Below, piece after piece: positions 1 to 54,230 of a stretch of 54,230 nt of DNA. This DNA comes from Natrialba taiwanensis DSM 12281 (GTDB taxonomy: Archaea > Halobacteriota > Halobacteria > Halobacteriales > Natrialbaceae), in contig NZ_AOIL01000020.1 in assembly GCF_000337595.1 (NCBI RefSeq), positions 1 through 54,230 of the forward strand. Direction: 5' to 3'. Position numbers and translations under genes: made by a program. The notes under the pieces were generated by a model. That model saw nothing but the letters and a program-made list of their open reading frames with translations. It searched no databases and was not told where the DNA came from. Each line of letters opens with the position of its first letter. Within the stretch, counting starts at the first letter, position 1.

Positions 1-2
1 CC

Positions 3-281
3 GCGGCTGTGAACGCCAGTGGAATAGCCGTTCTTGAACTCGAAGAGCGCCCATCGCTGGTCGTTGATGGCCAGTACGTTCCCAGAGACTGGTGGCGTGC
101 AGAGCAGTTGTACTCCTCAGCATCGGATCGAGCAAAGATTCCTGCGAACTATCCTGAGTTCCAGAAACTCGTCGAGTTCGTTCTCGTAACACTCCTCTGG
201 TTCTTGCCAGCTGCTCTGGCTGTCTATGGCTTCGACTATGTGACCGGTGGCGCGGCCCTTGGACTGAGAGATCAACAATGA
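3..281 (+). CDS. Small membrane protein of the conjugation operon (partial, 5' end outside window)
   Basis: The frame is open to the left window edge, so the true start may lie upstream; the first visible start codon is GTG at 9. The visible part is about 92 residues. It has a soluble N-terminal half rich in Glu, Arg and Trp, then a hydrophobic stretch near residues 55-85 that can form one membrane helix or a hairpin. Its stop overlaps the next start by ATGA, so it is probably translationally coupled to the downstream lipoprotein and belongs to the same transfer operon. I do not recognise a named family; a structural role in the mating channel is inferred from position only. Confidence 0.6.
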   Translation, partial: AAVNASGIAVLELEERPSLVVDGQYVPRDWWRAEQLYSSASDRAKIPANYPEFQKLVEFVLVTLLWFLPAALAVYGFDYVTGGAALGLRDQQ

Positions 282-1141
282 CAGAAGACACGCATCCAGA
301 CGAGAGTCGTATCGCTCGCCGATCAGTTCTTGCCAGCCTTGGCGTTGGCACAGCCTTGCTTGCTGGCTGTACCTCTAATCCCGTTTCTGGGCCATCCACA
401 AACAGTACAGACGGAACTGGGCTCAGTGTCGAAGAGAGTGATGTCTTCTCTGCCGTTGAGATGAACGACGAGTACCTCGAAATCGAGGTTACCGATGAGA
501 CCTCTATCGAGTTCATCAATCTCGTTGATCCTGAGGGAGAACTCTACAACCAGCAACGACTCGAGAACGGTGAAACCAAAACGTCGTTCGAAGTTCTTGG
601 TCGCTATGAAGATGCTTTTCCCACTGGGGACTACAAGCTGATCGCTCTCCAGGGTGACGAACAAATCGATACGACGACGATTACGCTCGAGGCCGATTGT
701 ACGATCACAGATGTACTCTGGGCTGCAGAGAATCCCGATATGGACTGGGATACAAAGCCGTCTGATTGGGAGACCTATGCAGCGGTCGTAATTGAGAATA
801 CGGGAACAATTCCGTCGTTACTCACAGAGCTTGAGTGGACAGAAGCCCCGGTCGCGAAACTACAGTCCAAGGGGTCGCAATCATATTATCACGAAACCCG
901 ATTGCCGCCAGGAAAAACTACAGTCTATTCGAAGGGGTCTGTTTATGCAACGAATGGTGCAGTGCATTCTCTTGACTGTAGTGATCTCGAGACGGAACCA
1001 TTGACTGTCACGGCTACTGTTCAGGTCGGGTCAAATCCATCGTATACTCAGCAAATCCAGTATGGAGACGGCAAGTCTTGTGAAATCTCGATTGTCAATG
1101 ACAGCGCTGACGCATCTACATCTAGCGAGGGTGAGAATTAA
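278..1141 (+). CDS. Tat-exported lipoprotein in conjugation operon
   Basis: This is a 287-residue protein. Residues 14-32 carry a twin-arginine signal (RRSVLASLG) running into a lipobox (LLAGC), so it should be exported folded by the Tat pathway and anchored by a lipid on the Cys, as is usual for haloarchaeal lipoproteins. The mature part is acidic, starts with a Ser/Thr/Gly linker and looks beta-rich; Cys residues near 150, 240 and 275 could form disulfides. The start overlaps the previous stop (ATGA) and the stop TAA is directly followed by the next ATG, so it is within a polycistron. A role as a surface component of the type IV secretion-like mating apparatus is inferred from its neighbours; no enzymatic motif is visible. 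Confidence 0.75.
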   Translation: MTEDTHPDESRIARRSVLASLGVGTALLAGCTSNPVSGPSTNSTDGTGLSVEESDVFSAVEMNDEYLEIEVTDETSIEFINLVDPEGELYNQQRLENGETKTSFEVLGRYEDAFPTGDYKLIALQGDEQIDTTTITLEADCTITDVLWAAENPDMDWDTKPSDWETYAAVVIENTGTIPSLLTELEWTEAPVAKLQSKGSQSYYHETRLPPGKTTVYSKGSVYATNGAVHSLDCSDLETEPLTVTATVQVGSNPSYTQQIQYGDGKSCEISIVNDSADASTSSEGEN

Positions 1142-2350
1142 ATGGCATGGCTGCAAGAAGAAGTTGAAAACGCAATTGAGAATGTCATTGAGGATTTCAC
1201 TGATGCTCTTCTCGGCCTTATTAATAATATCTATGAGGCAATCTTAGGTCCTATTGTCGGCGTCCCGACTCCGAAGTCAGATTCTGGATACATGGTTGTT
1301 GGTGCCCCAGATAATGCGCCGTGGGAGAGTCTGTACCAGGATGTATACCTCTCGTACATTATGCCGCTGGCAATCATGATGTCGGTCATCGCTTTTGCAT
1401 TCGTTGGTCTCCGAGCGGGATCGATGAGCGAGTATCGACGAAAGCAACTCCTCCGACGGCTTGGTCTCGTATTCATGGGAACATTCGTCTGGTTCCCACT
1501 CGTATCTATTCCCTTGCAATTCATCGATGCAGTGGGGCTCACGATCGCTCCAACCGACGAGATGTCTGCGGGGCTCGGGGGGCTTATTCAATCCTCTCTC
1601 GGAGGCACGTTTGCTGTTCTTGCGATGGTTGTCATATCGAATTTCTTCTTGGTAGTTGCTGGGTTCATAGTTGCACTTCGCTGGATTTCGCTCTGTGTAT
1701 TAACACCGATAATGCCATTGCTGGGCGTTCTCTGGTCAATGGAAGTCTGGCCATTTAGCCCAGCAGCAAACATGGCCCGTCGAGCTGCTGGAATCTATCC
1801 TGGACTCGTACTTGCTGGCATTCCTCCAGCTATCCTTTTCCGAATTGGGTGGGAGGTCGGTGGTCTTGAAACCTCTGTCAAGGGGCTTTTTTCGCTATTC
1901 ATTGGATTAGCCTTGATCCCAGCAGCGATTATCGCGATGCTCATGACAGTCTACTGGAGCAGCCCAGCAATGCGGACCATCGCTCAGAAAGGTGTGTCTG
2001 CGACGAATCCTGGCGCAGCTGCATCAGGAGCGGCAAAGGCGAAACGCGCTTCTGGAAAGACCGTCCGTGGCGCCCGAAATGTCCACCGAGGATACGCAGA
2101 CAACAAGATTGGCGCAGTCACGAAGAGCGGACAAACCACGATCGGGAGTAGCGGTTCGAAGGCATACAAGGTCGGTGCATCCGCTCGCTCGACAAAGACC
2201 CATGCTGGCCGCTACAACAACCTTCGGAAGTCGAAGACGGGCCGAATGCGCGATAAGGCTACCGATGACGCTCGAAAAGCGACACAGAAGGTCTCGACTC
2301 GAACGAAACGTGGACTCAAAAATACGAAGCGAAAGGTCTCACGGTGGTGA
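1142..2350 (+). CDS. VirB6/TrbL-like polytopic conjugation membrane protein
   Basis: This 402-residue protein has an amphipathic N-terminus, five or six hydrophobic segments between about residues 70 and 285, and a long, very basic C-terminal tail (residues 285-402) rich in Lys, Arg, Ser and Thr. A multi-pass core with a basic cytoplasmic tail, directly upstream of a VirB4 ATPase, matches VirB6/TrbL-type inner-membrane channel proteins of type IV secretion systems and the analogous haloarchaeal transfer proteins. The start codon abuts the preceding TAA. The gene overlaps or nearly overlaps virB4, so the two are likely cotranslated. Assignment rests on topology and context, not on a diagnostic motif. 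Confidence 0.65.
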   Translation: MAWLQEEVENAIENVIEDFTDALLGLINNIYEAILGPIVGVPTPKSDSGYMVVGAPDNAPWESLYQDVYLSYIMPLAIMMSVIAFAFVGLRAGSMSEYRRKQLLRRLGLVFMGTFVWFPLVSIPLQFIDAVGLTIAPTDEMSAGLGGLIQSSLGGTFAVLAMVVISNFFLVVAGFIVALRWISLCVLTPIMPLLGVLWSMEVWPFSPAANMARRAAGIYPGLVLAGIPPAILFRIGWEVGGLETSVKGLFSLFIGLALIPAAIIAMLMTVYWSSPAMRTIAQKGVSATNPGAAASGAAKAKRASGKTVRGARNVHRGYADNKIGAVTKSGQTTIGSSGSKAYKVGASARSTKTHAGRYNNLRKSKTGRMRDKATDDARKATQKVSTRTKRGLKNTKRKVSRW

Positions 2351-2355
2351 TACTC

Positions 2356-5300
2356 GTGAGTACGAATACAGCTGACGGCGAGTATAACGCCCGAAAAATC
2401 CACCAATCACTCGGCGGCACAACAGCCTTCTTTCGAGGTTACACGATTGGCGAACTCATGCTATTTCTCGCGGTGGCCTTCGTCACCGTCGTTGCAGCAA
2501 CGTTCGTTCCAGCGGCACTGACAATCCCAGTATTAGGGTTTGGGACGATGGTCACAACAGTGCTGTTCTTGCTGCATAAGGTGAAACCGAGATATCTCTG
2601 GCTTACAGAGTGGCTTGCCGCTCGCTTTGGCTGGGCGATCAAGAACAAAGAATACACTCACGGCGATGCGGACAGCAGTGAAGTCCGGTATTTAACTCGC
2701 CTACAGCGAGTCTATCCCCACGCTCTGGAACGAACGGATGGTGCACTCGTCGGAGCGATGAAAGTCGAGCCAGCGAACATGGCTCTCGAAGACGACGATG
2801 CATGGGCGAAGGCTGTCCAGTCCTTCTCAGAGTTCGCCAACTCGACGGTCGACTTCCCGGTAAAGATCTACGTTACTAGTCGAGAGGTCGCCGAGGACGA
2901 TGTCGTCCGTGCACATCGTGATCGACTTGGTGATGCTGATGTCCGCTCTCGCCCAGTGTTGAAACGACTCCTCTCGGAGTACGTTTCTGCAAACACAACC
3001 GACAACGGGGACATCGACGCCGAAACAACCACGATCCGGGAGTATTATCTCATCACTGCTGTCACTGACGACGATATCGACCAGTTCGACGAAACCAGCG
3101 ACAGCGTCCTCGCGTATCTCGCCAATGTCCCTATTCTCGGACGGTTCTTCGGTCGCTTTCAGACCGATGATCTGACTGAATCCGAGCGTGAGCAACTCAA
3201 AGAGGAACAACTCGAATCTCGACTTGCACAGCTGCGTCGTGGCGGATCGTCACTCTACCGGTGTACGATCAGCCCTGTGGATGCATACGATCTCACTCGG
3301 ATCACGAAGGAGTACTGGACATGTCGATCGGAAGACTACGCTAACATCGCCGAGGCTCTGGGGACGTTCCCGGTCGTCTCCCACGGAATTAGCGACGGTG
3401 TGCCGGCGACACCCGATCCCGATGCTGTCCTTGAGGCAATGGCTGAACGGGACAGTACAGCCAACACGGATTCAGATTCCCATGAAGGGGCCGCTAACGA
3501 GGATACTGACACTCCATCTGCTCCTGCTGCTGATCGATTACCAGATACGTCGACGATGCATCAGTCGGTTATTGCGCCGTCAACAGTCGACTGGGAGACG
3601 ACTTACGCTGTGATCAACGACGAGACGTACGTTCGAACGTTCTGGATCGAACAGTTCCCCGAGGAGCCAGCGGATGGACTCCTCGAACGACTATTGCTCG
3701 AAACCGATCTCCAGACGGATATCAGCATCCACCTCGATCCGTTCGATAGCCAGTCAGCCCAGGATATGATGGCAGACTGGATTTCGGATTTGAAGATCAA
3801 TCAGCACGACTCGAACAGCCTCAAAGCCGAGGATCTGCAGGAGGATATCGACCAAGCGAAGTACATGCGGTCACTCGTTCGCGCGAACAAAGCGTCGTTC
3901 TACCGCGGTGGCGTGTTCATCCGACTCGCCGCTGAGAGCGAGCAGGCACTCGACAATCAGACAACCCGCTTGCGGTCGATCATCAAAGACGCGCCGGCAA
4001 ACTGTACCCTCAAGGTTGCGAGTCGGTGGCAGGAACATGGGCTTGCAACAGTGTCGCCGCTTGGAACGAACGAACTGGGACGTGATCGGATGTCGACGCT
4101 CACGAATCAGGCGATCGGCGCGATGTTCCCCTTCTCGTCGAACTACCTGATGATGGACGACGGTATCGAGTACGGCTATCACGGACACAACGGCTCGCCT
4201 GTCCGCATCAATCCGTGGGAACTCGACACCGGGCACAGTGAACTCGTCGTCGGAATGCCGGGTGCCGGGAAAACGTTCGGCGGGATCATGCGTCACCTTC
4301 GAATGATGAAGCGCCGTCACGACACGATGCTCGTTCTCGTCGATCCGGTTGGCGGCTTCCGCGGCATTGCAGATGCCCTGAACGCGAAGACGATCACCGT
4401 TGGTGGCGATACGAAACTGAATCCACTCGAGATCCGTGAAACGCCCCAGCACGTTCTTGACTCGGGTGAAGGGATCTCTCCCCTCTCGGCGAAGAAAGAC
4501 GAGGTCTACGCTGTCCTCGAGAACTTTCTCGATGCTCGTGATATCGACCTCGGGACTGAGACTGGCGTCCTCTCGTATGTCATTGATGAGGCTTACCGGC
4601 AAGCAGGTATCGTCGAAGACGATGTCTCGACGCACACGTCGGCAAACTCGCCGACGATGCAGGACGTCCATCGAATCCTCTGCGATATCGCCGAGAACCC
4701 AGACGAGCACAATATCGCAGCATCCGAATCCGCCCGCGAACGTGCCGCCCAGTACGCCGATGAACTCGCGATTGCGTTCCAGCCGTTTCGAGAGGGTGGA
4801 GCCTACGAAAACCTCTCCCATCACTCGGAGATCGATATCCTGGAAGGCGACAACAAGGTTGTCTACATCGACCTCGGCCAGATCGAGGGGAGCGCCTCGG
4901 GGATCGACCGCCAGACGTTCCTAATGCAACTGCTTCTGTCGACGATCTATCAGCAGGCAAAGAACACCCAACGGAACGTTGAACTCGCGATCGATGAAGC
5001 TCACTATCTCTTCGAAGATCAGGCAAACCTCGACTTCCTCGAGACGGCGTTCCGTCACCAGCGCCACGCCGGCCTTCGAATGGTACTCCTCTCGCAGACG
5101 GCCCAAGAGTTCTACGAGACCGAACAGGCGGAGAAGATTATCGGCATGTGTCCGATCAAGGTATTCCACAAGCTTCCTGACCTAGATGATCGGACAGCGG
5201 ATAAAATCGGGCTCACAGAAGAGCAACGCCGGTACGTCAGAGGGGCTGACGCCGGAAAGGAAGATCTCGGCTATAGTCAGTCACTCGTCCGCGTTGAAGA

Positions 5301-5661
5301 ACACGGCACGTACCCGCTGCATGTCGTCGCCGACGAGTTCGAGAAGCGGGTTATCGATTACGAACCTGAGGACCAGGCCTTCATTCAACAGGCGATGAAC
5401 GACGAGTCAGCGGAGCTGCTCGCTTTCGAAGAGTTCGTCGAGACCGAAGCACAGCGTAACTCGCTTGCGACCCGCCTTGACATCACCGCCGAGACGGCAA
5501 GCAAACTCCTTGAGGAGGACCTCACCAAGACGGAAGTCCTTGATGCAGTCGTCAAACAGGCTCTCGAGACGGATACAGACACCGAGGAGGCACCGATCCA
5601 GACCGATGGCGGAGAGTCAGCTCTCGATCAGCTCACCACTGAGGCGGAGTATGACAACTAA
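2356..5661 (+). CDS. virB4: VirB4/TraC-like conjugation ATPase with membrane N-terminus
   Basis: About 1101 residues. It powers assembly and substrate transfer of the mating apparatus at the membrane. Residues 20-85 hold two hydrophobic helices, resembling a VirB3/PrgI-type subunit fused to VirB4. Walker A (GMPGAGKT) lies near residue 633 and Walker B (LAIDEAH) near 876-882, followed by the usual RHAGLRMVLLSQ region with a conserved Gln. A Ser/Thr/Asp-rich linker sits near residues 370-405. The frame opens at GTG 2344, but GTG 2356 (MSTNTADGEYN) gives a more typical N-terminus and avoids overlapping the virB6-like stop at 2350; I chose it. The end overlaps the next gene by 11 bases. Confidence 0.9.
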   Translation: MSTNTADGEYNARKIHQSLGGTTAFFRGYTIGELMLFLAVAFVTVVAATFVPAALTIPVLGFGTMVTTVLFLLHKVKPRYLWLTEWLAARFGWAIKNKEYTHGDADSSEVRYLTRLQRVYPHALERTDGALVGAMKVEPANMALEDDDAWAKAVQSFSEFANSTVDFPVKIYVTSREVAEDDVVRAHRDRLGDADVRSRPVLKRLLSEYVSANTTDNGDIDAETTTIREYYLITAVTDDDIDQFDETSDSVLAYLANVPILGRFFGRFQTDDLTESEREQLKEEQLESRLAQLRRGGSSLYRCTISPVDAYDLTRITKEYWTCRSEDYANIAEALGTFPVVSHGISDGVPATPDPDAVLEAMAERDSTANTDSDSHEGAANEDTDTPSAPAADRLPDTSTMHQSVIAPSTVDWETTYAVINDETYVRTFWIEQFPEEPADGLLERLLLETDLQTDISIHLDPFDSQSAQDMMADWISDLKINQHDSNSLKAEDLQEDIDQAKYMRSLVRANKASFYRGGVFIRLAAESEQALDNQTTRLRSIIKDAPANCTLKVASRWQEHGLATVSPLGTNELGRDRMSTLTNQAIGAMFPFSSNYLMMDDGIEYGYHGHNGSPVRINPWELDTGHSELVVGMPGAGKTFGGIMRHLRMMKRRHDTMLVLVDPVGGFRGIADALNAKTITVGGDTKLNPLEIRETPQHVLDSGEGISPLSAKKDEVYAVLENFLDARDIDLGTETGVLSYVIDEAYRQAGIVEDDVSTHTSANSPTMQDVHRILCDIAENPDEHNIAASESARERAAQYADELAIAFQPFREGGAYENLSHHSEIDILEGDNKVVYIDLGQIEGSASGIDRQTFLMQLLLSTIYQQAKNTQRNVELAIDEAHYLFEDQANLDFLETAFRHQRHAGLRMVLLSQTAQEFYETEQAEKIIGMCPIKVFHKLPDLDDRTADKIGLTEEQRRYVRGADAGKEDLGYSQSLVRVEEHGTYPLHVVADEFEKRVIDYEPEDQAFIQQAMNDESAELLAFEEFVETEAQRNSLATRLDITAETASKLLEEDLTKTEVLDAVVKQALETDTDTEEAPIQTDGGESALDQLTTEAEYDN

Positions 5662-6853
5662 GACCATGACTACGCTCAATCGTTTCACGAAGATACTCGA
5701 TTCGTCGCCCCAGTACGAGGCAACGCAACTCGAATTCGGAGAGGAGGAATCGTTCGTCCAGCAGCAGGCAGACACGCCGGGACTACTCTTGCGAATCCGC
5801 CCTTACAAAGAGAACGACGGCGTCGTGGATGGGGCCGGCGTTCTCCAGTCAGTCCACGACGTGACGACGAGTTTCCGTGGGAAGAACACGAGTGACCACC
5901 ATTCGTTCGAAGTCTGGTTCGATGAGGGCAAGATCTCGTTCTATATGCATGCTGCTACTGAGGCAGCCGCAGACAAGTTCCGCCGACGTGTCGGCAACAA
6001 CTACGCTAACAGTGAGATCTTCCCTGTCGAGGAAGGCTATGCGTTCCCCGTTATCGGCTCTGACGAGTACGTCGCCGGTGCATGGCTCGAAATGGAGAAA
6101 ATTCCCTACTACCCCATCCGCCATCACAATAGCGAAGGCTTCGAGACGGATCCCTACGGCGAGATCACGAGCGAAATGCTGTCGCTCGACGAGAGTACGG
6201 TCGTCACGCAGGTCGTCTTCCGTCCGGCGAAGCAGTCCTGGACTGACGGTGATCGGTTCAAGCACAACAGCGTCGACGAACTCGCGCACGCACTTCGGCA
6301 AGGAACTTCTGTCGGGTGGCTCAATCCCCGGACACGACCGGCAAGTGAGAAGGACAAGCAGGCCGCGAAAACGATCGAACAGCAACGCGGGCAACAGGCG
6401 TTCCACGTGAATATTCGCGTATTGGCGGCCTCGAGTGAACAGGCCGAAGCTGAGGCTCGAGCCCGCGGTGTCGCGGGAATGTTTAGGAAGTACTACAACG
6501 CGATTACGGAACAGGGACTCGACGATAATCCGGTCTGGCATCGCAAAGAGCGGAAACGGGCTGAACGACTTCGACGATTCCTCCATCGTATGCGCGATCG
6601 CGAGTGGATCGATCGCCGTATGATCATGACCGTTGACGAACTCGCCGGCGTCGCACACATCCCCAACGCAGAGATTGAGACGCCGAAGATTGACTGGCGA
6701 TACACGCAGCGTGGCGATCGACTCCCATCGGATGGATCTCGATACGACGCGGATGAGTTGCCGGCTGGTGGGCAGACATCCGGTGTTCCTGATGAGGCAG
6801 CAGTCTCCATTGATGGCTCTACTCGTGATCAGGAGGGATTTGATGGTATTTGA
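5651..6853 (+). CDS. Conjugation-associated conserved protein between VirB4 and VirD4
   Basis: About 400 residues, soluble, with no membrane helix. The open frame extends upstream to 5465 but that part is Arg/Ser-rich shadow of virB4. ATG 5651 has a GGCGGAG ribosome-binding stretch inside the virB4 end and gives MTTKTMTTLNRFTK; ATG 5666 is the alternative. The protein is acidic, mixed alpha/beta, with a central block around residues 50-150 (FEVWFDEGKISFYM, AADKFRRRVGNNY) that looks like a conserved fold, and a proline- and aspartate-rich tail. It overlaps both neighbours, an arrangement that suggests a fixed VirB4-X-VirD4 module. I recall similar proteins beside haloarchaeal HerA/VirD4-like ATPases, but the molecular role is unknown. 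Confidence 0.7.
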   Translation: MTTKTMTTLNRFTKILDSSPQYEATQLEFGEEESFVQQQADTPGLLLRIRPYKENDGVVDGAGVLQSVHDVTTSFRGKNTSDHHSFEVWFDEGKISFYMHAATEAAADKFRRRVGNNYANSEIFPVEEGYAFPVIGSDEYVAGAWLEMEKIPYYPIRHHNSEGFETDPYGEITSEMLSLDESTVVTQVVFRPAKQSWTDGDRFKHNSVDELAHALRQGTSVGWLNPRTRPASEKDKQAAKTIEQQRGQQAFHVNIRVLAASSEQAEAEARARGVAGMFRKYYNAITEQGLDDNPVWHRKERKRAERLRRFLHRMRDREWIDRRMIMTVDELAGVAHIPNAEIETPKIDWRYTQRGDRLPSDGSRYDADELPAGGQTSGVPDEAAVSIDGSTRDQEGFDGI

Positions 6854-9800
6854 TCGGTTCTTCAGACACAGTGGGGAGGATTCGAGTAGCGATCAGAACA
6901 GTGAGCACACGTCAGCAGACGAGGTATCCGATGATGAGGTTATGTCCTCAACTGGTGACGACCAGACTGATGTCACGAATAGCACTCGGTTGTCGTCTGA
7001 CCAGCAATCAGCCGCTGGTGAACAATACCAGATCGTCGACCAAAACACGATCCGTATCGGTGGCAAGCCGATCCTCGCGGAAACGGCCGACGAAGGAACG
7101 GTTGCAGGTCCATTCGTTCGCGAAATGTTCGAAGCCGGGATGTACAACGCACCTTCCCCACTCTGGGTCGGCTACACGGAGGATCCCCAGACTGGGTTTC
7201 GTGAGGCACCGCTCCGATTTGACTCACTCTTTCGGCACAACTGGATCGCTGGGACGACCGGCTATGGAAAAACGACCGAACTCCTGAATATGATGGTGCA
7301 GTGGGCGTATTCGGGATACGGCTTCACCTACTTCGATCCAAAAGGTCGTGATTCTCGGGAACTCCTTCGGATGCTCCCCGAACATCGCCTTGAGGACGTG
7401 GTCTGGATCGAGCCCGGGTCGACCACCCACGAGAACACCGTTGGGATGAATTTCCTCGAAGTACCCAAATGCGAGACGACTGAGGAACTCGAGAACGAGA
7501 TCGAAAACCGGGTCGAGAACCTGAAAGCAGTCTTCGATACGTCCGACTACTGGGGCATTAATATGGAGGCGATCACCGAGTCGATGGCTCGAGCAATGAT
7601 GAAATCCGAGCAGCCGTTTTCGGTCATCGATATGTACTTCATTCTATTGAATGCCGACCGTCGCGAAGACTTCGCACTCGATGTCGAGGACCCCTATATC
7701 CGAGAGTTCTGTCTCGAGATTGCGAACATGGAAGAAGAGACGGTTCGTCCGCTCCTGAAACGGATCAAGTCTTGGGTCGAGAACTCGGTGATTCGCCGGA
7801 TTATCGCTCACCGGGAGAGTACGATCAACTTCCGCGATATCATTGAGAACGATCGGATTGTGATCGTTCGAACGCCCATCGAGAATACGGACATCAAGAA
7901 GATGGTCACACTGGGTGTGATGCGGAATCTCTGGAGTGCTATTCAGCGCCGTTCATACGAACTGGATACTGATCCAGACCCCTACTTCGTTCTCTGTGAC
8001 GAGTTCGACGACATCGCCAGCGACAATCTCGATATCGAGTCGATGCTAGCCCGTGCTCGGTCGATGCGGTTGTCGGTGACTCTTGCCTCACAGTATCCCT
8101 CGCAGTTCGACGAAGATACGCTAAAAGCGATGCAGAATAACTGTGACAATCTCCTCACATTTTCAGTCAACGACAGCGACGATGCCGAATTGTTGATGAA
8201 ACGCTTCCGTGATTACACGGCCGAAGACCTCATCACTACCGACCAGTTCAAAGTTTGGACACGGATCCCCCTCTCGGGTGGACGTTACTCTGAGCCCGTT
8301 TTGATTCGGACGTTTCCGCCGTACCCGCCCCTTCGAGGGACGGATGCTGTCGATCAGATCATCGAACAGAGTCTCGAGCGGTATGGGACTGATCCGCTGA
8401 CGGACGCTGAAATCCTGAACGATCTCATTTATAGCGATTCGAACGAGGCAGCCAACCCCACGAAGATTCTCGAGGAGACGATGGCGAAAGCCGTTCGTGC
8501 AGTCCAAATCCGGGAAAGTGTACGGGCGGAAAACGGCTGGGTCGATGTCACTGCCGTCGACGAGGAACTCGCGGCCCGTCTTGAGAATACTGAGCCTGAA
8601 ATCGACGTTGTACCCGAAGACTTGCCTGACGTTCGTGAGGAATCTCGGTTGCTCGAGGTTACGTTGCAAAGCGATGAGATCGTGGTTCGGCTCACTGAGG
8701 ATGGAGAAACACTGGTCGAACCCGAGACAGGTACTGTTCGATCAGCCGGTGGCTCGAGTCACGATGCACTCCTCCTCGAAACGGAAACAGCACTCACCGA
8801 ACGTGGGTTCAGTGTCGAAATCCTCGAGCAGGATGGAAGCGAGCGGCCCGACGCAATCGCAACGCACCCCGATCATGACGTCGTGTTCAACATCGAAGCT
8901 GAGACGACGACGCCGGACCGACCGGTCAAGGTCTTGCAGAATCTCAAGCGAGCCTACGAAGCGGATCGGATTCCGATATTCGTTGTCCGTCCTGGTGACT
9001 CCAAGACAGAGTGGGCGACTCGAGTTGAGAATATTCTCTCGCCACCGCTGCAGGAACGAGCCGATGGTACTGAACAGTTCTACAACTGCGACGAGGTCGT
9101 AACCTTCAGTGGTGGTGCAACGGCTCATGGTGGCGTCACTGCGGTTCGACCTAGTACGTCTGAGACGAATCGAACTGTTTGGACACGAGAGAACGGTGAA
9201 CTTGTCCTTTCGGACGGTGAGACAACGTTCGCCCGCGTTCCAGAGGAGGGCTCACTCTCGAAAGACAGTGTGCCAGCCTACTATAGCCATGATCGAGAAA
9301 CCGGCCAGTATACTGTTTACGAGGCTGGAGAAAACCAGGTCTACGACTCGAGAGACGACTTTGAGGAGGAGTGGACGCCGGTCAAACGGCCGTTTCGTCC
9401 CACTGTCGACCTGCCAGATCCGGATTATTCGCGTGATAGCTATCTAATCCTGATCCATCCCACGGATGGAGGCCCTGTATTCTTCCAACAAGGCGAGACA
9501 CACGAGTTGCCTGTATCATTGGACACTGGAGAGTTATGGCTGGATACTTCTTCGGATAAACTTCCCCAAGCATCGGGGTCGTTCCCATCAGTAGGAGCGG
9601 ATTCGTCGGTAGAGGAGTCAGTAGAGATTGACCCAGATAGTGATGGTATCGAAGCGTTTGCAGCGATGTACATCAGGGAGGGTGGGGGAGCACAGATACC
9701 GAAGGCAACGCTGTTTCAGGCATACTCGAGTTGGACCGACAAGCACGATATTGATGGGACAAACGCGAGCTGGTTCGGTCGGAAGCTTTCGAACGTCGTC

Positions 9801-9896
9801 GACTATGAGGATAATCGGGCCAGAGACGGCGACGATCTGGTGACTGTCTACACCGGTATCGATCTGACCAGTGATGGATCAGAGTTCCTTGAGTGA
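6843..9896 (+). CDS. virD4: VirD4/TraG-like type IV coupling ATPase with C-terminal nuclease-like extension
   Basis: About 1017 residues. The likely start is ATG 6843 (MVFDRFFRHSGED), overlapping the upstream stop; the longer frame from 6633 is a shadow. After an acidic Ser/Asp-rich linker, Walker A (GTTGYGKTT) lies near residue 137, a glycine/aspartate FDPKGRDSRE motif follows, and Walker B (VLCDEFDDI) is near 380, then SVTLASQYPSQ. This is the HerA/TraG/VirD4 coupling ATPase pattern that delivers DNA to the mating channel. There is no clear N-terminal membrane helix. The last 400 residues are additional: around 660-720 a block with RPDAI and FNIEAETTT resembles a PD-(D/E)xK nuclease core in which the Lys is replaced, and the final 120 residues form a separate domain. 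Confidence 0.85.
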   Translation: MVFDRFFRHSGEDSSSDQNSEHTSADEVSDDEVMSSTGDDQTDVTNSTRLSSDQQSAAGEQYQIVDQNTIRIGGKPILAETADEGTVAGPFVREMFEAGMYNAPSPLWVGYTEDPQTGFREAPLRFDSLFRHNWIAGTTGYGKTTELLNMMVQWAYSGYGFTYFDPKGRDSRELLRMLPEHRLEDVVWIEPGSTTHENTVGMNFLEVPKCETTEELENEIENRVENLKAVFDTSDYWGINMEAITESMARAMMKSEQPFSVIDMYFILLNADRREDFALDVEDPYIREFCLEIANMEEETVRPLLKRIKSWVENSVIRRIIAHRESTINFRDIIENDRIVIVRTPIENTDIKKMVTLGVMRNLWSAIQRRSYELDTDPDPYFVLCDEFDDIASDNLDIESMLARARSMRLSVTLASQYPSQFDEDTLKAMQNNCDNLLTFSVNDSDDAELLMKRFRDYTAEDLITTDQFKVWTRIPLSGGRYSEPVLIRTFPPYPPLRGTDAVDQIIEQSLERYGTDPLTDAEILNDLIYSDSNEAANPTKILEETMAKAVRAVQIRESVRAENGWVDVTAVDEELAARLENTEPEIDVVPEDLPDVREESRLLEVTLQSDEIVVRLTEDGETLVEPETGTVRSAGGSSHDALLLETETALTERGFSVEILEQDGSERPDAIATHPDHDVVFNIEAETTTPDRPVKVLQNLKRAYEADRIPIFVVRPGDSKTEWATRVENILSPPLQERADGTEQFYNCDEVVTFSGGATAHGGVTAVRPSTSETNRTVWTRENGELVLSDGETTFARVPEEGSLSKDSVPAYYSHDRETGQYTVYEAGENQVYDSRDDFEEEWTPVKRPFRPTVDLPDPDYSRDSYLILIHPTDGGPVFFQQGETHELPVSLDTGELWLDTSSDKLPQASGSFPSVGADSSVEESVEIDPDSDGIEAFAAMYIREGGGAQIPKATLFQAYSSWTDKHDIDGTNASWFGRKLSNVVDYEDNRARDGDDLVTVYTGIDLTSDGSEFLE

Positions 9897-10025
9897 GAGA
9901 TCCTATCAGAACGATGAATATAATTCAGACACGTGGACCGCTGAAAATCTCGCCTCCACAGCCCAGATTCCGAAATACAATTGTCAACCGGTATATCTGG
10001 CATTATCTGCCGTATAGTCGGATTT

Positions 10026-10111
10026 GTTCAGGGCAAATTCTCTGTTCAGGTCAAGGAATTGAAAAATGTTCAGGGCAAAACCGCAGTACGGAGGCGATAT
10101 TCAGGGTAAAA
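10026..10111 (+). repeat. Iteron-like direct repeats upstream of the primase/polymerase gene
   Basis: Four same-strand copies of about 12 bases occur in the 318-base gap between virD4 and the primase-like gene: GTTCAGGGCAAA at 10026-10037, GTTCAGGTCAA at 10044-10054, GTTCAGGGCAAAA at 10068-10080 and ATTCAGGGTAAAA at 10099-10111. Start-to-start spacing is 18, 24 and 31 bases. Such repeats next to a replication gene suggest iterons of a plasmid origin or binding sites of a regulator. The remainder of the gap shows no gene. Confidence 0.6.
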
Positions 10112-10187
10112 CCCACCCCAAAACCAACTAGTATACAACGGGTTGCATCCGTTGGACAGGGTCACGAACAGTCTACCAGCCTATGGC

Positions 10188-10195
10188 ATATTTAT
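10188..10195 (+). promoter_or_regulatory. TATA box of primase-like gene
   Basis: The A/T run ATATTTAT is centred about 23-24 bases upstream of ATG 10215, the spacing expected for a haloarchaeal TATA box driving a leaderless or nearly leaderless mRNA. This spacing decides the start of the downstream gene. Confidence 0.55.
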
Positions 10196-10214
10196 CAGCA
10201 TACTGGTGAATAGT

Positions 10215-11510
10215 ATGGGACCAAATGAACGCGCAGTAGGGGGCGGATCGGCGATGTCTGAAAGCACGATCTCGATGCTCCCTGAGCAGTTACGTGAGCG
10301 TAACCAGTGGGTGTGCTGGCGAGAAGAATCTCGGGATGGGAAACCAACAAAGATTCCGGTGACACCAGGCAGTGGTGAGTTTGCCTCCTCGACGGATCCG
10401 GACACATGGACATCGGTCGAAATCGCGCTCAAGTACGCCGATTCGGGAGATGCGGATGGCGTCGGGTTCGTGTTTACCGACGACGATCCCATCGTCGGCG
10501 TAGACCTTGATGACTGCCGAGACCCGGAGACTGGGGATGTCGACGACAGAGCGCAAGATATTATCGCACGACTTGACTCCTATACGGAGATTTCTCCCTC
10601 GGGAATTGGCTTCCATGTGCTTATCGAGGGAGAGCTCCCGGATGGACGGAATCGACGTGGAACTATCGAACTGTACGATACTGCTCGGTTTTTCACTGTG
10701 ACCGGCGATCACCTCGAGGAGACACCTGGTCGCGTTGCTCGTCGACAGGATGCACTCGAAGCGATTCACCGGGAGTACGTCCAGGGCACTGATACTGGCG
10801 CAAAATCCGAATCCGAGAATCGTGGCGTGACTAGCGAGCAGGTTTCGACGGACAAGACAGTCGATATCGACGTTGACCTCGAGGATGAGGAGTTACTCGA
10901 AAAAGCGCGAAATGCATCGAACGGATCAAAGTTCGAGCGTCTTTGGAAGGGGAACACGGCAGGGTACGAGAGCCAGTCAGAAGCCGATATGGCGCTGTGC
11001 TGTCTGCTGGCCTTCTGGACCGGAGGCGATCACACTCGAGTAGATCGACTCTTCCGCCAATCAGGCATTCTCCGGGAGAAGTGGGACGACGTCCACTACG
11101 CCGATGGGTCGACGTACGGCGATAAGACCATCGAACGAGCGATTGCGAACACCTCCGAGTTTTACGATCCGGATGCTCGAGACGACTCGAGTGAAGCGAG
11201 TTCCAGAGAGAGCGAGTCGCCAACTACCGGCGACCGTGACGAGCCAGCGAAGAATCATGCGTATCTAGTCGAGAAAAATCGGCTGTTGTCCGACCGCGTC
11301 GATGACCTCGAGGCAACTCTCAAGGAGAAAGACGACCGTATCGACGAACTCGAAGCGACCAACGAATTACTTCGAGAGCAACTTAGAGACTGTCAGGAGA
11401 CACTCGAGCGTCGTGAACAGACTTCGAACCCCGAGATGGATGAGACAAGTGCTGATGAAGACAACTCGATCTGGGGCCGTGTACGGCGGTTTGCCGGTGG
11501 CGACAATTGA
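10215..11510 (+). CDS. Primase/polymerase-like replication protein (PrimPol type) with C-terminal coiled coil
   Basis: 431 residues from ATG 10215, chosen because of the TATA box 23 bases upstream; ATG 10254 is an internal alternative. Residues 15-190 have the bifunctional primase-polymerase layout seen in plasmid and phage NrS-1-like enzymes: NQWVCWR and KPTKIP near the start, GVGFVF and VGVDLDDCRD with a putative metal-binding DxDD, then SPSGIGFHVLIEG and FTVTGDHL. A central helical domain (ALCCLLAFWTGGDHTRVDRLFRQSG, written here in part) resembles the helix-bundle domain of NrS-1-like primases. Residues 350-410 form a heptad coiled coil, perhaps for oligomerisation. With the iteron-like repeats upstream it is a good candidate replication initiator or primase of the element. 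Confidence 0.8.
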   Translation: MGPNERAVGGGSAMSESTISMLPEQLRERNQWVCWREESRDGKPTKIPVTPGSGEFASSTDPDTWTSVEIALKYADSGDADGVGFVFTDDDPIVGVDLDDCRDPETGDVDDRAQDIIARLDSYTEISPSGIGFHVLIEGELPDGRNRRGTIELYDTARFFTVTGDHLEETPGRVARRQDALEAIHREYVQGTDTGAKSESENRGVTSEQVSTDKTVDIDVDLEDEELLEKARNASNGSKFERLWKGNTAGYESQSEADMALCCLLAFWTGGDHTRVDRLFRQSGILREKWDDVHYADGSTYGDKTIERAIANTSEFYDPDARDDSSEASSRESESPTTGDRDEPAKNHAYLVEKNRLLSDRVDDLEATLKEKDDRIDELEATNELLREQLRDCQETLERREQTSNPEMDETSADEDNSIWGRVRRFAGGDN

Positions 11511-11535
11511 GGCTTATTCTAAAGCTCTCCGCCGA

Positions 11536-11562
11536 GTTTATCGTCTCCCCGAAGGGGTGAGG
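11536..11562 (+). promoter_or_regulatory. Hairpin promoter element, copy 1
   Basis: GTTTAT at 11536-11541 is followed by a compact inverted repeat: CTC at 11545-11547 pairs with GAG at 11559-11561, and inside it CCC-GAA-GGG. It starts 25 bases after the primase stop and 9 bases before a small ORF. It belongs to the + strand element family described in the findings. Confidence 0.55.
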
Positions 11563-11571
11563 TATTCAACA

Positions 11572-11712
11572 ATGACTGCGACTAATCAAAGGGACGAACA
11601 ACGCATTGCGTGGTTGTACGGATCGATTGAGAATTATAGACATAATCCGATTCCAGCACCCTCGACGGTACTGTTTTATGTGTGTGCTACGAACGTACAA
11701 GCGTATGTCTGA
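11572..11712 (+). CDS. Possible 46-residue ORF behind promoter element 1
   Basis: An ATG nine bases after the hairpin element opens a 46-residue frame (MTATNQRDEQRIAWLYGS...). It has no recognisable motif and overlaps the start of the antitoxin gene by 8 bases. The N-terminal 25 residues are plausible coding sequence, but the C-terminal part overlaps the presumed antitoxin promoter. It may be the stub of a longer gene replaced by the toxin-antitoxin cassette. Confidence 0.3.
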   Translation: MTATNQRDEQRIAWLYGSIENYRHNPIPAPSTVLFYVCATNVQAYV

Positions 11713-11980
11713 AGCTGAAACCAACAATGGTGATCCGGAGATTGAACGAATCAACCTTCGGATTTCCCAGTCATTCCGTGAAGTCGTCGATGAGACATGG
11801 CGCGAGCGAGGATTCAACAGTCGAAGTGAGTTTATCCGCTATGCACTGCGAGAGTCAGTAAACCATCCAGAGGGTGCTGGATTCTGGAAGGACCTTGCAA
11901 TCAGCGAGGCTCAGTTTGATGACGGTGAAAGCCGCTCGAGCGAGGAGATTAAAGCAGCATATGGGACCGACGACGAGTGA
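11705..11980 (+). CDS. Ribbon-helix-helix antitoxin
   Basis: 91 residues from ATG 11705. Residues 15-50 (IERINLRISQSFREVVDETW..GFNSRSEFIRYAL, in part) give the CopG/Arc-type ribbon-helix-helix: a short beta strand followed by two helices, with the hallmark SRSEFIRYAL second helix. The acidic C-terminus should wrap the toxin. TTTTATG at 11672-11678 lies about 28 bases upstream, so the mRNA is probably leaderless. The A/T-poor stretch ACGAACGTACAAGCGTA just before the ATG contains an imperfect palindrome that could be the autoregulatory operator. The gene overlaps the toxin gene by 20 bases, the usual antitoxin-first order. Confidence 0.85.
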   Translation: MSEAETNNGDPEIERINLRISQSFREVVDETWRERGFNSRSEFIRYALRESVNHPEGAGFWKDLAISEAQFDDGESRSSEEIKAAYGTDDE

Positions 11981-12254
11981 AGACGAGTGGGATTGGGTAT
12001 TTTCGTCTCGAGCGGAAGACCAACTTGCGCAGTTACCTGCTGAAACACAGGATCGAATCATCGCGAAGCTTGATGATGTTATTTCCTCGGAGTGGCGCGA
12101 GCCAACTGACTTCCTTGAGCCATTGACTAATTCACCGTACAAGAAGTTACGAGTGGGGCCCTATCGACTGGGATGTCGCCTCCGATCAAAAGAACACATC
12201 TTGCGCGTAGAGAGTGTTCGAAAGCGAGATGGGGCTTATTCAGCAGACGATTGA
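11961..12254 (+). CDS. RelE/ParE-family toxin
   Basis: 97 residues from ATG 11961, overlapping the antitoxin stop. The sequence follows the RelE/ParE fold: an initial strand (WDWVFSSRAEDQLAQL), a helical pair, then the basic strand block PYKKLRVGPYRLGCRLRSKEHILRVESVRKRDG. The RVGPYR and R..VLxV.xVxxRxxxY pattern is typical of ribosome-dependent mRNA interferases (RelE), although ParE-type gyrase poisons have the same fold. The last residues (RDGAYSADD) end shortly after the final strand, normal for the family. It is presumably neutralised by the adjacent ribbon-helix-helix protein and stabilises the element. Confidence 0.85.
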   Translation: MGPTTSEDEWDWVFSSRAEDQLAQLPAETQDRIIAKLDDVISSEWREPTDFLEPLTNSPYKKLRVGPYRLGCRLRSKEHILRVESVRKRDGAYSADD

Positions 12255-12548
12255 AGAATGATTGGCCCTCATAGCAGTCGTCTATCTTGGTCTCAAAACT
12301 CTCGAACGATCTGTGGATTCACAGTAGTTCACACTTAGTGTGGTGGGCATAGGCTACTCACATCTGTAGTATACGACTGTTCCACGACCAAATGGATCTG
12401 AAGAATAGAATTTCAGAAGGAACGAATCTTGTCGAACTGGTCACAAATGCACCCAGATAGTAACAGAGACCAGATCGTCATACAGTATACACATACAATT
12501 CAGATATGGAAATAAGTCAAATACAGGTTCGTTGATGACTCACATACA

Positions 12549-12824
12549 ATGAACGACCTCACTGGCTTCCAGCGAGATTTGCTGTATGTGATTGTCGGTG
12601 CCGACCAACCATCCGGTCAAGACGTGAAGGAAGAAATCGAGGGGTATTACAGCGCTGAGATCAATCACGGTCGGCTCTACCCGAACCTCGATACACTCGT
12701 CAATAAGGAGTTAGTCGAGAAAGGGCAACTCGATCGCCGCACGAATTACTACGCTATCACCGATGCCGGATCAGATGAGATTGAGGACCGACGAGAATGG
12801 GAGAGTCAGTATATAGACACGTAA
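12549..12824 (+). CDS. PadR-like winged-helix regulator, copy 1
   Basis: 91 residues, a single small winged-helix domain: LTGFQRDLLYVI (helix 1), SGQDVKEEIEGYY (helix 2), INHGRLYPNLDTLV (recognition helix with the PadR hallmark GxLYPxLxxL) and a wing NYYAITDAG. There is no effector domain. It is close to the minus-strand gene at 17043-17321, differing mostly in helix 2 and the wing. The 294 bases between the RelE-like toxin and this gene hold no other gene; they include a small hairpin CACAC-TTA-GTGTG. A/T-rich sequence 25-35 bases upstream may hold its TATA box. Confidence 0.85.
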   Translation: MNDLTGFQRDLLYVIVGADQPSGQDVKEEIEGYYSAEINHGRLYPNLDTLVNKELVEKGQLDRRTNYYAITDAGSDEIEDRREWESQYIDT

Positions 12825-12997
12825 CTATCCCTGATTCGGATTCAGAAGATCTGTTGAAATATTCTTCTTTATATGTATGTTCGCGTGAATCTACTGTACA
12901 CTACATGTGCCTACTGAGCGCTACTCATCATACCAGTTGCAAAGAATGTTTTCTTCGCCATACAGGAATTAGGGTGCGAGTCTTGCAGTTTTTTCAG

Positions 12998-13432
12998 TCA
13001 CCATGTTCGGGTTGGGAGGAGATCGATAGCTTTCACGATTCGGTTTTCTCCGCCAGAAGGGACAATGACGCGCATCTTTTCGTTATAGTCCGCCAGCAGT
13101 TCTCGGCAGCTCCCACACGGTGGAATGACTCGTGCTTCGTTTTCATCGTGAGACGGCATCGGGTATGCGACGGCGACAGTAGTGGTGATGTCATCGTGAC
13201 TGTACCCGTCGGCGATTGCGGAGCCGACAGCGACTGGTTCCCCGCACATCGAAGCTCGGCCGACACTCGCCGGTAAACTCACACCTTCGTACACCGAGCC
13301 GTCCGCCATCTGAACTCCAGCCGTGACAATGTGTGCCCCGTCGAAGAACTCCGGATCGAACGTCCGCTCGTTCGTCCTCATGACTTGCTCGATGAGGGCT
13401 TCATCTTCTGACGATAGCGGAGTAGTTTCCAT
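12998..13432 (-). CDS. Cytidine deaminase-like zinc hydrolase
   Basis: 144 residues from the ATG at 13432 (METTPLSSEDEALIEQ); the frame extends upstream but a TATA-like TTATTATACG lies 19-28 bases before this codon, consistent with a leaderless start. Zinc-ligand motifs are CGEPVA near residue 75 and PCGSCRELL near 108-116, giving the C-x-E...P-C-x-x-C active site of the cytidine deaminase/blasticidin-S deaminase family, with Glu as proton shuttle. It should deaminate cytidine or a related base or nucleoside for pyrimidine salvage; a drug-type substrate is possible. The neighbouring genes are unrelated, so it probably moved in as a single-gene cargo. Confidence 0.85.
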   Translation of the reverse strand: METTPLSSEDEALIEQVMRTNERTFDPEFFDGAHIVTAGVQMADGSVYEGVSLPASVGRASMCGEPVAVGSAIADGYSHDDITTTVAVAYPMPSHDENEARVIPPCGSCRELLADYNEKMRVIVPSGGENRIVKAIDLLPTRTW

Positions 13433-13450
13433 ACCGGTTGAACCCACAAC

Positions 13451-13460
13451 CGTATAATAA
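13451..13460 (-). promoter_or_regulatory. TATA box of cytidine deaminase gene
   Basis: On the minus strand TTATTATACG is centred about 24 bases upstream of the ATG at 13432, fixing the likely leaderless start. Confidence 0.55.
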
Positions 13461-13483
13461 GTGTTTTGAACTGACACACCCAT

Positions 13484-14145
13484 ACACCGGCGAATGCCGG
13501 TTGATTTGTGTCCAATAAAACCGCGAATTCAATTAGATCACTGGGAACGAATGCCTCTTCTTTGCTAAACTCATACTCCAAATCTCGCGGCGGATTTCTG
13601 TCAGTTATTGGATTCTTGTTGGTGATTCCGATAACTCCTTGTTCTGTACTTGCCACGAGTTTCGTGAGTCCTTTCAGAATGAAGAAATAGAGCGACGATC
13701 TACCGATACCGTCGCGACTGTAATATCGTGTTTTTCATCCCCGAAATGGATGCGGGGCGGTCGAACCGTTTCGAGATAGCGTATGACTTCTGAGTGACAC
13801 CACCCACGAGACCGTGGTATTGATCGAGTATTAGCCAACCGACATCCTTCCAAGCCACCCTGGCTGCCCTCGAGTTACACGTTCCAACCGATCAGAGTCG
13901 AGCGTCACTCATTTTATTCGTCGAGTGTGTCCTCATCGGACTCATATACGCGACGTCGGGACTGAGTATCGGCTCTCGAACGTCTGGGGTATCAAACAGA
14001 GACAGTACGTCGCAGCTGGTACCGTTAGTGAGACGTTCATCAAACGCTACTACGACGAACGACTCAATGGCATGAAGACGATCGCTTGAGCCTAGTGAGA
14101 AGAACCAGCGGTAGTCTGAAGTACATAGACTTCGAACAAACAGGT
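13484..14145. other. Region of decayed coding fragments
   Basis: No intact gene is visible in these 660 bases. On the + strand, 13940-14089 reads as a protein-like C-terminal piece (HIRDVGTEYRLSNVWGIKQ... to KTIA, stop 14087-14089) without a start codon. On the minus strand, between about 13850 and 13500, two successive frames give protein-like runs (RYLETVRPPRIHFGDEKHD and GLTKLVASTEQGVIGITN) separated by a frameshift. These look like remnants of genes lost by deletion or frameshift; I cannot name the families. A degenerate copy of the hairpin promoter motif may lie at 13729-13757. Confidence 0.35.
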
Positions 14146-14847
14146 ATGACCGATATGGATCGCATTCGTGCTGACGGTGGGATTGACGCGTTGGATCCAC
14201 CACCGACAGACATCATGGACGAAGAGACGCTCGATCCGGCGGCGCTTGCCCAGAACGCGCCCAGACTCGAGACGGTCGTTCAACTTCTCAATCAGCCAGC
14301 GCTGGCTCGTGTCTACGTTTACGTCTGCTATTGGGGTCCCGTTTCGCCGCCAGAGATCATGGATGAACTCGAGCTGTCGAAATCGACGACCTACGAGTAC
14401 GTCGACCAACTGGTCGACCTAGGTCTCATCGATCGAGATGACTCGACACGTCCCCAGCAGCTGACGGCCGATCCGATCATCATCGTCGAGCAGTACGTTC
14501 CCATCGTCATCACGCCGACGGTCCTGCACGCACTTGCACTCCAGGAAGTTGACGAGGATGTCGAGTATTTCATGGACCGCTACGGTGCTGGCAAACTCGT
14601 CGCTGCGCTGCGAGGTGCAGGGCTGCACTTTGCTGGGAAGACGACCCAGCGGATGGTCGCGACCGATATCGACGTTCGCGACACCGAAGCGATGATGATC
14701 ATCTACGCGCTCAAACCAGCGCTGACTGTTGGCCGAACGCACGATCCGTTCTTCGAGCATCTGTTTCCGGATGTCCATGATCAGATGGATCTTCCTTCCC
14801 TTGATGAGGTAGACGGTGCTCCGACAGAGTCGGATTCTCCCGAATGA
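14146..14847 (+). CDS. Winged-helix regulator/antitoxin-like protein, partner of a broken PIN gene
   Basis: 233 residues from ATG 14146. A winged-helix domain covers roughly residues 35-110 (LARVYVYVCYWGPVSPPEIMDELELSKSTTYEYVDQL, in part), followed by a C-terminal domain (VDEDVEYFMDRYGAGKLVAAL) shared with the paralogue at 20088-20687. In that second copy the gene is coupled to a PIN-like gene; here a PIN start follows 9 bases later but is truncated after 32 codons. The pair is therefore a decayed copy of the same module. The protein may repress its own operon or act as the antitoxin of the PIN protein; both are inferred from arrangement. Confidence 0.8.
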   Translation: MTDMDRIRADGGIDALDPPPTDIMDEETLDPAALAQNAPRLETVVQLLNQPALARVYVYVCYWGPVSPPEIMDELELSKSTTYEYVDQLVDLGLIDRDDSTRPQQLTADPIIIVEQYVPIVITPTVLHALALQEVDEDVEYFMDRYGAGKLVAALRGAGLHFAGKTTQRMVATDIDVRDTEAMMIIYALKPALTVGRTHDPFFEHLFPDVHDQMDLPSLDEVDGAPTESDSPE

Positions 14848-14856
14848 GGTCGTTGA

Positions 14857-14955
14857 ATGAGCCGAGGAAATCTACTCTCTTCTGATCAGGATGTCTTTGT
14901 CGATGCAAACATCTTCTTTGCCATCGGACATCTCTCAAATTCGAGACACCTGTAA
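14857..14955 (+). pseudogene. Truncated PIN-domain gene
   Basis: The 32-residue reading frame (MSRGNLLSSDQDVFVDANIFFAIGHLSNSRHL is the whole product; key part FVDANIFFAIG) carries the first PIN motif with its metal-binding Asp, and aligns with the start of the intact PIN-like protein at 20684-21193 (HIADTGLFVAMGQPSNSR). It then stops. Thirty bases later a hairpin promoter element and the ArdC-like gene begin, so the rest of the PIN gene seems to have been replaced at this junction. Confidence 0.7.
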
Positions 14956-14985
14956 CGGCGCTACTCGAGCTCCCCCGTCGAGTGT

Positions 14986-15012
14986 GTTTTTCTCCCCCTG
15001 AGGGGTGAGAGG
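14986..15012 (+). promoter_or_regulatory. Hairpin promoter element, copy 2
   Basis: GTTTTTCTCCCCCTGAGGGG followed by TGAGAGG. TCTC (14991-14994) pairs with GAGA (15007-15010), enclosing CCCC-TGA-GGGG. It lies 33 bases upstream of the ArdC-like start and just behind the PIN remnant. Confidence 0.6.
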
Positions 15013-15045
15013 CGTTCCAGAACGGAGCGTCCGTCGTCACAAACG

Positions 15046-15984
15046 ATGACTACGAGCGACTGTTCGCAGGTGTCCTTCAGTAATTCGGACACCAGACGTG
15101 ACGAGATGCACAGCACGATGGAAACCTGGGTCGAAGACCTCGTCGACGAGGTTGACGATGCAGTCTCGAGTGATCAGTTCCAGAGGTGGCTCGATGTACA
15201 GAGTCGCTTTCACGACTATTCACATCGAAATACGCTGCTGATCAATCGCCAGTATCCAAATGCGACCCGCGTCGCCGGCTATCGGACGTGGCAAAACGAG
15301 TGCGACCGGCATGTCAAAGAAGGCGAGAGCGCGATTTGGATCTGGGCACCGATCATCGCAAAGCAGTGCCCCGAGTGTGAGGACTCACCGTCGTACCACG
15401 ATCGAAGCGATTGTGAGTACGACGAAACATCACCTGAAGACTGGTCGAAAGGACTTGTCGGCTTTCGGCCAGCGCCAGTCTTCGATATTTCTCAGACGAA
15501 GGGAGAGTCACTTCCCGAACTCGAAACGGAGGCGACCGGGGAGGCCGACGAACTGGTGCCAGCGCTCCTCCAGGGAGCTTCGATGCTTGAAGTGGAAGCC
15601 AAGGTCGTTTCTCCAACGGAGTGGCCTCACGGTAACGCCAGAGGCGTGTGTCAGTACCGCTCTCCTGCGGAGCGACCACTGATCGAGGTCCGCGATCGTG
15701 AGAACAGTGCCGACCTTGCTGTAACGACCATCCACGAGTACGCCCACGCACTCTTGCACGGTGACGTCGACGACGAGACCGAACGCTCGAAACGCGAACT
15801 CGAGGCCGAAGCCGTGGGGTACATTGTCGGTCGGTATTTCGGGCTGGACACGAGTGGGTCGGCGTTCTACCTTGCTACGTGGCAGGGCGAAGAGCCAGAG
15901 GCCATCCTCGACCGACTCGAGCGGATCAGTTCGACCGCTGCGGAGATTATTGGTGTCGTTGACGAGGAGATCACAGATGAGTAA
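15046..15984 (+). CDS. ArdC-like antirestriction protein with zinc metalloprotease domain
   Basis: 312 residues. Residues 25-150 match the ArdC N-terminal ssDNA-binding type domain (SRFHDYSHRNTLLINRQYP, GYRTWQ, VKEGESAIWIWAP). A zinc-knuckle insertion follows (CPECEDSPSYHDRSDC). Residues 225-275 hold the metalloprotease motif HEYAHALLHG with a downstream Glu (ELEAEAVGYIVG) as third ligand, as in ImmA/IrrE and ArdC C-terminal domains. In bacteria ArdC proteins protect incoming conjugative DNA from restriction; here the same role is inferred from family and plasmid context. It is expressed from hairpin element 2 and overlaps the HalOD1-like gene by 8 bases. Confidence 0.85.
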   Translation: MTTSDCSQVSFSNSDTRRDEMHSTMETWVEDLVDEVDDAVSSDQFQRWLDVQSRFHDYSHRNTLLINRQYPNATRVAGYRTWQNECDRHVKEGESAIWIWAPIIAKQCPECEDSPSYHDRSDCEYDETSPEDWSKGLVGFRPAPVFDISQTKGESLPELETEATGEADELVPALLQGASMLEVEAKVVSPTEWPHGNARGVCQYRSPAERPLIEVRDRENSADLAVTTIHEYAHALLHGDVDDETERSKRELEAEAVGYIVGRYFGLDTSGSAFYLATWQGEEPEAILDRLERISSTAAEIIGVVDEEITDE

Positions 15985-16189
15985 TCGGCACCTCCTCTTC
16001 GAAATCGTCGACGCGCTCGAAACGGAGGGACTCGATCGTGACGAGTACCAACTGCAACGGGTGATCGACGTCGAAGCACTCGAGCAACTCGTGGACTCGG
16101 CGAACGATGACCTCGAGATTAGATTCTCGGTCGGAGAGTTTCGTGTCCTCGTCACGCAGTCCGATGTACGAATCCTCACGAATTCGTAG
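15977..16189 (+). CDS. HalOD1-like output-domain protein
   Basis: 70 residues. The pattern LLFEIVDALETEGLDRDEY, then LQRVIDVEALEQLV and a terminal strand pair (IRFSVGEFRVLVTQSDVRIL) matches the haloarchaeal HalOD1 output domain, normally found at the end of signalling proteins or as small single-domain proteins. It starts within the end of the ArdC-like gene, so the two are cotranscribed. Its partner and output are unknown; a regulatory role is an inference from the domain. Confidence 0.7.
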   Translation: MSNRHLLFEIVDALETEGLDRDEYQLQRVIDVEALEQLVDSANDDLEIRFSVGEFRVLVTQSDVRILTNS

Positions 16190-16234
16190 ACTGGCTCTGA
16201 TTATATCCGTAACATCTGATGGTTTATACACTAC

Positions 16235-16980
16235 GGCACTGTCTAGTGCAGAACTCCTCGACTGGTGTGTTTCCATCGAGAGCATGGTGCAGTCTGTAAT
16301 GGTTGTAATAATGCCCGTACTGTTCAAGCCATCTGCGGACGCTTGTCCGACTGTCTACCCACGAGTTATGGAAGCAGTCGACACACATTTTGAGCATGTG
16401 AGACTACTTTTCAATGAGGTTTCAGTCGGTATAATTGACCCGACCGCTCAGTCCTAAGCGAGCAAGGACAGTCCGATAACCGAATTGATCGACAAGAAAC
16501 TCAGCATCTGAAAGATCGTGTTTCTCACGGAGTCCATGCAGGAATGCAGCCGCAGGATCGGTTCCATGCCGCCCAAACAACGCGACATCAAGAATCACCT
16601 TTGTCTCAATGTCTATTGCAGCGTATAGCCAAGACCACTCGCCATTAATCATGACAGCGGTCTCGTCGACAGCGACCCGCGACGGCGACGCTGTTGGCAG
16701 GTCGCGTCCGCTGTCAGCCAGCCCATGTACCCAGTTCCCGACCGCTCCGTGAGAGCGTTCAACGCCTCGTTCAGCGAGAATCGCTGTTGTCTCTCGAAGT
16801 GAGCAACCAGTCTGATGGAGACGGATAGCGAACGCCCGTCAGAGCGTTCACCGTCCGCTCGTTCTCCCAAGATTCTTCTAGATCCGCTTCGGAGCTCTCG
16901 CTGAGCAGGTCTGCGAGCATCCTAGTCAAATCACCCAGCGGCCTGCTCGGTTCTCAAACTGGCTCAACTAGACAGTGTCC
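16235..16980 (-). mobile_element. Decayed IS6-family insertion sequence (haloarchaeal type)
   Basis: About 746 bases bounded by imperfect terminal inverted repeats: GGCACTGTCTAGTGCAG at the left and, read outward-in, GGACACTGTCTAGTTGAG at the right. Inside, the minus strand encodes an IS6-like DDE transposase in pieces. Length and end sequences fit haloarchaeal IS6 members. I see no matching 8-base target duplication at the ends (left flank TACACTAC, right flank AAATAATG), so the element is old or one flank was rearranged. Confidence 0.75.
16270..16920 (-). pseudogene. IS6-type transposase, broken
   Basis: Read on the minus strand, the N-terminal part is in one frame (LSVSIRLVAHFERQQRFSLNE, ending in ADATCQQRRRRGSLSTRP), the catalytic part in a second (NGEWSWLYAAIDIETKVILDV, FGRHGTDPAAAFLHGL) and the C-terminal part contains in-frame stops (YTD*NLIEK*) before FHNSWVDSRTSVRRWLEQ and YNHYR. 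At least one frameshift near 16650 and two stop codons make it non-functional. Confidence 0.8.
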
Positions 16981-17042
16981 AAATAATGAATTTTCAGTAG
17001 AGATGAGTGTCTCCCAACCAACTATTCACAGAAGCCAATTCG

Positions 17043-17321
17043 TTAGTCGAGATCGATATACTGATTTTCCCACTCACGTCGTGCCTCGATTTCACGAGTT
17101 CCGCGACGCGAGGCTGAGTAGACGTTTGTTCGGCGATCTTTTTGGCCCTTCTCGACGAGGCCTTTGTCGACGAGTGTATCGAGGTTCGGATAGAGACGTC
17201 CGTGGTTAATTTTCGTTTCGTAGTAGGCTTCGAGTTCATCCTTGATTGCGAGTCCGTGTGGGTCATCCTGTCCGGCAATTACGTACAGCAAATCTCGCTG
17301 AAAGCCGGTAAGATCGTACAT
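17043..17321 (-). CDS. PadR-like winged-helix regulator, copy 2
   Basis: 92 residues, one winged-helix domain nearly colinear with the protein at 12549-12824: LTGFQRDLLYVIAG, then GLAIKDELEAYYETK, the PadR signature INHGRLYPNLDTLVDKGLVEKG and a basic wing (SASRRGTREIEARREWENQYID). It is transcribed towards the IS6 remnant. A minus-strand TATA box lies 26 bases upstream. The short palindromic stretch TCTAGAATAGATTGCTAGA between TATA box and start may be an autoregulatory operator. Copy 1 and copy 2 are inverted with respect to one another. Confidence 0.85.
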   Translation of the reverse strand: MYDLTGFQRDLLYVIAGQDDPHGLAIKDELEAYYETKINHGRLYPNLDTLVDKGLVEKGQKDRRTNVYSASRRGTREIEARREWENQYIDLD

Positions 17322-17340
17322 ACCTGATCTAGAATAGATT

Positions 17341-17350
17341 GCTAGATAAG
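17341..17350 (-). promoter_or_regulatory. TATA box of PadR-like gene 2
   Basis: CTTATCTAGC on the minus strand is centred about 26 bases upstream of the ATG at 17321, typical for a leaderless haloarchaeal transcript. Confidence 0.5.
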
Positions 17351-17416
17351 ACTGTCTATTGCAAGATACTCTGTAAATTCACATAAGTACTGAATATGGC
17401 GATTAAAAATCACAGC

Positions 17417-17680
17417 TCAGTGCTCTGGTGTCGTCACACGGAGTTCGTCGTCGACTGCATAGAAGTAACCCCGTTCGAGAAGGCGAGTCAGTGCATGGTC
17501 CGCATCGCCAGGTTCGAGCGCGAGTTCATCAGCACTGAGAAGAATCTCACGTGCCTGCTCTCGAGGAACCGACTGTGCGCCTTCGTGATTCCCAGGATCG
17601 GTTCCGTGGGCACAAATGACATCGTAGGCGTCCAGAATCCACTCTGGGAGCGGCGGCCGTGGATCGATGATGTCGGTCAT
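17417..17680 (-). CDS. Small conserved acidic haloarchaeal protein
   Basis: 87 residues from the ATG at 17680 (MTDIIDPRPPLPEWILDAY). The open frame extends to 18100 but that portion is antisense to other genes and not protein-like. The predicted protein is all-helical with a short C-terminal strand pair (GYFYAVDDELRVTTPE), and looks like a small winged-helix: helices near 10-20, 35-50, 55-70 and a terminal wing. I have seen such RPPLPEWILDAYDVI proteins repeatedly in haloarchaeal accessory DNA but know no function. It stands alone and points away from the + strand gene cluster starting at 17834. Confidence 0.65.
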   Translation of the reverse strand: MTDIIDPRPPLPEWILDAYDVICAHGTDPGNHEGAQSVPREQAREILLSADELALEPGDADHALTRLLERGYFYAVDDELRVTTPEH

Positions 17681-17800
17681 CGCGTCTTCGTACTGAATTC
17701 TCCATCTTTGTCCGCTTAAGGATATCCCCGATAAGCCGTCGATCCGAGATGTCAAGAAAACGTGAACACGGAAATCAGATTTGTACAGGCTTCTCTCTTG

Positions 17801-17828
17801 GTTTATCTCCCCCAGAAGGGGTGCGGGG
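17801..17828 (+). promoter_or_regulatory. Hairpin promoter element, copy 3
   Basis: GTTTATCTCCCCCAGAAGGG then GTGCGGGG. The C-run at 17809-17813 can pair with GGGG at 17825-17828 (or with the inner GGGG). The start of a 32-codon leader ORF lies 5 bases downstream. Confidence 0.65.
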
Positions 17829-17833
17829 CTTGC

Positions 17834-17932
17834 ATGAACCACCCGCAGATATTGATGAAACCAACCAACAGTAAAATAACACCAACAGACGCTGAGAAAC
17901 GTCACTTCTTGAGACGAGGTACCCATCGATAA
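17834..17932 (+). CDS. 32-residue leader ORF
   Basis: ATG 17834 opens a basic 32-residue peptide (MNHPQILMKPTNSKITPTDA...). Its stop TAA overlaps the next ATG (TAATG), so ribosomes could re-initiate on the 50-residue zinc protein gene. No motif is visible. It may be a genuine microprotein or a translated leader coupling the operon to the upstream promoter element. Confidence 0.4.
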   Translation: MNHPQILMKPTNSKITPTDAEKRHFLRRGTHR

Positions 17933-18084
17933 TGACCCGGACTGAATGCCGACTTCCGACCTGTTCAGTATCTGCCCGAAATCGAGCAGGATGCAGCGGA
18001 CGATTCTGTTCGGACAGGTGTGAGGTCCGCTACGAACATCTCCAAGCAGATGCTCGTGATGCTGTTCAGGAGGCCGAGTTCTAA
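17932..18084 (+). CDS. 50-residue cysteine-rich zinc-binding-like protein
   Basis: A very small basic protein with the cysteine pattern C6...C11...C21...C26...C30 (CRLPTCSV, AGCSGRFCSDRCEVRYEH), resembling a treble-clef or MYND-like zinc knuckle (FCSDRCEV is characteristic of such knuckles), followed by an acidic helix (LQADARDAVQEAEF). Its start overlaps the leader ORF stop and its own stop overlaps the next ATG (TAATG), so the three reading frames form one translationally coupled unit. Function unknown; nucleic-acid or protein binding through the knuckle is likely. Confidence 0.7.
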   Translation: MTRTECRLPTCSVSARNRAGCSGRFCSDRCEVRYEHLQADARDAVQEAEF

Positions 18085-18464
18085 TGGCCGACCAGGTCAC
18101 CCCTCACAACAAAGATCTCTCAGCCAGTAACGTCGTTCTCGAACGCCGATCGTGGAACTACGCGTATCTCGGTGAGGATCAGAAATGTCGACACCATCAC
18201 GTTGATCGCAAACAGGAGTGCATCATCGTGACGAGAACTCGCGCCGATCGTGATGATTCTGGAGCCGTGCCCGTATTCAGGCTTCAAGGACCGGTTCTCC
18301 ATACAGAAGACATCGACCTCGCTTCGAATGGAGCCGGCGGAGACGATGTTCGACGCTGGATCGAGTTTATCGGAAGCAAAGTGTGCGGTGATGAAGACGG
18401 CTGGAAATCTCGCCCCGTCTCGGTGGCTGACCAGCTACAGAATGTATTCAAAGACGAACTCTGA
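18084..18464 (+). CDS. Hypothetical 126-residue protein in small-gene operon
   Basis: 126 residues; start overlaps the preceding stop by one base and the stop is directly followed by the next ATG. It is acidic, beta-rich in the centre (SWNYAYLGEDQKCRHHHVDRK, CIIVTRTRADRD) with several His and Cys that could bind a metal, and ends in a helix (VRRWIEFIGSKVCG...LQNVFKDEL). I do not recognise the family. Tight coupling to the cysteine-rich protein before it and the Arg-rich protein behind it suggests that the three act together or are expressed in a fixed ratio. Confidence 0.65.
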   Translation: MADQVTPHNKDLSASNVVLERRSWNYAYLGEDQKCRHHHVDRKQECIIVTRTRADRDDSGAVPVFRLQGPVLHTEDIDLASNGAGGDDVRRWIEFIGSKVCGDEDGWKSRPVSVADQLQNVFKDEL

Positions 18465-18770
18465 ATGGGATTATCTGAGTCTCAGCTATCGCTCGACGAA
18501 GCGAACGCCGTTGCAGGGATGGAGCAACCACCGCTCTTGTACGAGGGGTCTGCGAAGATCAAGGTGTTAACGAGAGAAATTGAGGCAGCCAGTAATCGCG
18601 ATGGGATCCCCGTCGTGATTGTTGATGAACTCGAGCGGCGACGCCGTCGGCTCTGGCGAGCGCTTGAGCAAGCGGCTAAAGATGATCCAGTTGATGAACA
18701 GCGACAACGAAAGCACCGACGACGAATGGAACGTGAACGAGAACGACAGTTCCAGCGAATGGTACTCTAA
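18465..18770 (+). CDS. Hypothetical 101-residue helical, Arg-rich protein
   Basis: 101 residues starting immediately after the previous TGA. Residues 30-100 are predicted to be one long charged helix with many Arg and Glu (LERRRRRLWRALEQAAKDD, KHRRRMERERERQFQRM), suggesting a coiled coil or nucleic-acid-binding helix. It is last in the operon that begins at 17834; a short non-coding stretch and then the structured region at 18895 follow. No known family recognised. Confidence 0.65.
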   Translation: MGLSESQLSLDEANAVAGMEQPPLLYEGSAKIKVLTREIEAASNRDGIPVVIVDELERRRRRLWRALEQAAKDDPVDEQRQRKHRRRMERERERQFQRMVL

Positions 18771-18894
18771 CCACTGCACGCATCAGAGGACAGCGGGAGA
18801 AAACGAGAGGGCTTGATCACCAAAGACTCGAAGACAAGCCATCTTCTCATCTGTCAGCGGTAGATATAAGTCGCTACCGATCAACAATTAGAAC

Positions 18895-19080
18895 GGAAGC
18901 CATTAAACGGGCATTGAAATGCCCCGGGTGTTGGAGCACCCGAGACGTGGCTTCCAAACCCACCAGGGGTTTGCAAGCATGTTTGCGTACATTCTCACGG
19001 GATATAAACATCCCGTACGACTGATGCATAGAACGCTCCGACCAGCACTCGGTCTCTCCTGCGGTATTGGAGGCTCTATG
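18895..19080 (+). ncRNA. Candidate structured RNA (multi-helix junction), unnamed
   Basis: Almost every base of 18895-19016 pairs in consecutive perfect helices. P1 GGAAGCCA (18895-18902) pairs with TGGCTTCC (18948-18955) and encloses two abutting hairpins: P2 GGGCAT-TGAA-ATGCCC (18908/9-18924) and P3 CGGGTG-TTGGAG-CACCCG (18925-18942). P4 AAACCC-ACCAG-GGGTTT (18956-18972) abuts P1. P5 GCAAG-CATG-TTTGC (18973-18986) abuts P4. P6 ACGGGAT-ATAAAC-ATCCCGT (18997-19016) follows. A weaker P7 pairs CATAGA (19027) with TCTATG (19080) around CTCC/GGAG and GACC/GGTC. No ORF of note crosses it. It ends 15 bases before a small zinc-protein operon, so it may be a structured 5' leader, a free RNA or a single-stranded DNA structure. 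Confidence 0.5.
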
Positions 19081-19094
19081 GGGTGTCTTTCGGC

Positions 19095-19190
19095 ATGACC
19101 GCCGGCACCGATTGTTCGGACTGTGGTGACATTCGAGACGATCACCTGTGCACAGATGCTCAAGATGCCGCTCCGGAGGCTGTATACTGA
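19095..19190 (+). CDS. 31-residue CxxC microprotein
   Basis: ATG 19095 encodes a 31-residue acidic peptide with CSDC near the start and a further Cys (HLCTDAQ), possibly a half zinc finger. Its TGA overlaps the next ATG (TGATG), the same coupling seen in the 17834-18770 operon. It is first in a three-gene run behind the structured region at 18895-19080. Confidence 0.55.
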   Translation: MTAGTDCSDCGDIRDDHLCTDAQDAAPEAVY

Positions 19191-19390
19191 TGCTCGAGCA
19201 GATCGATCCTCGGGGCAAGCACTTCACGATCGATGGTGAGAACATCGTTGACGAAGCAGCAACCGATCGTTGTCGTCAAACCAAGTTACTCGAACATCTG
19301 AGCAAGCGAGAGTTCTGCGAACTCGAGCATGCGACGACAGTCACTGGACCAGTCGATGTGCATCTCGCCATCGAGGTGTTCGAGCGATGA
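19190..19390 (+). CDS. Hypothetical 66-residue protein
   Basis: 66 residues from ATG 19190 (MLEQIDPRGKHFTIDGENIV). Mixed alpha/beta with two Cys and several His; no recognised family. It is coupled to the microprotein before it by TGATG and to the next gene by ATGA. The conserved spacing of these overlaps argues that it is a real gene rather than a chance frame. Confidence 0.6.
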   Translation: MLEQIDPRGKHFTIDGENIVDEAATDRCRQTKLLEHLSKREFCELEHATTVTGPVDVHLAIEVFER

Positions 19391-19692
19391 CCGCAGACGA
19401 TCTTGACCCAGACACTGTGTCCGGATCCGACCAAGCCCTCGGTGTTGATGACCCGACTCCCGACTTGGTGTACGATGATCAAGAATACCAGTCGGAAGGC
19501 GACGCCGTCGATGGCGAAAAGGTGACCACTGATGGTCTTCACAAAGCACTTCGCAAAGCTGAACGCGACCTGAGAGAGATCGATGAACAACTCCCCGACC
19601 CACTGACGCTCAACGACTCGCTCACTGAACTTCGCGCCACCGCAGCTGTGTATGCTCGGCTCGGCCCTGAACACCGCAATCGTGGGGACTAA
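19387..19692 (+). CDS. Hypothetical acidic 101-residue protein
   Basis: 101 residues from ATG 19387. The first 45 residues are very acidic and probably disordered (DDLDPDTVSGSDQALGVDD); the rest forms two helices (LHKALRKAERDLREIDEQL and LTELRATAAVYARLGPEH) that could be a coiled-coil hairpin. It is the last of three overlapping genes starting at 19095. Small acidic proteins with a charged helical hairpin occur widely in haloarchaeal accessory DNA; I know of no function. Confidence 0.6.
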   Translation: MTADDLDPDTVSGSDQALGVDDPTPDLVYDDQEYQSEGDAVDGEKVTTDGLHKALRKAERDLREIDEQLPDPLTLNDSLTELRATAAVYARLGPEHRNRGD

Positions 19693-19704
19693 CCACTGGA
19701 CATA

Positions 19705-19971
19705 GTGCAGCAAACGCTCGTTGGCTGTGCCTTCGGCGACTCCCCACCCGGCACCGAGACTGGCGAGGCGCACACTTGGGGGCAGGACGAGCGAGTCCCC
19801 CATCCAATCTGTGTCGACTGTGCCATCCAGACGCGGCTAGACCCCGACGAGCACGACTACCACGCCTACGACGGGTGCGAACTCGTCGTCGACGCGCTCG
19901 CAGCACTCACGCGGTTCCGCGTGGAGGTTGGCCATCTCGAAGGCCCGGTTGCAACTGTGCGAGCGGTGTAG
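19705..19971 (+). CDS. Small zinc-knuckle protein with one altered Cys pair
   Basis: 88 residues from GTG 19705 (MQQTLVGCAFGDSPPGTETG). It carries CVDC at about residues 36-39 (HPICVDCAIQT) and a first knuckle that reads GCAFGD, where related haloarchaeal proteins, as I recall them, have two cysteines; the second Cys looks replaced by Gly. The segment GEAHTWGQDERVPHPICVDC is otherwise typical. The C-terminal half is helical (CELVVDALAALTRFRVEVGHL). It starts 12 bases after the preceding stop and may be in the same operon. Function unknown. Confidence 0.65.
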   Translation: MQQTLVGCAFGDSPPGTETGEAHTWGQDERVPHPICVDCAIQTRLDPDEHDYHAYDGCELVVDALAALTRFRVEVGHLEGPVATVRAV

Positions 19972-20087
19972 TCCGGGCGGGCTGGCGACATACTGGACGC
20001 GACCTGGAGGAGCATCTCGTCGTGATGCCAGCGGAGTGACCCCAACACTCTTTACTGATTCGCTGTAAACTGTAACCAATAACCACC

Positions 20088-20687
20088 GTGTCACGCACCT
20101 CAAACCGCGCCGACGGCGACATCGTCCAGGACTTCCTCTCGGTCGCTGACCTCCTCGAGGAGCCACAGCTGGCCCAGCTGTACGCGTATCTCGCCCGGAA
20201 GGGCGAGGCGACCGTCCAGGACGTGATGGACGACCTCGAGCTCGCACAGGGGACCGCCTACAGCTACGTCAATCGGCTCGTCGACGCCGGCGTCGTCGAC
20301 GTCACCGACGACGAGCAGCCACGCCGGTACGCCGCTCGGGAGATCGACCTGACCGTGACGACGGCTGCCGACGACCGCGAGTACACGATCACGCCGGCGC
20401 TGATCGACGCCGTCGGCCGCCGCGAGACGGACGCCGACATCGACACCTACATCGACCGGCACGGTGTCGCCGGCCTCGCAACGGCGCTCACCTACGCGGT
20501 CGCCCGCGAACGGGGTGAGGTGACCCACCGGCTGATGGCGGAGGACCTGGACATTTCCCCCCTGGCTGCGGAGATGATTCTGCAGGCGCTCCGCCCCGTC
20601 GTCCACGAACATTATGACATCGAGGAAGCTGGGGCAGGGCTCGAGGAGTTGGATATCGACGACGGCGACGCGACTGACGACGCGTGA
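20088..20687 (+). CDS. Winged-helix regulator/antitoxin-like protein, intact module
   Basis: 199 residues from GTG 20088. Residues 12-95 form a winged helix (FLSVADLLEEPQLAQLYAYL, VQDVMDDLELAQGTAYSYVNRLVDAGVV in parts), and residues 100-175 a domain shared with the paralogue at 14146-14847 (DADIDTYIDRHGVAGLATAL). The stop overlaps the start of the PIN-like gene (GTGA). The arrangement regulator followed by coupled PIN protein resembles type II toxin-antitoxin operons, although the regulator is larger than a usual antitoxin. Two copies of the module in one window imply repeated acquisition or duplication. Confidence 0.8.
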   Translation: MSRTSNRADGDIVQDFLSVADLLEEPQLAQLYAYLARKGEATVQDVMDDLELAQGTAYSYVNRLVDAGVVDVTDDEQPRRYAAREIDLTVTTAADDREYTITPALIDAVGRRETDADIDTYIDRHGVAGLATALTYAVARERGEVTHRLMAEDLDISPLAAEMILQALRPVVHEHYDIEEAGAGLEELDIDDGDATDDA

Positions 20688-21193
20688 GCGCGCTCCACAT
20701 CGCCGACACCGGCCTGTTCGTTGCGATGGGGCAGCCGTCGAACAGTCGCTATCAGGCCGTTCGGCGGTTCGCTCGCCGGAACGACGTCACCTTCGTCCTG
20801 CCTGAACGGGTGTACGAGGAGCTGACCGTCGACGATCCTGATGTTGAGGAAGTGCCGATTGACACCGCGATCGACGAGGACTGGGCGACGGTTGCAGCGT
20901 CGCTCGAGTTCTCCGAACCGGTTGTCTCGCGGGTGATGGACGGCGTCCAGCGGTACATCGCGAACGCCGACGACCGACCCGCCGACGAGGTCGAGCGGGC
21001 CGACGCCGCCCTCGCCGCCATAGCTGCCCAACACCTCAGCGCGGGAACGGCGACCGATGTGTACATCTACACGACCGATATCGCGGCCGGTGAAGGGGTC
21101 GAAACCGTGCTCGCGAGTGAGGGGTACGGTGACTCGGTGACGTTCGTGAACGGCTTCCAGCTCATTGAAGACCTGGTTTCGAGTCGTAGCTGA
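20684..21193 (+). CDS. PIN-domain-like protein
   Basis: 169 residues from GTG 20684 (MSALHIADTGLFVAMGQPSN). The first strand ends in an acidic residue (HIADTGLFVA), a Glu lies in VLPERVYEELTVD, an Asp pair appears in VERADAALAAIAAQ, and the last motif is IYTTDIAAGEG. That is the ordering of the four acidic positions of PIN-domain RNases, though the second half is divergent. It is coupled to the winged-helix gene upstream, so an RNase toxin with its regulator is the likeliest reading. The broken homologue is at 14857-14955. Confidence 0.75.
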   Translation: MSALHIADTGLFVAMGQPSNSRYQAVRRFARRNDVTFVLPERVYEELTVDDPDVEEVPIDTAIDEDWATVAASLEFSEPVVSRVMDGVQRYIANADDRPADEVERADAALAAIAAQHLSAGTATDVYIYTTDIAAGEGVETVLASEGYGDSVTFVNGFQLIEDLVSSRS

Positions 21194-21253
21194 GGGATAG
21201 GGACGGAAGGAGACGCATCTTACGAGGATTTGTAGTCGCTCAGCATCTCCCCA

Positions 21254-22036
21254 TTATTCGATACCCAGTACCATCGCTACAAGAGCGACCAGAAATAGAC
21301 CAGCGACAACCGTCGCTTCGAACCACGAAAACGCAGAAGATGCAGCTAACCCCGCTTGAAGGTCACCCGCAGCACCAACGAGTGCGCCGCCGATGAGCAC
21401 GAGTACAAAGAGGCCAACGATGAGGCGAACATCGATCTGACCACGTTGGCTGGATGCTGCAGCATCGTTTTCTTTCCATGTACGTAGTGATTCTCCAGTC
21501 AACCGCCAATAGACGACGTATTCAGTAACAATCGTAGCAAGCTGTGTTCCACCTCCGACGAACCACGCTGCTCCACCACCACCCGCGATGGCGTATCCCC
21601 ACACGAGCAGTACATCCGCAAAGGGATCGACCGGCGTTGCTGCGAGTGCTGTACTCAAGCTCGTGAAGATGAGGGCAAACCCGGTGAGGAGGATATACAT
21701 TCCCAGTCGGCGGGTCATTGCAAACTGGTCCCGAATTAGGTCAAAGGCGTGAACAAGGCGGTCGATTTCAGGCGGAACTACGTCTCGCCGTTCATCTGGA
21801 TACAGATCCCAAACCAGAACGTTCCCGATTTTCTGTGACTGGACTCGGTTCTTGAGTTCGAGTTCGTCTAATCGGTTCCCGACGCCCTGTCGAGACATAT
21901 CTACTGCATCGGCGATATCCTGCGTTCCCATCGCGATACGGTCGTTCTCACGGAGGACGTTCAGGATCTGCTCATCTGGAACCTCCTTCCGGTCATTCGT
22001 CGAGACGATGTCGACGAGAAGTGAGCGTAGTGTCAT
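21254..22036 (-). CDS. Membrane-anchored winged-helix protein
   Basis: 260 residues from the ATG at 22036 (MTLRSLLVDIVSTNDRKEVP). The N-terminal 85 residues are a helix-turn-helix/winged-helix (DEQILNVLRENDRIAMGTQD, ADAVDMSRQGVGNRLDELEL), and the rest holds four hydrophobic helices (about 115-140, 150-175, 215-235 and 240-260). Such HTH-plus-membrane proteins in haloarchaea are thought to be membrane-tethered transcription regulators. It overlaps the small two-helix membrane protein gene by 4 bases (ATGA) and is cotranscribed with it. The target is unknown. Confidence 0.7.
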   Translation of the reverse strand: MTLRSLLVDIVSTNDRKEVPDEQILNVLRENDRIAMGTQDIADAVDMSRQGVGNRLDELELKNRVQSQKIGNVLVWDLYPDERRDVVPPEIDRLVHAFDLIRDQFAMTRRLGMYILLTGFALIFTSLSTALAATPVDPFADVLLVWGYAIAGGGGAAWFVGGGTQLATIVTEYVVYWRLTGESLRTWKENDAAASSQRGQIDVRLIVGLFVLVLIGGALVGAAGDLQAGLAASSAFSWFEATVVAGLFLVALVAMVLGIE

Positions 22037-22236
22037 ACAACCTCTGAGATGACGGCACCGGCTGCAGCTGCAGCGGCCGTTACGAGGACAACGATACCGA
22101 CGAGGACGTAGACGATCCCCCAGAGGCTGAGATCGATCAGCCCCGTCGTACCCAGCGCGCTTCCGAACAGGAGGAAAATGAATCCCCCGCACACTAGCGC
22201 GATAGCGCCCTCGGCGGCATCAAGCAGGTCACTCAT
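22033..22236 (-). CDS. Small two-helix membrane protein
   Basis: 67 residues from the ATG at 22236 (MSDLLDAAEGAIALVCGGFIF in part). Two hydrophobic helices separated by a short turn (GTTGLIDLSLWG) occupy most of the protein. A longer frame goes back to 22449 with another ATG at 22319, but the extra residues do not look convincing. The coupling to the membrane-anchored winged-helix protein suggests a membrane partner or sensor for it. Confidence 0.6.
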   Translation of the reverse strand: MSDLLDAAEGAIALVCGGFIFLLFGSALGTTGLIDLSLWGIVYVLVGIVVLVTAAAAAAGAVISEVV

Positions 22237-22737
22237 CTGTACATCACTCCGTTCTGATCCGAGTCCGTTAGTCGCATCGTTCAGTAACACGTTACATTCC
22301 GGGGGTACAAAGGTCATATCTACCGTTTTCGTGATTTCACGCTCTGGGAGGGAGTGGGGATAAACGAAGTGGCTCTTCGCCCCTGCAAACACCGTGTTGG
22401 TCCAGAGCAAATTGCACGAAGGCAGCGTGATAGACTTTTCACCACTCATTGATGAAAGCCCTCGGCCGCTCGACGCCCGCGACCGCCGCTGCGCGCCTCA
22501 TCCCTGCGGTGCTTGCGGGGTCGGGGGACGACCGAGGCGGCCTCGCCCTTTCTGAGTCCGCCAGGCCGGTGGATGGCTGGCCGAGCGACGTAGCCGGCTG
22601 GGTAGGTGTGTACGTATCGGCCCGCCCCGCTCGCCGCTGCCGCCCTCCGCGTCGCTCGCGACCGACCATTCCGGGCGTGCAGGCGCTCTCCGCACCGCCC
22701 GCACCCGTTCCGGGCTAAAGTGCATGTGCCCTCGGCG

Positions 22738-23003
22738 CCAGCGGGAAAGCGCGGGGGATTGCGCGGCGTGGCTGCTCACCCCCCACGCTTTCTCCGCTGG
22801 CCGCTCGCTCCGGGCGGGTCGGCGCGCGGTGCTGGTTGGGGCCACCTCATGCAGGCGCGCTCTCGCTCGCGCCCGGTAGGGCGCTCGCGAAGGCGCGAGC
22901 GAGAGCGCGCAGATGGTTCTGTCGGTCGTTGTCGTCGGAAAACCGCGATGTAGGAGCATCGCGGTGTCGGCGCGTGAGCGCCTTCGGAATCTGGTGTGAT
23001 TCC
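22738..23003 (+). other. Highly structured G/C-rich leader upstream of the RPA-like gene
   Basis: Between the minus-strand gene at 22236 and ATG 23005 there are about 770 bases without a convincing gene, and the part next to the gene is a chain of perfect inverted repeats. S1 pairs CCAGCGGGAAAGCG (22738-22751) with CGCTTTCTCCGCTGG (22786-22800, one bulged T), extended by GGGGG/CCCCC. S2 has 19-base perfect arms at 22855-22873 and 22892-22910. S3 is ACCGCGATG-TAGGAG-CATCGCGGT (22942-22965). S4 is GGCGC-GTGA-GCGCC (22969-22982). S5 is GGAAT-8-ATTCC (22986-23003), ending one base before ATG. It may be a structured mRNA leader, an RNA gene or a single-strand initiation site or origin. Confidence 0.55.
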
Positions 23004-23004
23004 A

Positions 23005-23904
23005 ATGTCTAGTAACAACGCTAGCGGAAAGGTTGTTTCGGTCGATGAACAGGCATTCGAGAAAGCGGGCGGTCAGGCGGTCGATGAAGACGGCTTCCCG
23101 GTCGTCGACGAGACGCCGGAGTTCGAGGCCGCGGTCGAACAGGAGACGCAGGCGAAGGTGGATGCGAACCACCCGGACGGGATCGCGGACACGAGCGAGG
23201 ACCGGATTCACGGTGTCACCCTCGAACAGGAGGAGCGCATTCGGGCGCGGGAAGCCGAACTGGAGCGCATCAGTGCCCAGGCCGAGCTGGGAACGCAGGA
23301 CGGTCGGGAGCAGCGCACGCGGGAGGTCGCTGCCCAAGGGAGCAAGGAACGCCGGCGGAAGTTCCAGAAGCGGGCCGCGACCGTGGACCCGATGGCCGAC
23401 CCTGAACGGGATGATCCCCGAGCGGAGCTCTCCCAGGATGAACTGGCGACGGTGAACACCGAGGCAGACCGACTCGCGACGCGGTTGGATGGCTGGTCGC
23501 GTGCGGCGATCAGTCGACGTCTGGCCGAAGCAGTCGTCGACGGCACGGACATGACGAGTGCGGTCGTGCGGGTGTTCGAGGAGTTGCAGACGGCTCCGGG
23601 GGGCACCGTGCCCATCGACGCCCTCGAGGACGTCGATCGCGGCACCGTCACGATCGAAGGCCGTGTGAAGACCCTCTGGGACAGTGATTCACCGGCCATC
23701 CAGCAAGTCGGGCTGATCGCGGACGAGAGCGGGCAAACGAAGGTGACGATCTGGAAGGCATCGGACGCGCCGTGGATCGAGGAAGGCGAGAAGGTGCGCA
23801 TCCACGAAGCGGCCACGAACTGGTACGAGGGCCGGATCTCGGTGGCCGTGACGGGGTGGAGCATCATCCACTTCCCGGAGCGCGGTCGCTGGTGGGAAGC
23901 ATAG
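23005..23904 (+). CDS. RPA-like OB-fold single-stranded-DNA-binding protein
   Basis: 299 residues from ATG 23005 (MSSNNASGKVVSVDEQAFEK). The first 150 residues are highly charged and helical (LEQEERIRAREAELERISAQ). Residues 150-190 form a helical segment, and 195-299 an OB-fold: GTVPIDALEDVDRGTVTIEG, then VGLIADESGQTKVTIWKASD and WYEGRISVAVTGWS, the layout of archaeal RPA/RpaC-type ssDNA-binding proteins. It is likely to coat single-stranded plasmid DNA during replication or conjugative entry. A T-run at 23922-23928 may terminate transcription. The structured region directly upstream suggests special control of its expression. Confidence 0.75.
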   Translation: MSSNNASGKVVSVDEQAFEKAGGQAVDEDGFPVVDETPEFEAAVEQETQAKVDANHPDGIADTSEDRIHGVTLEQEERIRAREAELERISAQAELGTQDGREQRTREVAAQGSKERRRKFQKRAATVDPMADPERDDPRAELSQDELATVNTEADRLATRLDGWSRAAISRRLAEAVVDGTDMTSAVVRVFEELQTAPGGTVPIDALEDVDRGTVTIEGRVKTLWDSDSPAIQQVGLIADESGQTKVTIWKASDAPWIEEGEKVRIHEAATNWYEGRISVAVTGWSIIHFPERGRWWEA

Positions 23905-24074
23905 CCAGTCGGAGCAACCTTCTTTTTTGCTGTGTGCCGGACCGACCCTGACCCCGCCGCCCCACCCTCCGCTCCGTGCTCGCTCCTACCGTCGCTGCGC
24001 GCGCAGCCACGACCTTACGCACCGGTCCAACATTTATCCGGGAAACCGCGGGAAGGGATGCGCGGCCCGAGCGG

Positions 24075-24102
24075 GTTTATCGAGCCCCAGAGGGGTGCGG
24101 GC
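24075..24102 (+). promoter_or_regulatory. Hairpin promoter element, copy 4
   Basis: GTTTATCGAGCCCCAGAGGG followed by GTGCGGGC. GCCC (24084-24087) pairs with GGGC (24099-24102). It is 28 bases upstream of the HNH endonuclease start. The preceding 150 bases (23922-24074) are non-coding and contain the palindrome GCTGCGCGCGCAGC near 23994-24007. Confidence 0.6.
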
Positions 24103-24130
24103 GCGACAACATCGCGCTCTTGAATCAACC

Positions 24131-25102
24131 ATGTCCAATGATTCGCATGAGTACGTCTGTGAATTCTGTGGGGAAGACTTCGAAACAGGGAGCAAGAAAG
24201 CCGGACATATCTCATGGTATCACCGCGATGATCGCCAAGAAGAGGACTTGATAACCGAACTCCAACGGCTTGCCACCGAGAAAGGGCACCCGCCGGAGAT
24301 GAGTGAGATGGACACCGAGGGCAAGTACTCGCGAAGTACGTATCTGAGCCACTTTGGAACGTGGAATGACGCGCTACGGGCAGCAGATCTCGAAGTCAAA
24401 CGCCCCACAAACGTCCCGAAAGACCGGATCATCAAAGCCATTCAGGCGCTTGCTGATCAACTCGGCCATCCACCAACGGTCAACGAGATGAACAACCACG
24501 GAAAGTACTCACGGAAAACTGCCAGCAAGCGGTTTGGTAGCTGGAACGACGCCCTACGGAGTGCTGGATTCGAACCACACAACGAGGAAATCCCACGAGA
24601 GGACCTTCTTGCAGAAATTCATCGACTCACTGAGGAGCTCGGTCACGTCCCAGCGATTGCTGATTTAGATGAACACGGCCAATACTCGATCAAGGGCTAT
24701 CTTCGGGAGTTCGGTGGGTGGGATGCAGCAATCACGACGGCAGGTTACGAGCCACATACCCCGTTTCGTGGCTCTGACCATCCGCGGTGGGTCGGTGGCA
24801 AAGAGCGGGATCGCTTGTGGTATGGGCCAAAATGGAGTCAGCAGCGTGAACGAGCGATACAACGAGATGGGTTCGAGTGTCAGCGACCGAACTGTGACCA
24901 CACACGGGAAAGCCACCGAAACCAGTACGGACGCGACCTCCACGTACACCATATTGTCCCGCTGCGGTCTTTCAAGGACGAACACGGTGAGATTGACTAC
25001 GAGCAAGCGAATGCACTCGATAATCTAATCACACTCTGCAGCGAGCATCACGCTCGGTGGGAGCAGATTTCACCACTACAGCCTGACGTTAGACATTCGT
25101 AG
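24131..25102 (+). CDS. HNH endonuclease with homing-endonuclease-type repeats
   Basis: 323 residues from ATG 24131; the frame upstream to 23927 overlaps the promoter element and is not used. Residues 8-30 are a C2H2 zinc finger (CEFCGEDFETGSKKAGHISWYH). Three tandem repeats of about 50-55 residues follow (each with the pattern L..GH.P...EM...G.YS...... FG.WN.AL..A), the DNA-binding repeats known from homing endonucleases. Residues 250-320 hold an HNH domain (CQRPNCDHT, LHVHHIVPLRSF, ALDNLITLCSEHHARWE). Probably a site-specific nuclease, perhaps a free-standing homing or competitor-targeting enzyme. It stands behind hairpin element 4. Confidence 0.85.
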   Translation: MSNDSHEYVCEFCGEDFETGSKKAGHISWYHRDDRQEEDLITELQRLATEKGHPPEMSEMDTEGKYSRSTYLSHFGTWNDALRAADLEVKRPTNVPKDRIIKAIQALADQLGHPPTVNEMNNHGKYSRKTASKRFGSWNDALRSAGFEPHNEEIPREDLLAEIHRLTEELGHVPAIADLDEHGQYSIKGYLREFGGWDAAITTAGYEPHTPFRGSDHPRWVGGKERDRLWYGPKWSQQRERAIQRDGFECQRPNCDHTRESHRNQYGRDLHVHHIVPLRSFKDEHGEIDYEQANALDNLITLCSEHHARWEQISPLQPDVRHS

Positions 25103-25181
25103 CCAGCCAATCACGTCAGAACTCTCCAAAACCCTTAGTCCACATCTGCGGTTGACTTGTGGTGAATCTGCATCTGAAGAT

Positions 25182-25211
25182 GTTTTTCCGCCCTCAGGAG
25201 GGCTGGAGGGC
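25182..25211 (+). promoter_or_regulatory. Hairpin promoter element, copy 5
   Basis: GTTTTTCC followed by GCCCTC (25190-25195), a 10-base loop AGGAGGGCTG and the perfectly complementary GAGGGC (25206-25211). It is 27 bases upstream of the zinc-finger gene at 25239. Confidence 0.65.
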
Positions 25212-25238
25212 AATCGGTTCCGTCCTCCCGAACTCGTT

Positions 25239-25469
25239 ATGAACGACCAGCATTCAACGACAGGCCGTGGGCGGCTCCGAATGCATCTGGTACAGGCATT
25301 GACCCGTGCAGAATCAGACGCTGTCCAGCAGCATCTTAGAGCCGCGTTAGAAGAGTGGGAGCGCCAACCACCAACGCACCTACAGGAGTGCCCAGTCTGT
25401 GGGAAAGTGGGGTTGCCCGAACGAATTCAGCAGCATCGATGCGGTAAACCAGGCACAGACCGCTACTGA
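25239..25469 (+). CDS. Small zinc-finger protein
   Basis: 76 residues from ATG 25239. The first 50 residues are helical (LRMHLVQALTRAESDAVQQH), followed by a C-terminal zinc finger CPVCGKVGLPERIQQHRC with the C-x2-C...H-x1-C ligand order. Proteins of this type with a helical N-terminus and one finger are common in haloarchaeal plasmids; binding to DNA, RNA or a protein partner is plausible, but no function is known. It is a single gene under hairpin element 5, followed by the border of the A/T-richer defence island. Confidence 0.7.
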   Translation: MNDQHSTTGRGRLRMHLVQALTRAESDAVQQHLRAALEEWERQPPTHLQECPVCGKVGLPERIQQHRCGKPGTDRY

Positions 25470-25631
25470 GACAGTGGTTTATTATTCTCAAAACATCTCT
25501 TCTTGACGTTCTATACTATCTAGGAGACGGTCTTCAGCTTCTTCTACGAACAGTCGGACAGAAAGATGGAAGTGGAGAGTCTTCTTGCCAGTTCCGAAGC
25601 ATCTCTATCTCGTCTTCCTTCTTGCTGATGA

Positions 25632-25739
25632 GACTATCACCAAGAACTCGTTCAAAGAGTCCACCAACTCGAAAACCAAGTAGAGAAACTGGAACAGAAA
25701 TTCGAGGTATTCCGGAACCAGATTCAGCAACGGCTCTGA
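25632..25739 (+). pseudogene. Coiled-coil gene remnant at island border
   Basis: One frame without a start codon reads DYHQELVQRVHQLENQVEKL and ends EVFRNQIQQRL, a typical C-terminal coiled coil, with stop at 25737-25739. Upstream frames are broken. It is probably the tail of a gene cut off when the minus-strand defence genes arrived. The rest of 25470-25751 shows nothing recognisable. Confidence 0.4.
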
Positions 25740-25751
25740 CGGAGTTTGAAT

Positions 25752-28700
25752 TTATTCCCAACTATGAAAGTCGGTCTCTACGGTCCCAGTGAATTCTCCT
25801 TTGTCATCCAAATAGTACACTGCTCTAATCTGTGACTTACCCATCTGGTTCCCGCCCATACCGGTCGAGATCACGCGTTTTTCTCCCTGGACAGGCCAAA
25901 CGATATCCAAACCCTCCGCCTCCAATTCATCCAGGATATTATCGCTCGCACCAATCATCGACATCGAATTAATTCTATCATGAACTCCCCGTGCTTCAGA
26001 AATATCAGCTACACAAACAGGGTCGGGACCCGATTGAGTGAACTGCATGGTTCCTACCCTCCATTCGAGATCAAGTAAATCGGCGAGATAGGGCGATGGG
26101 GCATACATTCCGTACTTTTCATTTATCGAGCAGTCGTATTCAGCCTCCCAGAAAAGATCGATTGCCGTATGCTCGATATCAACCGAACTTCCGATTATTA
26201 TTGAGCTGTCACCTTCCCATCGATCCTCAACTATAGGATGCCACGGATACTCGCCTCTGAAAACCTGCGTCAGAGTTGGAAGAGAACCCAGCGTACTTCT
26301 TATCTCCTCACTCTTCACCCACCCCTCTGTAATCCAATCAACCAACTCTTGTTTATCCTCTTGATCGACAACCACCGGGTCAATTCGACAGAATACGTCC
26401 CGCTCAATTTCCGAATCACCCCCCTCCTCTGCCTTCCACTTGTACATTCCGTACAACGGGACCCATCCTTCCCCATCGACAGAAACATCCAGCATCGAAT
26501 CCACCGAAGGGAACTCATCGTGATTTTGAATCCACTCCTCAATCGGCTCGTCCTCAATACGGCAATCATACTCAATTACATCATCAAGAGATAGCTCAGC
26601 GTCAAGTTCCGGGCTCAATACTGAAGGATCGATATTCCGATCCCATTGAACCCAAGGCCCGTTGTATGGCTCTTCTCTGGATGAATCCGCGATTCCACAG
26701 TTGTCGACAACCCAGGCGATCAACTCGTGATAAGCGATCCACTGATATTTTTTACTGAATTTCTCCGGCTTCCTCGTTCCTCTACCATGATTCGACCAGC
26801 GATTCAGATAATGTTCAAACTCGCCAAAGAGATCTGGATCCCAACCAAGTTCGAATACACGCTTTGTAATCCAACGCAACGCCTCCTCACCCGAGATGTC
26901 ATACCCATGAACGTGGGAACTGTCGTGGTTAGTGTCCAGAACATATCGGGCAAAGTCGCTGCGTCCATCTCCCTCGAACCCTGAACCAGCTAAGCCATAC
27001 CAGAACTTGGCCTCGACCTCATAATCAGCCTCTTCCAACCGCTCCGTGACCAAATCCTCTAACTCCTCAGAATCCGGTATATCGATACTGAATGCACTAT
27101 TGTATGGCGGCCTAACCCTGTCAATATCGACGTCAAAATCCCTGTCCAGATTAACAACTGCCTCAATAATTCCACGCGCATAATCCCGAGACAATACATT
27201 AGGTACTGGATTCTCATTTTCAAACTCTGATTCATAAACAAACTCTGCAACTTCAGCCGCCGATTCTTGCTGCCTGTTCCTGAGAACCCCGCCGTAAGCT
27301 GCTGCATAAACCCGCTCCAAAATATACGGATCATTCACCCCTTGGAATCGCTCAATCAGATCAATGTACACCCGCAGGTCAGACCCTACCACATTAACCA
27401 GTGACTTGGTTGCTCGATCCCGAACATACCGATTCGGACAAGAGAAAAACCAGGATAGAGAGATCGACATCAGCCTCTTCAATTCCTCTGATTCGACTGG
27501 CTCATGCTCCAAAGAGAACCCCCAATTGATCAGCCGAAAGACTTCGGAGGTCTCCTCATCAAACTCTCCATGAAGAAACTTCGACCAGTTGTTATCGCGT
27601 CCAGCAATTGGCTGATCCCACAGCACTTCATGAAGGTACTCCGCATTCAGCGGATGATCAGTGCTTGTCGCCAAAGTAAGAAGAACTCGCCATAGCTCAT
27701 TTACTTCATCAAGAAGTTCGATCTCACTCCACAAATAATCGTGAACCTCCTTTTTTAATTCGCCCTCTGGAGTAGTTAGCGAATCTGGATCCCGCCAACC
27801 CAAGCTCTTGATCACAGGCCTGAGAATTTCACTCGACTCAACCAAGTCAAAAAGCTCCACATCATGCTGCTCAGGCAGATGAATCGCAAACGCCTGAATC
27901 AGGCCAGCGTACAAATTTGGTTTGTCGAATAACTCCTGCAATTCATCATTCTCAGAGAATCCCCGTTCAAGATTTTCATCTACGTATAAATCGAGATACT
28001 GCTGAGCAAGCTTGTGGTCAGCAAATTTGTCATACGAAAACCTCACAGATTCTCCGTTATCCTCGTTGAATGAAGCTACTTCAGAAATCACTCCTTCACT
28101 CAACATATGTCGATAGAGACTCTCAGAATAAGATCGCCGGGGTAGCAGATTATCAACAATCTCTTTGGCATCTTGCTTCGGCAACCGCTTTGTTCCATCA
28201 CCACGTTCAGCCATCTCCTGAGCCAAGTCATTTACCGCCTGCTGAACCTTATTCACACCAGGATCGTAGTCCAACTCTCGCCAAAGTCGTTCATGCACAC
28301 CGTCAATATATCCTTCAAAAATCTCAGTCAACCCCTCCGAACCGTGTGAAACCCGACTTTTCCCTTTCCTTTCCAGATTCTCACAGAACAACTTCAGAAA
28401 CAACGGTACCTGAAACTCGCGCTTAAGAACGGGAATCGAAGAGTGTTCAATACCATGCGCATCAAAGAAGGTGCGAACCGCTTCGTACTCGACTTTACTA
28501 AATCCGCCATGCCAGGCTTCTACCAACTGGCCTTCGTCTATGGCGTCCGGCAAGACTAGGTCCTCATAACCAGACCGACAACTCACACAAATGCCAACAT
28601 ACGGATACCCCTCTAATTTCCTTAATACGCCAGGAAGACGCTTGGGCCAAATTCTCGGGGTCAGGCTCTCATTAAGTGCGTCAATCAAAATCAGAGAACG

Positions 28701-29795
28701 AACACCGCGAGATTCACCAAGTGAATTGAGAGCGCTCAAGAAATCGTCTGTCGTACAATTCAACCCGAACCGGTCAATAATCTGCGTCCAAATGTCCTGA
28801 TCCGCGAAATTCTCACCGAGAAGAAAAACCGTAGGATAGCCTTCCTCAACACGAGATCGGGCCACGTTACAAAGCGTATGAGTCTTCCCAATACCAGCGT
28901 CTCCAAGCAGTTTCAACCCAGAAGCCTCAGCTACCCGTAGCTCCCGGCTTTCCACGAAATTTTGGAGGTTATATATCTCAGTTCGTACCTGCCGGAAGTG
29001 ATATAGAATATGATTTCCAGGATCTTCCATCGACGCTTCTTCGTCTTTCTGCCTAAGACCGGGCTCTAAATCTTGGATACTCTCCTCAGCCTGGTCAAGA
29101 GCCTGTTGAAGGTCATTAAATGGAATCCTCGCAGACACCTCGTCTATACTCCCAAGGACTTCCGGAATCTTGTCTACGGCCTCACGCAAATTCTGGAAAG
29201 CATCTTTATCAACATCCTTCAGAATTGAATTGTACCGCTCAGTAAACAAGCTGGATGCCTCCTCATCAAGGTCATCCAACCGGCTTTGAACACTTGCATC
29301 AAATTCATCCGTCCGTCCCAACGGTTCGAAAATGTCGGAATTACCCGTATCAACGTGCAACTCAGGATTATACCGGTCTTTAGCGTTCGAAATAGTGACC
29401 TCTACTTCCGTCTCAAATTTAGAATCCGTTAACTGGAGCTCAGTCAGAAGCTGATCAGAGAGCTCCGTCGGAGAGGTAGACATCGCCTCCTGCTCTTTCT
29501 TCCACCGTTCAAGCTCCTCAATAGGATAGTCTTCCGGGTTCTTGTCGATATGGGTATGATGAGTTGGACATAGAAGAATGAGATTAGAATATTCATCAAT
29601 CTCCTCATCGCTTAGACTAGGGTCATATCGCGGCCCTCCCTCACTTTGAGCACGGATATGGCAGATCTCACCGACTACCGTCTCCGTTTCAATATCCACG
29701 ACCTCATTCTCACAGTCAGGATACCCACATTGATTCCCTGACGCTGCCCAGAGCTTCTTTAATGTAGACTGCTTGTAACTCACTCTGCCGTGCAT
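25752..29795 (-). CDS. HNH-STAND NTPase, Avs-like putative antiviral sensor
   Basis: 1347 residues. Residues 20-95 are an HNH nuclease domain (CGYPDC, GEICHIRAQSEGGPRYDP, YSNLILLCPTHHTHID). A helical linker follows. A STAND/NACHT-type NTPase has Walker A GDAGIGKTHT near 296 and Walker B SLILIDALNES near 368, then CVSCRSGYEDL. The C-terminal 700 residues are helical and repeat-like, ending in a beta-rich domain (GTMQFTQSGPDPVCVADISE). Nuclease-STAND-sensor is the architecture of Avs/AVAST-type defence proteins, which recognise a phage protein, oligomerise and degrade DNA; the trigger here is unknown. The minus-strand TATA-like TTTTTATTAG is only about 16 bases upstream of ATG 29795, which fits a leaderless start at GTG 29783 better. 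Codon use is visibly A/T-richer than in the flanks. Confidence 0.8.
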   Translation of the reverse strand: MHGRVSYKQSTLKKLWAASGNQCGYPDCENEVVDIETETVVGEICHIRAQSEGGPRYDPSLSDEEIDEYSNLILLCPTHHTHIDKNPEDYPIEELERWKKEQEAMSTSPTELSDQLLTELQLTDSKFETEVEVTISNAKDRYNPELHVDTGNSDIFEPLGRTDEFDASVQSRLDDLDEEASSLFTERYNSILKDVDKDAFQNLREAVDKIPEVLGSIDEVSARIPFNDLQQALDQAEESIQDLEPGLRQKDEEASMEDPGNHILYHFRQVRTEIYNLQNFVESRELRVAEASGLKLLGDAGIGKTHTLCNVARSRVEEGYPTVFLLGENFADQDIWTQIIDRFGLNCTTDDFLSALNSLGESRGVRSLILIDALNESLTPRIWPKRLPGVLRKLEGYPYVGICVSCRSGYEDLVLPDAIDEGQLVEAWHGGFSKVEYEAVRTFFDAHGIEHSSIPVLKREFQVPLFLKLFCENLERKGKSRVSHGSEGLTEIFEGYIDGVHERLWRELDYDPGVNKVQQAVNDLAQEMAERGDGTKRLPKQDAKEIVDNLLPRRSYSESLYRHMLSEGVISEVASFNEDNGESVRFSYDKFADHKLAQQYLDLYVDENLERGFSENDELQELFDKPNLYAGLIQAFAIHLPEQHDVELFDLVESSEILRPVIKSLGWRDPDSLTTPEGELKKEVHDYLWSEIELLDEVNELWRVLLTLATSTDHPLNAEYLHEVLWDQPIAGRDNNWSKFLHGEFDEETSEVFRLINWGFSLEHEPVESEELKRLMSISLSWFFSCPNRYVRDRATKSLVNVVGSDLRVYIDLIERFQGVNDPYILERVYAAAYGGVLRNRQQESAAEVAEFVYESEFENENPVPNVLSRDYARGIIEAVVNLDRDFDVDIDRVRPPYNSAFSIDIPDSEELEDLVTERLEEADYEVEAKFWYGLAGSGFEGDGRSDFARYVLDTNHDSSHVHGYDISGEEALRWITKRVFELGWDPDLFGEFEHYLNRWSNHGRGTRKPEKFSKKYQWIAYHELIAWVVDNCGIADSSREEPYNGPWVQWDRNIDPSVLSPELDAELSLDDVIEYDCRIEDEPIEEWIQNHDEFPSVDSMLDVSVDGEGWVPLYGMYKWKAEEGGDSEIERDVFCRIDPVVVDQEDKQELVDWITEGWVKSEEIRSTLGSLPTLTQVFRGEYPWHPIVEDRWEGDSSIIIGSSVDIEHTAIDLFWEAEYDCSINEKYGMYAPSPYLADLLDLEWRVGTMQFTQSGPDPVCVADISEARGVHDRINSMSMIGASDNILDELEAEGLDIVWPVQGEKRVISTGMGGNQMGKSQIRAVYYLDDKGEFTGTVETDFHSWE

Positions 29796-29881
29796 TTGGA
29801 CGCTACTAATAAAAAGTTACTACCGACAGACTGCCAACCGGGGTAGGCGGGAAGAGAAAAGAGCAGAACAAGCCGGCCAGT

Positions 29882-29952
29882 CTACTTTCCTCCCTGAATG
29901 AATTCTTTGACGAACTGGCAGAAGAGATTGCGGAGTTAATTCAGGAAAGTAG
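29882..29952. repeat. Inverted repeat between the two defence units
   Basis: CTACTTTCCT (29882-29891) is perfectly complementary to AGGAAAGTAG (29943-29952), with further pairing of CTGAAT and ATTCAG inside. It lies between the end of the three-gene operon and the promoter of the STAND gene, on the intergenic side of both, and may be a terminator-like structure or a site left by recombination. Confidence 0.5.
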
Positions 29953-29985
29953 TTCATACAGGGGACAGGCTGGGCTGCCGCAGAA

Positions 29986-30432
29986 TCACACGTCTGTCTG
30001 GTACGGTTCGTCTTTGGCCTCCTGTACGTCTTCGTCCTGTTCGATTTCTGATCCGGTTCGTTCCTTGTTTTGGGAGGCGATATCTTTCAGGGAGTCTCTT
30101 TGTTCGTCGAATCCGTCACGGAGCTTGGACAGGCCGTTGCTCAATCCGCGTGCAAACCGCTTGCCTTTGGACGTAATGCTGAAGCGGTGTGGCTCTTCGT
30201 CCTCGTCAACCTCGGCCAGATCTAGGTCCTCGTAGGCCTGCATTCGGCTGGAGAATCCTGGGTCTAGAGGGCCGTGTTCTTCCCTCCTGAACGCCCAATC
30301 TTCAGAGCTTGATTCCGAGTTCCGGTACTGGTAGAGAGACTTGTGAAACTTCAGTCGCCCCTCGATTTCCCCGTCGAAGTCGTCCAGCATCATCAATCGG
30401 GGATGGAATACCTCGTCTTCTTCATCGGTCAT
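29986..30432 (-). CDS. Winged-helix/YwgA-like small component of ATPase operon
   Basis: 148 residues. Residues 8-95 (LMMLDDFDGEIEGRLKFHKS, WAFRREEHGPLDPGFSSRMQ, HRFSITSKGKRFARG) have the order of a winged helix with a HGP(L/Y) motif that recalls YwgA-like proteins; the remainder is a charged helix and acidic tail. It overlaps the Rad50-like ATPase gene by 4 bases (ATGA). In three-component ABC-ATPase conflict systems (ABC-3C) a small middle component accompanies the ATPase and an effector; this protein would fit that position, but I assign it by context only. Confidence 0.65.
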   Translation of the reverse strand: MTDEEDEVFHPRLMMLDDFDGEIEGRLKFHKSLYQYRNSESSSEDWAFRREEHGPLDPGFSSRMQAYEDLDLAEVDEDEEPHRFSITSKGKRFARGLSNGLSKLRDGFDEQRDSLKDIASQNKERTGSEIEQDEDVQEAKDEPYQTDV

Positions 30433-32138
30433 AGGTAGTCACCTAAAGTCATTTGAAGCGGCGCACGCTGCAAGACTTCTACCTTGTTGAACTCTGAATC
30501 CAAGTCTTGGTCAGATGTTGTGACAATCAACTGCTGGTCCAGACCAGTGATGTAGTCTAGTGCGGCTTCTCGGTTTTCGTCTTCCTGAAGGTTCGAAAGT
30601 GGTTCGTCCAGCACGATCGTTTCCCACTGGGTGACATCATTGTCAATAGCAAACCGGCTTAGTGTACAGACGAAGGATATGTTCAGTAGTTGTAGTTCGG
30701 AGCCGCTGAGATTGCCGCCGCGGTCGTATTCTCGGAGACTATTCCTGCCGGGGAACTGCACCCGTCCTTCCTCATTGATGCTGATCTCCAGGTCTAGGTT
30801 AGAGTTCATCTCGTTATACGCTTCTTCCCACGCATCGCTGAACTCCTGAATACCGGCATCAAGACTTTCTTCAGTCAAACCCTCAACCCGTTCTGACGCA
30901 GATCCCAGCGCCTCAGTATATGCTTCAAGCCGCTCATCCACTCTCTCGCTTCTCTCGGCTAATTCGTCTCTTTCTGATTTCGCCTCCTCCAAGCTCTCAG
31001 AAATACTTTCCAGTTCTTCTTCGACGTGGTCTCGGAGTCGCTGGATATCGTGGTCGTGCTGGTCCAGCCTTCTCTTCACGAACCCATCTAGATCTCCGAT
31101 CTCCGGCCGTTCATCACGTAGCCTGTCAATATCCTCGTCTACCTCCTCCTTCTGTTCCTGAAGCTCCTCGATCTCTGATTCTAACTCCTCCAAGATGTCG
31201 TCTGAACGCTCAATCCGCTCTCCAAGGTTCTCCTTCAATTCGTCCAGAGAGTGGCTTCGACCGCAGTACGGACAGTTTCCGGTTTGGATCCGGTTTTTAG
31301 CTTTTTCAGTGCTGATCCGGCGGTCGCAGGTCGGGCAGACAAAGTCGTTGACAGCTTCCGCGATTATCTCCTTTACTTCGGAATCGTAGTTCTGCTCTTT
31401 CCGTTTTTTCCGGTGTAGCTTCCGCAGCTGCTTTCTCAATCCTTCTTTTTCTCGGAATAGCTGGCCCAGCTTCTCGTCGAGTTCTTCATCTCGCTGGAGT
31501 TGAGAACTGAGTTCCTCAAGCTCACCGGACTCGATCTTGGCCTGTAGGTCTTCGTATTTCTCAAGCTGTGATTCCAGGTCCCGGATCTGCCGCTCTACCT
31601 CCTCGGTATCTTCGGATACACGTCGATCTTCGTCTTGTGTTTCGATTACTAGCTGGTTTAGTTGTTCTTCGGCTCTTTCGAACCGGGTGAGGCGCTGTCT
31701 GAGCTCGGCGTTGGTGACTTCTCGGACAAGGGAGATGCGTTGGCTGCGGCTTAGGTTGTCCAACGGCATTTTGCCGATGTGGGAGTGGACAAAGTGCGAT
31801 CTGATGAAGGAGGAGTCCCCAATTTTGTCTTGGAAGGCTTCGGAGGCTTCTGCTCCAGTCAAGTCTACCTCGTCGTCTTCGTATTCTGCTGTGGGGTTAC
31901 CTCTGAAGAATCTGCTGCCGTCTGTGAATTCGAGCTCAACTTTGTTTTGATGGCCTGTGGCTAAGTCGATCGTGTGCCGGGAGCCGAGAAGGTTGTATAG
32001 TATAGCGTTGAAAGTCAGGGTTTTACCGGTTCTGCTACCGCCCCTGAAGAGCAGCGAGTCGCCGCGAATATTCCTGACTGTTTTACCGCGGTGCTCGCCG
32101 TCCGCGAACTCCTCAATATCTATAGATTTAATCTTCAT
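30429..32138 (-). CDS. Rad50/SMC-like ATPase with zinc-hook-like coiled coil, putative defence
   Basis: 569 residues. Walker A (FRGGSRTGKT) lies at about 31-40 and a long coiled coil at about 150-250. A zinc-hook-like tip has two CxxC pairs (FVCPTCDRRIS near 265 and GNCPYCGR near 291), and a second coiled coil runs from about 300 to 430. The signature GNLSGSELQLLNIS is near 475 and Walker B ETIVLDEPLSNL near 505. It is short for Rad50 and the hook has two CxxC pairs instead of one. Such SMC-like ATPases drive Lamassu and ABC-3C defence systems, where they sense aberrant DNA and activate an effector. It overlaps both neighbouring genes, so the three proteins form one operon. DNA-end or plasmid/virus sensing is inferred. 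Confidence 0.8.
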   Translation of the reverse strand: MKIKSIDIEEFADGEHRGKTVRNIRGDSLLFRGGSRTGKTLTFNAILYNLLGSRHTIDLATGHQNKVELEFTDGSRFFRGNPTAEYEDDEVDLTGAEASEAFQDKIGDSSFIRSHFVHSHIGKMPLDNLSRSQRISLVREVTNAELRQRLTRFERAEEQLNQLVIETQDEDRRVSEDTEEVERQIRDLESQLEKYEDLQAKIESGELEELSSQLQRDEELDEKLGQLFREKEGLRKQLRKLHRKKRKEQNYDSEVKEIIAEAVNDFVCPTCDRRISTEKAKNRIQTGNCPYCGRSHSLDELKENLGERIERSDDILEELESEIEELQEQKEEVDEDIDRLRDERPEIGDLDGFVKRRLDQHDHDIQRLRDHVEEELESISESLEEAKSERDELAERSERVDERLEAYTEALGSASERVEGLTEESLDAGIQEFSDAWEEAYNEMNSNLDLEISINEEGRVQFPGRNSLREYDRGGNLSGSELQLLNISFVCTLSRFAIDNDVTQWETIVLDEPLSNLQEDENREAALDYITGLDQQLIVTTSDQDLDSEFNKVEVLQRAPLQMTLGDYL

Positions 32139-32664
32139 TCCCGGTGTCGTACAGTTTCACTGAACTTTTAACTACTTGTTGAAGGTCACGATAACTTCGG
32201 TAGCAGAATAAGTAGATGACAAGCAGAGATCCAACCACGGCTATCAAGGCTTCCAATAGTCCTCGGAACACGTATATCGGAACTGGCATGGAGAGTGCGA
32301 TTACAGCTCCGCTGAGCACTGTAACAAGGTGCTTGTGTGCCTTCTCGTCCATCTCATCTATCGAATCTTGTGTCTCGGTTTCAGCGTCCCAATAAAATTC
32401 GTCTTCACCCGTTGAGCTGTTAATCTCGCGGAAGGCCTCTTCAATCGCATTCCCCGCTAAGAGCTCCATCAAGCCATCATTGAAGACTGTGGCCAGGAAA
32501 ACGACAATCGCAGGCGGGACTACGGCTGCGATTAGTATCATGAAACGGCTTGATTCGAAGGCCAGTATCGACTCCAGCTGCAGCCAATACAGAATCCCGG
32601 CAGAATACAGGTAAAGAAACAAAGCGCCCAGCCCACTTTCCATCACACGATCTAAAGCCGACAT
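32128..32664 (-). CDS. Four-helix membrane protein, candidate effector of ATPase operon
   Basis: 178 residues from the ATG at 32664 (MSALDRVMESGLGALFLYLY in part). The frame goes back to a TTG at 32715, but GTTAGTAAC about 26 bases upstream of 32664 supports the later start. Two hydrophobic helix pairs (residues 10-65 and 120-160) flank a cytoplasmic acidic segment (INSSTGEDEFYWDAETETQD). It is first in the operon and overlaps the ATPase gene by 11 bases. A small membrane protein joined to an SMC-like ATPase would fit a membrane-disrupting effector, as in several abortive-infection systems; this is inference. Confidence 0.65.
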   Translation of the reverse strand: MSALDRVMESGLGALFLYLYSAGILYWLQLESILAFESSRFMILIAAVVPPAIVVFLATVFNDGLMELLAGNAIEEAFREINSSTGEDEFYWDAETETQDSIDEMDEKAHKHLVTVLSGAVIALSMPVPIYVFRGLLEALIAVVGSLLVIYLFCYRSYRDLQQVVKSSVKLYDTGNED

Positions 32665-32870
32665 ACCAACCGTTAGCAAGCAAACTGTTACTAACCTTTT
32701 CCCAGTACCAGTCAATACCCGGTTTTTGGTTGAGTCGCAGGTCGGAAAAACTAGTACTGAACCAGCCCTGACGGATCTACTCAGGTTGGAGGTTCAGGTC
32801 TGAATCAGTAGAGGACGGTCCCCCTCAGGTTTGATTGGCGGGTTTGGATCAGCCCTGGAAGTGGTAGCGA

Positions 32871-33160
32871 CTATTCGTTGTCTGTGGGTTCTTGACTGGA
32901 GGGGGCTGGTTGGGTAGTGATAGATTCTCCGTGTTTGAGGCGTTGGACTTCCTGGGGTGTGAGGAGGATGCTAGCTCCGAGTAGTTCTTCGTTCTTGTTG
33001 GCCCATTCGTTGATTTCATGTCTAATCCGTGGGTTAACCTCGTGATTTTTGTGTTTAGAATTGGAGGGTTTTGATGCAGTCTAAGTACTGTTTCCGGACC
33101 TGATCTCTGTCTACGCGTGTGTAGATGTCCAATCGTCTGGACGCCGCCAATTTCAGCGGT
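32871..33160 (-). pseudogene. Frameshifted gene remnant, possibly recombinase-like
   Basis: Read on the minus strand, 33160-33056 gives RRLDIYTRVDRDQVRKQYLD and then a stop. A second frame, without start codon, continues with KHEVNPRIRHEINEWANKNE and LLTPQEVQRLKHGESI to a stop at 32871. Together they look like the C-terminal part of one protein broken by a frameshift. YTRVDRDQVRKQY resembles the tail of tyrosine recombinases, but the evidence is thin. It marks the distal border of the A/T-richer island. Confidence 0.35.
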
Positions 33161-33253
33161 CTCTGCTGACTCTATAGGTTGAATACACTACAGTAACTCA
33201 AGCACTTTATTCTGTGCCACAACCCTCCAGAACCGAATTCCGTACTCGATAGC

Positions 33254-33281
33254 GTTTATTTACCCCTCAATGGGTGAGGGG
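33254..33281 (+). promoter_or_regulatory. Hairpin promoter element, copy 6
   Basis: GTTTAT (33254-33259), TTA, then CCCCTCA (33263-33269), loop ATGGG and the perfect complement TGAGGGG (33275-33281). It is 39 bases upstream of the TFB start; the cleanest 7-base copy of the family. Confidence 0.7.
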
Positions 33282-33320
33282 CGCGCCGAACTGGCGAGTT
33301 CCCTGAACACGGTGAGAACG

Positions 33321-34247
33321 ATGGCAACCAGAGACATCTACGAGAGCGGATTCGACGAAGACGTCCGAACGGAATCGAGTGCGAACCAGTGTCCCGAGTG
33401 CGACGGACGGGTCACCACGAATGCGGTCGAAACGGTCTGCGAGGACTGTGGGCTGGTCATCGACGAACAGCGTATCGACCACGGGCCGGAGTGGCGGGCG
33501 TACGACGACGAGGAGCACGAGCGAACGGGTGCTCCACTCACTGCGGCCCGCCACGATCGCGGCCTGTCGACAGAGATCGGTCGCGGTACCGACGCGAAGG
33601 GGAACGAGATCTCCGGGCAGAAGCGACGGCGACTCGCGCGGATGCGCCGTGAGCAGACCCGTGGCCGCTGGCGGTCGAAAGCAGAACGGAATCTCGCCCA
33701 CGGATTGGGCGAAGTGCGTCGGTTGGCGAGTGCCCTCGAACTCTCCAATTCGGTCCGCGACCAGGCGTGTCAGCTCTTCCGGAGCGCCCAGAACGAGGAT
33801 CTGCTTCGTGGCAGATCCATCGAGGCCATCGCCGCGGCCAGCGTCTACGGAGCCTGCCGGTGCAACGGCCTCTCGCGGTTAGTGGACGACGTCAGCGAAA
33901 TGGCCCGCGTCGCAGAGTCACAGGTCACGAATGCGTACAAAACGCTGAACGAAGAGCTGAGCCTCCCCGCTGAGCCAGTCTCCCCCAGCATGTTCGTGCC
34001 GCGACTCGCCTCGGACCTCGAGTGTCCGGACGAGATCCGACAGCGGGCCCGAACCCTCGCTGAGCAGGCCGAAGAGCGCGGCGTGACGACGGGCGTCCAT
34101 CCGGCCGGATTCGCTGCGGCCTGCCTCTACAAGGCCGGTCGCGAAGAGGGGCGATGGTTGACGCAATCCGAGGCTGCGGACGTGGCGAACACCTCGAAGG
34201 CGACTGTCCGTGCACACCGGGATACGTTGGAGGAACAGGTCGCCTGA
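33321..34247 (+). CDS. tfb: Transcription initiation factor TFB paralogue
   Basis: 308 residues from ATG 33321. The N-terminus has a zinc ribbon (CPECDGRV and CEDCG near residues 24-45), followed by the B-reader region (EWRAYDDEEHERTGAP) and a basic linker. Two cyclin-like repeats lie at about 120-210 and 220-308 (VYGACRCNGLSRLVDDVSEM, ASVYGA, and AACLYKAGREEGRWLTQSEA). The last helix-turn-helix (TSKATVRAHRDTLEE) is the BRE-contacting part. Archaeal TFB recruits RNA polymerase with TBP; extra plasmid-borne copies can redirect promoter choice. The gene itself is behind hairpin element 6, so it could act on that promoter class. Length is normal for a haloarchaeal TFB. Confidence 0.9.
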   Translation: MATRDIYESGFDEDVRTESSANQCPECDGRVTTNAVETVCEDCGLVIDEQRIDHGPEWRAYDDEEHERTGAPLTAARHDRGLSTEIGRGTDAKGNEISGQKRRRLARMRREQTRGRWRSKAERNLAHGLGEVRRLASALELSNSVRDQACQLFRSAQNEDLLRGRSIEAIAAASVYGACRCNGLSRLVDDVSEMARVAESQVTNAYKTLNEELSLPAEPVSPSMFVPRLASDLECPDEIRQRARTLAEQAEERGVTTGVHPAGFAAACLYKAGREEGRWLTQSEAADVANTSKATVRAHRDTLEEQVA

Positions 34248-34300
34248 CGCAGTCCACTGTCTCTCCGTCTGTACTGCACATCGTTCTATCCACGCTACGA

Positions 34301-34306
34301 TTTAAA
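34301..34306 (+). promoter_or_regulatory. TATA box of double zinc-ribbon protein gene
   Basis: TTTAAA is centred about 38 bases upstream of ATG 34342 and only 18 bases upstream of ATG 34321, so transcription should start near 34329 and the second ATG is favoured. Confidence 0.45.
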
Positions 34307-34341
34307 CACGAAGACGAGCCATGTTCTCTGTAGACTCCGTT

Positions 34342-35238
34342 ATGAACGGTCGTTACTCCGACTTTGAGGAACTGCGGCCGACCGGCGAGGCATCCCACAT
34401 TCCGGACACGAGGCTGGACGACGGGTGTGAAGGTGACCCCCGACGGCAACGCGTCGCGACGAGCGCTGGTAGCTACCCTGATGCGCCGACGGCAGACGAC
34501 AACGAGTGCCGGTCCTGTGGAGCGCCAGTCCCAGACGGCCAGACGAAATGCCGGTTCTGTCTCACCAACCATCTCGGGAGTGACGCCACCAGCACGAACG
34601 AGGCAGCGTCGACGACGTTCCTCGGCATCGTCCACCTGGTCGTCGAGTCGACCACGTTCTACGGCGCCGTCGCGAAGGGCGGCGCCGCGGCGAACCTTCT
34701 CTCTGCCAACGAGGCGGAGCCGGCCGTCGACGACTACACGCTCATCTACGATCTCGACGAGGCGCCGGCGCGCCAGCTGGCCGAGCAATGGCCCTCACTT
34801 CCCGACGCGGTACAGGTGTCGTCAGCGGAGGGAGAGCGGCTTCTCAGTGCCGCCCGTGACCGGACTGGGTGGCACGGGCAGGAAGCGTCGGAGCGTCAGG
34901 AGCAGGCCCCGACGCGGCTCTACGACCAACGTGGGGACGGCATCCGCGACGCGTCGCGTCTCGACGCGGTCCTCAACAACGCCGACGATGCGGTGTGGCT
35001 GGTTCCAGCGATGGGGCTGACCGAATCCGCTGGCGAGGCTGCGGCTGATCGCCAGGTGTCGTCGGTACCGACGACTCATGAACTCGACTGTCAAAACTGT
35101 GAACGGGCGACCGACCATCGATTCAAGACCCACGAGTCGGTCCCGGATGAGGCGTGGACGGGGCAACCGATCTGGGAGTGCCGGGTGTGTGGCTCAGCTC
35201 GCTACGGACCCAGCAAAGCGGGTCAGGACTTGTCTTAA
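34342..35238 (+). CDS. Hypothetical protein with two zinc ribbons
   Basis: 298 residues from ATG 34342 (ATG 34321 is excluded by the TATA position). Residues 50-75 hold CRSCGAPVPDGQTKCRFCLTNH, a short zinc ribbon, then an alpha/beta domain (STTFLGIVHLVVESTTFYGA, DDYTLIYDLDEAPARQLAEQ), and the C-terminus has a second set of CxxC motifs (CQNCERATDHRF and CRVCGSARYG). The combination of a central mixed domain with flanking zinc ribbons is frequent in haloarchaeal plasmid proteins; I do not know the function. The stop codon lies within the left arm of the inverted repeat at 35235-35276. Confidence 0.7.
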   Translation: MNGRYSDFEELRPTGEASHIPDTRLDDGCEGDPRRQRVATSAGSYPDAPTADDNECRSCGAPVPDGQTKCRFCLTNHLGSDATSTNEAASTTFLGIVHLVVESTTFYGAVAKGGAAANLLSANEAEPAVDDYTLIYDLDEAPARQLAEQWPSLPDAVQVSSAEGERLLSAARDRTGWHGQEASERQEQAPTRLYDQRGDGIRDASRLDAVLNNADDAVWLVPAMGLTESAGEAAADRQVSSVPTTHELDCQNCERATDHRFKTHESVPDEAWTGQPIWECRVCGSARYGPSKAGQDLS

Positions 35239-35276
35239 CCAACATAGCGACACAGTAACACACCAATGTTGGTTAA
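35235..35276. repeat. 11-base inverted repeat with 20-base spacer
   Basis: TTAACCAACAT (35235-35245) and ATGTTGGTTAA (35266-35276) are perfectly complementary. The left arm includes the stop of the preceding gene. The wide spacer suits either a dimeric operator for the following small gene or a transcription-ending hairpin without a T-tract. Confidence 0.6.
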
Positions 35277-35350
35277 CGAGCAGGCCCAGTCCGGCAGCTA
35301 CCCGCAGCCGGAGAGGTTTCTCTGCGCCGTGAATCGGCGAGGCGCTTCAC

Positions 35351-35539
35351 ATGGATCCACGCAACACACCCGGATATCGCCTGCATCGGTCACTCACCAA
35401 TCTCAAGCGCATCGAGACGGCCGGACTCGACGACGCAGATCAGGAGCGGATCGAGGCAGCGAGAGCTCTCCTGCAAGACGTGAGTCTGCTCTCCCAGCCG
35501 GAACACAGCGGGGACGTCGGAACACAGATCGAGTCCTGA
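35351..35539 (+). CDS. 62-residue conserved small acidic protein
   Basis: 62 residues from ATG 35351: MDPRNTPGYRLHRSLTNLKR, then a helical hairpin (LDDADQERIEAARALLQDV) and an acidic tail. It is a typical small helical haloarchaeal protein and may pair with a partner through its helices. It lies between the inverted repeat at 35235-35276 and hairpin element 7. No function known. Confidence 0.6.
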   Translation: MDPRNTPGYRLHRSLTNLKRIETAGLDDADQERIEAARALLQDVSLLSQPEHSGDVGTQIES

Positions 35540-35582
35540 GCGGCGTTATAACGAGGAATTCGGGTGTCTCGCTCCGGAGGCT

Positions 35583-35612
35583 GTTTATTGCCCCCCAGAA
35601 GGGGTGCGGGGG
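35583..35612 (+). promoter_or_regulatory. Hairpin promoter element, copy 7
   Basis: GTTTATTGCCCCCCAGAAGG followed by GGTGCGGGGG. CCCCC (35591-35595) pairs with GGGGG (35608-35612). It is 21 bases upstream of the first TnpB-like gene. Confidence 0.65.
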
Positions 35613-35633
35613 AGAGAACCCCGAGGCCAACAG

Positions 35634-37442
35634 ATGACCCACCTCACTGAACAATTCCATATTCCCAGAGAGTATCACGCCGCCTGTTCCCGAATCCTAG
35701 AGATCGGGCAACGTCATCTCCGTCGATTGCTTGAGGAAGAATACTGGCGAGACAGGCACCTCGAAGCGATTCAGTCCCGCGATAGCAACGACCACACCTA
35801 CGTTCGAGACGACGAGTACGAGCCGTTCGAGGACACGGACGCATACCTCTACAACCGATTCAAGCGATGTATCTACCATCGTGTTACTCGGATTCTAAAA
35901 GCTCATCGTGAGAAGTACCGTGCCTTCCGGTTCATCGTCGACACTGTCGAGGAACGAAAAATCAGGCGGATTGGATGGCAGCAGCTTCGAAGCCGCCTAT
36001 TCGATAGTGGAGACTCACCGTACATCCAGTGGAGCAATATCGAAACCGTCGTCGAGCAGCTAAACAATCATTACGACCGGCATGGTCGATTTCCTGAAGC
36101 ATACACGGACCTCGTCGACTGTCCCCAGCCCGACGCCACGGTTCCCTTTGGCCCGGACAGCCGTGGAGACATCCACGAGGTCCAAGCCGCGGACGGAGAC
36201 GTCGTGGTGATGCTGAAGGCGCCGGATTCGCTATCGCCCAACTCGTATGCCGACTGGACAGAGCACGAAATACGGTTCCCAGCCCACCAACGGTTCAACG
36301 AGATGCTTGAGGCAGGGGAGCTGAAAGCGCCGACACTGCATTCCTCCGAACACGGCTATACGCTGGACGTGCCAGTGGATATTCCCGAGACCCCCGTTGA
36401 CACCACTTCCGACCGTGTTCTCGCTGTGGATCTCGGCGTGAAAAAGCAGGCGACTGCGGTTGTGCTGGAAGGGTCTGAAGACGGGAAGGAGGAATCCCAG
36501 ATCGCGCCACCCAACTTCGTCGACCACCACGCGAAGGACAAACTGTTTCGAGTGAAAGCCGACGCCGAGGGCATAGACAGCCGCCTTGCCGAACTCCGCC
36601 AACAGGGCAAGAGCCATACCGAGCAGTTCGCTCACCTCCTCAACGAATATCGCCGGACGCGACGGAAGGAGCGGCGTCTCCGCGACCAGATTCAGCACGA
36701 TGTAGCAAATCAGCTGGTGTGGCTCGCGGCCGTTCACGAGTGCGAGACGCTCGTCCTCGAGTCGCTAGGGCAGTTTGAGGCCGAAGGCACGGATGGCGTG
36801 ACCGCATGGAGCATCTCGACGTGGGCCCATGGGAAGCTGCTGGAACGGATTAGGTACAAAAGTGACCTCCTTGGGATCGATGTCGAGGCGGTGAATCCTT
36901 GGGGGACATCACGATACTGTCCGCGGTGTGGCGAACGTGGCAAGACCGTGAAGGCCCCAACCGACCACACTGAGCTGCGCAACGGCGGCCACTTCTACTG
37001 TCCCAGCTGTGGGTATGAGTGCGACCGTGATGTTGTCGGTGCGATCAACGTCGGACGGAAACACCTCGCTGAAAGTCGGATGGAAACAGCGAATCCCTGT
37101 GTCTACACGGCGCAGGGAAATCACGCCAGCTTTCCATCACGCCCCACCTGCGAGCGTGTCCGTTCTGAGGCCGGCACGGAGGATCCAGAACCCGTGTCGG
37201 TGCCTGGCGTTCAGTCCGCGGCCAACAGTGAACAGGATTCGGCGAGTGGCCGTCAGACCCGATTGTCCGAGTACCGTTCTTCGTCCCTCAGTACGACACG
37301 AAGCCGGGCAGAGGGAGGACTGCAACAAAATCAGAGCAGGAAGACGGGACTGCGGTGTCCCAGCGGGAGCATTACGAAGGAGTGCTTGCTCGCCAGCACG
37401 ACAGATTCCCACGAGGTGCTTCCAAATCCTGCCGAAAATTAG
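35634..37442 (+). CDS. tnpB: TnpB-like RNA-guided nuclease, long form, without TnpA
   Basis: 602 residues from ATG 35634. The first 250 residues are a helical recognition part. The RuvC fold has motif I VLAVDLGVKKQAT (Asp near 264), motif II ETLVLESLGQFE (Glu near 375) and motif III ECDRDVVGAINVGRKH (Asp near 463), so the catalytic D-E-D appears complete. A zinc ribbon (CPRCGERG near 428 and CPSCGYEC near 456) interrupts the fold, as in TnpB and Cas12. TnpB cuts DNA guided by an RNA from the element's right end. It has about 120 additional residues after the RuvC core, hydrophilic and Ser-rich. No TnpA lies nearby, and it is driven by hairpin element 7 like unrelated genes, so it may be a domesticated nuclease. 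Confidence 0.8.
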   Translation: MTHLTEQFHIPREYHAACSRILEIGQRHLRRLLEEEYWRDRHLEAIQSRDSNDHTYVRDDEYEPFEDTDAYLYNRFKRCIYHRVTRILKAHREKYRAFRFIVDTVEERKIRRIGWQQLRSRLFDSGDSPYIQWSNIETVVEQLNNHYDRHGRFPEAYTDLVDCPQPDATVPFGPDSRGDIHEVQAADGDVVVMLKAPDSLSPNSYADWTEHEIRFPAHQRFNEMLEAGELKAPTLHSSEHGYTLDVPVDIPETPVDTTSDRVLAVDLGVKKQATAVVLEGSEDGKEESQIAPPNFVDHHAKDKLFRVKADAEGIDSRLAELRQQGKSHTEQFAHLLNEYRRTRRKERRLRDQIQHDVANQLVWLAAVHECETLVLESLGQFEAEGTDGVTAWSISTWAHGKLLERIRYKSDLLGIDVEAVNPWGTSRYCPRCGERGKTVKAPTDHTELRNGGHFYCPSCGYECDRDVVGAINVGRKHLAESRMETANPCVYTAQGNHASFPSRPTCERVRSEAGTEDPEPVSVPGVQSAANSEQDSASGRQTRLSEYRSSSLSTTRSRAEGGLQQNQSRKTGLRCPSGSITKECLLASTTDSHEVLPNPAEN

Positions 37443-37740
37443 AACGGCTACGATGACTTTGAGGTGAACGATACTTGTGGAGTTCCGGGGTTACGAGGGT
37501 GGAATCATGAACCACGAGTTCTTACGAGAACTCGCCACCACATCGAGGCTGACAAAGAACTCCATATCCAGGCAACAGGGTCCACAAAACGTCTCCTCCC
37601 CTGTTCGTGAAGCGGTACGCCGATCGCGGCGGGTACGCATTCGTCAGCCTATGCGACTGGCTTTATTTCCTACTCATAGACCCTCTTTACCCCCAGAATC
37701 GGTAGATTCTACACGTGTGTTTCATATCGAACCTGGATGT
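37443..37740 (+). other. Non-coding stretch behind TnpB, possible guide-RNA end
   Basis: No convincing gene occurs in these 298 bases. CGAGTTCT-TACG-AGAACTCG (37515-37534) is a perfect 8-base hairpin and AGAATC-GGTA-GATTCT (near 37697-37712) a second. Because TnpB guide RNAs are made from the 3' end of the gene and the following bases, the region around 37443-37540 is where one would look for it, but no boundary sequence is obvious. Confidence 0.35.
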
Positions 37741-38208
37741 CTACCGTTCTCGGGCGATCGACGATGACTCTGAAGGGAGTCGCGGACCGCCACAGACCGC
37801 ATTGAAGTACACTTGTTCCGCGTGAATCGAACGGTTCTCTACGTCGGCTAACAGACATACCTCCTCCCCCTGATGATTCTGCAAAGCACTCATATTGAAC
37901 TGACCAAAGCAGGCGAGCGTTGATTCGTTCAGCACGGTTGCCTTGTAACACCGCTGTACGTCCGTGTGGTTCGTCATTGTGACCGGAACAACGGTGTCGT
38001 TGCCCTGCTCAACATACACCGTGTCGGCTTCAACGCGGGCAGCTGTTCCGGACAGCCAGAACGACGCAGACTCTAGGGGCTGGACGGAGTTTTCTGACGC
38101 AGTGTGGGGTGTCTGTGCTGGTGGTGACGTCGGGGAGGCCACGGAGCCAATACAGCCCGAGAGAAGGACGAGTGTTACGAGGGCGAACGTTTGGAGTCGA
38201 GGTCGCAT
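37741..38208 (-). CDS. Small secreted lipoprotein
   Basis: 155 residues from the ATG at 38208. Residues 1-20 are a signal peptide (RPRLQTFALVTLVLLSGCIG) with lipobox LLSGC; this one lacks a twin-arginine motif, so Sec export is likely. A Ser/Thr/Pro linker follows, then a beta-rich domain with four Cys (QRCYKATVLNESTLACFGQF, VCLLADVENRS, NAVCGG) that could form two disulfides. It faces the minus-strand regulator at 38311-38886, which is 103 bases upstream in the same direction, and could be under its control. Function unknown. Confidence 0.7.
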   Translation of the reverse strand: MRPRLQTFALVTLVLLSGCIGSVASPTSPPAQTPHTASENSVQPLESASFWLSGTAARVEADTVYVEQGNDTVVPVTMTNHTDVQRCYKATVLNESTLACFGQFNMSALQNHQGEEVCLLADVENRSIHAEQVYFNAVCGGPRLPSESSSIARER

Positions 38209-38310
38209 ATGTGAGAAGTGGTTAGTCTACTGGATAATGGTCTTGCCCGGACAAATGGCTCTTTGAGCGGCAGTTTGAGAACCACCCAAGCGAGAAGTGG
38301 AGTGGCCAGC

Positions 38311-38886
38311 TTAGGTTCGAAACCAGGTCCAGCCAGCAACTAGAATCAGTCCGACTGCGAATACGACGAGACCAGCCGGGAGCCCCCAAAGGGGGTCCGG
38401 CTGGTTCATCTCCGGACCGGGTCCAGTAAAGGTTACTTCGACAGTCGTCGCCCGGATGCGTGTGACGATCCACTGGGCGAGGAGACTCAATACGCCGATG
38501 ATGCCGACGACACCCAGTACGTCCTTTAGCTGCTCGCTCGACATCGGCTTCGTCTCGGAGGACTGTGCCACAAGTATCAGTGGATCATGCGTAGGGCCGT
38601 AGAGCGTCATCTGATTGCCCGACTCCGCGTGCGCAGTTCCGACGTCCATAATTATTCCTGCCGTCTCCAGTTTCCCAAGATGGTATTGCACGTTCTGGAG
38701 TGAGGTGTCGACGTAATCAGCGAGTTCCGAGGCAGTTCGTGGCTCCTGATAGATGGCGGCGGTAACGTCACGTGCGGTATTAGATGCTAATGCCTCGCAC
38801 ACTGGATCGGCGGCATCATCACCGATCTCAATCAGTTGCTCTTCTGCTGGATTTTCACGTGTGGAAAAAGAAAAGATTCGGCTCAT
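38311..38886 (-). CDS. ArsR-type winged-helix regulator with C-terminal membrane helices
   Basis: 191 residues. The first 100 residues are a winged helix of ArsR type (VCEALASNTARDVTAAIYQE, TASELADYVDTSLQNVQYHL, GKLETAGIIMDVG), with HTH near residues 45-75. Two hydrophobic helices follow (LGVVGIIGVLSLLAQWIVTR near 125-145 and LPAGLVVFAVGLILVAGWTW near 170-190). HTH proteins with a membrane tail are common in haloarchaea and probably sense envelope signals. The start ATG at 38886 is followed by good helix-rich sequence. The target may be the lipoprotein gene downstream. Confidence 0.75.
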   Translation of the reverse strand: MSRIFSFSTRENPAEEQLIEIGDDAADPVCEALASNTARDVTAAIYQEPRTASELADYVDTSLQNVQYHLGKLETAGIIMDVGTAHAESGNQMTLYGPTHDPLILVAQSSETKPMSSEQLKDVLGVVGIIGVLSLLAQWIVTRIRATTVEVTFTGPGPEMNQPDPLWGLPAGLVVFAVGLILVAGWTWFRT

Positions 38887-39171
38887 CGTGGGCTGTGCGT
38901 CTGTACTACCTAGGTTCGGATAATCATAATGACCAGTTCAATCGTTCTTTTAGTAGCCTGAATTCCCGCGATATATCTTCAGTTGCATTCCAAAATCCGC
39001 CTCAGTTCCCTCGTGCGGTGATTCGCAATTCGTCCGCGGTGTCACTGTATGTTCTGATGTGGTTAGCAGGCCACGGCTGAGAGGAATCAAAACGGTCACA
39101 GATGACTCAGACACCACTACTGCTCGCGATCGCCCTCGACGATCAAACTCACGACCCGATCGACGAGTAGC

Positions 39172-39200
39172 GTTGTTCGTCCCCCGGGAGGGGTGCGGGG
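39172..39200 (+). promoter_or_regulatory. Hairpin promoter element, copy 8
   Basis: GTTGTTCGTCCCCCGGGAGG then GGTGCGGGG. CCCC (39181-39184) pairs with GGGG (39197-39200). The box is a weaker match (GTTGTTC). It lies 37 bases upstream of ATG 39238. Confidence 0.55.
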
Positions 39201-39237
39201 CGATCCAGTCGCGGTCGCCCCGTGAGGTGATTGCTCG

Positions 39238-39900
39238 ATGGGACACCGCGCACTCGTTGCGTACGAACGCACGGACGGACAGTACACGCTCCACTACAGC
39301 CATTGGGGCGCAGCGAACCTGAAGCTCAAGCACCGAATCTCGGCTGAGTCGCCATTCGGTGGCGACGACACCGACTCCAAGTGGGCGAAACAGCTCCTCG
39401 CAGAGCTTGCCGATGGCCTCGAGGCAGATGCCGTCGACGGCTACCTCGGTGGCGAGGATCGACCGTCGACGGTCGTCGAGCCGAAGCCCCGCGCCACCGG
39501 GCTCACCCTCGACGAGATCGTCGCTGACCATCTCGACTACCTCCACCACGAGGCGTTCTTCGTGGTGTCGACGACGTTCGAGGTGACCGCCTATCGGACG
39601 CTGTGGTTCGGGCTCCAGTACGACTCGGAGACGGTCGAACAGGGAGAGACAGTCGGGAACGGCGCGCTCGCGACGGTGCGCTGGTACGACGGCGAGCCGG
39701 TCGGCGACGGCCACCTGCAGGGCCAGTTCGCGGCCCTCAAAGACGTCGTCGGCGACATGCTCGACAAGGGCGTCTTCACGCCGTCGACGGCGAGGCAGTA
39801 CCTGAAACGGAAGCTGGCCGAGCGAGTCGGAGACCGACAGGAGCTGCTCATTCCGACCGGAGAATTACCCTTCGAGAAGGCGAGTCTCAGCAAGCCGTAA
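39238..39900 (+). CDS. Conserved haloarchaeal protein (DUF6735-like)
   Basis: 220 residues from ATG 39238 (MGHRALVAYERTDGQYTLHY). The N-terminal 60 residues (YSHWGAANLKLKHRISAESP) and the middle (LDEIVADHLDYLHHEAFFVV, TAYRTLWFGLQYDSE) are characteristic of a family I recall from haloarchaeal plasmids and proviruses under DUF6735; I could not verify the number. It ends in a helical segment (TPSTARQYLKRKLAERVGDR). No catalytic motif is clear. Its promoter is hairpin element 8 and it is followed 37 bases later by a small acidic protein gene. Confidence 0.65.
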   Translation: MGHRALVAYERTDGQYTLHYSHWGAANLKLKHRISAESPFGGDDTDSKWAKQLLAELADGLEADAVDGYLGGEDRPSTVVEPKPRATGLTLDEIVADHLDYLHHEAFFVVSTTFEVTAYRTLWFGLQYDSETVEQGETVGNGALATVRWYDGEPVGDGHLQGQFAALKDVVGDMLDKGVFTPSTARQYLKRKLAERVGDRQELLIPTGELPFEKASLSKP

Positions 39901-39937
39901 CACCACTTCCTTAGTGGATCCCGGGAAACACCCAAGT

Positions 39938-40222
39938 ATGTCAAATCAGCCTAAAGACGGTGTTCGTGTTTGGCTTGTCGAGCGGACGTACTCCGATGAC
40001 GAACAGAATCTGATCATCCTCACCTACGCAACACCCGATGGCGAACAGTACTATCGGAAGGAACGAGCACTAACCTCATTCACCGACGTCCGAGATACGA
40101 CGGCAGCAGTCGACGCTGAACCCGACAATCTCGGCACGGTCGATGACCCCGACCTCCAGGAACAATACGCGGCCGAAGCGCAGCGAATGCAGGAGGTCCA
40201 CGACCCGGACGACGTGATCTGA
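39938..40222 (+). CDS. Hypothetical acidic 94-residue protein
   Basis: 94 residues from ATG 39938 (MSNQPKDGVRVWLVERTYSD). The first half is a small beta-sheet (VRVWLVERTYSDDEQNLIIL, YATPDGEQYYRKER) with a WLVER motif seen in other haloarchaeal accessory proteins; the second half is acidic and helical (AAEAQRMQEVHDPDD). A hairpin CCACT-TCCTT-AGTGG (39902-39916) lies between the preceding stop and this gene. Function unknown; cotranscription with the preceding gene is likely. Confidence 0.6.
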   Translation: MSNQPKDGVRVWLVERTYSDDEQNLIILTYATPDGEQYYRKERALTSFTDVRDTTAAVDAEPDNLGTVDDPDLQEQYAAEAQRMQEVHDPDDVI

Positions 40223-40283
40223 TACCCGCCAGTAGACATCGCCCCGGGCCATGGGTTATGTCGTAGGAGGCCGTACACAGGGT

Positions 40284-41033
40284 ATGCGCGAACTCGTCTT
40301 CGCCCTCGAATACGAGCCGGGCTGTAACCGGGTGGCGGACGCCCTCGCCGACCACCCCGACGCCCGTGTCCGCTCGCTCTCGCTGCACGCCACTGCCGAG
40401 CGTCTCTGGCGGGTCGACCACGCCACCGGAACTCCTGAGGCGCTCGACGCCATCGAGGACGCCTTTCTCACCGGCGACTACTACGCTGACTGTCTCGCCA
40501 CCGAGGACTGTGGCGCCACACAGACGACTCGTGTGCTGGATCGGACGGACGACACGCTCATCCTCTACTCCGACTGGGAGCGCACTCCGACCTGCGCCTC
40601 AGTTCCCCATATCGCTCGCGATCACCTCGGCGACGGCGTCTTGTTCGAGACCCGTCACGAGGGGCGCCACTACACGTGGCGACTCATCCACTCCGGCGAT
40701 GGTGACGTGGCGGCGTTCTTCGACGCTCTCGAAGTCGCCGTGGGGGAGTGTGCACAAATGGAGATGCTCCGCACAGCGGACACAACAACATCAGCTGGGG
40801 GACGCGACGGGACACCGAGCGGCCTACCGCCAGCCCAAGAGGCCGCTCTTCAGGCTGCGGTTGAACACGGCTATTACGAGTCGCCCCGCGAGGTCGACGT
40901 CGGCGAGCTCGCCGGGCATCTCGACGTGCCACGGTCAACACTCACCTACCGACTCCGTCGGGCGGAAGAACATTTGGCGAAGCAACATGTCGCCGGCGAG
41001 CGGGTAGCTGAAGAACGGCTGGCATCACACTGA
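40284..41033 (+). CDS. HTH-10 (bacterio-opsin activator-like) regulator, probably of the Zn/Cd ATPase
   Basis: 249 residues from ATG 40284. The N-terminal 190 residues form the sensory part typical of this family, with several Cys and His (EYEPGCNRVADALADHP, YADCLATEDCGATQ, ERTPTCASVP, VGECAQMEML). The C-terminal 55 residues are a clear HTH-10: LPPAQEAALQAAVEHGYYES, PREVDVGELAGHLDVPRSTL, TYRLRRAEEHLAKQ. Such proteins activate or repress neighbouring genes in haloarchaea. Its cysteines and its position 60 bases before the P-type ATPase gene, with a perfect palindrome between, make it the likely metal-responsive regulator of that pump. Confidence 0.85.
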   Translation: MRELVFALEYEPGCNRVADALADHPDARVRSLSLHATAERLWRVDHATGTPEALDAIEDAFLTGDYYADCLATEDCGATQTTRVLDRTDDTLILYSDWERTPTCASVPHIARDHLGDGVLFETRHEGRHYTWRLIHSGDGDVAAFFDALEVAVGECAQMEMLRTADTTTSAGGRDGTPSGLPPAQEAALQAAVEHGYYESPREVDVGELAGHLDVPRSTLTYRLRRAEEHLAKQHVAGERVAEERLASH

Positions 41034-41042
41034 CGCCAGTAG

Positions 41043-41056
41043 TTGGAATATTCCAA
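41043..41056. promoter_or_regulatory. 14-base palindromic operator before zntA-like gene
   Basis: TTGGAATATTCCAA is a perfect palindrome 37 bases upstream of ATG 41094, overlapping the A/T-rich AATATTCCAATAAAG stretch that can serve as TATA box. A dimeric regulator bound here would control RNA polymerase access to the metal-pump gene. Confidence 0.7.
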
Positions 41057-41093
41057 TAAAGACCTATCGAACTCCCGCTCCTACCGTGAAGTG

Positions 41094-43484
41094 ATGACAG
41101 AGAATCCGAATATAGCGGGACAGGCGAGCGGGGGCGGGCAGCGACAGGAGTTGACCGCCCGCTTCACCGTCCCCGAGATGGACTGTCCCTCCTGCGCCCA
41201 GAAGGTCGACAAGAGCCTCCAGCGCGTCGACGGCGTCGTCGACGCGACGCTCCAGCCGACCACCGGCACGGCGACTGTTACGTACGACCCTGACCGAATC
41301 AGCGAATCCGACGTGGTCCAAGCGATCGAAGGTGCCGGCTATGAGGTCGTCGGAGGTTCGGACGCCGAGAGCGATGAGCGAGAGGAGTCGGGCAATGGCG
41401 TCGACATCGCGCCACCGTCGGAGGTCTGGACGAGTCCCCGCGCGAAGAAGACGTGGCTCGGCGCGGCGTTCGTCACGCTCGGTCTCCTCTTCGAGTTCCT
41501 CCTCACCGGGCAGAACGTCACAGTGGCGAGCGTCCTCGAGTACCCGCTCCATATCGCAGATGTTCTGTTCCTCGGCGCCGTCGCGGCCAGTGGCATCCCG
41601 GTCGTCCGTAGCGGGTACTACTCCGCGAAGAACCGAAGTCTGGACATCGACCTGCTGATGGGGACGGCGATCATCGCGGCGACCGGTATCGGCTACTTCG
41701 TCGAGGCCGCCACGCTGGCCGTCCTGTTCAGCATCGCCGAACTGCTCGAGGACTATGCGATGGACAGGGCACGGGACTCCCTGCGCGAGCTGATGGAACT
41801 CTCGCCCGACGAGGCGACCGTCCGTCGCGATGGTGAGGAAGTGACCGTTCCCGCCGAGGAGGTCGACGTTGGCGAGACCGTCGTCGTCCGCCCCGGCGAC
41901 AAGATTCCGCTCGACGGGACGGTCATCGACGGCGAGAGTGCAGTCGACCAGTCGCCGATTACGGGCGAGAGTGTCCCCGTCGACAAGGCTACCGGTGACG
42001 AGGTCTACGCCGGCGCGATCAACGAAGAGGGGTACCTCGAGGTAGAGGTTACCTCGACCGCTGGCGATTCGACGCTCTCGCGCATCATCGAGATGGTACA
42101 GGGTGCACAGGCGAAGAAAACCGAGTCTGAGCAGTTCGTCGACCGCTTCTCGGGCTACTACACGCCTCTCGTCGTCGCGCTGGCAATCCTGACCGCCGCC
42201 ATCCCGCCGCTGGTCATTGCCGACCCGGTGTCGGTGGACCTAGCCGGCTACGGGTTCACCTTCGCGGGCGACTGGCAGTCATGGTTCATCCGCGGGCTCA
42301 CGCTGCTGGTGATCGCCTGCCCGTGTGCGTTCGTCATCTCCACACCCGTTTCGGTGGTGTCGGGCATCACGAGCGCCGCGAAGAACGGCGTCCTGATCAA
42401 GGGCGGAAACTACCTAGAAGCGATGGGCGAGGTCGACGCCGTCGCCGTCGACAAGACCGGGACGCTCACCAAGGGCGAACTCGCCGTCACCGACGTCGTT
42501 CCGGTGGGTGACACCACGGAGGACGATCTGCTCCGTCGCGCCGCCGGGCTGGAGCGGCGCAGTGAGCATCCCATCGCTACGGCGATTCTCGCCCGGGCGG
42601 AGGAGGCAGGCGTAGGCAACCTGCCCGACCCGACTGGCTTCGAGAGCCTCACCGGGAGGGGCATCCGCGGCGAGATCGACGGCAAGACGTACTATGCGGG
42701 CAAGCCCGCGCTCTTCGAGGAGCTCGGCTTCGACCTCGCTCGGGCACGCCGCGAGACGGACGGCGGTGTCATGGCGGAAGAGGCAGCCGAGTCCGACGCC
42801 GGCGCGTTCGCCGAACATGCCCTCTCCGCGCTGGAGCGGGAGGGCAAGACGGTCGTTATCGTCGGGACGAAGTCGGAACTGCTGGGTGCGATCGCCATCG
42901 CCGACGAGGTGCGCCCGGCCTCAAAGCGGGCCGTCGAACGCCTGCACGAGTTGGGCGTCAAGCGCGTGGTAATGTTGACCGGCGACAACGAGGGAACTGC
43001 CCGCGCTATCGCCGAGCAGGTCGGTGTCGATGAGTATCGCGCAGAACTCCTGCCCGACGAGAAGGTCGACGCTGTCGAGAAATTACAGGCAGAGTACGGT
43101 GAGGTCGCGATGGTCGGTGACGGCATCAACGACGCGCCCGCGCTCGCCACCGCGGAGGTCGGCATCGCGATGGGCGCAGCCGGCACCGACACCGCTCTTG
43201 AGACGGCCGATATTGCGTTGATGGGCGACGATGTCGGGAAGCTCCCGTACCTGTACGACCTGTCGCGTACGGCCAACGGCGTGATCCGGCAGAACATCTG
43301 GGCGAGCCTCGGCGTAAAGCTCCTGCTGGCGCTGGGCGTGCCGCTGGGTCTGGTCAGCGTTGCGTTGGCGGTCGTTGTCGGTGATATGGGGATGAGCCTC
43401 GGTGTCACCGGGAACGCGATGCGGTTGTCGCGAATCGCGCCTGAACGCATGGACGGTAAGACTGGCCAAGAAATGGGTGTATGA
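41094..43484 (+). CDS. zntA: Zinc/cadmium-transporting P1B-type ATPase
   Basis: 796 residues; start ATG 41094 (MTENPNIAGQASGGG). A heavy-metal-associated domain covers residues 20-85 with MDCPSCAQKV. The membrane domain has the translocation motif ACPCAFVISTPVSVV near 405-420, which resembles ZntA/CadA (CPC with STPV) rather than the Cu type. The phosphorylation motif DKTGTLTKGE lies near 455 and the GDGINDAPALATAEVG hinge near 680. The last helices contain VKLLLALGVPLG and VVGDMGMSLGVTGNAM, with the Lys and Asp expected for Zn/Cd pumps. It exports Zn2+, Cd2+ or Pb2+ at the expense of ATP. Located behind the HTH-10 regulator and palindrome at 41043-41056. Confidence 0.9.
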   Translation: MTENPNIAGQASGGGQRQELTARFTVPEMDCPSCAQKVDKSLQRVDGVVDATLQPTTGTATVTYDPDRISESDVVQAIEGAGYEVVGGSDAESDEREESGNGVDIAPPSEVWTSPRAKKTWLGAAFVTLGLLFEFLLTGQNVTVASVLEYPLHIADVLFLGAVAASGIPVVRSGYYSAKNRSLDIDLLMGTAIIAATGIGYFVEAATLAVLFSIAELLEDYAMDRARDSLRELMELSPDEATVRRDGEEVTVPAEEVDVGETVVVRPGDKIPLDGTVIDGESAVDQSPITGESVPVDKATGDEVYAGAINEEGYLEVEVTSTAGDSTLSRIIEMVQGAQAKKTESEQFVDRFSGYYTPLVVALAILTAAIPPLVIADPVSVDLAGYGFTFAGDWQSWFIRGLTLLVIACPCAFVISTPVSVVSGITSAAKNGVLIKGGNYLEAMGEVDAVAVDKTGTLTKGELAVTDVVPVGDTTEDDLLRRAAGLERRSEHPIATAILARAEEAGVGNLPDPTGFESLTGRGIRGEIDGKTYYAGKPALFEELGFDLARARRETDGGVMAEEAAESDAGAFAEHALSALEREGKTVVIVGTKSELLGAIAIADEVRPASKRAVERLHELGVKRVVMLTGDNEGTARAIAEQVGVDEYRAELLPDEKVDAVEKLQAEYGEVAMVGDGINDAPALATAEVGIAMGAAGTDTALETADIALMGDDVGKLPYLYDLSRTANGVIRQNIWASLGVKLLLALGVPLGLVSVALAVVVGDMGMSLGVTGNAMRLSRIAPERMDGKTGQEMGV

Positions 43485-43670
43485 ACCCATGAAGACTAGC
43501 GAGAAAGACAGTGCCACCTTATGCAGAACTGTGTCACTCGTCGAACACGAGAGCAACGAGCTCTCTGAACCCCTTCGGGCAGGTCCAACGAACACGTCGA
43601 ACTGCTCGAATCCCGTCTCCCGAGAACGGGAACAAGAATAAGGTTACTCCGTTTGAAATCTTCCACAATA

Positions 43671-46460
43671 ATGAACCCTTTCAATGCGATCCGCGAGTTC
43701 GAAGCCGATGGAACGACCTACAAAATGGCCGACCTCACCGTCCTCGAAGAGGAAGGCCTCTGTGAACTTGACAAACTCCCGGTCAGTATCCGTGTTATGC
43801 TTGAATCCGTCCTCCGTAACGCCGACGGGGAGGACATTACCGAGGACGACATCCGGGCCCTCGCTGGCTGGCAACCGGACGTTCCCGACGCCGACATCCC
43901 GTTCCAGCCGTCCCGGGTTATCCTCCAGGACCTCACCGGCGTCCCCGCCGTTGTAGACCTCGCGGCACTCCGATCGGCCGTCGAACGCAAGGACCGCGAC
44001 CCAACCCTCGTCGAACCCGAAGTCCCCATCGACCTGGTCATCGACCACAGCGTCCAAGTGGACTACTTCGGCAACGAGGACGCCTACGAGAAGAACGTCA
44101 AACTCGAATACGAGCGCAACAGCGAACGGTACCGGGCGCTGAAGTGGGCGCAAAACGCCTTCGACGACTTCAGTGTCGTGCCGCCAGGGACGGGTATCGT
44201 CCACCAGGTGAATCTGGAGTATCTCGGGCAAGTCGTCCACGAACGCGAGCAGAACGGCGAGAACTGGCTGTTCCCAGACACCCTCGTCGGGACCGACAGC
44301 CACACGCCGATGATTGGTGGCATCGGCGTCGTCGGCTGGGGCGTCGGCGGTATTGAAGCCGAAGCCGCGATGCTCGGCCAGCCCATCACGATGAACCTCC
44401 CCGAGGTTGTCGGCGTGAAACTCACAGGTGAACTCCCCGAGGGTGCGACGGCGACTGACCTCGTACTGCACGTCACCGAACTGCTGCGGGATGTCGGTGT
44501 TGTCGATCGATTCGTTGAGTTCTATGGGCCCGCCGTGGAGACGCTGACTGTTCCTGATCGGGCGACAATCGCGAATATGGCGCCCGAGCAGGGCTCGACC
44601 ATCAGCATGTTCCCCGTCGACGAGGCCACCTTGGACTACCTCGAACTGACGGGCCGCGACGAGGACCACATCGAGCTCGTCCGAAAGTATCTGGACGCCC
44701 AGGGGCTGTTCGGTGAGCAGAACCCCGAGTACACCGAGACGGTCGAACTGGACCTCTCGACCGTGACGCCGAGTCTCGCCGGCCCCAAGAAACCCCAGTC
44801 CCGCGTCGAGATGGGTGACATGCGAACCCACTTCCGGGAATTACTCCACGGCGAGTTCGAGGACGAACTCGACGACGCTGACGAGGAGGCGCTGGCCCGG
44901 TGGCTCGGTGAGAGCGACCAATCGATGGGGCAGACCGACGGCGGCAAGGCGGTCGTGGACACCGGTCGAGACCGCCCCGACCTCGACCCTCTCACGAAGC
45001 GCGCCTCCGTGAATATCGACGGCAACGACGTCGAAATCGGGCACGGGAGCGTCGTCGTTAGCGCCATCACCAGCTGTACCAACACGTCGAATCCCTCCGT
45101 GATGCTGGCAGCCGGGCTCCTGGCGAAAAACGCCGTCGAGCGTGGCCTCGACGTCCCGGACTACGTTAAGACAAGCCTCGCGCCCGGCAGCCGCGTCGTC
45201 ACCCAGTACCTCGAAGCATCGGGGCTGTTGCCATACCTCGAAGACCTGGGTTACAACGTCGTGGGCTACGGCTGTACGACCTGCATCGGGAATGCAGGGC
45301 CGCTCCCGGAGCCGATCGAGACCGCTATCGACGAACACGACCTCTGGACGACGAGCGTACTCTCCGGGAATCGGAACTTCGAGGCGCGCATCCATCCAAA
45401 AGTGCGCGCGAACTACCTCGCCAGCCCGCCGCTGGTGGTGGCGTACGGGCTCGCTGGGCGGATGGACATCGATCTGGAGCAGGACCCGCTGGGGTACGAC
45501 GAGGACGGCAACCCGGTCTATCTGGCGGACCTCTGGCCAGACAGCGACGAGATCCACGAAGCCGTCCACGACTTCGTCGACCCGTCGATGTTCGAGGAGA
45601 AGTACGCCGAAGTGTTCGAAGGCGACGAGCGATGGGACGCGCTGGAGGCCCCGACGGGCGAGGTCTACGAGTGGGACGAGGACTCGACATACATCCGGGA
45701 GCCGCCGTTCTTCAAAGATTTCCCGCTGGAGAAACCCAGCGTCTCTAACGTCGAGGATGCACGGTGTCTGCTAACGCTGGGTGACACGGTTACGACTGAC
45801 CACATCAGTCCTGCCGGGCCGTTCGGGACGGATCAGCCGGCCGGCCAGTGGCTGATGGACCACGGTGTCGAGCCCCACGAGTTCAACACGTACGGTGCCC
45901 GCCGGGGTAACCACGAGGTGATGATGCGAGGCACGTTCGCCAACGTCCGCATCGAGAATCAGATGCTCGACGACGTCGAGGGCGGGTACACCATCCACCA
46001 TCCGACTGGTGAGCAGACGACCGTGTTCGAGGCCAGCCAGCGGTACCGCGAGGAGGGAACTCCACTCGTCGTGATGGCGGGCGAGGAGTTCGGGACTGGG
46101 TCGAGCCGTGACTGGGCGGCGAAGGGGACCGACCTTCTCGGTGTTCGTGCGACCATCGCGGAAAGCTACGAGCGCATCTATCGGGACAATCTCGTCGGAA
46201 TGGGTGTGTTGCCGTTGCAGTTCCAGGACGGTGACTCCTGGGAGGCGCTTGGATTGGACGGGTCAGAGGTCTACACGATCTACGGGTTGGACGACGAGTT
46301 GGAGCCGATGGCCGAGTTGACGGTGACTGCGGAGCGGTCGGACGGGTCGTCGGTTGAGTTCCCGGTGACGGCCCAGGTGGGCACACCTGCCGGGGTGCGA
46401 TACATCGAACACGGCGGCATCCTACACTACGTCCTTCGACAGCTGCTAACCGAATCGTGA
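43671..46460 (+). CDS. acnA: Aconitate hydratase (AcnA type), plasmid-borne
   Basis: 929 residues from ATG 43671 (MNPFNAIREFEADGTTYKMA). It isomerises citrate to isocitrate in the TCA cycle through a [4Fe-4S] cluster held by the Cys of ITSCTNTSNPSVM and the CxxC of YGCTTCIGNAGPL. Further signatures are GTDSHTPMIGGIGVVGWG near 210, GSRVVTQYLE, the swivelling-domain block DTVTTDHISPAGPF near 710 and GEEFGTGSSRDWAAKGTDLL near 805-825. Full length with all cluster ligands in place. A central-metabolism gene in accessory DNA, 186 bases behind the metal pump, is unusual; it may replace a metal-damaged chromosomal enzyme or be a recent transfer. A/T-rich AATAAGG upstream may be its promoter. Confidence 0.95.
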   Translation: MNPFNAIREFEADGTTYKMADLTVLEEEGLCELDKLPVSIRVMLESVLRNADGEDITEDDIRALAGWQPDVPDADIPFQPSRVILQDLTGVPAVVDLAALRSAVERKDRDPTLVEPEVPIDLVIDHSVQVDYFGNEDAYEKNVKLEYERNSERYRALKWAQNAFDDFSVVPPGTGIVHQVNLEYLGQVVHEREQNGENWLFPDTLVGTDSHTPMIGGIGVVGWGVGGIEAEAAMLGQPITMNLPEVVGVKLTGELPEGATATDLVLHVTELLRDVGVVDRFVEFYGPAVETLTVPDRATIANMAPEQGSTISMFPVDEATLDYLELTGRDEDHIELVRKYLDAQGLFGEQNPEYTETVELDLSTVTPSLAGPKKPQSRVEMGDMRTHFRELLHGEFEDELDDADEEALARWLGESDQSMGQTDGGKAVVDTGRDRPDLDPLTKRASVNIDGNDVEIGHGSVVVSAITSCTNTSNPSVMLAAGLLAKNAVERGLDVPDYVKTSLAPGSRVVTQYLEASGLLPYLEDLGYNVVGYGCTTCIGNAGPLPEPIETAIDEHDLWTTSVLSGNRNFEARIHPKVRANYLASPPLVVAYGLAGRMDIDLEQDPLGYDEDGNPVYLADLWPDSDEIHEAVHDFVDPSMFEEKYAEVFEGDERWDALEAPTGEVYEWDEDSTYIREPPFFKDFPLEKPSVSNVEDARCLLTLGDTVTTDHISPAGPFGTDQPAGQWLMDHGVEPHEFNTYGARRGNHEVMMRGTFANVRIENQMLDDVEGGYTIHHPTGEQTTVFEASQRYREEGTPLVVMAGEEFGTGSSRDWAAKGTDLLGVRATIAESYERIYRDNLVGMGVLPLQFQDGDSWEALGLDGSEVYTIYGLDDELEPMAELTVTAERSDGSSVEFPVTAQVGTPAGVRYIEHGGILHYVLRQLLTES

Positions 46461-46689
46461 CGCTTTCAAAGTGTCTCCTCGACCAGTAAGATCGCGAATT
46501 TCCGATTCCGTCGCTCGGAATTAGCGTAGCCCTCTGAAACGGCACATCGTGTTTTGTGCGTGAATACATCTCAAGAGTGTTTCCAGTTCAATCAACGGTA
46601 AAATGACCATCGTAGCTTTCACACCCGATGCCGTAGCGATCACCGTCGAGTGGGCGAACAATATCCTGTGATCGAGTGAGGCCAGAGTT

Positions 46690-46721
46690 GTTTATTCCGC
46701 GCCGGCGATGGGTGCCGGCGC
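46690..46721 (+). promoter_or_regulatory. Hairpin promoter element, copy 9
   Basis: GTTTAT (46690-46695), TCC, then GCGCCGGC (46699-46706), loop GATGGGT and the perfect complement GCCGGCGC (46714-46721). Arms are entirely different from the C-run copies but remain complementary. 51 bases upstream of ATG 46773. The 228 bases between acnA and this element hold no gene. Confidence 0.7.
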
Positions 46722-46772
46722 AGCTGGAGCGAGCAACGATTCCCGGTGCGTCGGCGTTTCGAGGTGTTCGAG

Positions 46773-46982
46773 ATGCATATGGTGATTTACGCACTGGTAG
46801 AGGCATCGACGCACGACGACGCGCTGGCCACCGGAAAGTCGGTGTTCGACCGCTTGGTCGGCGCGGACCCACACGCCGGCGCCGTCTTCGAACGAAGTCA
46901 CCGTAACTCTCAGAGCCAGACGGCGTCGCCAACATTCAAATACGAAACCGGGGATACCCGGGAGCGCATCGATGGGCGATAA
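46773..46982 (+). pseudogene. Truncated copy of the gene at 48646
   Basis: The first 40 residues (MHMVIYALVEASTHDDALAT, then GKSVFDRLVGADPHAGAVFE) match the N-terminus of the 163-residue protein at 48646-49137 almost position for position; the remaining 29 residues are unrelated and Ser/Arg-rich, as if out of frame. Its promoter element is also a relative of that of the full-length gene. This is a decapitated duplicate left behind when the intervening TnpB cassette and the second copy were arranged. Confidence 0.7.
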
Positions 46983-47133
46983 CGATCTCAAAGCCGTCGA
47001 GGACGACCGTGAGGGACTTCAGAGTCTGTTGGTCGAACAAGCACAGGCAGGCGTTCCAGAGCAAGTCCTCGTCGGGCTTCTCCGAGAACAGGCCGCCGAG
47101 ATCGAACGGTTCGGCTACATTCCGCGCCGATGA
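46972..47133 (+). CDS. 53-residue conserved small protein coupled to TnpB
   Basis: 53 residues from ATG 46972 ([20 protein letters not shown] in part), helical, with the ending [19 protein letters not shown]. It overlaps the truncated gene before it by 11 bases, and its stop overlaps the TnpB start (ATGA), so the two are translated together. It may modulate TnpB expression or be an unrelated cargo gene; no family is recognised. Confidence 0.6.
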
Positions 47134-48428
47134 GAGCGACCCGACCAGCAGGAAATAAGCAAGCGATGAAACGGATCAATACTTTCGAGGTGCGTCCCCG
47201 CTCGGAGTCGGATGAGGCCCTCCTACAAGACGTCATGGACGCGACGGCGAGCTTCTGGAACGAGCTGAACTATGCCCGCCGCCAGCGGTTCTTCGATGAC
47301 GAGAACATCTGGGAGACCAATGAGTTTCGCGGACAGTACAAAGGCCAACTCGGCGCTGCCGGCGTCCAGACGGTGACACGAAAGAACAACGCCGCCTGGA
47401 AGTCGTTTTTCGCGCTATTGGAAAGCGGTGAAGACGCGTCCCCACCGGGCTACTGGGGGAATCAAGAGGACGGGCGAGATCTCCGGCTGTTCGTTCGGAA
47501 CGATTCGTACGAGATCGAGTGGGGCGACTACTCCCGGGTCGAAATTCCGGTCGGCCAGGATCTCAAAGAGAAGTATGGACTGGGGTACTACGAACGGCTC
47601 CGACTGGAGGTGCGTGGCGATCCGAAGTGGTCCGGCGAACAGGGGCGACTGGAAATTCAATACGACGAGGTTGAAGGCACCTATCGAGCATATCAACCAG
47701 TCTCAGTCGACGACTCGGAACTGGATTCACCACTGGCTTCGGAAGAAGCCGCCCTCGATTTAGGTGCCAACAATCTCGTTGCCTGTACGACCACGACAGG
47801 GGAACGGTACCTCTACGACGGTGAGGAGCTGTTCGAGCAGTTCCGTTCGACAACCGAAGAGATCGCGCGCCTGTCGTCCAAGCTGCCGCCAGAGCGGGAC
47901 ACGAGCCAACGAATCCGCCGGCTCTACCGCAAACGCTCCCGCCGGCGGACCCATGCCCAGAAGGCCCTCATCCGTGACCTTGTTGAACGATTACACGACG
48001 AGGGGATCGCAACGGTGTACATTGGCGACCTCACCGGCGTCATCGAAATCCAACCATCCCCTGAAATCAACGAGAAGCTGGAGAACTTTTGGGCGTTCAA
48101 GCAGTTCGTCGATCAGCTGCGGTCCGTCTGTGAGGAGTATGGAATCGAGGTAGCGGAGAAGACCGAGGCATGGACGAGTCAGACGTGTCCGGAATGCGGG
48201 GAGCAAGCCGAGACAGTTCGACATCGAGAGACCCTGACCTGCCCCTGCGGGTTCGAGGGACACGCCGATCTCACAGCCGCAGAGACGTTCCTGCGGCGGA
48301 TCACCGAGCAGCAAGTCAGGCCGATGGCGCGGCCCGTGCGGTTCCAGTGGGACAACCACGAGTGGCGTTCGACCACAGACGCCCCCGAGATCGGGACAAA
48401 TCCCAACGAACAGCGCACAAACCCGTAA
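47130..48428 (+). CDS. tnpB: TnpB-like RNA-guided nuclease (IS1341/IS605 type, haloarchaeal)
   Basis: 432 residues from ATG 47130 (alternative ATG 47166, [20 protein letters not shown]). RuvC motif I is [15 protein letters not shown] (Asp near 210). Motif II reads [11 protein letters not shown], with Asp where other TnpBs have Glu (near 299), as is usual in the haloarchaeal group. [20 protein letters not shown] and [18 protein letters not shown] give the zinc ribbon and motif III (Asp near 378). It would cut DNA under guidance of an RNA made from its own 3' end. No TnpA is present, so it can only have moved with help in trans. Coupled to the 53-residue gene upstream. Confidence 0.85.
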
Positions 48429-48490
48429 GTCACTCCCGTGGAACGCCGTATCCAGCGTGGAGGAACCTCGTTTCGAGGTGGACGTCAATA
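48429..48490 (+). other. Presumed right end and guide-RNA scaffold of the TnpB unit
   Basis: Immediately after the TnpB stop region lies GGAACCTCGTTTCGAGGTGG (48471-48483 hold the perfect hairpin ACCTCG-TTT-CGAGGT), followed by ACGTCAA. A short hairpin followed by a G-A-(C/T)-GTCAA boundary is what haloarchaeal IS1341-type right ends look like, so the guide segment should begin near 48490. Confidence 0.5.
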
Positions 48491-48569
48491 TGTGACGTTT
48501 GACGAGCTGAGCAGTAAAAGACGATTTCTCTATGAAGTTGAGCTGTACTAAGAGTACCAGTCAGGATTT

Positions 48570-48599
48570 GTTTGTTCGCGCCGGTGAGAGAGCGGCGCG
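48570..48599 (+). promoter_or_regulatory. Hairpin promoter element, copy 10
   Basis: GTTTGTT (48570-48576) followed by CGCGCCG (48577-48583), loop GTGAGAGAG and the perfect complement CGGCGCG (48593-48599). 46 bases upstream of ATG 48646. Confidence 0.65.
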
Positions 48600-48645
48600 C
48601 GTTGGGTCAAGTAGCGGTTAGCCCACGGGCGCTGAGGTGGTTTAG

Positions 48646-49137
48646 ATGCATTTGGTCATTTACGCCCTCGTAGAGGCATCGACAGAAGACGAAGCATTGG
48701 CTGCAGGGAAGTCAGTATTCAGGCAGTTGGTCGGCGCTGAGCCCCAATCCGGTGCTGTATTTGATTACTTTGTCGCCTTCGACGAGGAGGACACGAGGGT
48801 CGCTGGCTCGGCCCGATGGGGGGAGTTGCCGACGGCAGCCCCCGTCGACTCTGATGACGGCCAGGAGCTCCTCGAGCGTGGCTGGGAGGCGACGAAGGAG
48901 GAATTCGAGCGCAATCTGGACCGGGTGAAAGAGGCCATCGACGAGCTCTCCGACGAGGAGATCATGCGCGACGAGGACCTCGCCCGGCACGCCTTCCACA
49001 AGGTCGGTGTGTACGACGGCCCGACGATCTTCCTGTACACCGAACACGGAACCGGCATTCGCCACCGTGGACAGCTGGATCGACTCCTCGAAGAAAGTGA
49101 AGAGCTCTGGATCGTGCCCGCTGACGTCCACTTCTGA
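48646..49137 (+). CDS. Conserved haloarchaeal accessory protein, full-length copy
   Basis: 163 residues from ATG 48646 (MHLVIYALVEASTEDEALAA). The N-terminal block (LVIYALVEASTEDEALAAGK) recalls a ferredoxin-like alpha/beta domain. The middle is helical and acidic (EFERNLDRVKEAIDELSDEE), and the C-terminal part has KVGVYDGPTIFLYTEHGTGI and ELWIVPADVHF. I know the family as recurrent in haloarchaeal plasmid genes but not its function. The truncated relative is at 46773-46982. The stop is followed by the start of a zinc-ribbon gene 4 bases later, so they form one operon from hairpin element 10. Confidence 0.7.
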   Translation: MHLVIYALVEASTEDEALAAGKSVFRQLVGAEPQSGAVFDYFVAFDEEDTRVAGSARWGELPTAAPVDSDDGQELLERGWEATKEEFERNLDRVKEAIDELSDEEIMRDEDLARHAFHKVGVYDGPTIFLYTEHGTGIRHRGQLDRLLEESEELWIVPADVHF

Positions 49138-49140
49138 ATA

Positions 49141-49506
49141 ATGCCTCGCATCACCAACTGGCGACGCGAGAGTCGCTCGCCGACGCTTGCGTATCGGAAC
49201 ACCGAGACCGGTGCGCGAGCCGTCCTGCATCGAGCCCCGGACTCCTACCGGTACAAATGGCGTGGAGCTATCATCGTCGACGGCTACCCGGTCTGGTCGC
49301 GGGGATACGAGACGAAGGACGCGACGTCGTTCCGTGACGAACTCCGGGAGCGGCCCGCGCCGGACCTCAGCTGCCCGGTGTGTCCGAACGACGACGTTCG
49401 CGTCGGCGAGAAGGCGGCAGACGGGGCGAAAATCCAGCGGTGGTACGACTGCCCCGACTGTGGGTACGAATCCCCCTCACGCATCGTCTACGGCGCCGAA
49501 CGGTGA
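49141..49506 (+). CDS. Conserved haloarchaeal zinc-ribbon protein
   Basis: 121 residues from ATG 49141 (MPRITNWRRESRSPTLAYRN). The first 75 residues form a compact beta-rich domain (NTETGARAVLHRAPDSYRYK, WRGAIIVDGYPVWSRGYETK), and residues 80-115 a zinc ribbon with CPVCPNDDVRVGEKAADG and CPDCGYES. The order small beta domain plus C-terminal ribbon is common to a family I recall from haloarchaeal plasmids; no activity is known. Same operon as the preceding gene. Confidence 0.7.
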   Translation: MPRITNWRRESRSPTLAYRNTETGARAVLHRAPDSYRYKWRGAIIVDGYPVWSRGYETKDATSFRDELRERPAPDLSCPVCPNDDVRVGEKAADGAKIQRWYDCPDCGYESPSRIVYGAER

Positions 49507-49526
49507 GTGAGCGAGCGGTGGGCGCT

Positions 49527-49558
49527 GTTTTTCGGCCGGGCACGAGGTGGTGGCCCGG
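49527..49558 (+). promoter_or_regulatory. Hairpin promoter element, copy 11
   Basis: GTTTTT (49527-49532) followed by CCGGGC (49536-49541), an 11-base loop ACGAGGTGGTG and the perfect complement GCCCGG (49553-49558). Nine bases upstream of ATG 49568. Confidence 0.6.
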
Positions 49559-49567
49559 TACGACCGG

Positions 49568-49975
49568 ATGAGTCAACCAATGAGTCTCGAAGTACTTGAC
49601 CGACACAGCGAGGCACTGTTCGAGTTCCTCTGGTGTCCCGTCTGCGGACAGGAGGTCTTCACTCACATCCCCTTCGAGGGGGTGTTCTGCAAGAACTGCA
49701 ACACCCAGGTCGAACTCCAAGAATCCCGCGAGACACGCGGCTACGAGGAGGCCGTGCTCGCCTGCTTCGATTCAAGCACGACCTGGAACCTCCACGTCGA
49801 CGAGAAACTGCGGCGCGACCTGCCTGATGGGTCGGCCCGCGTGAAGATCCTCGGCGCACCGGGCGCCTACAAGGTCGACTGGTGGAGTCCGGAGCCGGGG
49901 GAGGACTGGGAACCTGTCGAGCGCGGCGAGTTCGACGACGTCGAGGAACCATCAGAGGTGTCGCATCTCGCTTAG
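49568..49975 (+). CDS. Conserved haloarchaeal zinc-ribbon protein
   Basis: 135 residues from ATG 49568 (alternative ATG 49580, MSLEVLDRHSEALFEF). Residues 20-55 are a zinc ribbon (LWCPVCGQEVFTHIPFEGVF followed by CKNCNTQ), the rest is a beta-rich domain (ACFDSSTTWNLHVDEKLRRD, ARVKILGAPGAYKVDWWSPE) with an acidic tail. Such proteins occur in clusters with the preceding two families in haloarchaeal accessory DNA. Hairpin element 11 sits in the 61-base gap before it, so it has its own promoter within the cluster. Confidence 0.7.
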   Translation: MSQPMSLEVLDRHSEALFEFLWCPVCGQEVFTHIPFEGVFCKNCNTQVELQESRETRGYEEAVLACFDSSTTWNLHVDEKLRRDLPDGSARVKILGAPGAYKVDWWSPEPGEDWEPVERGEFDDVEEPSEVSHLA

Positions 49976-50002
49976 TGGTCTTTATTTAATCCACAACAGG
50001 TA

Positions 50003-50134
50003 ATGCTTCTCAGCGAACCTGGTGAATACAGTGGTTGTTCTCCTGGCCGCGGGCGATTTGATGATCACCTCACTGTCGTCGGGGACGAGGAACTCACTAC
50101 GGACCTGGAAGCGGGTCTCAGACAGATTGAGTAG
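50003..50134 (+). CDS. Possible 43-residue ORF
   Basis: ATG 50003 opens a 43-residue acidic frame (MLLSEPGEYSGCSPGRGRFD...). The strong A/T box TTTATTTAAT at 49981-49990 lies about 18 bases upstream, which supports transcription here. No motif. It may be a small gene or a remnant. Confidence 0.35.
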   Translation: MLLSEPGEYSGCSPGRGRFDDHLTVVGDEELTTDLEAGLRQIE

Positions 50135-50165
50135 AGCGCCAGTTCAAGAGTAGTACGTGCCTGTC

Positions 50166-50176
50166 ACCTTTACATA
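50166..50176 (+). promoter_or_regulatory. TATA box of HEPN-protein gene
   Basis: CTTTACATAAT is centred about 27 bases upstream of ATG 50198, consistent with a leaderless transcript. Confidence 0.6.
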
Positions 50177-50197
50177 ATCTAAGACCTGGTATTCCGT

Positions 50198-52540
50198 ATG
50201 GTCCGGTTACTCGATGCGTTCGACAGGGCACGGGCAGATCCCGGAGAGGATTTCCACTTTGCTCTGCAGTTAGACCGACTTTTCCAATCAGTGGAAGGCG
50301 AGGAAGAGCTCGGCGACGAGACCCGGCTCCACCTCGACGAGATGGACGGCGAATACCTGCTACCCGAACTCGTGGACAATCTTGAGGGCTGGTACATTGA
50401 CCACACATTCCGATCAGCCCGTGACGCACTCGACCAGTTCGAGGACGCCATTGCCGACGCAGAGGACCGCGAATGGGTGAACATCGCTTCCCAATACCAA
50501 TATCGTCGGATCCGTCTCAAAGCAGGATTACAGGGCCATGACGTTACAAACGAACTTGAAGAAGTACTCGAGTTCCTAGAAAACTGCCACACAGACGACT
50601 CCCCCAGCTTCACGACCTCAATAATCGAGGCCGCAATCGACAACATCGACGACATACCGGATCCCCACAGAGACCGGTGGATAGACCTCATTAAGAAGAA
50701 CGCAGACGCTTACCGTACAGATAACCGCTTCAACCAGCTCAGAGAATACCTTCGGCTGTTGCACGAGTTCAAACGAGCATGCGACCGTGACACATCGGAC
50801 GTGGAAACCGCACTCGTCGACTCTTACCGAAGAGAAGCCGAACTCGTTGAGCGGGAGAGCCTGTTGCAGAAGGCTGACATCCTCCAGAGTGGGGTTGCCG
50901 AGTGTGCCGAATATCTAAGCGACGAACAGAAGCGCGACTGGAAACAGGAAGCCCTCCAAGCCCGCCGGACCGGGACCGAAACCGAACTACACGAACTCAA
51001 CCCGGACGATCTGGACGTGGACGGGGTTGAGGGCGAAAGCCTCCAGCAGGCTGTCGCCGAAGAAATGGAGCACAACACCCAGGTCTACGTCGACTGGTTC
51101 AAGCATGTGAAGCAAGCCTCCGGATCCGGCTCGTACGCACTCTACTGCCTGGCACTCTCCAGTAGCCTCATCCCCGACCCGAATAAGATTCGCTTGTCAA
51201 CGGAGGAGTTCGTCATCTCCCAGCTCGTCAGCCGCCGGATCATCTCCCCGGAAGCACATACACTCTCCGTCGACCCCTCGGACACTGAGTCGATCCCGAA
51301 CAATTACAGCCACTATGCAGCAGGGAAGATGTCATCGCTGGGAAACGCACTATACCGTCTGATCAAGGAAGGCCACCTCACCTTATCCCACATCTTCCAC
51401 ATATTCACGATTGGAGACACGCTTTCCCCCGATACAGAAGCTTTCCTCACTGACGCACTGCTTGAACTCCACGAAGACAACCACCGCCCAGCGCTGTTCC
51501 TCTTCGTCCCACATCTCGAAGCAACAATCGTCGACACCCTCCAATCTGTCGGACGACCAGCATACACAATCATCGACGATGGAACTCAGCAACAGCTCCT
51601 TGGCGGACTGTTCATCGACGGACGGGACCTGTTTGGACGCCACTACGCCATCTACCTCCGGTACCGATATACGAGCCGGGAAGGAATGAACCTCCGAAAC
51701 CGGCTTTCCCACGGCCAGCTTCGGTACTGGAATGCAAACTATCTGAACGCGGTCCTAACCCTGTTCGACACTCTGAAATGCCTCATCACACTCAATAGCG
51801 CCGACTATCTGAACTACTTCGGTATTCCTCAGCAGACCCTCTCCCCGTCCACACAGTACGACCAGGAAACCGACCTATCCCTGTTCACAGACCTGAACAA
51901 GCAGATCATCGGCTACGGCACCTCAACCGACGGTCACACCCTAGTCGTGATTCGCGAAAACGGCCACGAGGACCACACCGAACTCTTCGTCGACCGTGGT
52001 CGCGTCCACCGTTATCTCATCGACGGGACCGGACTGACACGGGACGAAATCGAAAACGAAATCGACCAACTCCGCGACGACTACCCTAACATCCCAGACA
52101 GCATCAACTACACCTGGCTCGACCAGAATGACCTGATCCTCCATACCATCACAGACGTAATCGACGACCAGACCGCCGCTCCTGCCGATGCACCCACCCA
52201 GGACACTATCATCGAACACGCGAAAGTCCGCGGCATAGACGAAAGCACGACCCGGACCGCGCTACGGCGGCTTGAGGAAAGGGACGACATCACGACAGGA
52301 GAGATCGACGGAGAAACGGTCGTCCCCGCCGACGAGTGTCTGAACATTTTTGAACAGGCCACCAGCGTCACCGGCATCGGCGAAACGCTTGCGTGGCGCG
52401 TCGCTAACCACTTCGACAGCGAACAGGCGTTCTTGGACGCAGACCAAGACGCATTCCAAGCGGTTCCCGGTATCGGCCCCGACCGGGCAGACCGACTAGC
52501 GACCGACCGTACATCACCCTCCACCGTGTCAGAAGAGTGA
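50198..52540 (+). CDS. HEPN-type RNase protein (DUF4209-like) with C-terminal HhH, putative abortive infection
   Basis: 780 residues from ATG 50198. Residues 20-300 are helical and acidic. Residues 430-540 contain an HEPN-like core: YTSREGMNLRNRLSHGQLRY has the R-x4-H motif (RNRLSH near 500) of HEPN RNases, followed by NANYLNAVLTLFDTL. The arrangement resembles DUF4209 proteins found in bacterial defence loci. Residues 645-710 look like a winged helix (TRTALRRLEERDDI), and the last 60 residues hold helix-hairpin-helix motifs (VTGIGETLAWRVANHF and VPGIGPDRADRLA), normally DNA-binding. A DNA-sensing, RNA-cutting abortive-infection protein is a reasonable model; nothing proves it. Single gene with its own promoter. 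Confidence 0.7.
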   Translation: MVRLLDAFDRARADPGEDFHFALQLDRLFQSVEGEEELGDETRLHLDEMDGEYLLPELVDNLEGWYIDHTFRSARDALDQFEDAIADAEDREWVNIASQYQYRRIRLKAGLQGHDVTNELEEVLEFLENCHTDDSPSFTTSIIEAAIDNIDDIPDPHRDRWIDLIKKNADAYRTDNRFNQLREYLRLLHEFKRACDRDTSDVETALVDSYRREAELVERESLLQKADILQSGVAECAEYLSDEQKRDWKQEALQARRTGTETELHELNPDDLDVDGVEGESLQQAVAEEMEHNTQVYVDWFKHVKQASGSGSYALYCLALSSSLIPDPNKIRLSTEEFVISQLVSRRIISPEAHTLSVDPSDTESIPNNYSHYAAGKMSSLGNALYRLIKEGHLTLSHIFHIFTIGDTLSPDTEAFLTDALLELHEDNHRPALFLFVPHLEATIVDTLQSVGRPAYTIIDDGTQQQLLGGLFIDGRDLFGRHYAIYLRYRYTSREGMNLRNRLSHGQLRYWNANYLNAVLTLFDTLKCLITLNSADYLNYFGIPQQTLSPSTQYDQETDLSLFTDLNKQIIGYGTSTDGHTLVVIRENGHEDHTELFVDRGRVHRYLIDGTGLTRDEIENEIDQLRDDYPNIPDSINYTWLDQNDLILHTITDVIDDQTAAPADAPTQDTIIEHAKVRGIDESTTRTALRRLEERDDITTGEIDGETVVPADECLNIFEQATSVTGIGETLAWRVANHFDSEQAFLDADQDAFQAVPGIGPDRADRLATDRTSPSTVSEE

Positions 52541-52658
52541 CCGCGGTCCAGCCATAGAAATCGGAGCGGTGGACTACGAACCCGGCCGCCCCGTCATCCG
52601 CGAATGCCGACAAGCAGGTTTGCTCCGGCTCGAAGTACCCGGCCGAAGTCGACGAACT

Positions 52659-52678
52659 ACTAGCTCAACCAAGCTAGT
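52659..52678. repeat. Palindromic hairpin behind HEPN gene
   Basis: ACTAGCT-CAACCA-AGCTAGT is a perfect 7-base inverted repeat between the two converging genes ending at 52540 and 52765. It may end transcription from both sides. The rest of 52541-52764 contains only an open frame without a convincing start. Confidence 0.5.
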
Positions 52679-52764
52679 CGTTAATTGGACACTCCCAAGG
52701 TTCGTGTTATGAAGAGTAGGAGCGCCCAATATAGGATTCTTCGGAACGAATGATTTGCAGATTG

Positions 52765-53106
52765 CTACTGAGAGTTGCGAATCCGCTGTCGAGCTCGAGA
52801 ATCCAATACCTGCTGTGCATAGACTGAATCCTCTCGGTCGCTTTCCGCGGCCCATTCAAACGCTTGACGGGAAATTTGTTTCATCAGTAGCTCGCCGTTT
52901 TCTATTTTCCAGCCAAACGGTTCTTTAGGGTCTAATCCCCGCTCTCGAAGTATTTCACCATCCACACGTAGAGCCATTACGAGGTCGTCCCCGTATTCAG
53001 CTGCTTGTTCCGGGCTCAGTACCAAGTTATCGAGGAATCCATCGCTGTTCGGCTTGGGCGTCATCCACTCGACGGTCCACTCATCACCGACCGGCTTGGA
53101 AGGCAT
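52765..53106 (-). CDS. Hypothetical 113-residue protein
   Basis: 113 residues from the ATG at 53106 (MPSKPVGDEWTVEWMTPKPN). A mixed alpha/beta N-terminal half (FLDNLVLSPEQAAEYGDDLV, ALRVDGEILRERGLDPKEPF) is followed by a helical end (QISRQAFEWAAESDREDSVY). The minus-strand TATA-like CATTTATCG (53130-53138) is centred about 28 bases upstream of the ATG, so it is probably leaderless. No family recognised; it is convergent with the HEPN gene and may be unrelated to it. Confidence 0.6.
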   Translation of the reverse strand: MPSKPVGDEWTVEWMTPKPNSDGFLDNLVLSPEQAAEYGDDLVMALRVDGEILRERGLDPKEPFGWKIENGELLMKQISRQAFEWAAESDREDSVYAQQVLDSRARQRIRNSQ

Positions 53107-53283
53107 ACCTGTAGAATAGTCGTTGTTCGATAAATGGACAGGGAAACACAGGTTCGTATTAGAATGAAAAGTTTGCGCTCAGAGCAGATCGATGTCAGAG
53201 GCGAGATATCATCAACATCCTCGGGAGGTTTTTGAATACCGTCGAACCTGGGCCGAGCGGTGACCAATTCGACACCTCGGCCC

Positions 53284-54230
53284 TCAGATTACGCCTCCGA
53301 GTGCGAGGATGCCAAGCAGTAGTACAACTGCAGTAACTACCCCACCAGTCATGAGGACCTTGTTCTCCATCGCCTTCTCGTGGATGGGCATGGCGGCGTA
53401 TTCCTCGCGAAATGCCTCGAGGTTCTCCTCGTCGTAGAAGTACTTCGTCTTCAGCGCGAACCGTTCCGTCACCGCACAGCCCGTACAGATCGGCTCGCCT
53501 TCCAGCCGCTCCGTTTTGATGTGGCTGGAGCAGGCGATGGCTCCGCAATTCGGACAGTAGGTGTACGTCTCGTCGACGCCGCTCGTGTCACAGTGGACGC
53601 ACCGATGGATGCTGTCCTCGGCTGTCACTCGTGACGGGCCTGCTGCGTAGTACTCGTATGGGTAGGTGTATTCCTTGATGTCGGTGGTCTGCCGAACTTC
53701 GGGGAGGTACACTGGTTCGATCAACTGGACGGAGATGTCCGAGCGGTTCGGCTCGCAGGTCTTGTTGTACGTGACGTTGTTGTCGCCGGTGTAGGTCACC
53801 GTCGTCGTGTGGTGCTGCTGGAGGCGCTCGACGGCCCATTCCTTGTACTCCGTTTGGGTTTGTCCGAACCTGCGCTCCTCGACATCGTCGAACACCTCTC
53901 CGAACTGCTCGGTGTCGAGGTCGACCGTCGCGTGGAGATTCTCGGTGACCAGCGTCCCGACGTCCTCATCGACGACCTGCGGCTGCCCGCGTTCGGCGTG
54001 GGCAACGAATCGCGTCCGGTCGTTGATCCGGTGGATGACGCCCACCGACGTCTCGAAGACAGCGTTCGTGTCCGCGGTAACCGCGACCACCGGGCGGAAC
54101 GTCACCGCTGAATGCGGTTCTGGCAGGTCGGCAGCCTCGATGTTCTCGATGTCGCGGAACGCCTCCATGACGGGCGCGTCGACGTCGGCGGCCGGATCGT
54201 ACGGGCGGAGCGTCTCGTCGCAGAGAATCT
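53284..54230 (-). CDS. Zinc-ribbon membrane protein (partial, 5' end outside window)
   Basis: The frame stays open to the right window edge (reads ILCDETLRPYDPAADVDAPV before the first internal Met at 54168), so the start lies outside. About 315 residues are visible. A beta-rich domain (PHSAVTFRPVVAVTADTNAV, VTYTGDNNVTYNKTCEPN) precedes a double zinc ribbon with C-x2-C pairs (CVHCDTSGVDETYTYCPNCG, CSSHIKTERL, GEPICTGCAV), and the last 25 residues are a membrane helix (VLMTGGVVTAVVLLLGILAL). Tail-anchored orientation would put the ribbons in the cytoplasm. Function unknown. Confidence 0.65.
   Translation of the reverse strand, partial: ILCDETLRPYDPAADVDAPVMEAFRDIENIEAADLPEPHSAVTFRPVVAVTADTNAVFETSVGVIHRINDRTRFVAHAERGQPQVVDEDVGTLVTENLHATVDLDTEQFGEVFDDVEERRFGQTQTEYKEWAVERLQQHHTTTVTYTGDNNVTYNKTCEPNRSDISVQLIEPVYLPEVRQTTDIKEYTYPYEYYAAGPSRVTAEDSIHRCVHCDTSGVDETYTYCPNCGAIACSSHIKTERLEGEPICTGCAVTERFALKTKYFYDEENLEAFREEYAAMPIHEKAMENKVLMTGGVVTAVVLLLGILALGGVI

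Follow-up and report, generated by a model that had tools for sequence, protein, structure and literature searches.

A reading made from the sequence alone had singled out positions 18895–19080 of a contig of Natrialba taiwanensis DSM 12281, analysed here as a stretch of 54,230 nucleotides (the window), as a compact multi-helix structure ahead of a run of tiny genes. It was put forward as a candidate new RNA class and could have been a leader RNA, a free RNA or a folded single-stranded DNA (ssDNA) site. Which of these is it, and what would it do for the genes behind it?

Predicted fold and conserved extent

Folding of 18895–19080 reproduced the arrangement described in that reading, namely a helix P1 closing a junction of two abutting hairpins, followed by P4, a short P5 and P6. 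P1 pairs 18895–18903 with 18947–18955 and encloses the hairpins P2 (18909–18924; 18909–18914 with 18919–18924) and P3 (18925–18942; 18925–18931 with 18936–18942). P4 occupies 18956–18972 (18956–18961 with 18967–18972) and P6 18998–19015, all on the forward strand. The helices stood, with some corrections of detail. The stems had been given as 5–8 pairs, a range that misses P1 (9 bp) and P5 (4 bp, and not a family feature); of the two loops, UGAA was recovered, and the one noted as UUGGAG is UGGA in the predicted fold. The stretch does hold more structure than expected by chance: its RNA energy was −74 kcal/mol against −55.3 ± 4.6 kcal/mol for shuffled sequences (z = −4.0), with 1 of 200 shuffles folding as well, and folded as DNA it reached z = −5.1. 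Homologous copies (n = 52) had a mean folding z of −4.2, with values below −2 in 51 of them. The reverse strand also folded well, which is expected of stems, so the strand had to be decided comparatively.

The conserved RNA, as delimited by the match to the covariance model R1 and by covariation, extends from 18895 to about 19017 only. A weaker long helix that had been traced to 19080 showed no conservation and falls in the coding part of a short open reading frame (ORF). When R1 was run on the window and three loci, the element scored 139.6 bits (E = 1e-27), the window sequence being among those from which the model was built.

Distribution among haloarchaea

A DNA search with 18880–19080 found 18 dispersed copies in the Natrialba genome itself; of 392 genomes of the order, 65 had matches, and almost all of these belong to the same family. 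The covariance model, built from 19 copies, likewise gave 18 copies in the own genome and matched 78 of 125 Natrialbaceae genomes. Copy number varied widely, from 26–30 in each of six genomes inspected more closely to one or none in some others. Outside the Natrialbaceae the model matches were scattered and weaker; at least one of them (L281) again lay before a zinc gene. Natrinema, Halomontanus and relatives (L030, L054, L058 and others) carried a longer form of the RNA, with an insertion of about 15–25 nt between P1 and P2 that holds a conserved CUCC and a G-run and is perhaps an extra junction helix.

At the gathering threshold no Rfam family matched anywhere in the window, and a permissive Rfam search gave only a CRISPR-repeat match (E = 1.5). 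A tRNA/tmRNA search returned none. In the 17 plasmid records that were matched, no annotated feature lay under the element (the gene table is incomplete), and searches of an open-access library, from which most subscription papers are absent, turned up no description of this RNA family. The phage records searched gave no match to the element. Three viral contigs shared an exact 17-mer with it and gave no covariance model match; the same 17-mer occurred in unrelated bacteria about as often as chance predicts. A role as a virus hallmark was ruled out, since the viral contigs bearing the 17-mer fail the model and the phage records give nothing.

Covariation and the selected strand

In an alignment of 19 copies made from sequence only, 95% of the cells could pair, and two-sided changes were present in 32 cells versus 11.7 in shuffles. 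An alignment of 99 copies, which was fitted to the model and is thereby biased toward structure, and in which 2 of the 99 rows are antisense matches, showed two-sided changes at 18 of 33 pairs; none of 500 shuffles attained the observed values. P1, P2, P3, P4 and P6 were all kept by compensatory changes. In P2 these included A-U to G-C and C-G to U-A, and in P3 a change from A-U to G-C was seen in about half of the copies while 100% of the cells remained paired. P4 had two-sided changes at several pairs, with 74–79% of the cells paired. Homologues with compensatory changes, which had been named as the check for this structure, were thus found, and the opposite pattern of conserved sequence with unconserved pairing was looked for among the homologues and not found.

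G-U pairs were far more frequent than A-C cells, both in P1 (31 versus 3 in 52 copies) and in P6 (25 versus 5). Since a plus-strand G-U pair becomes an A-C mismatch when read from the opposite strand, the plus-strand RNA is the selected form. The proposal of a new RNA class is borne out by the lack of an Rfam match, the hundreds of homologues with compensatory changes and this plus-strand bias; by these comparisons, the element is a previously uncatalogued class of structured RNA in haloarchaea, probably cis-acting.

Promoter and upstream ORF

A TATA box (TATAAG) is located at 18865–18870 on the same strand, its first base exactly 30 nt before P1. About 119 of 147 copies had the box at −30 from P1, with a spacer almost free of insertions and deletions. 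Given the usual archaeal distance between TATA box and transcription start, this fixed position predicts a 5' end of the RNA at P1 or no more than a few bases away.

The sequence-only reading had overlooked an upstream ORF (uORF) of 39 codons (MFAYILTGYKHPVRLMHR..., 18979–19098, forward strand), which starts inside the structure and holds P6. Of the 139 copies in which it could be measured, 138 keep an AUG between P4 and P6. The frame reads through P6, which occupies codons 7–13 in the window, and typically ends after 33–50 codons. Within codons 8–14 conservation was highest at the third position, and GGA/CCC was exchanged for AGA/CTC at codons 8 and 12, a change that replaces Gly by Arg and Pro by Leu and keeps the stem. 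The conservation of third positions, together with covariation that alters the peptide, indicates that the hairpin is selected as RNA. On the same two grounds a conserved arrest peptide was discarded; the uORF is conserved in frame, start and stop position and not in its peptide.

Coupling to the downstream gene

The structure had been placed 15 bases before the tiny genes. There are no free bases between them: the first tiny gene (19095–19190) is joined to the uORF by an ATGA overlap of stop and start. In the window the leader heads four frames on the forward strand, the uORF and three further ORFs, each overlapping the next. The first of the three encodes a 31-aa protein with a CxxC motif. 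Its counterpart in an N. aegyptia-like genome (L009) is devoid of the matching cysteine and has its frame fused to the uORF, so the 31-aa ORF may be degenerate. It is followed by a 66-aa ORF (19190–19390; TGATG overlap with the preceding stop), weakly matching PHROG 25896 (E = 7e-4), and by a 101-aa ORF (19387–19692; ATGA overlap), relatives of which are coupled directly to the uORF at three other loci (L010, L039 and L231).

This coupling is a general property of the copies. Where a zinc gene follows, its AUG was at −1, −5, −8, −11 or −14 from the uORF stop in 78 of 85 cases, 47 of them with ATGA. In 104 of 133 copies the start of an ORF of at least 40 codons lay between −14 and +4 relative to the uORF stop, leaving the other 29 without a coupled ORF. 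ATGA-coupled ORFs of at least 40 codons were present in 68 of 133 copies versus 90 of 1361 control stops (6.6%), a tally of related copies and not of independent events. The uORF stop thus overlaps the next start more often than chance, as looked for in a leader that works by termination and reinitiation. Coupling at ATGA overlaps by termination–reinitiation has been established experimentally in Haloferax (PMC6728339).

A free trans-acting small RNA of about 125–130 nt, ending after P6 and with the downstream gene transcribed by read-through only, would share the promoter spacing, the compact fold and the many near-identical copies, which do resemble a small RNA family, and P6 could mark its end. 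However, no T-run follows P6, and in most copies the reading frame continues across P6 as far as a stop overlapping the next gene, which a free RNA would not need. We therefore regard a free RNA as unlikely. Among the three forms originally envisaged, a leader RNA is favoured by the fixed TATA spacing and by the uORF that is coupled in most copies, and the other two are disfavoured.

Proteins encoded behind the probable leader

What do the coupled genes encode? A profile of the zinc domain (CPxCG...GP....PCGCRV) found 14 loci in the own genome, and all 14 lay just downstream of an RNA copy. The usual downstream product is a zinc microprotein of the type CPxCG...PCGCR. The remaining copies of the own genome, and many in Halovivax and Halostagnicola, are followed by different small proteins, mostly behind the same ATGA: CYRCD...CCPDC proteins, CERC...CVDC proteins (starting at +4), HalOD1-like domains bearing a zinc motif, and a helical ORF of the type found in the window. 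Because the same leader and uORF precede several unrelated families of small proteins, the leader is a module in its own right. The PCGCR microproteins matched no Pfam or NCBIfam family above cutoff, and a search of the zinc protein against PDB and Pfam gave no convincing match, with only a weak Lar-like similarity.

Zinc ribbons often bind nucleic acids, and the complete linkage at the 14 loci might point to an RNA–protein pair, whether a ribonucleoprotein, an autoregulation that relies solely on the product binding to the RNA, or a system like type III toxin–antitoxins. Against this, unrelated small proteins follow the same leader, and zinc homologues occur in other families with no recognisable leader. 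Nor does the element look like a type III toxin–antitoxin RNA: it is a single non-repetitive structure without tandem repeats, and the uORF lies between RNA and gene. Such a pairing is quite unlikely in our judgement.

Two further observations concern the surroundings of the zinc genes. In another haloarchaeal family (L276, L277 and L278), the gene for a 51-aa zinc microprotein relative (CPRCG...HPCGC) begins directly after an apparent tRNA 3' end; it has no such leader and may lie at the border of tRNA-integrated elements. In Natrialba (L038, L043, L045 and others), a conserved inverted repeat, GAGTTCAC...GTGAACTC, together with CAACTCGGCCCG, occurs about 0–250 bp past the zinc stop and is possibly a terminator or a 3' end structure.

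Genomic context and mobility

With 18–30 dispersed copies per genome, some of them on plasmids, and with the inverted repeats past the Natrialba zinc genes, the copies could be imagined as a MITE-like mobile repeat that comprises promoter, RNA and zinc gene, spreads by transposition and uses the structure for that purpose. At 16 of 17 own-genome loci compared, however, at least part of the flanks was shared with N. aegyptia-like or N. asiatica-like counterparts, and at two loci examined there was neither a clean empty site nor a target duplication. In four more distant Natrialba the upstream genes of one locus are retained, with other sequence at the position of the element; this is not a clean empty site. 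Transposition would also leave the RNA-type G-U bias and the coupling unexplained, and we consider it very improbable as the basis of the family. The sequence comparisons fit a family that is for the most part inherited vertically and occasionally duplicated. A segment of about 157 bp (L044:1246–1402), repeated at many places in related genomes with 80–90% identity, is probably a separate small mobile repeat.

The window itself contains large ORFs at 1142–9896 that resemble, in sequence character only, VirB4-type and VirD4/TraG-type ATPases, which suggests that this part belongs to a conjugative plasmid-like or integrated element. Two ORFs (35604–37442 and 47130–48428) resemble TnpB-type nucleases of IS200/IS605 elements, and a 1347-aa ORF (25752–29795), HNH-like at its N-terminus and P-loop NTPase-like in its middle part (GDAGIGKTH), looks like a STAND-type defence protein. 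The VirB4-like and VirD4/TraG-like ORFs and the good folding of the DNA would fit a folded ssDNA site that serves the plasmid-like element, for instance as its origin of transfer or replication. Yet 17 further copies are on other contigs of the own genome, most of them before zinc genes, and promoter spacing, G-U bias and the codon covariation in P6 point to RNA. A folded ssDNA site is extremely improbable, and as the main role of the element a transfer origin was rejected on the copies elsewhere, the G-U bias and the P6 codon covariation.

Proposed regulation of translation

The structure, promoter spacing, uORF frame and coupling are comparative evidence, and they lead us to consider it quite likely that the element is a cis-acting 5' leader of mRNA that sets the translation of the coupled uORF, and hence that of a set of small, mostly zinc-type proteins forming a regulon. 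Transcription would start at P1, and the RNA would fold into the P1-P2-P3 three-way junction and then P4, with the uORF start codon just past P4 and P6 within the first codons. Ribosomes translating the uORF would stop on a codon overlapping the start of the tiny gene and reinitiate there. With reinitiation at the overlap, how much the uORF start is used would set the output of tiny protein, and the leader structure would govern that use. Placed before up to 18–30 loci per genome, one module would create a regulon, and in the window it would drive a coupled operon on a plasmid-like element. The leader probably controls the whole set of tiny zinc-binding proteins, and the leader with its uORF relay is likely.

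How might the structure act on the start codon? The 3' strand of P1 is GUGGCUUCC, and in many copies the start context of the uORF reads GAAGCCAUG. We infer that the structure regulates translation, and one possible switch is an exchange of strands in response to a signal. In one state the 3' strand of P1 would pair with the 5' strand, so that the junction is formed and the AUG is more exposed; in the other it would pair with GAAGCCAUG, extending P4 and burying the AUG. The signal might be a metabolite, an ion or the zinc protein itself, with no ligand or binding protein indicated.

Complementarity between the P1 3' strand and the start region exceeded that of shuffles (6.8 versus 4.6 contiguous pairs). 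Among 52 copies, 38 have 5 or more alternative pairs, and in these the median gap between the two constrained folds was 0.75 kcal/mol. The first fold left the AUG unpaired in 21 of 52 copies and the second in 4 of 52; one copy (L059) had matching changes in all three strands. The alternative pairing between P1 and the start showed no clear covariation beyond shuffles, a weak test since P1 hardly varies. About a quarter of the copies have only 3–4 contiguous alternative pairs. The window copy is among them: its alternative partner, 18974–18981, is weaker than in most copies (4 pairs), and the first fold is better by 4 kcal/mol. We hold strand exchange as plausible. A start-codon-masking synthetic riboswitch works in Haloferax (PMC8241225). 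More tentatively, and with the balance somewhat against it, the family could be a natural haloarchaeal sensing switch, that is, a bistable leader in which the P1 3' strand toggles between junction and uORF start on a cellular signal, relayed by termination–reinitiation to up to 20–30 small, mostly zinc-binding proteins, the module also being borrowed by a plasmid-like element.

Relation to known systems and significance

The proposed leader would act like known translational leaders; its sequence and structure class is new, and its copy number and gene association are unusual. One close parallel is the B12-riboswitch leader of ppe2 in Mycobacterium tuberculosis (PMC11260477), which is structured and controls a translated uORF, with the downstream gene expressed mainly via termination–reinitiation. 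That leader is bacterial, present at one locus, responsive to B12 and of a known riboswitch class, whereas the family described here is archaeal, multi-copy and differently structured, and no ligand is known for it. A paper from 2021 names the fluoride riboswitch of Thermococcus kodakarensis as the sole natural archaeal riboswitch to have been determined experimentally (PMC8241225). Like the leader proposed here, it is an archaeal structured 5' leader thought to control translation, but it belongs to another RNA family; the window element has no Rfam match. The overlapping ATGA/TGATG gene pairs of Haloferax volcanii have the same stop/start overlap and presumed reinitiation. Those are pairs of ordinary genes (PMC6728339), in contrast to the present case, in which the first frame is a short leader ORF that has an unconserved peptide and carries an RNA hairpin. 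To our knowledge, no uORF relay is known for the T. kodakarensis fluoride riboswitch.

The downstream products resemble the C(P)XCG zinc finger micro-proteins of H. volcanii in being very small and having two CxxC-type motifs (PMC11241148, PMC6562870). They differ in that no description of such a leader RNA was found for the H. volcanii proteins, and in that the PCGCR proteins cannot be assigned above cutoff to any family of Pfam or NCBIfam. Leaderless mRNAs are the majority in haloarchaea, making up 72% of the protein-coding transcripts of H. volcanii (PMC4983044). Annotation misses the element in all 17 of the matched plasmid records. If the proposed reading is true, a conserved leader present in 18–30 copies in some genomes and linked through a uORF relay to zinc microprotein families would amount to a large post-transcriptional regulon in haloarchaea, and the leader would give a handle on the role of these abundant, poorly understood proteins.
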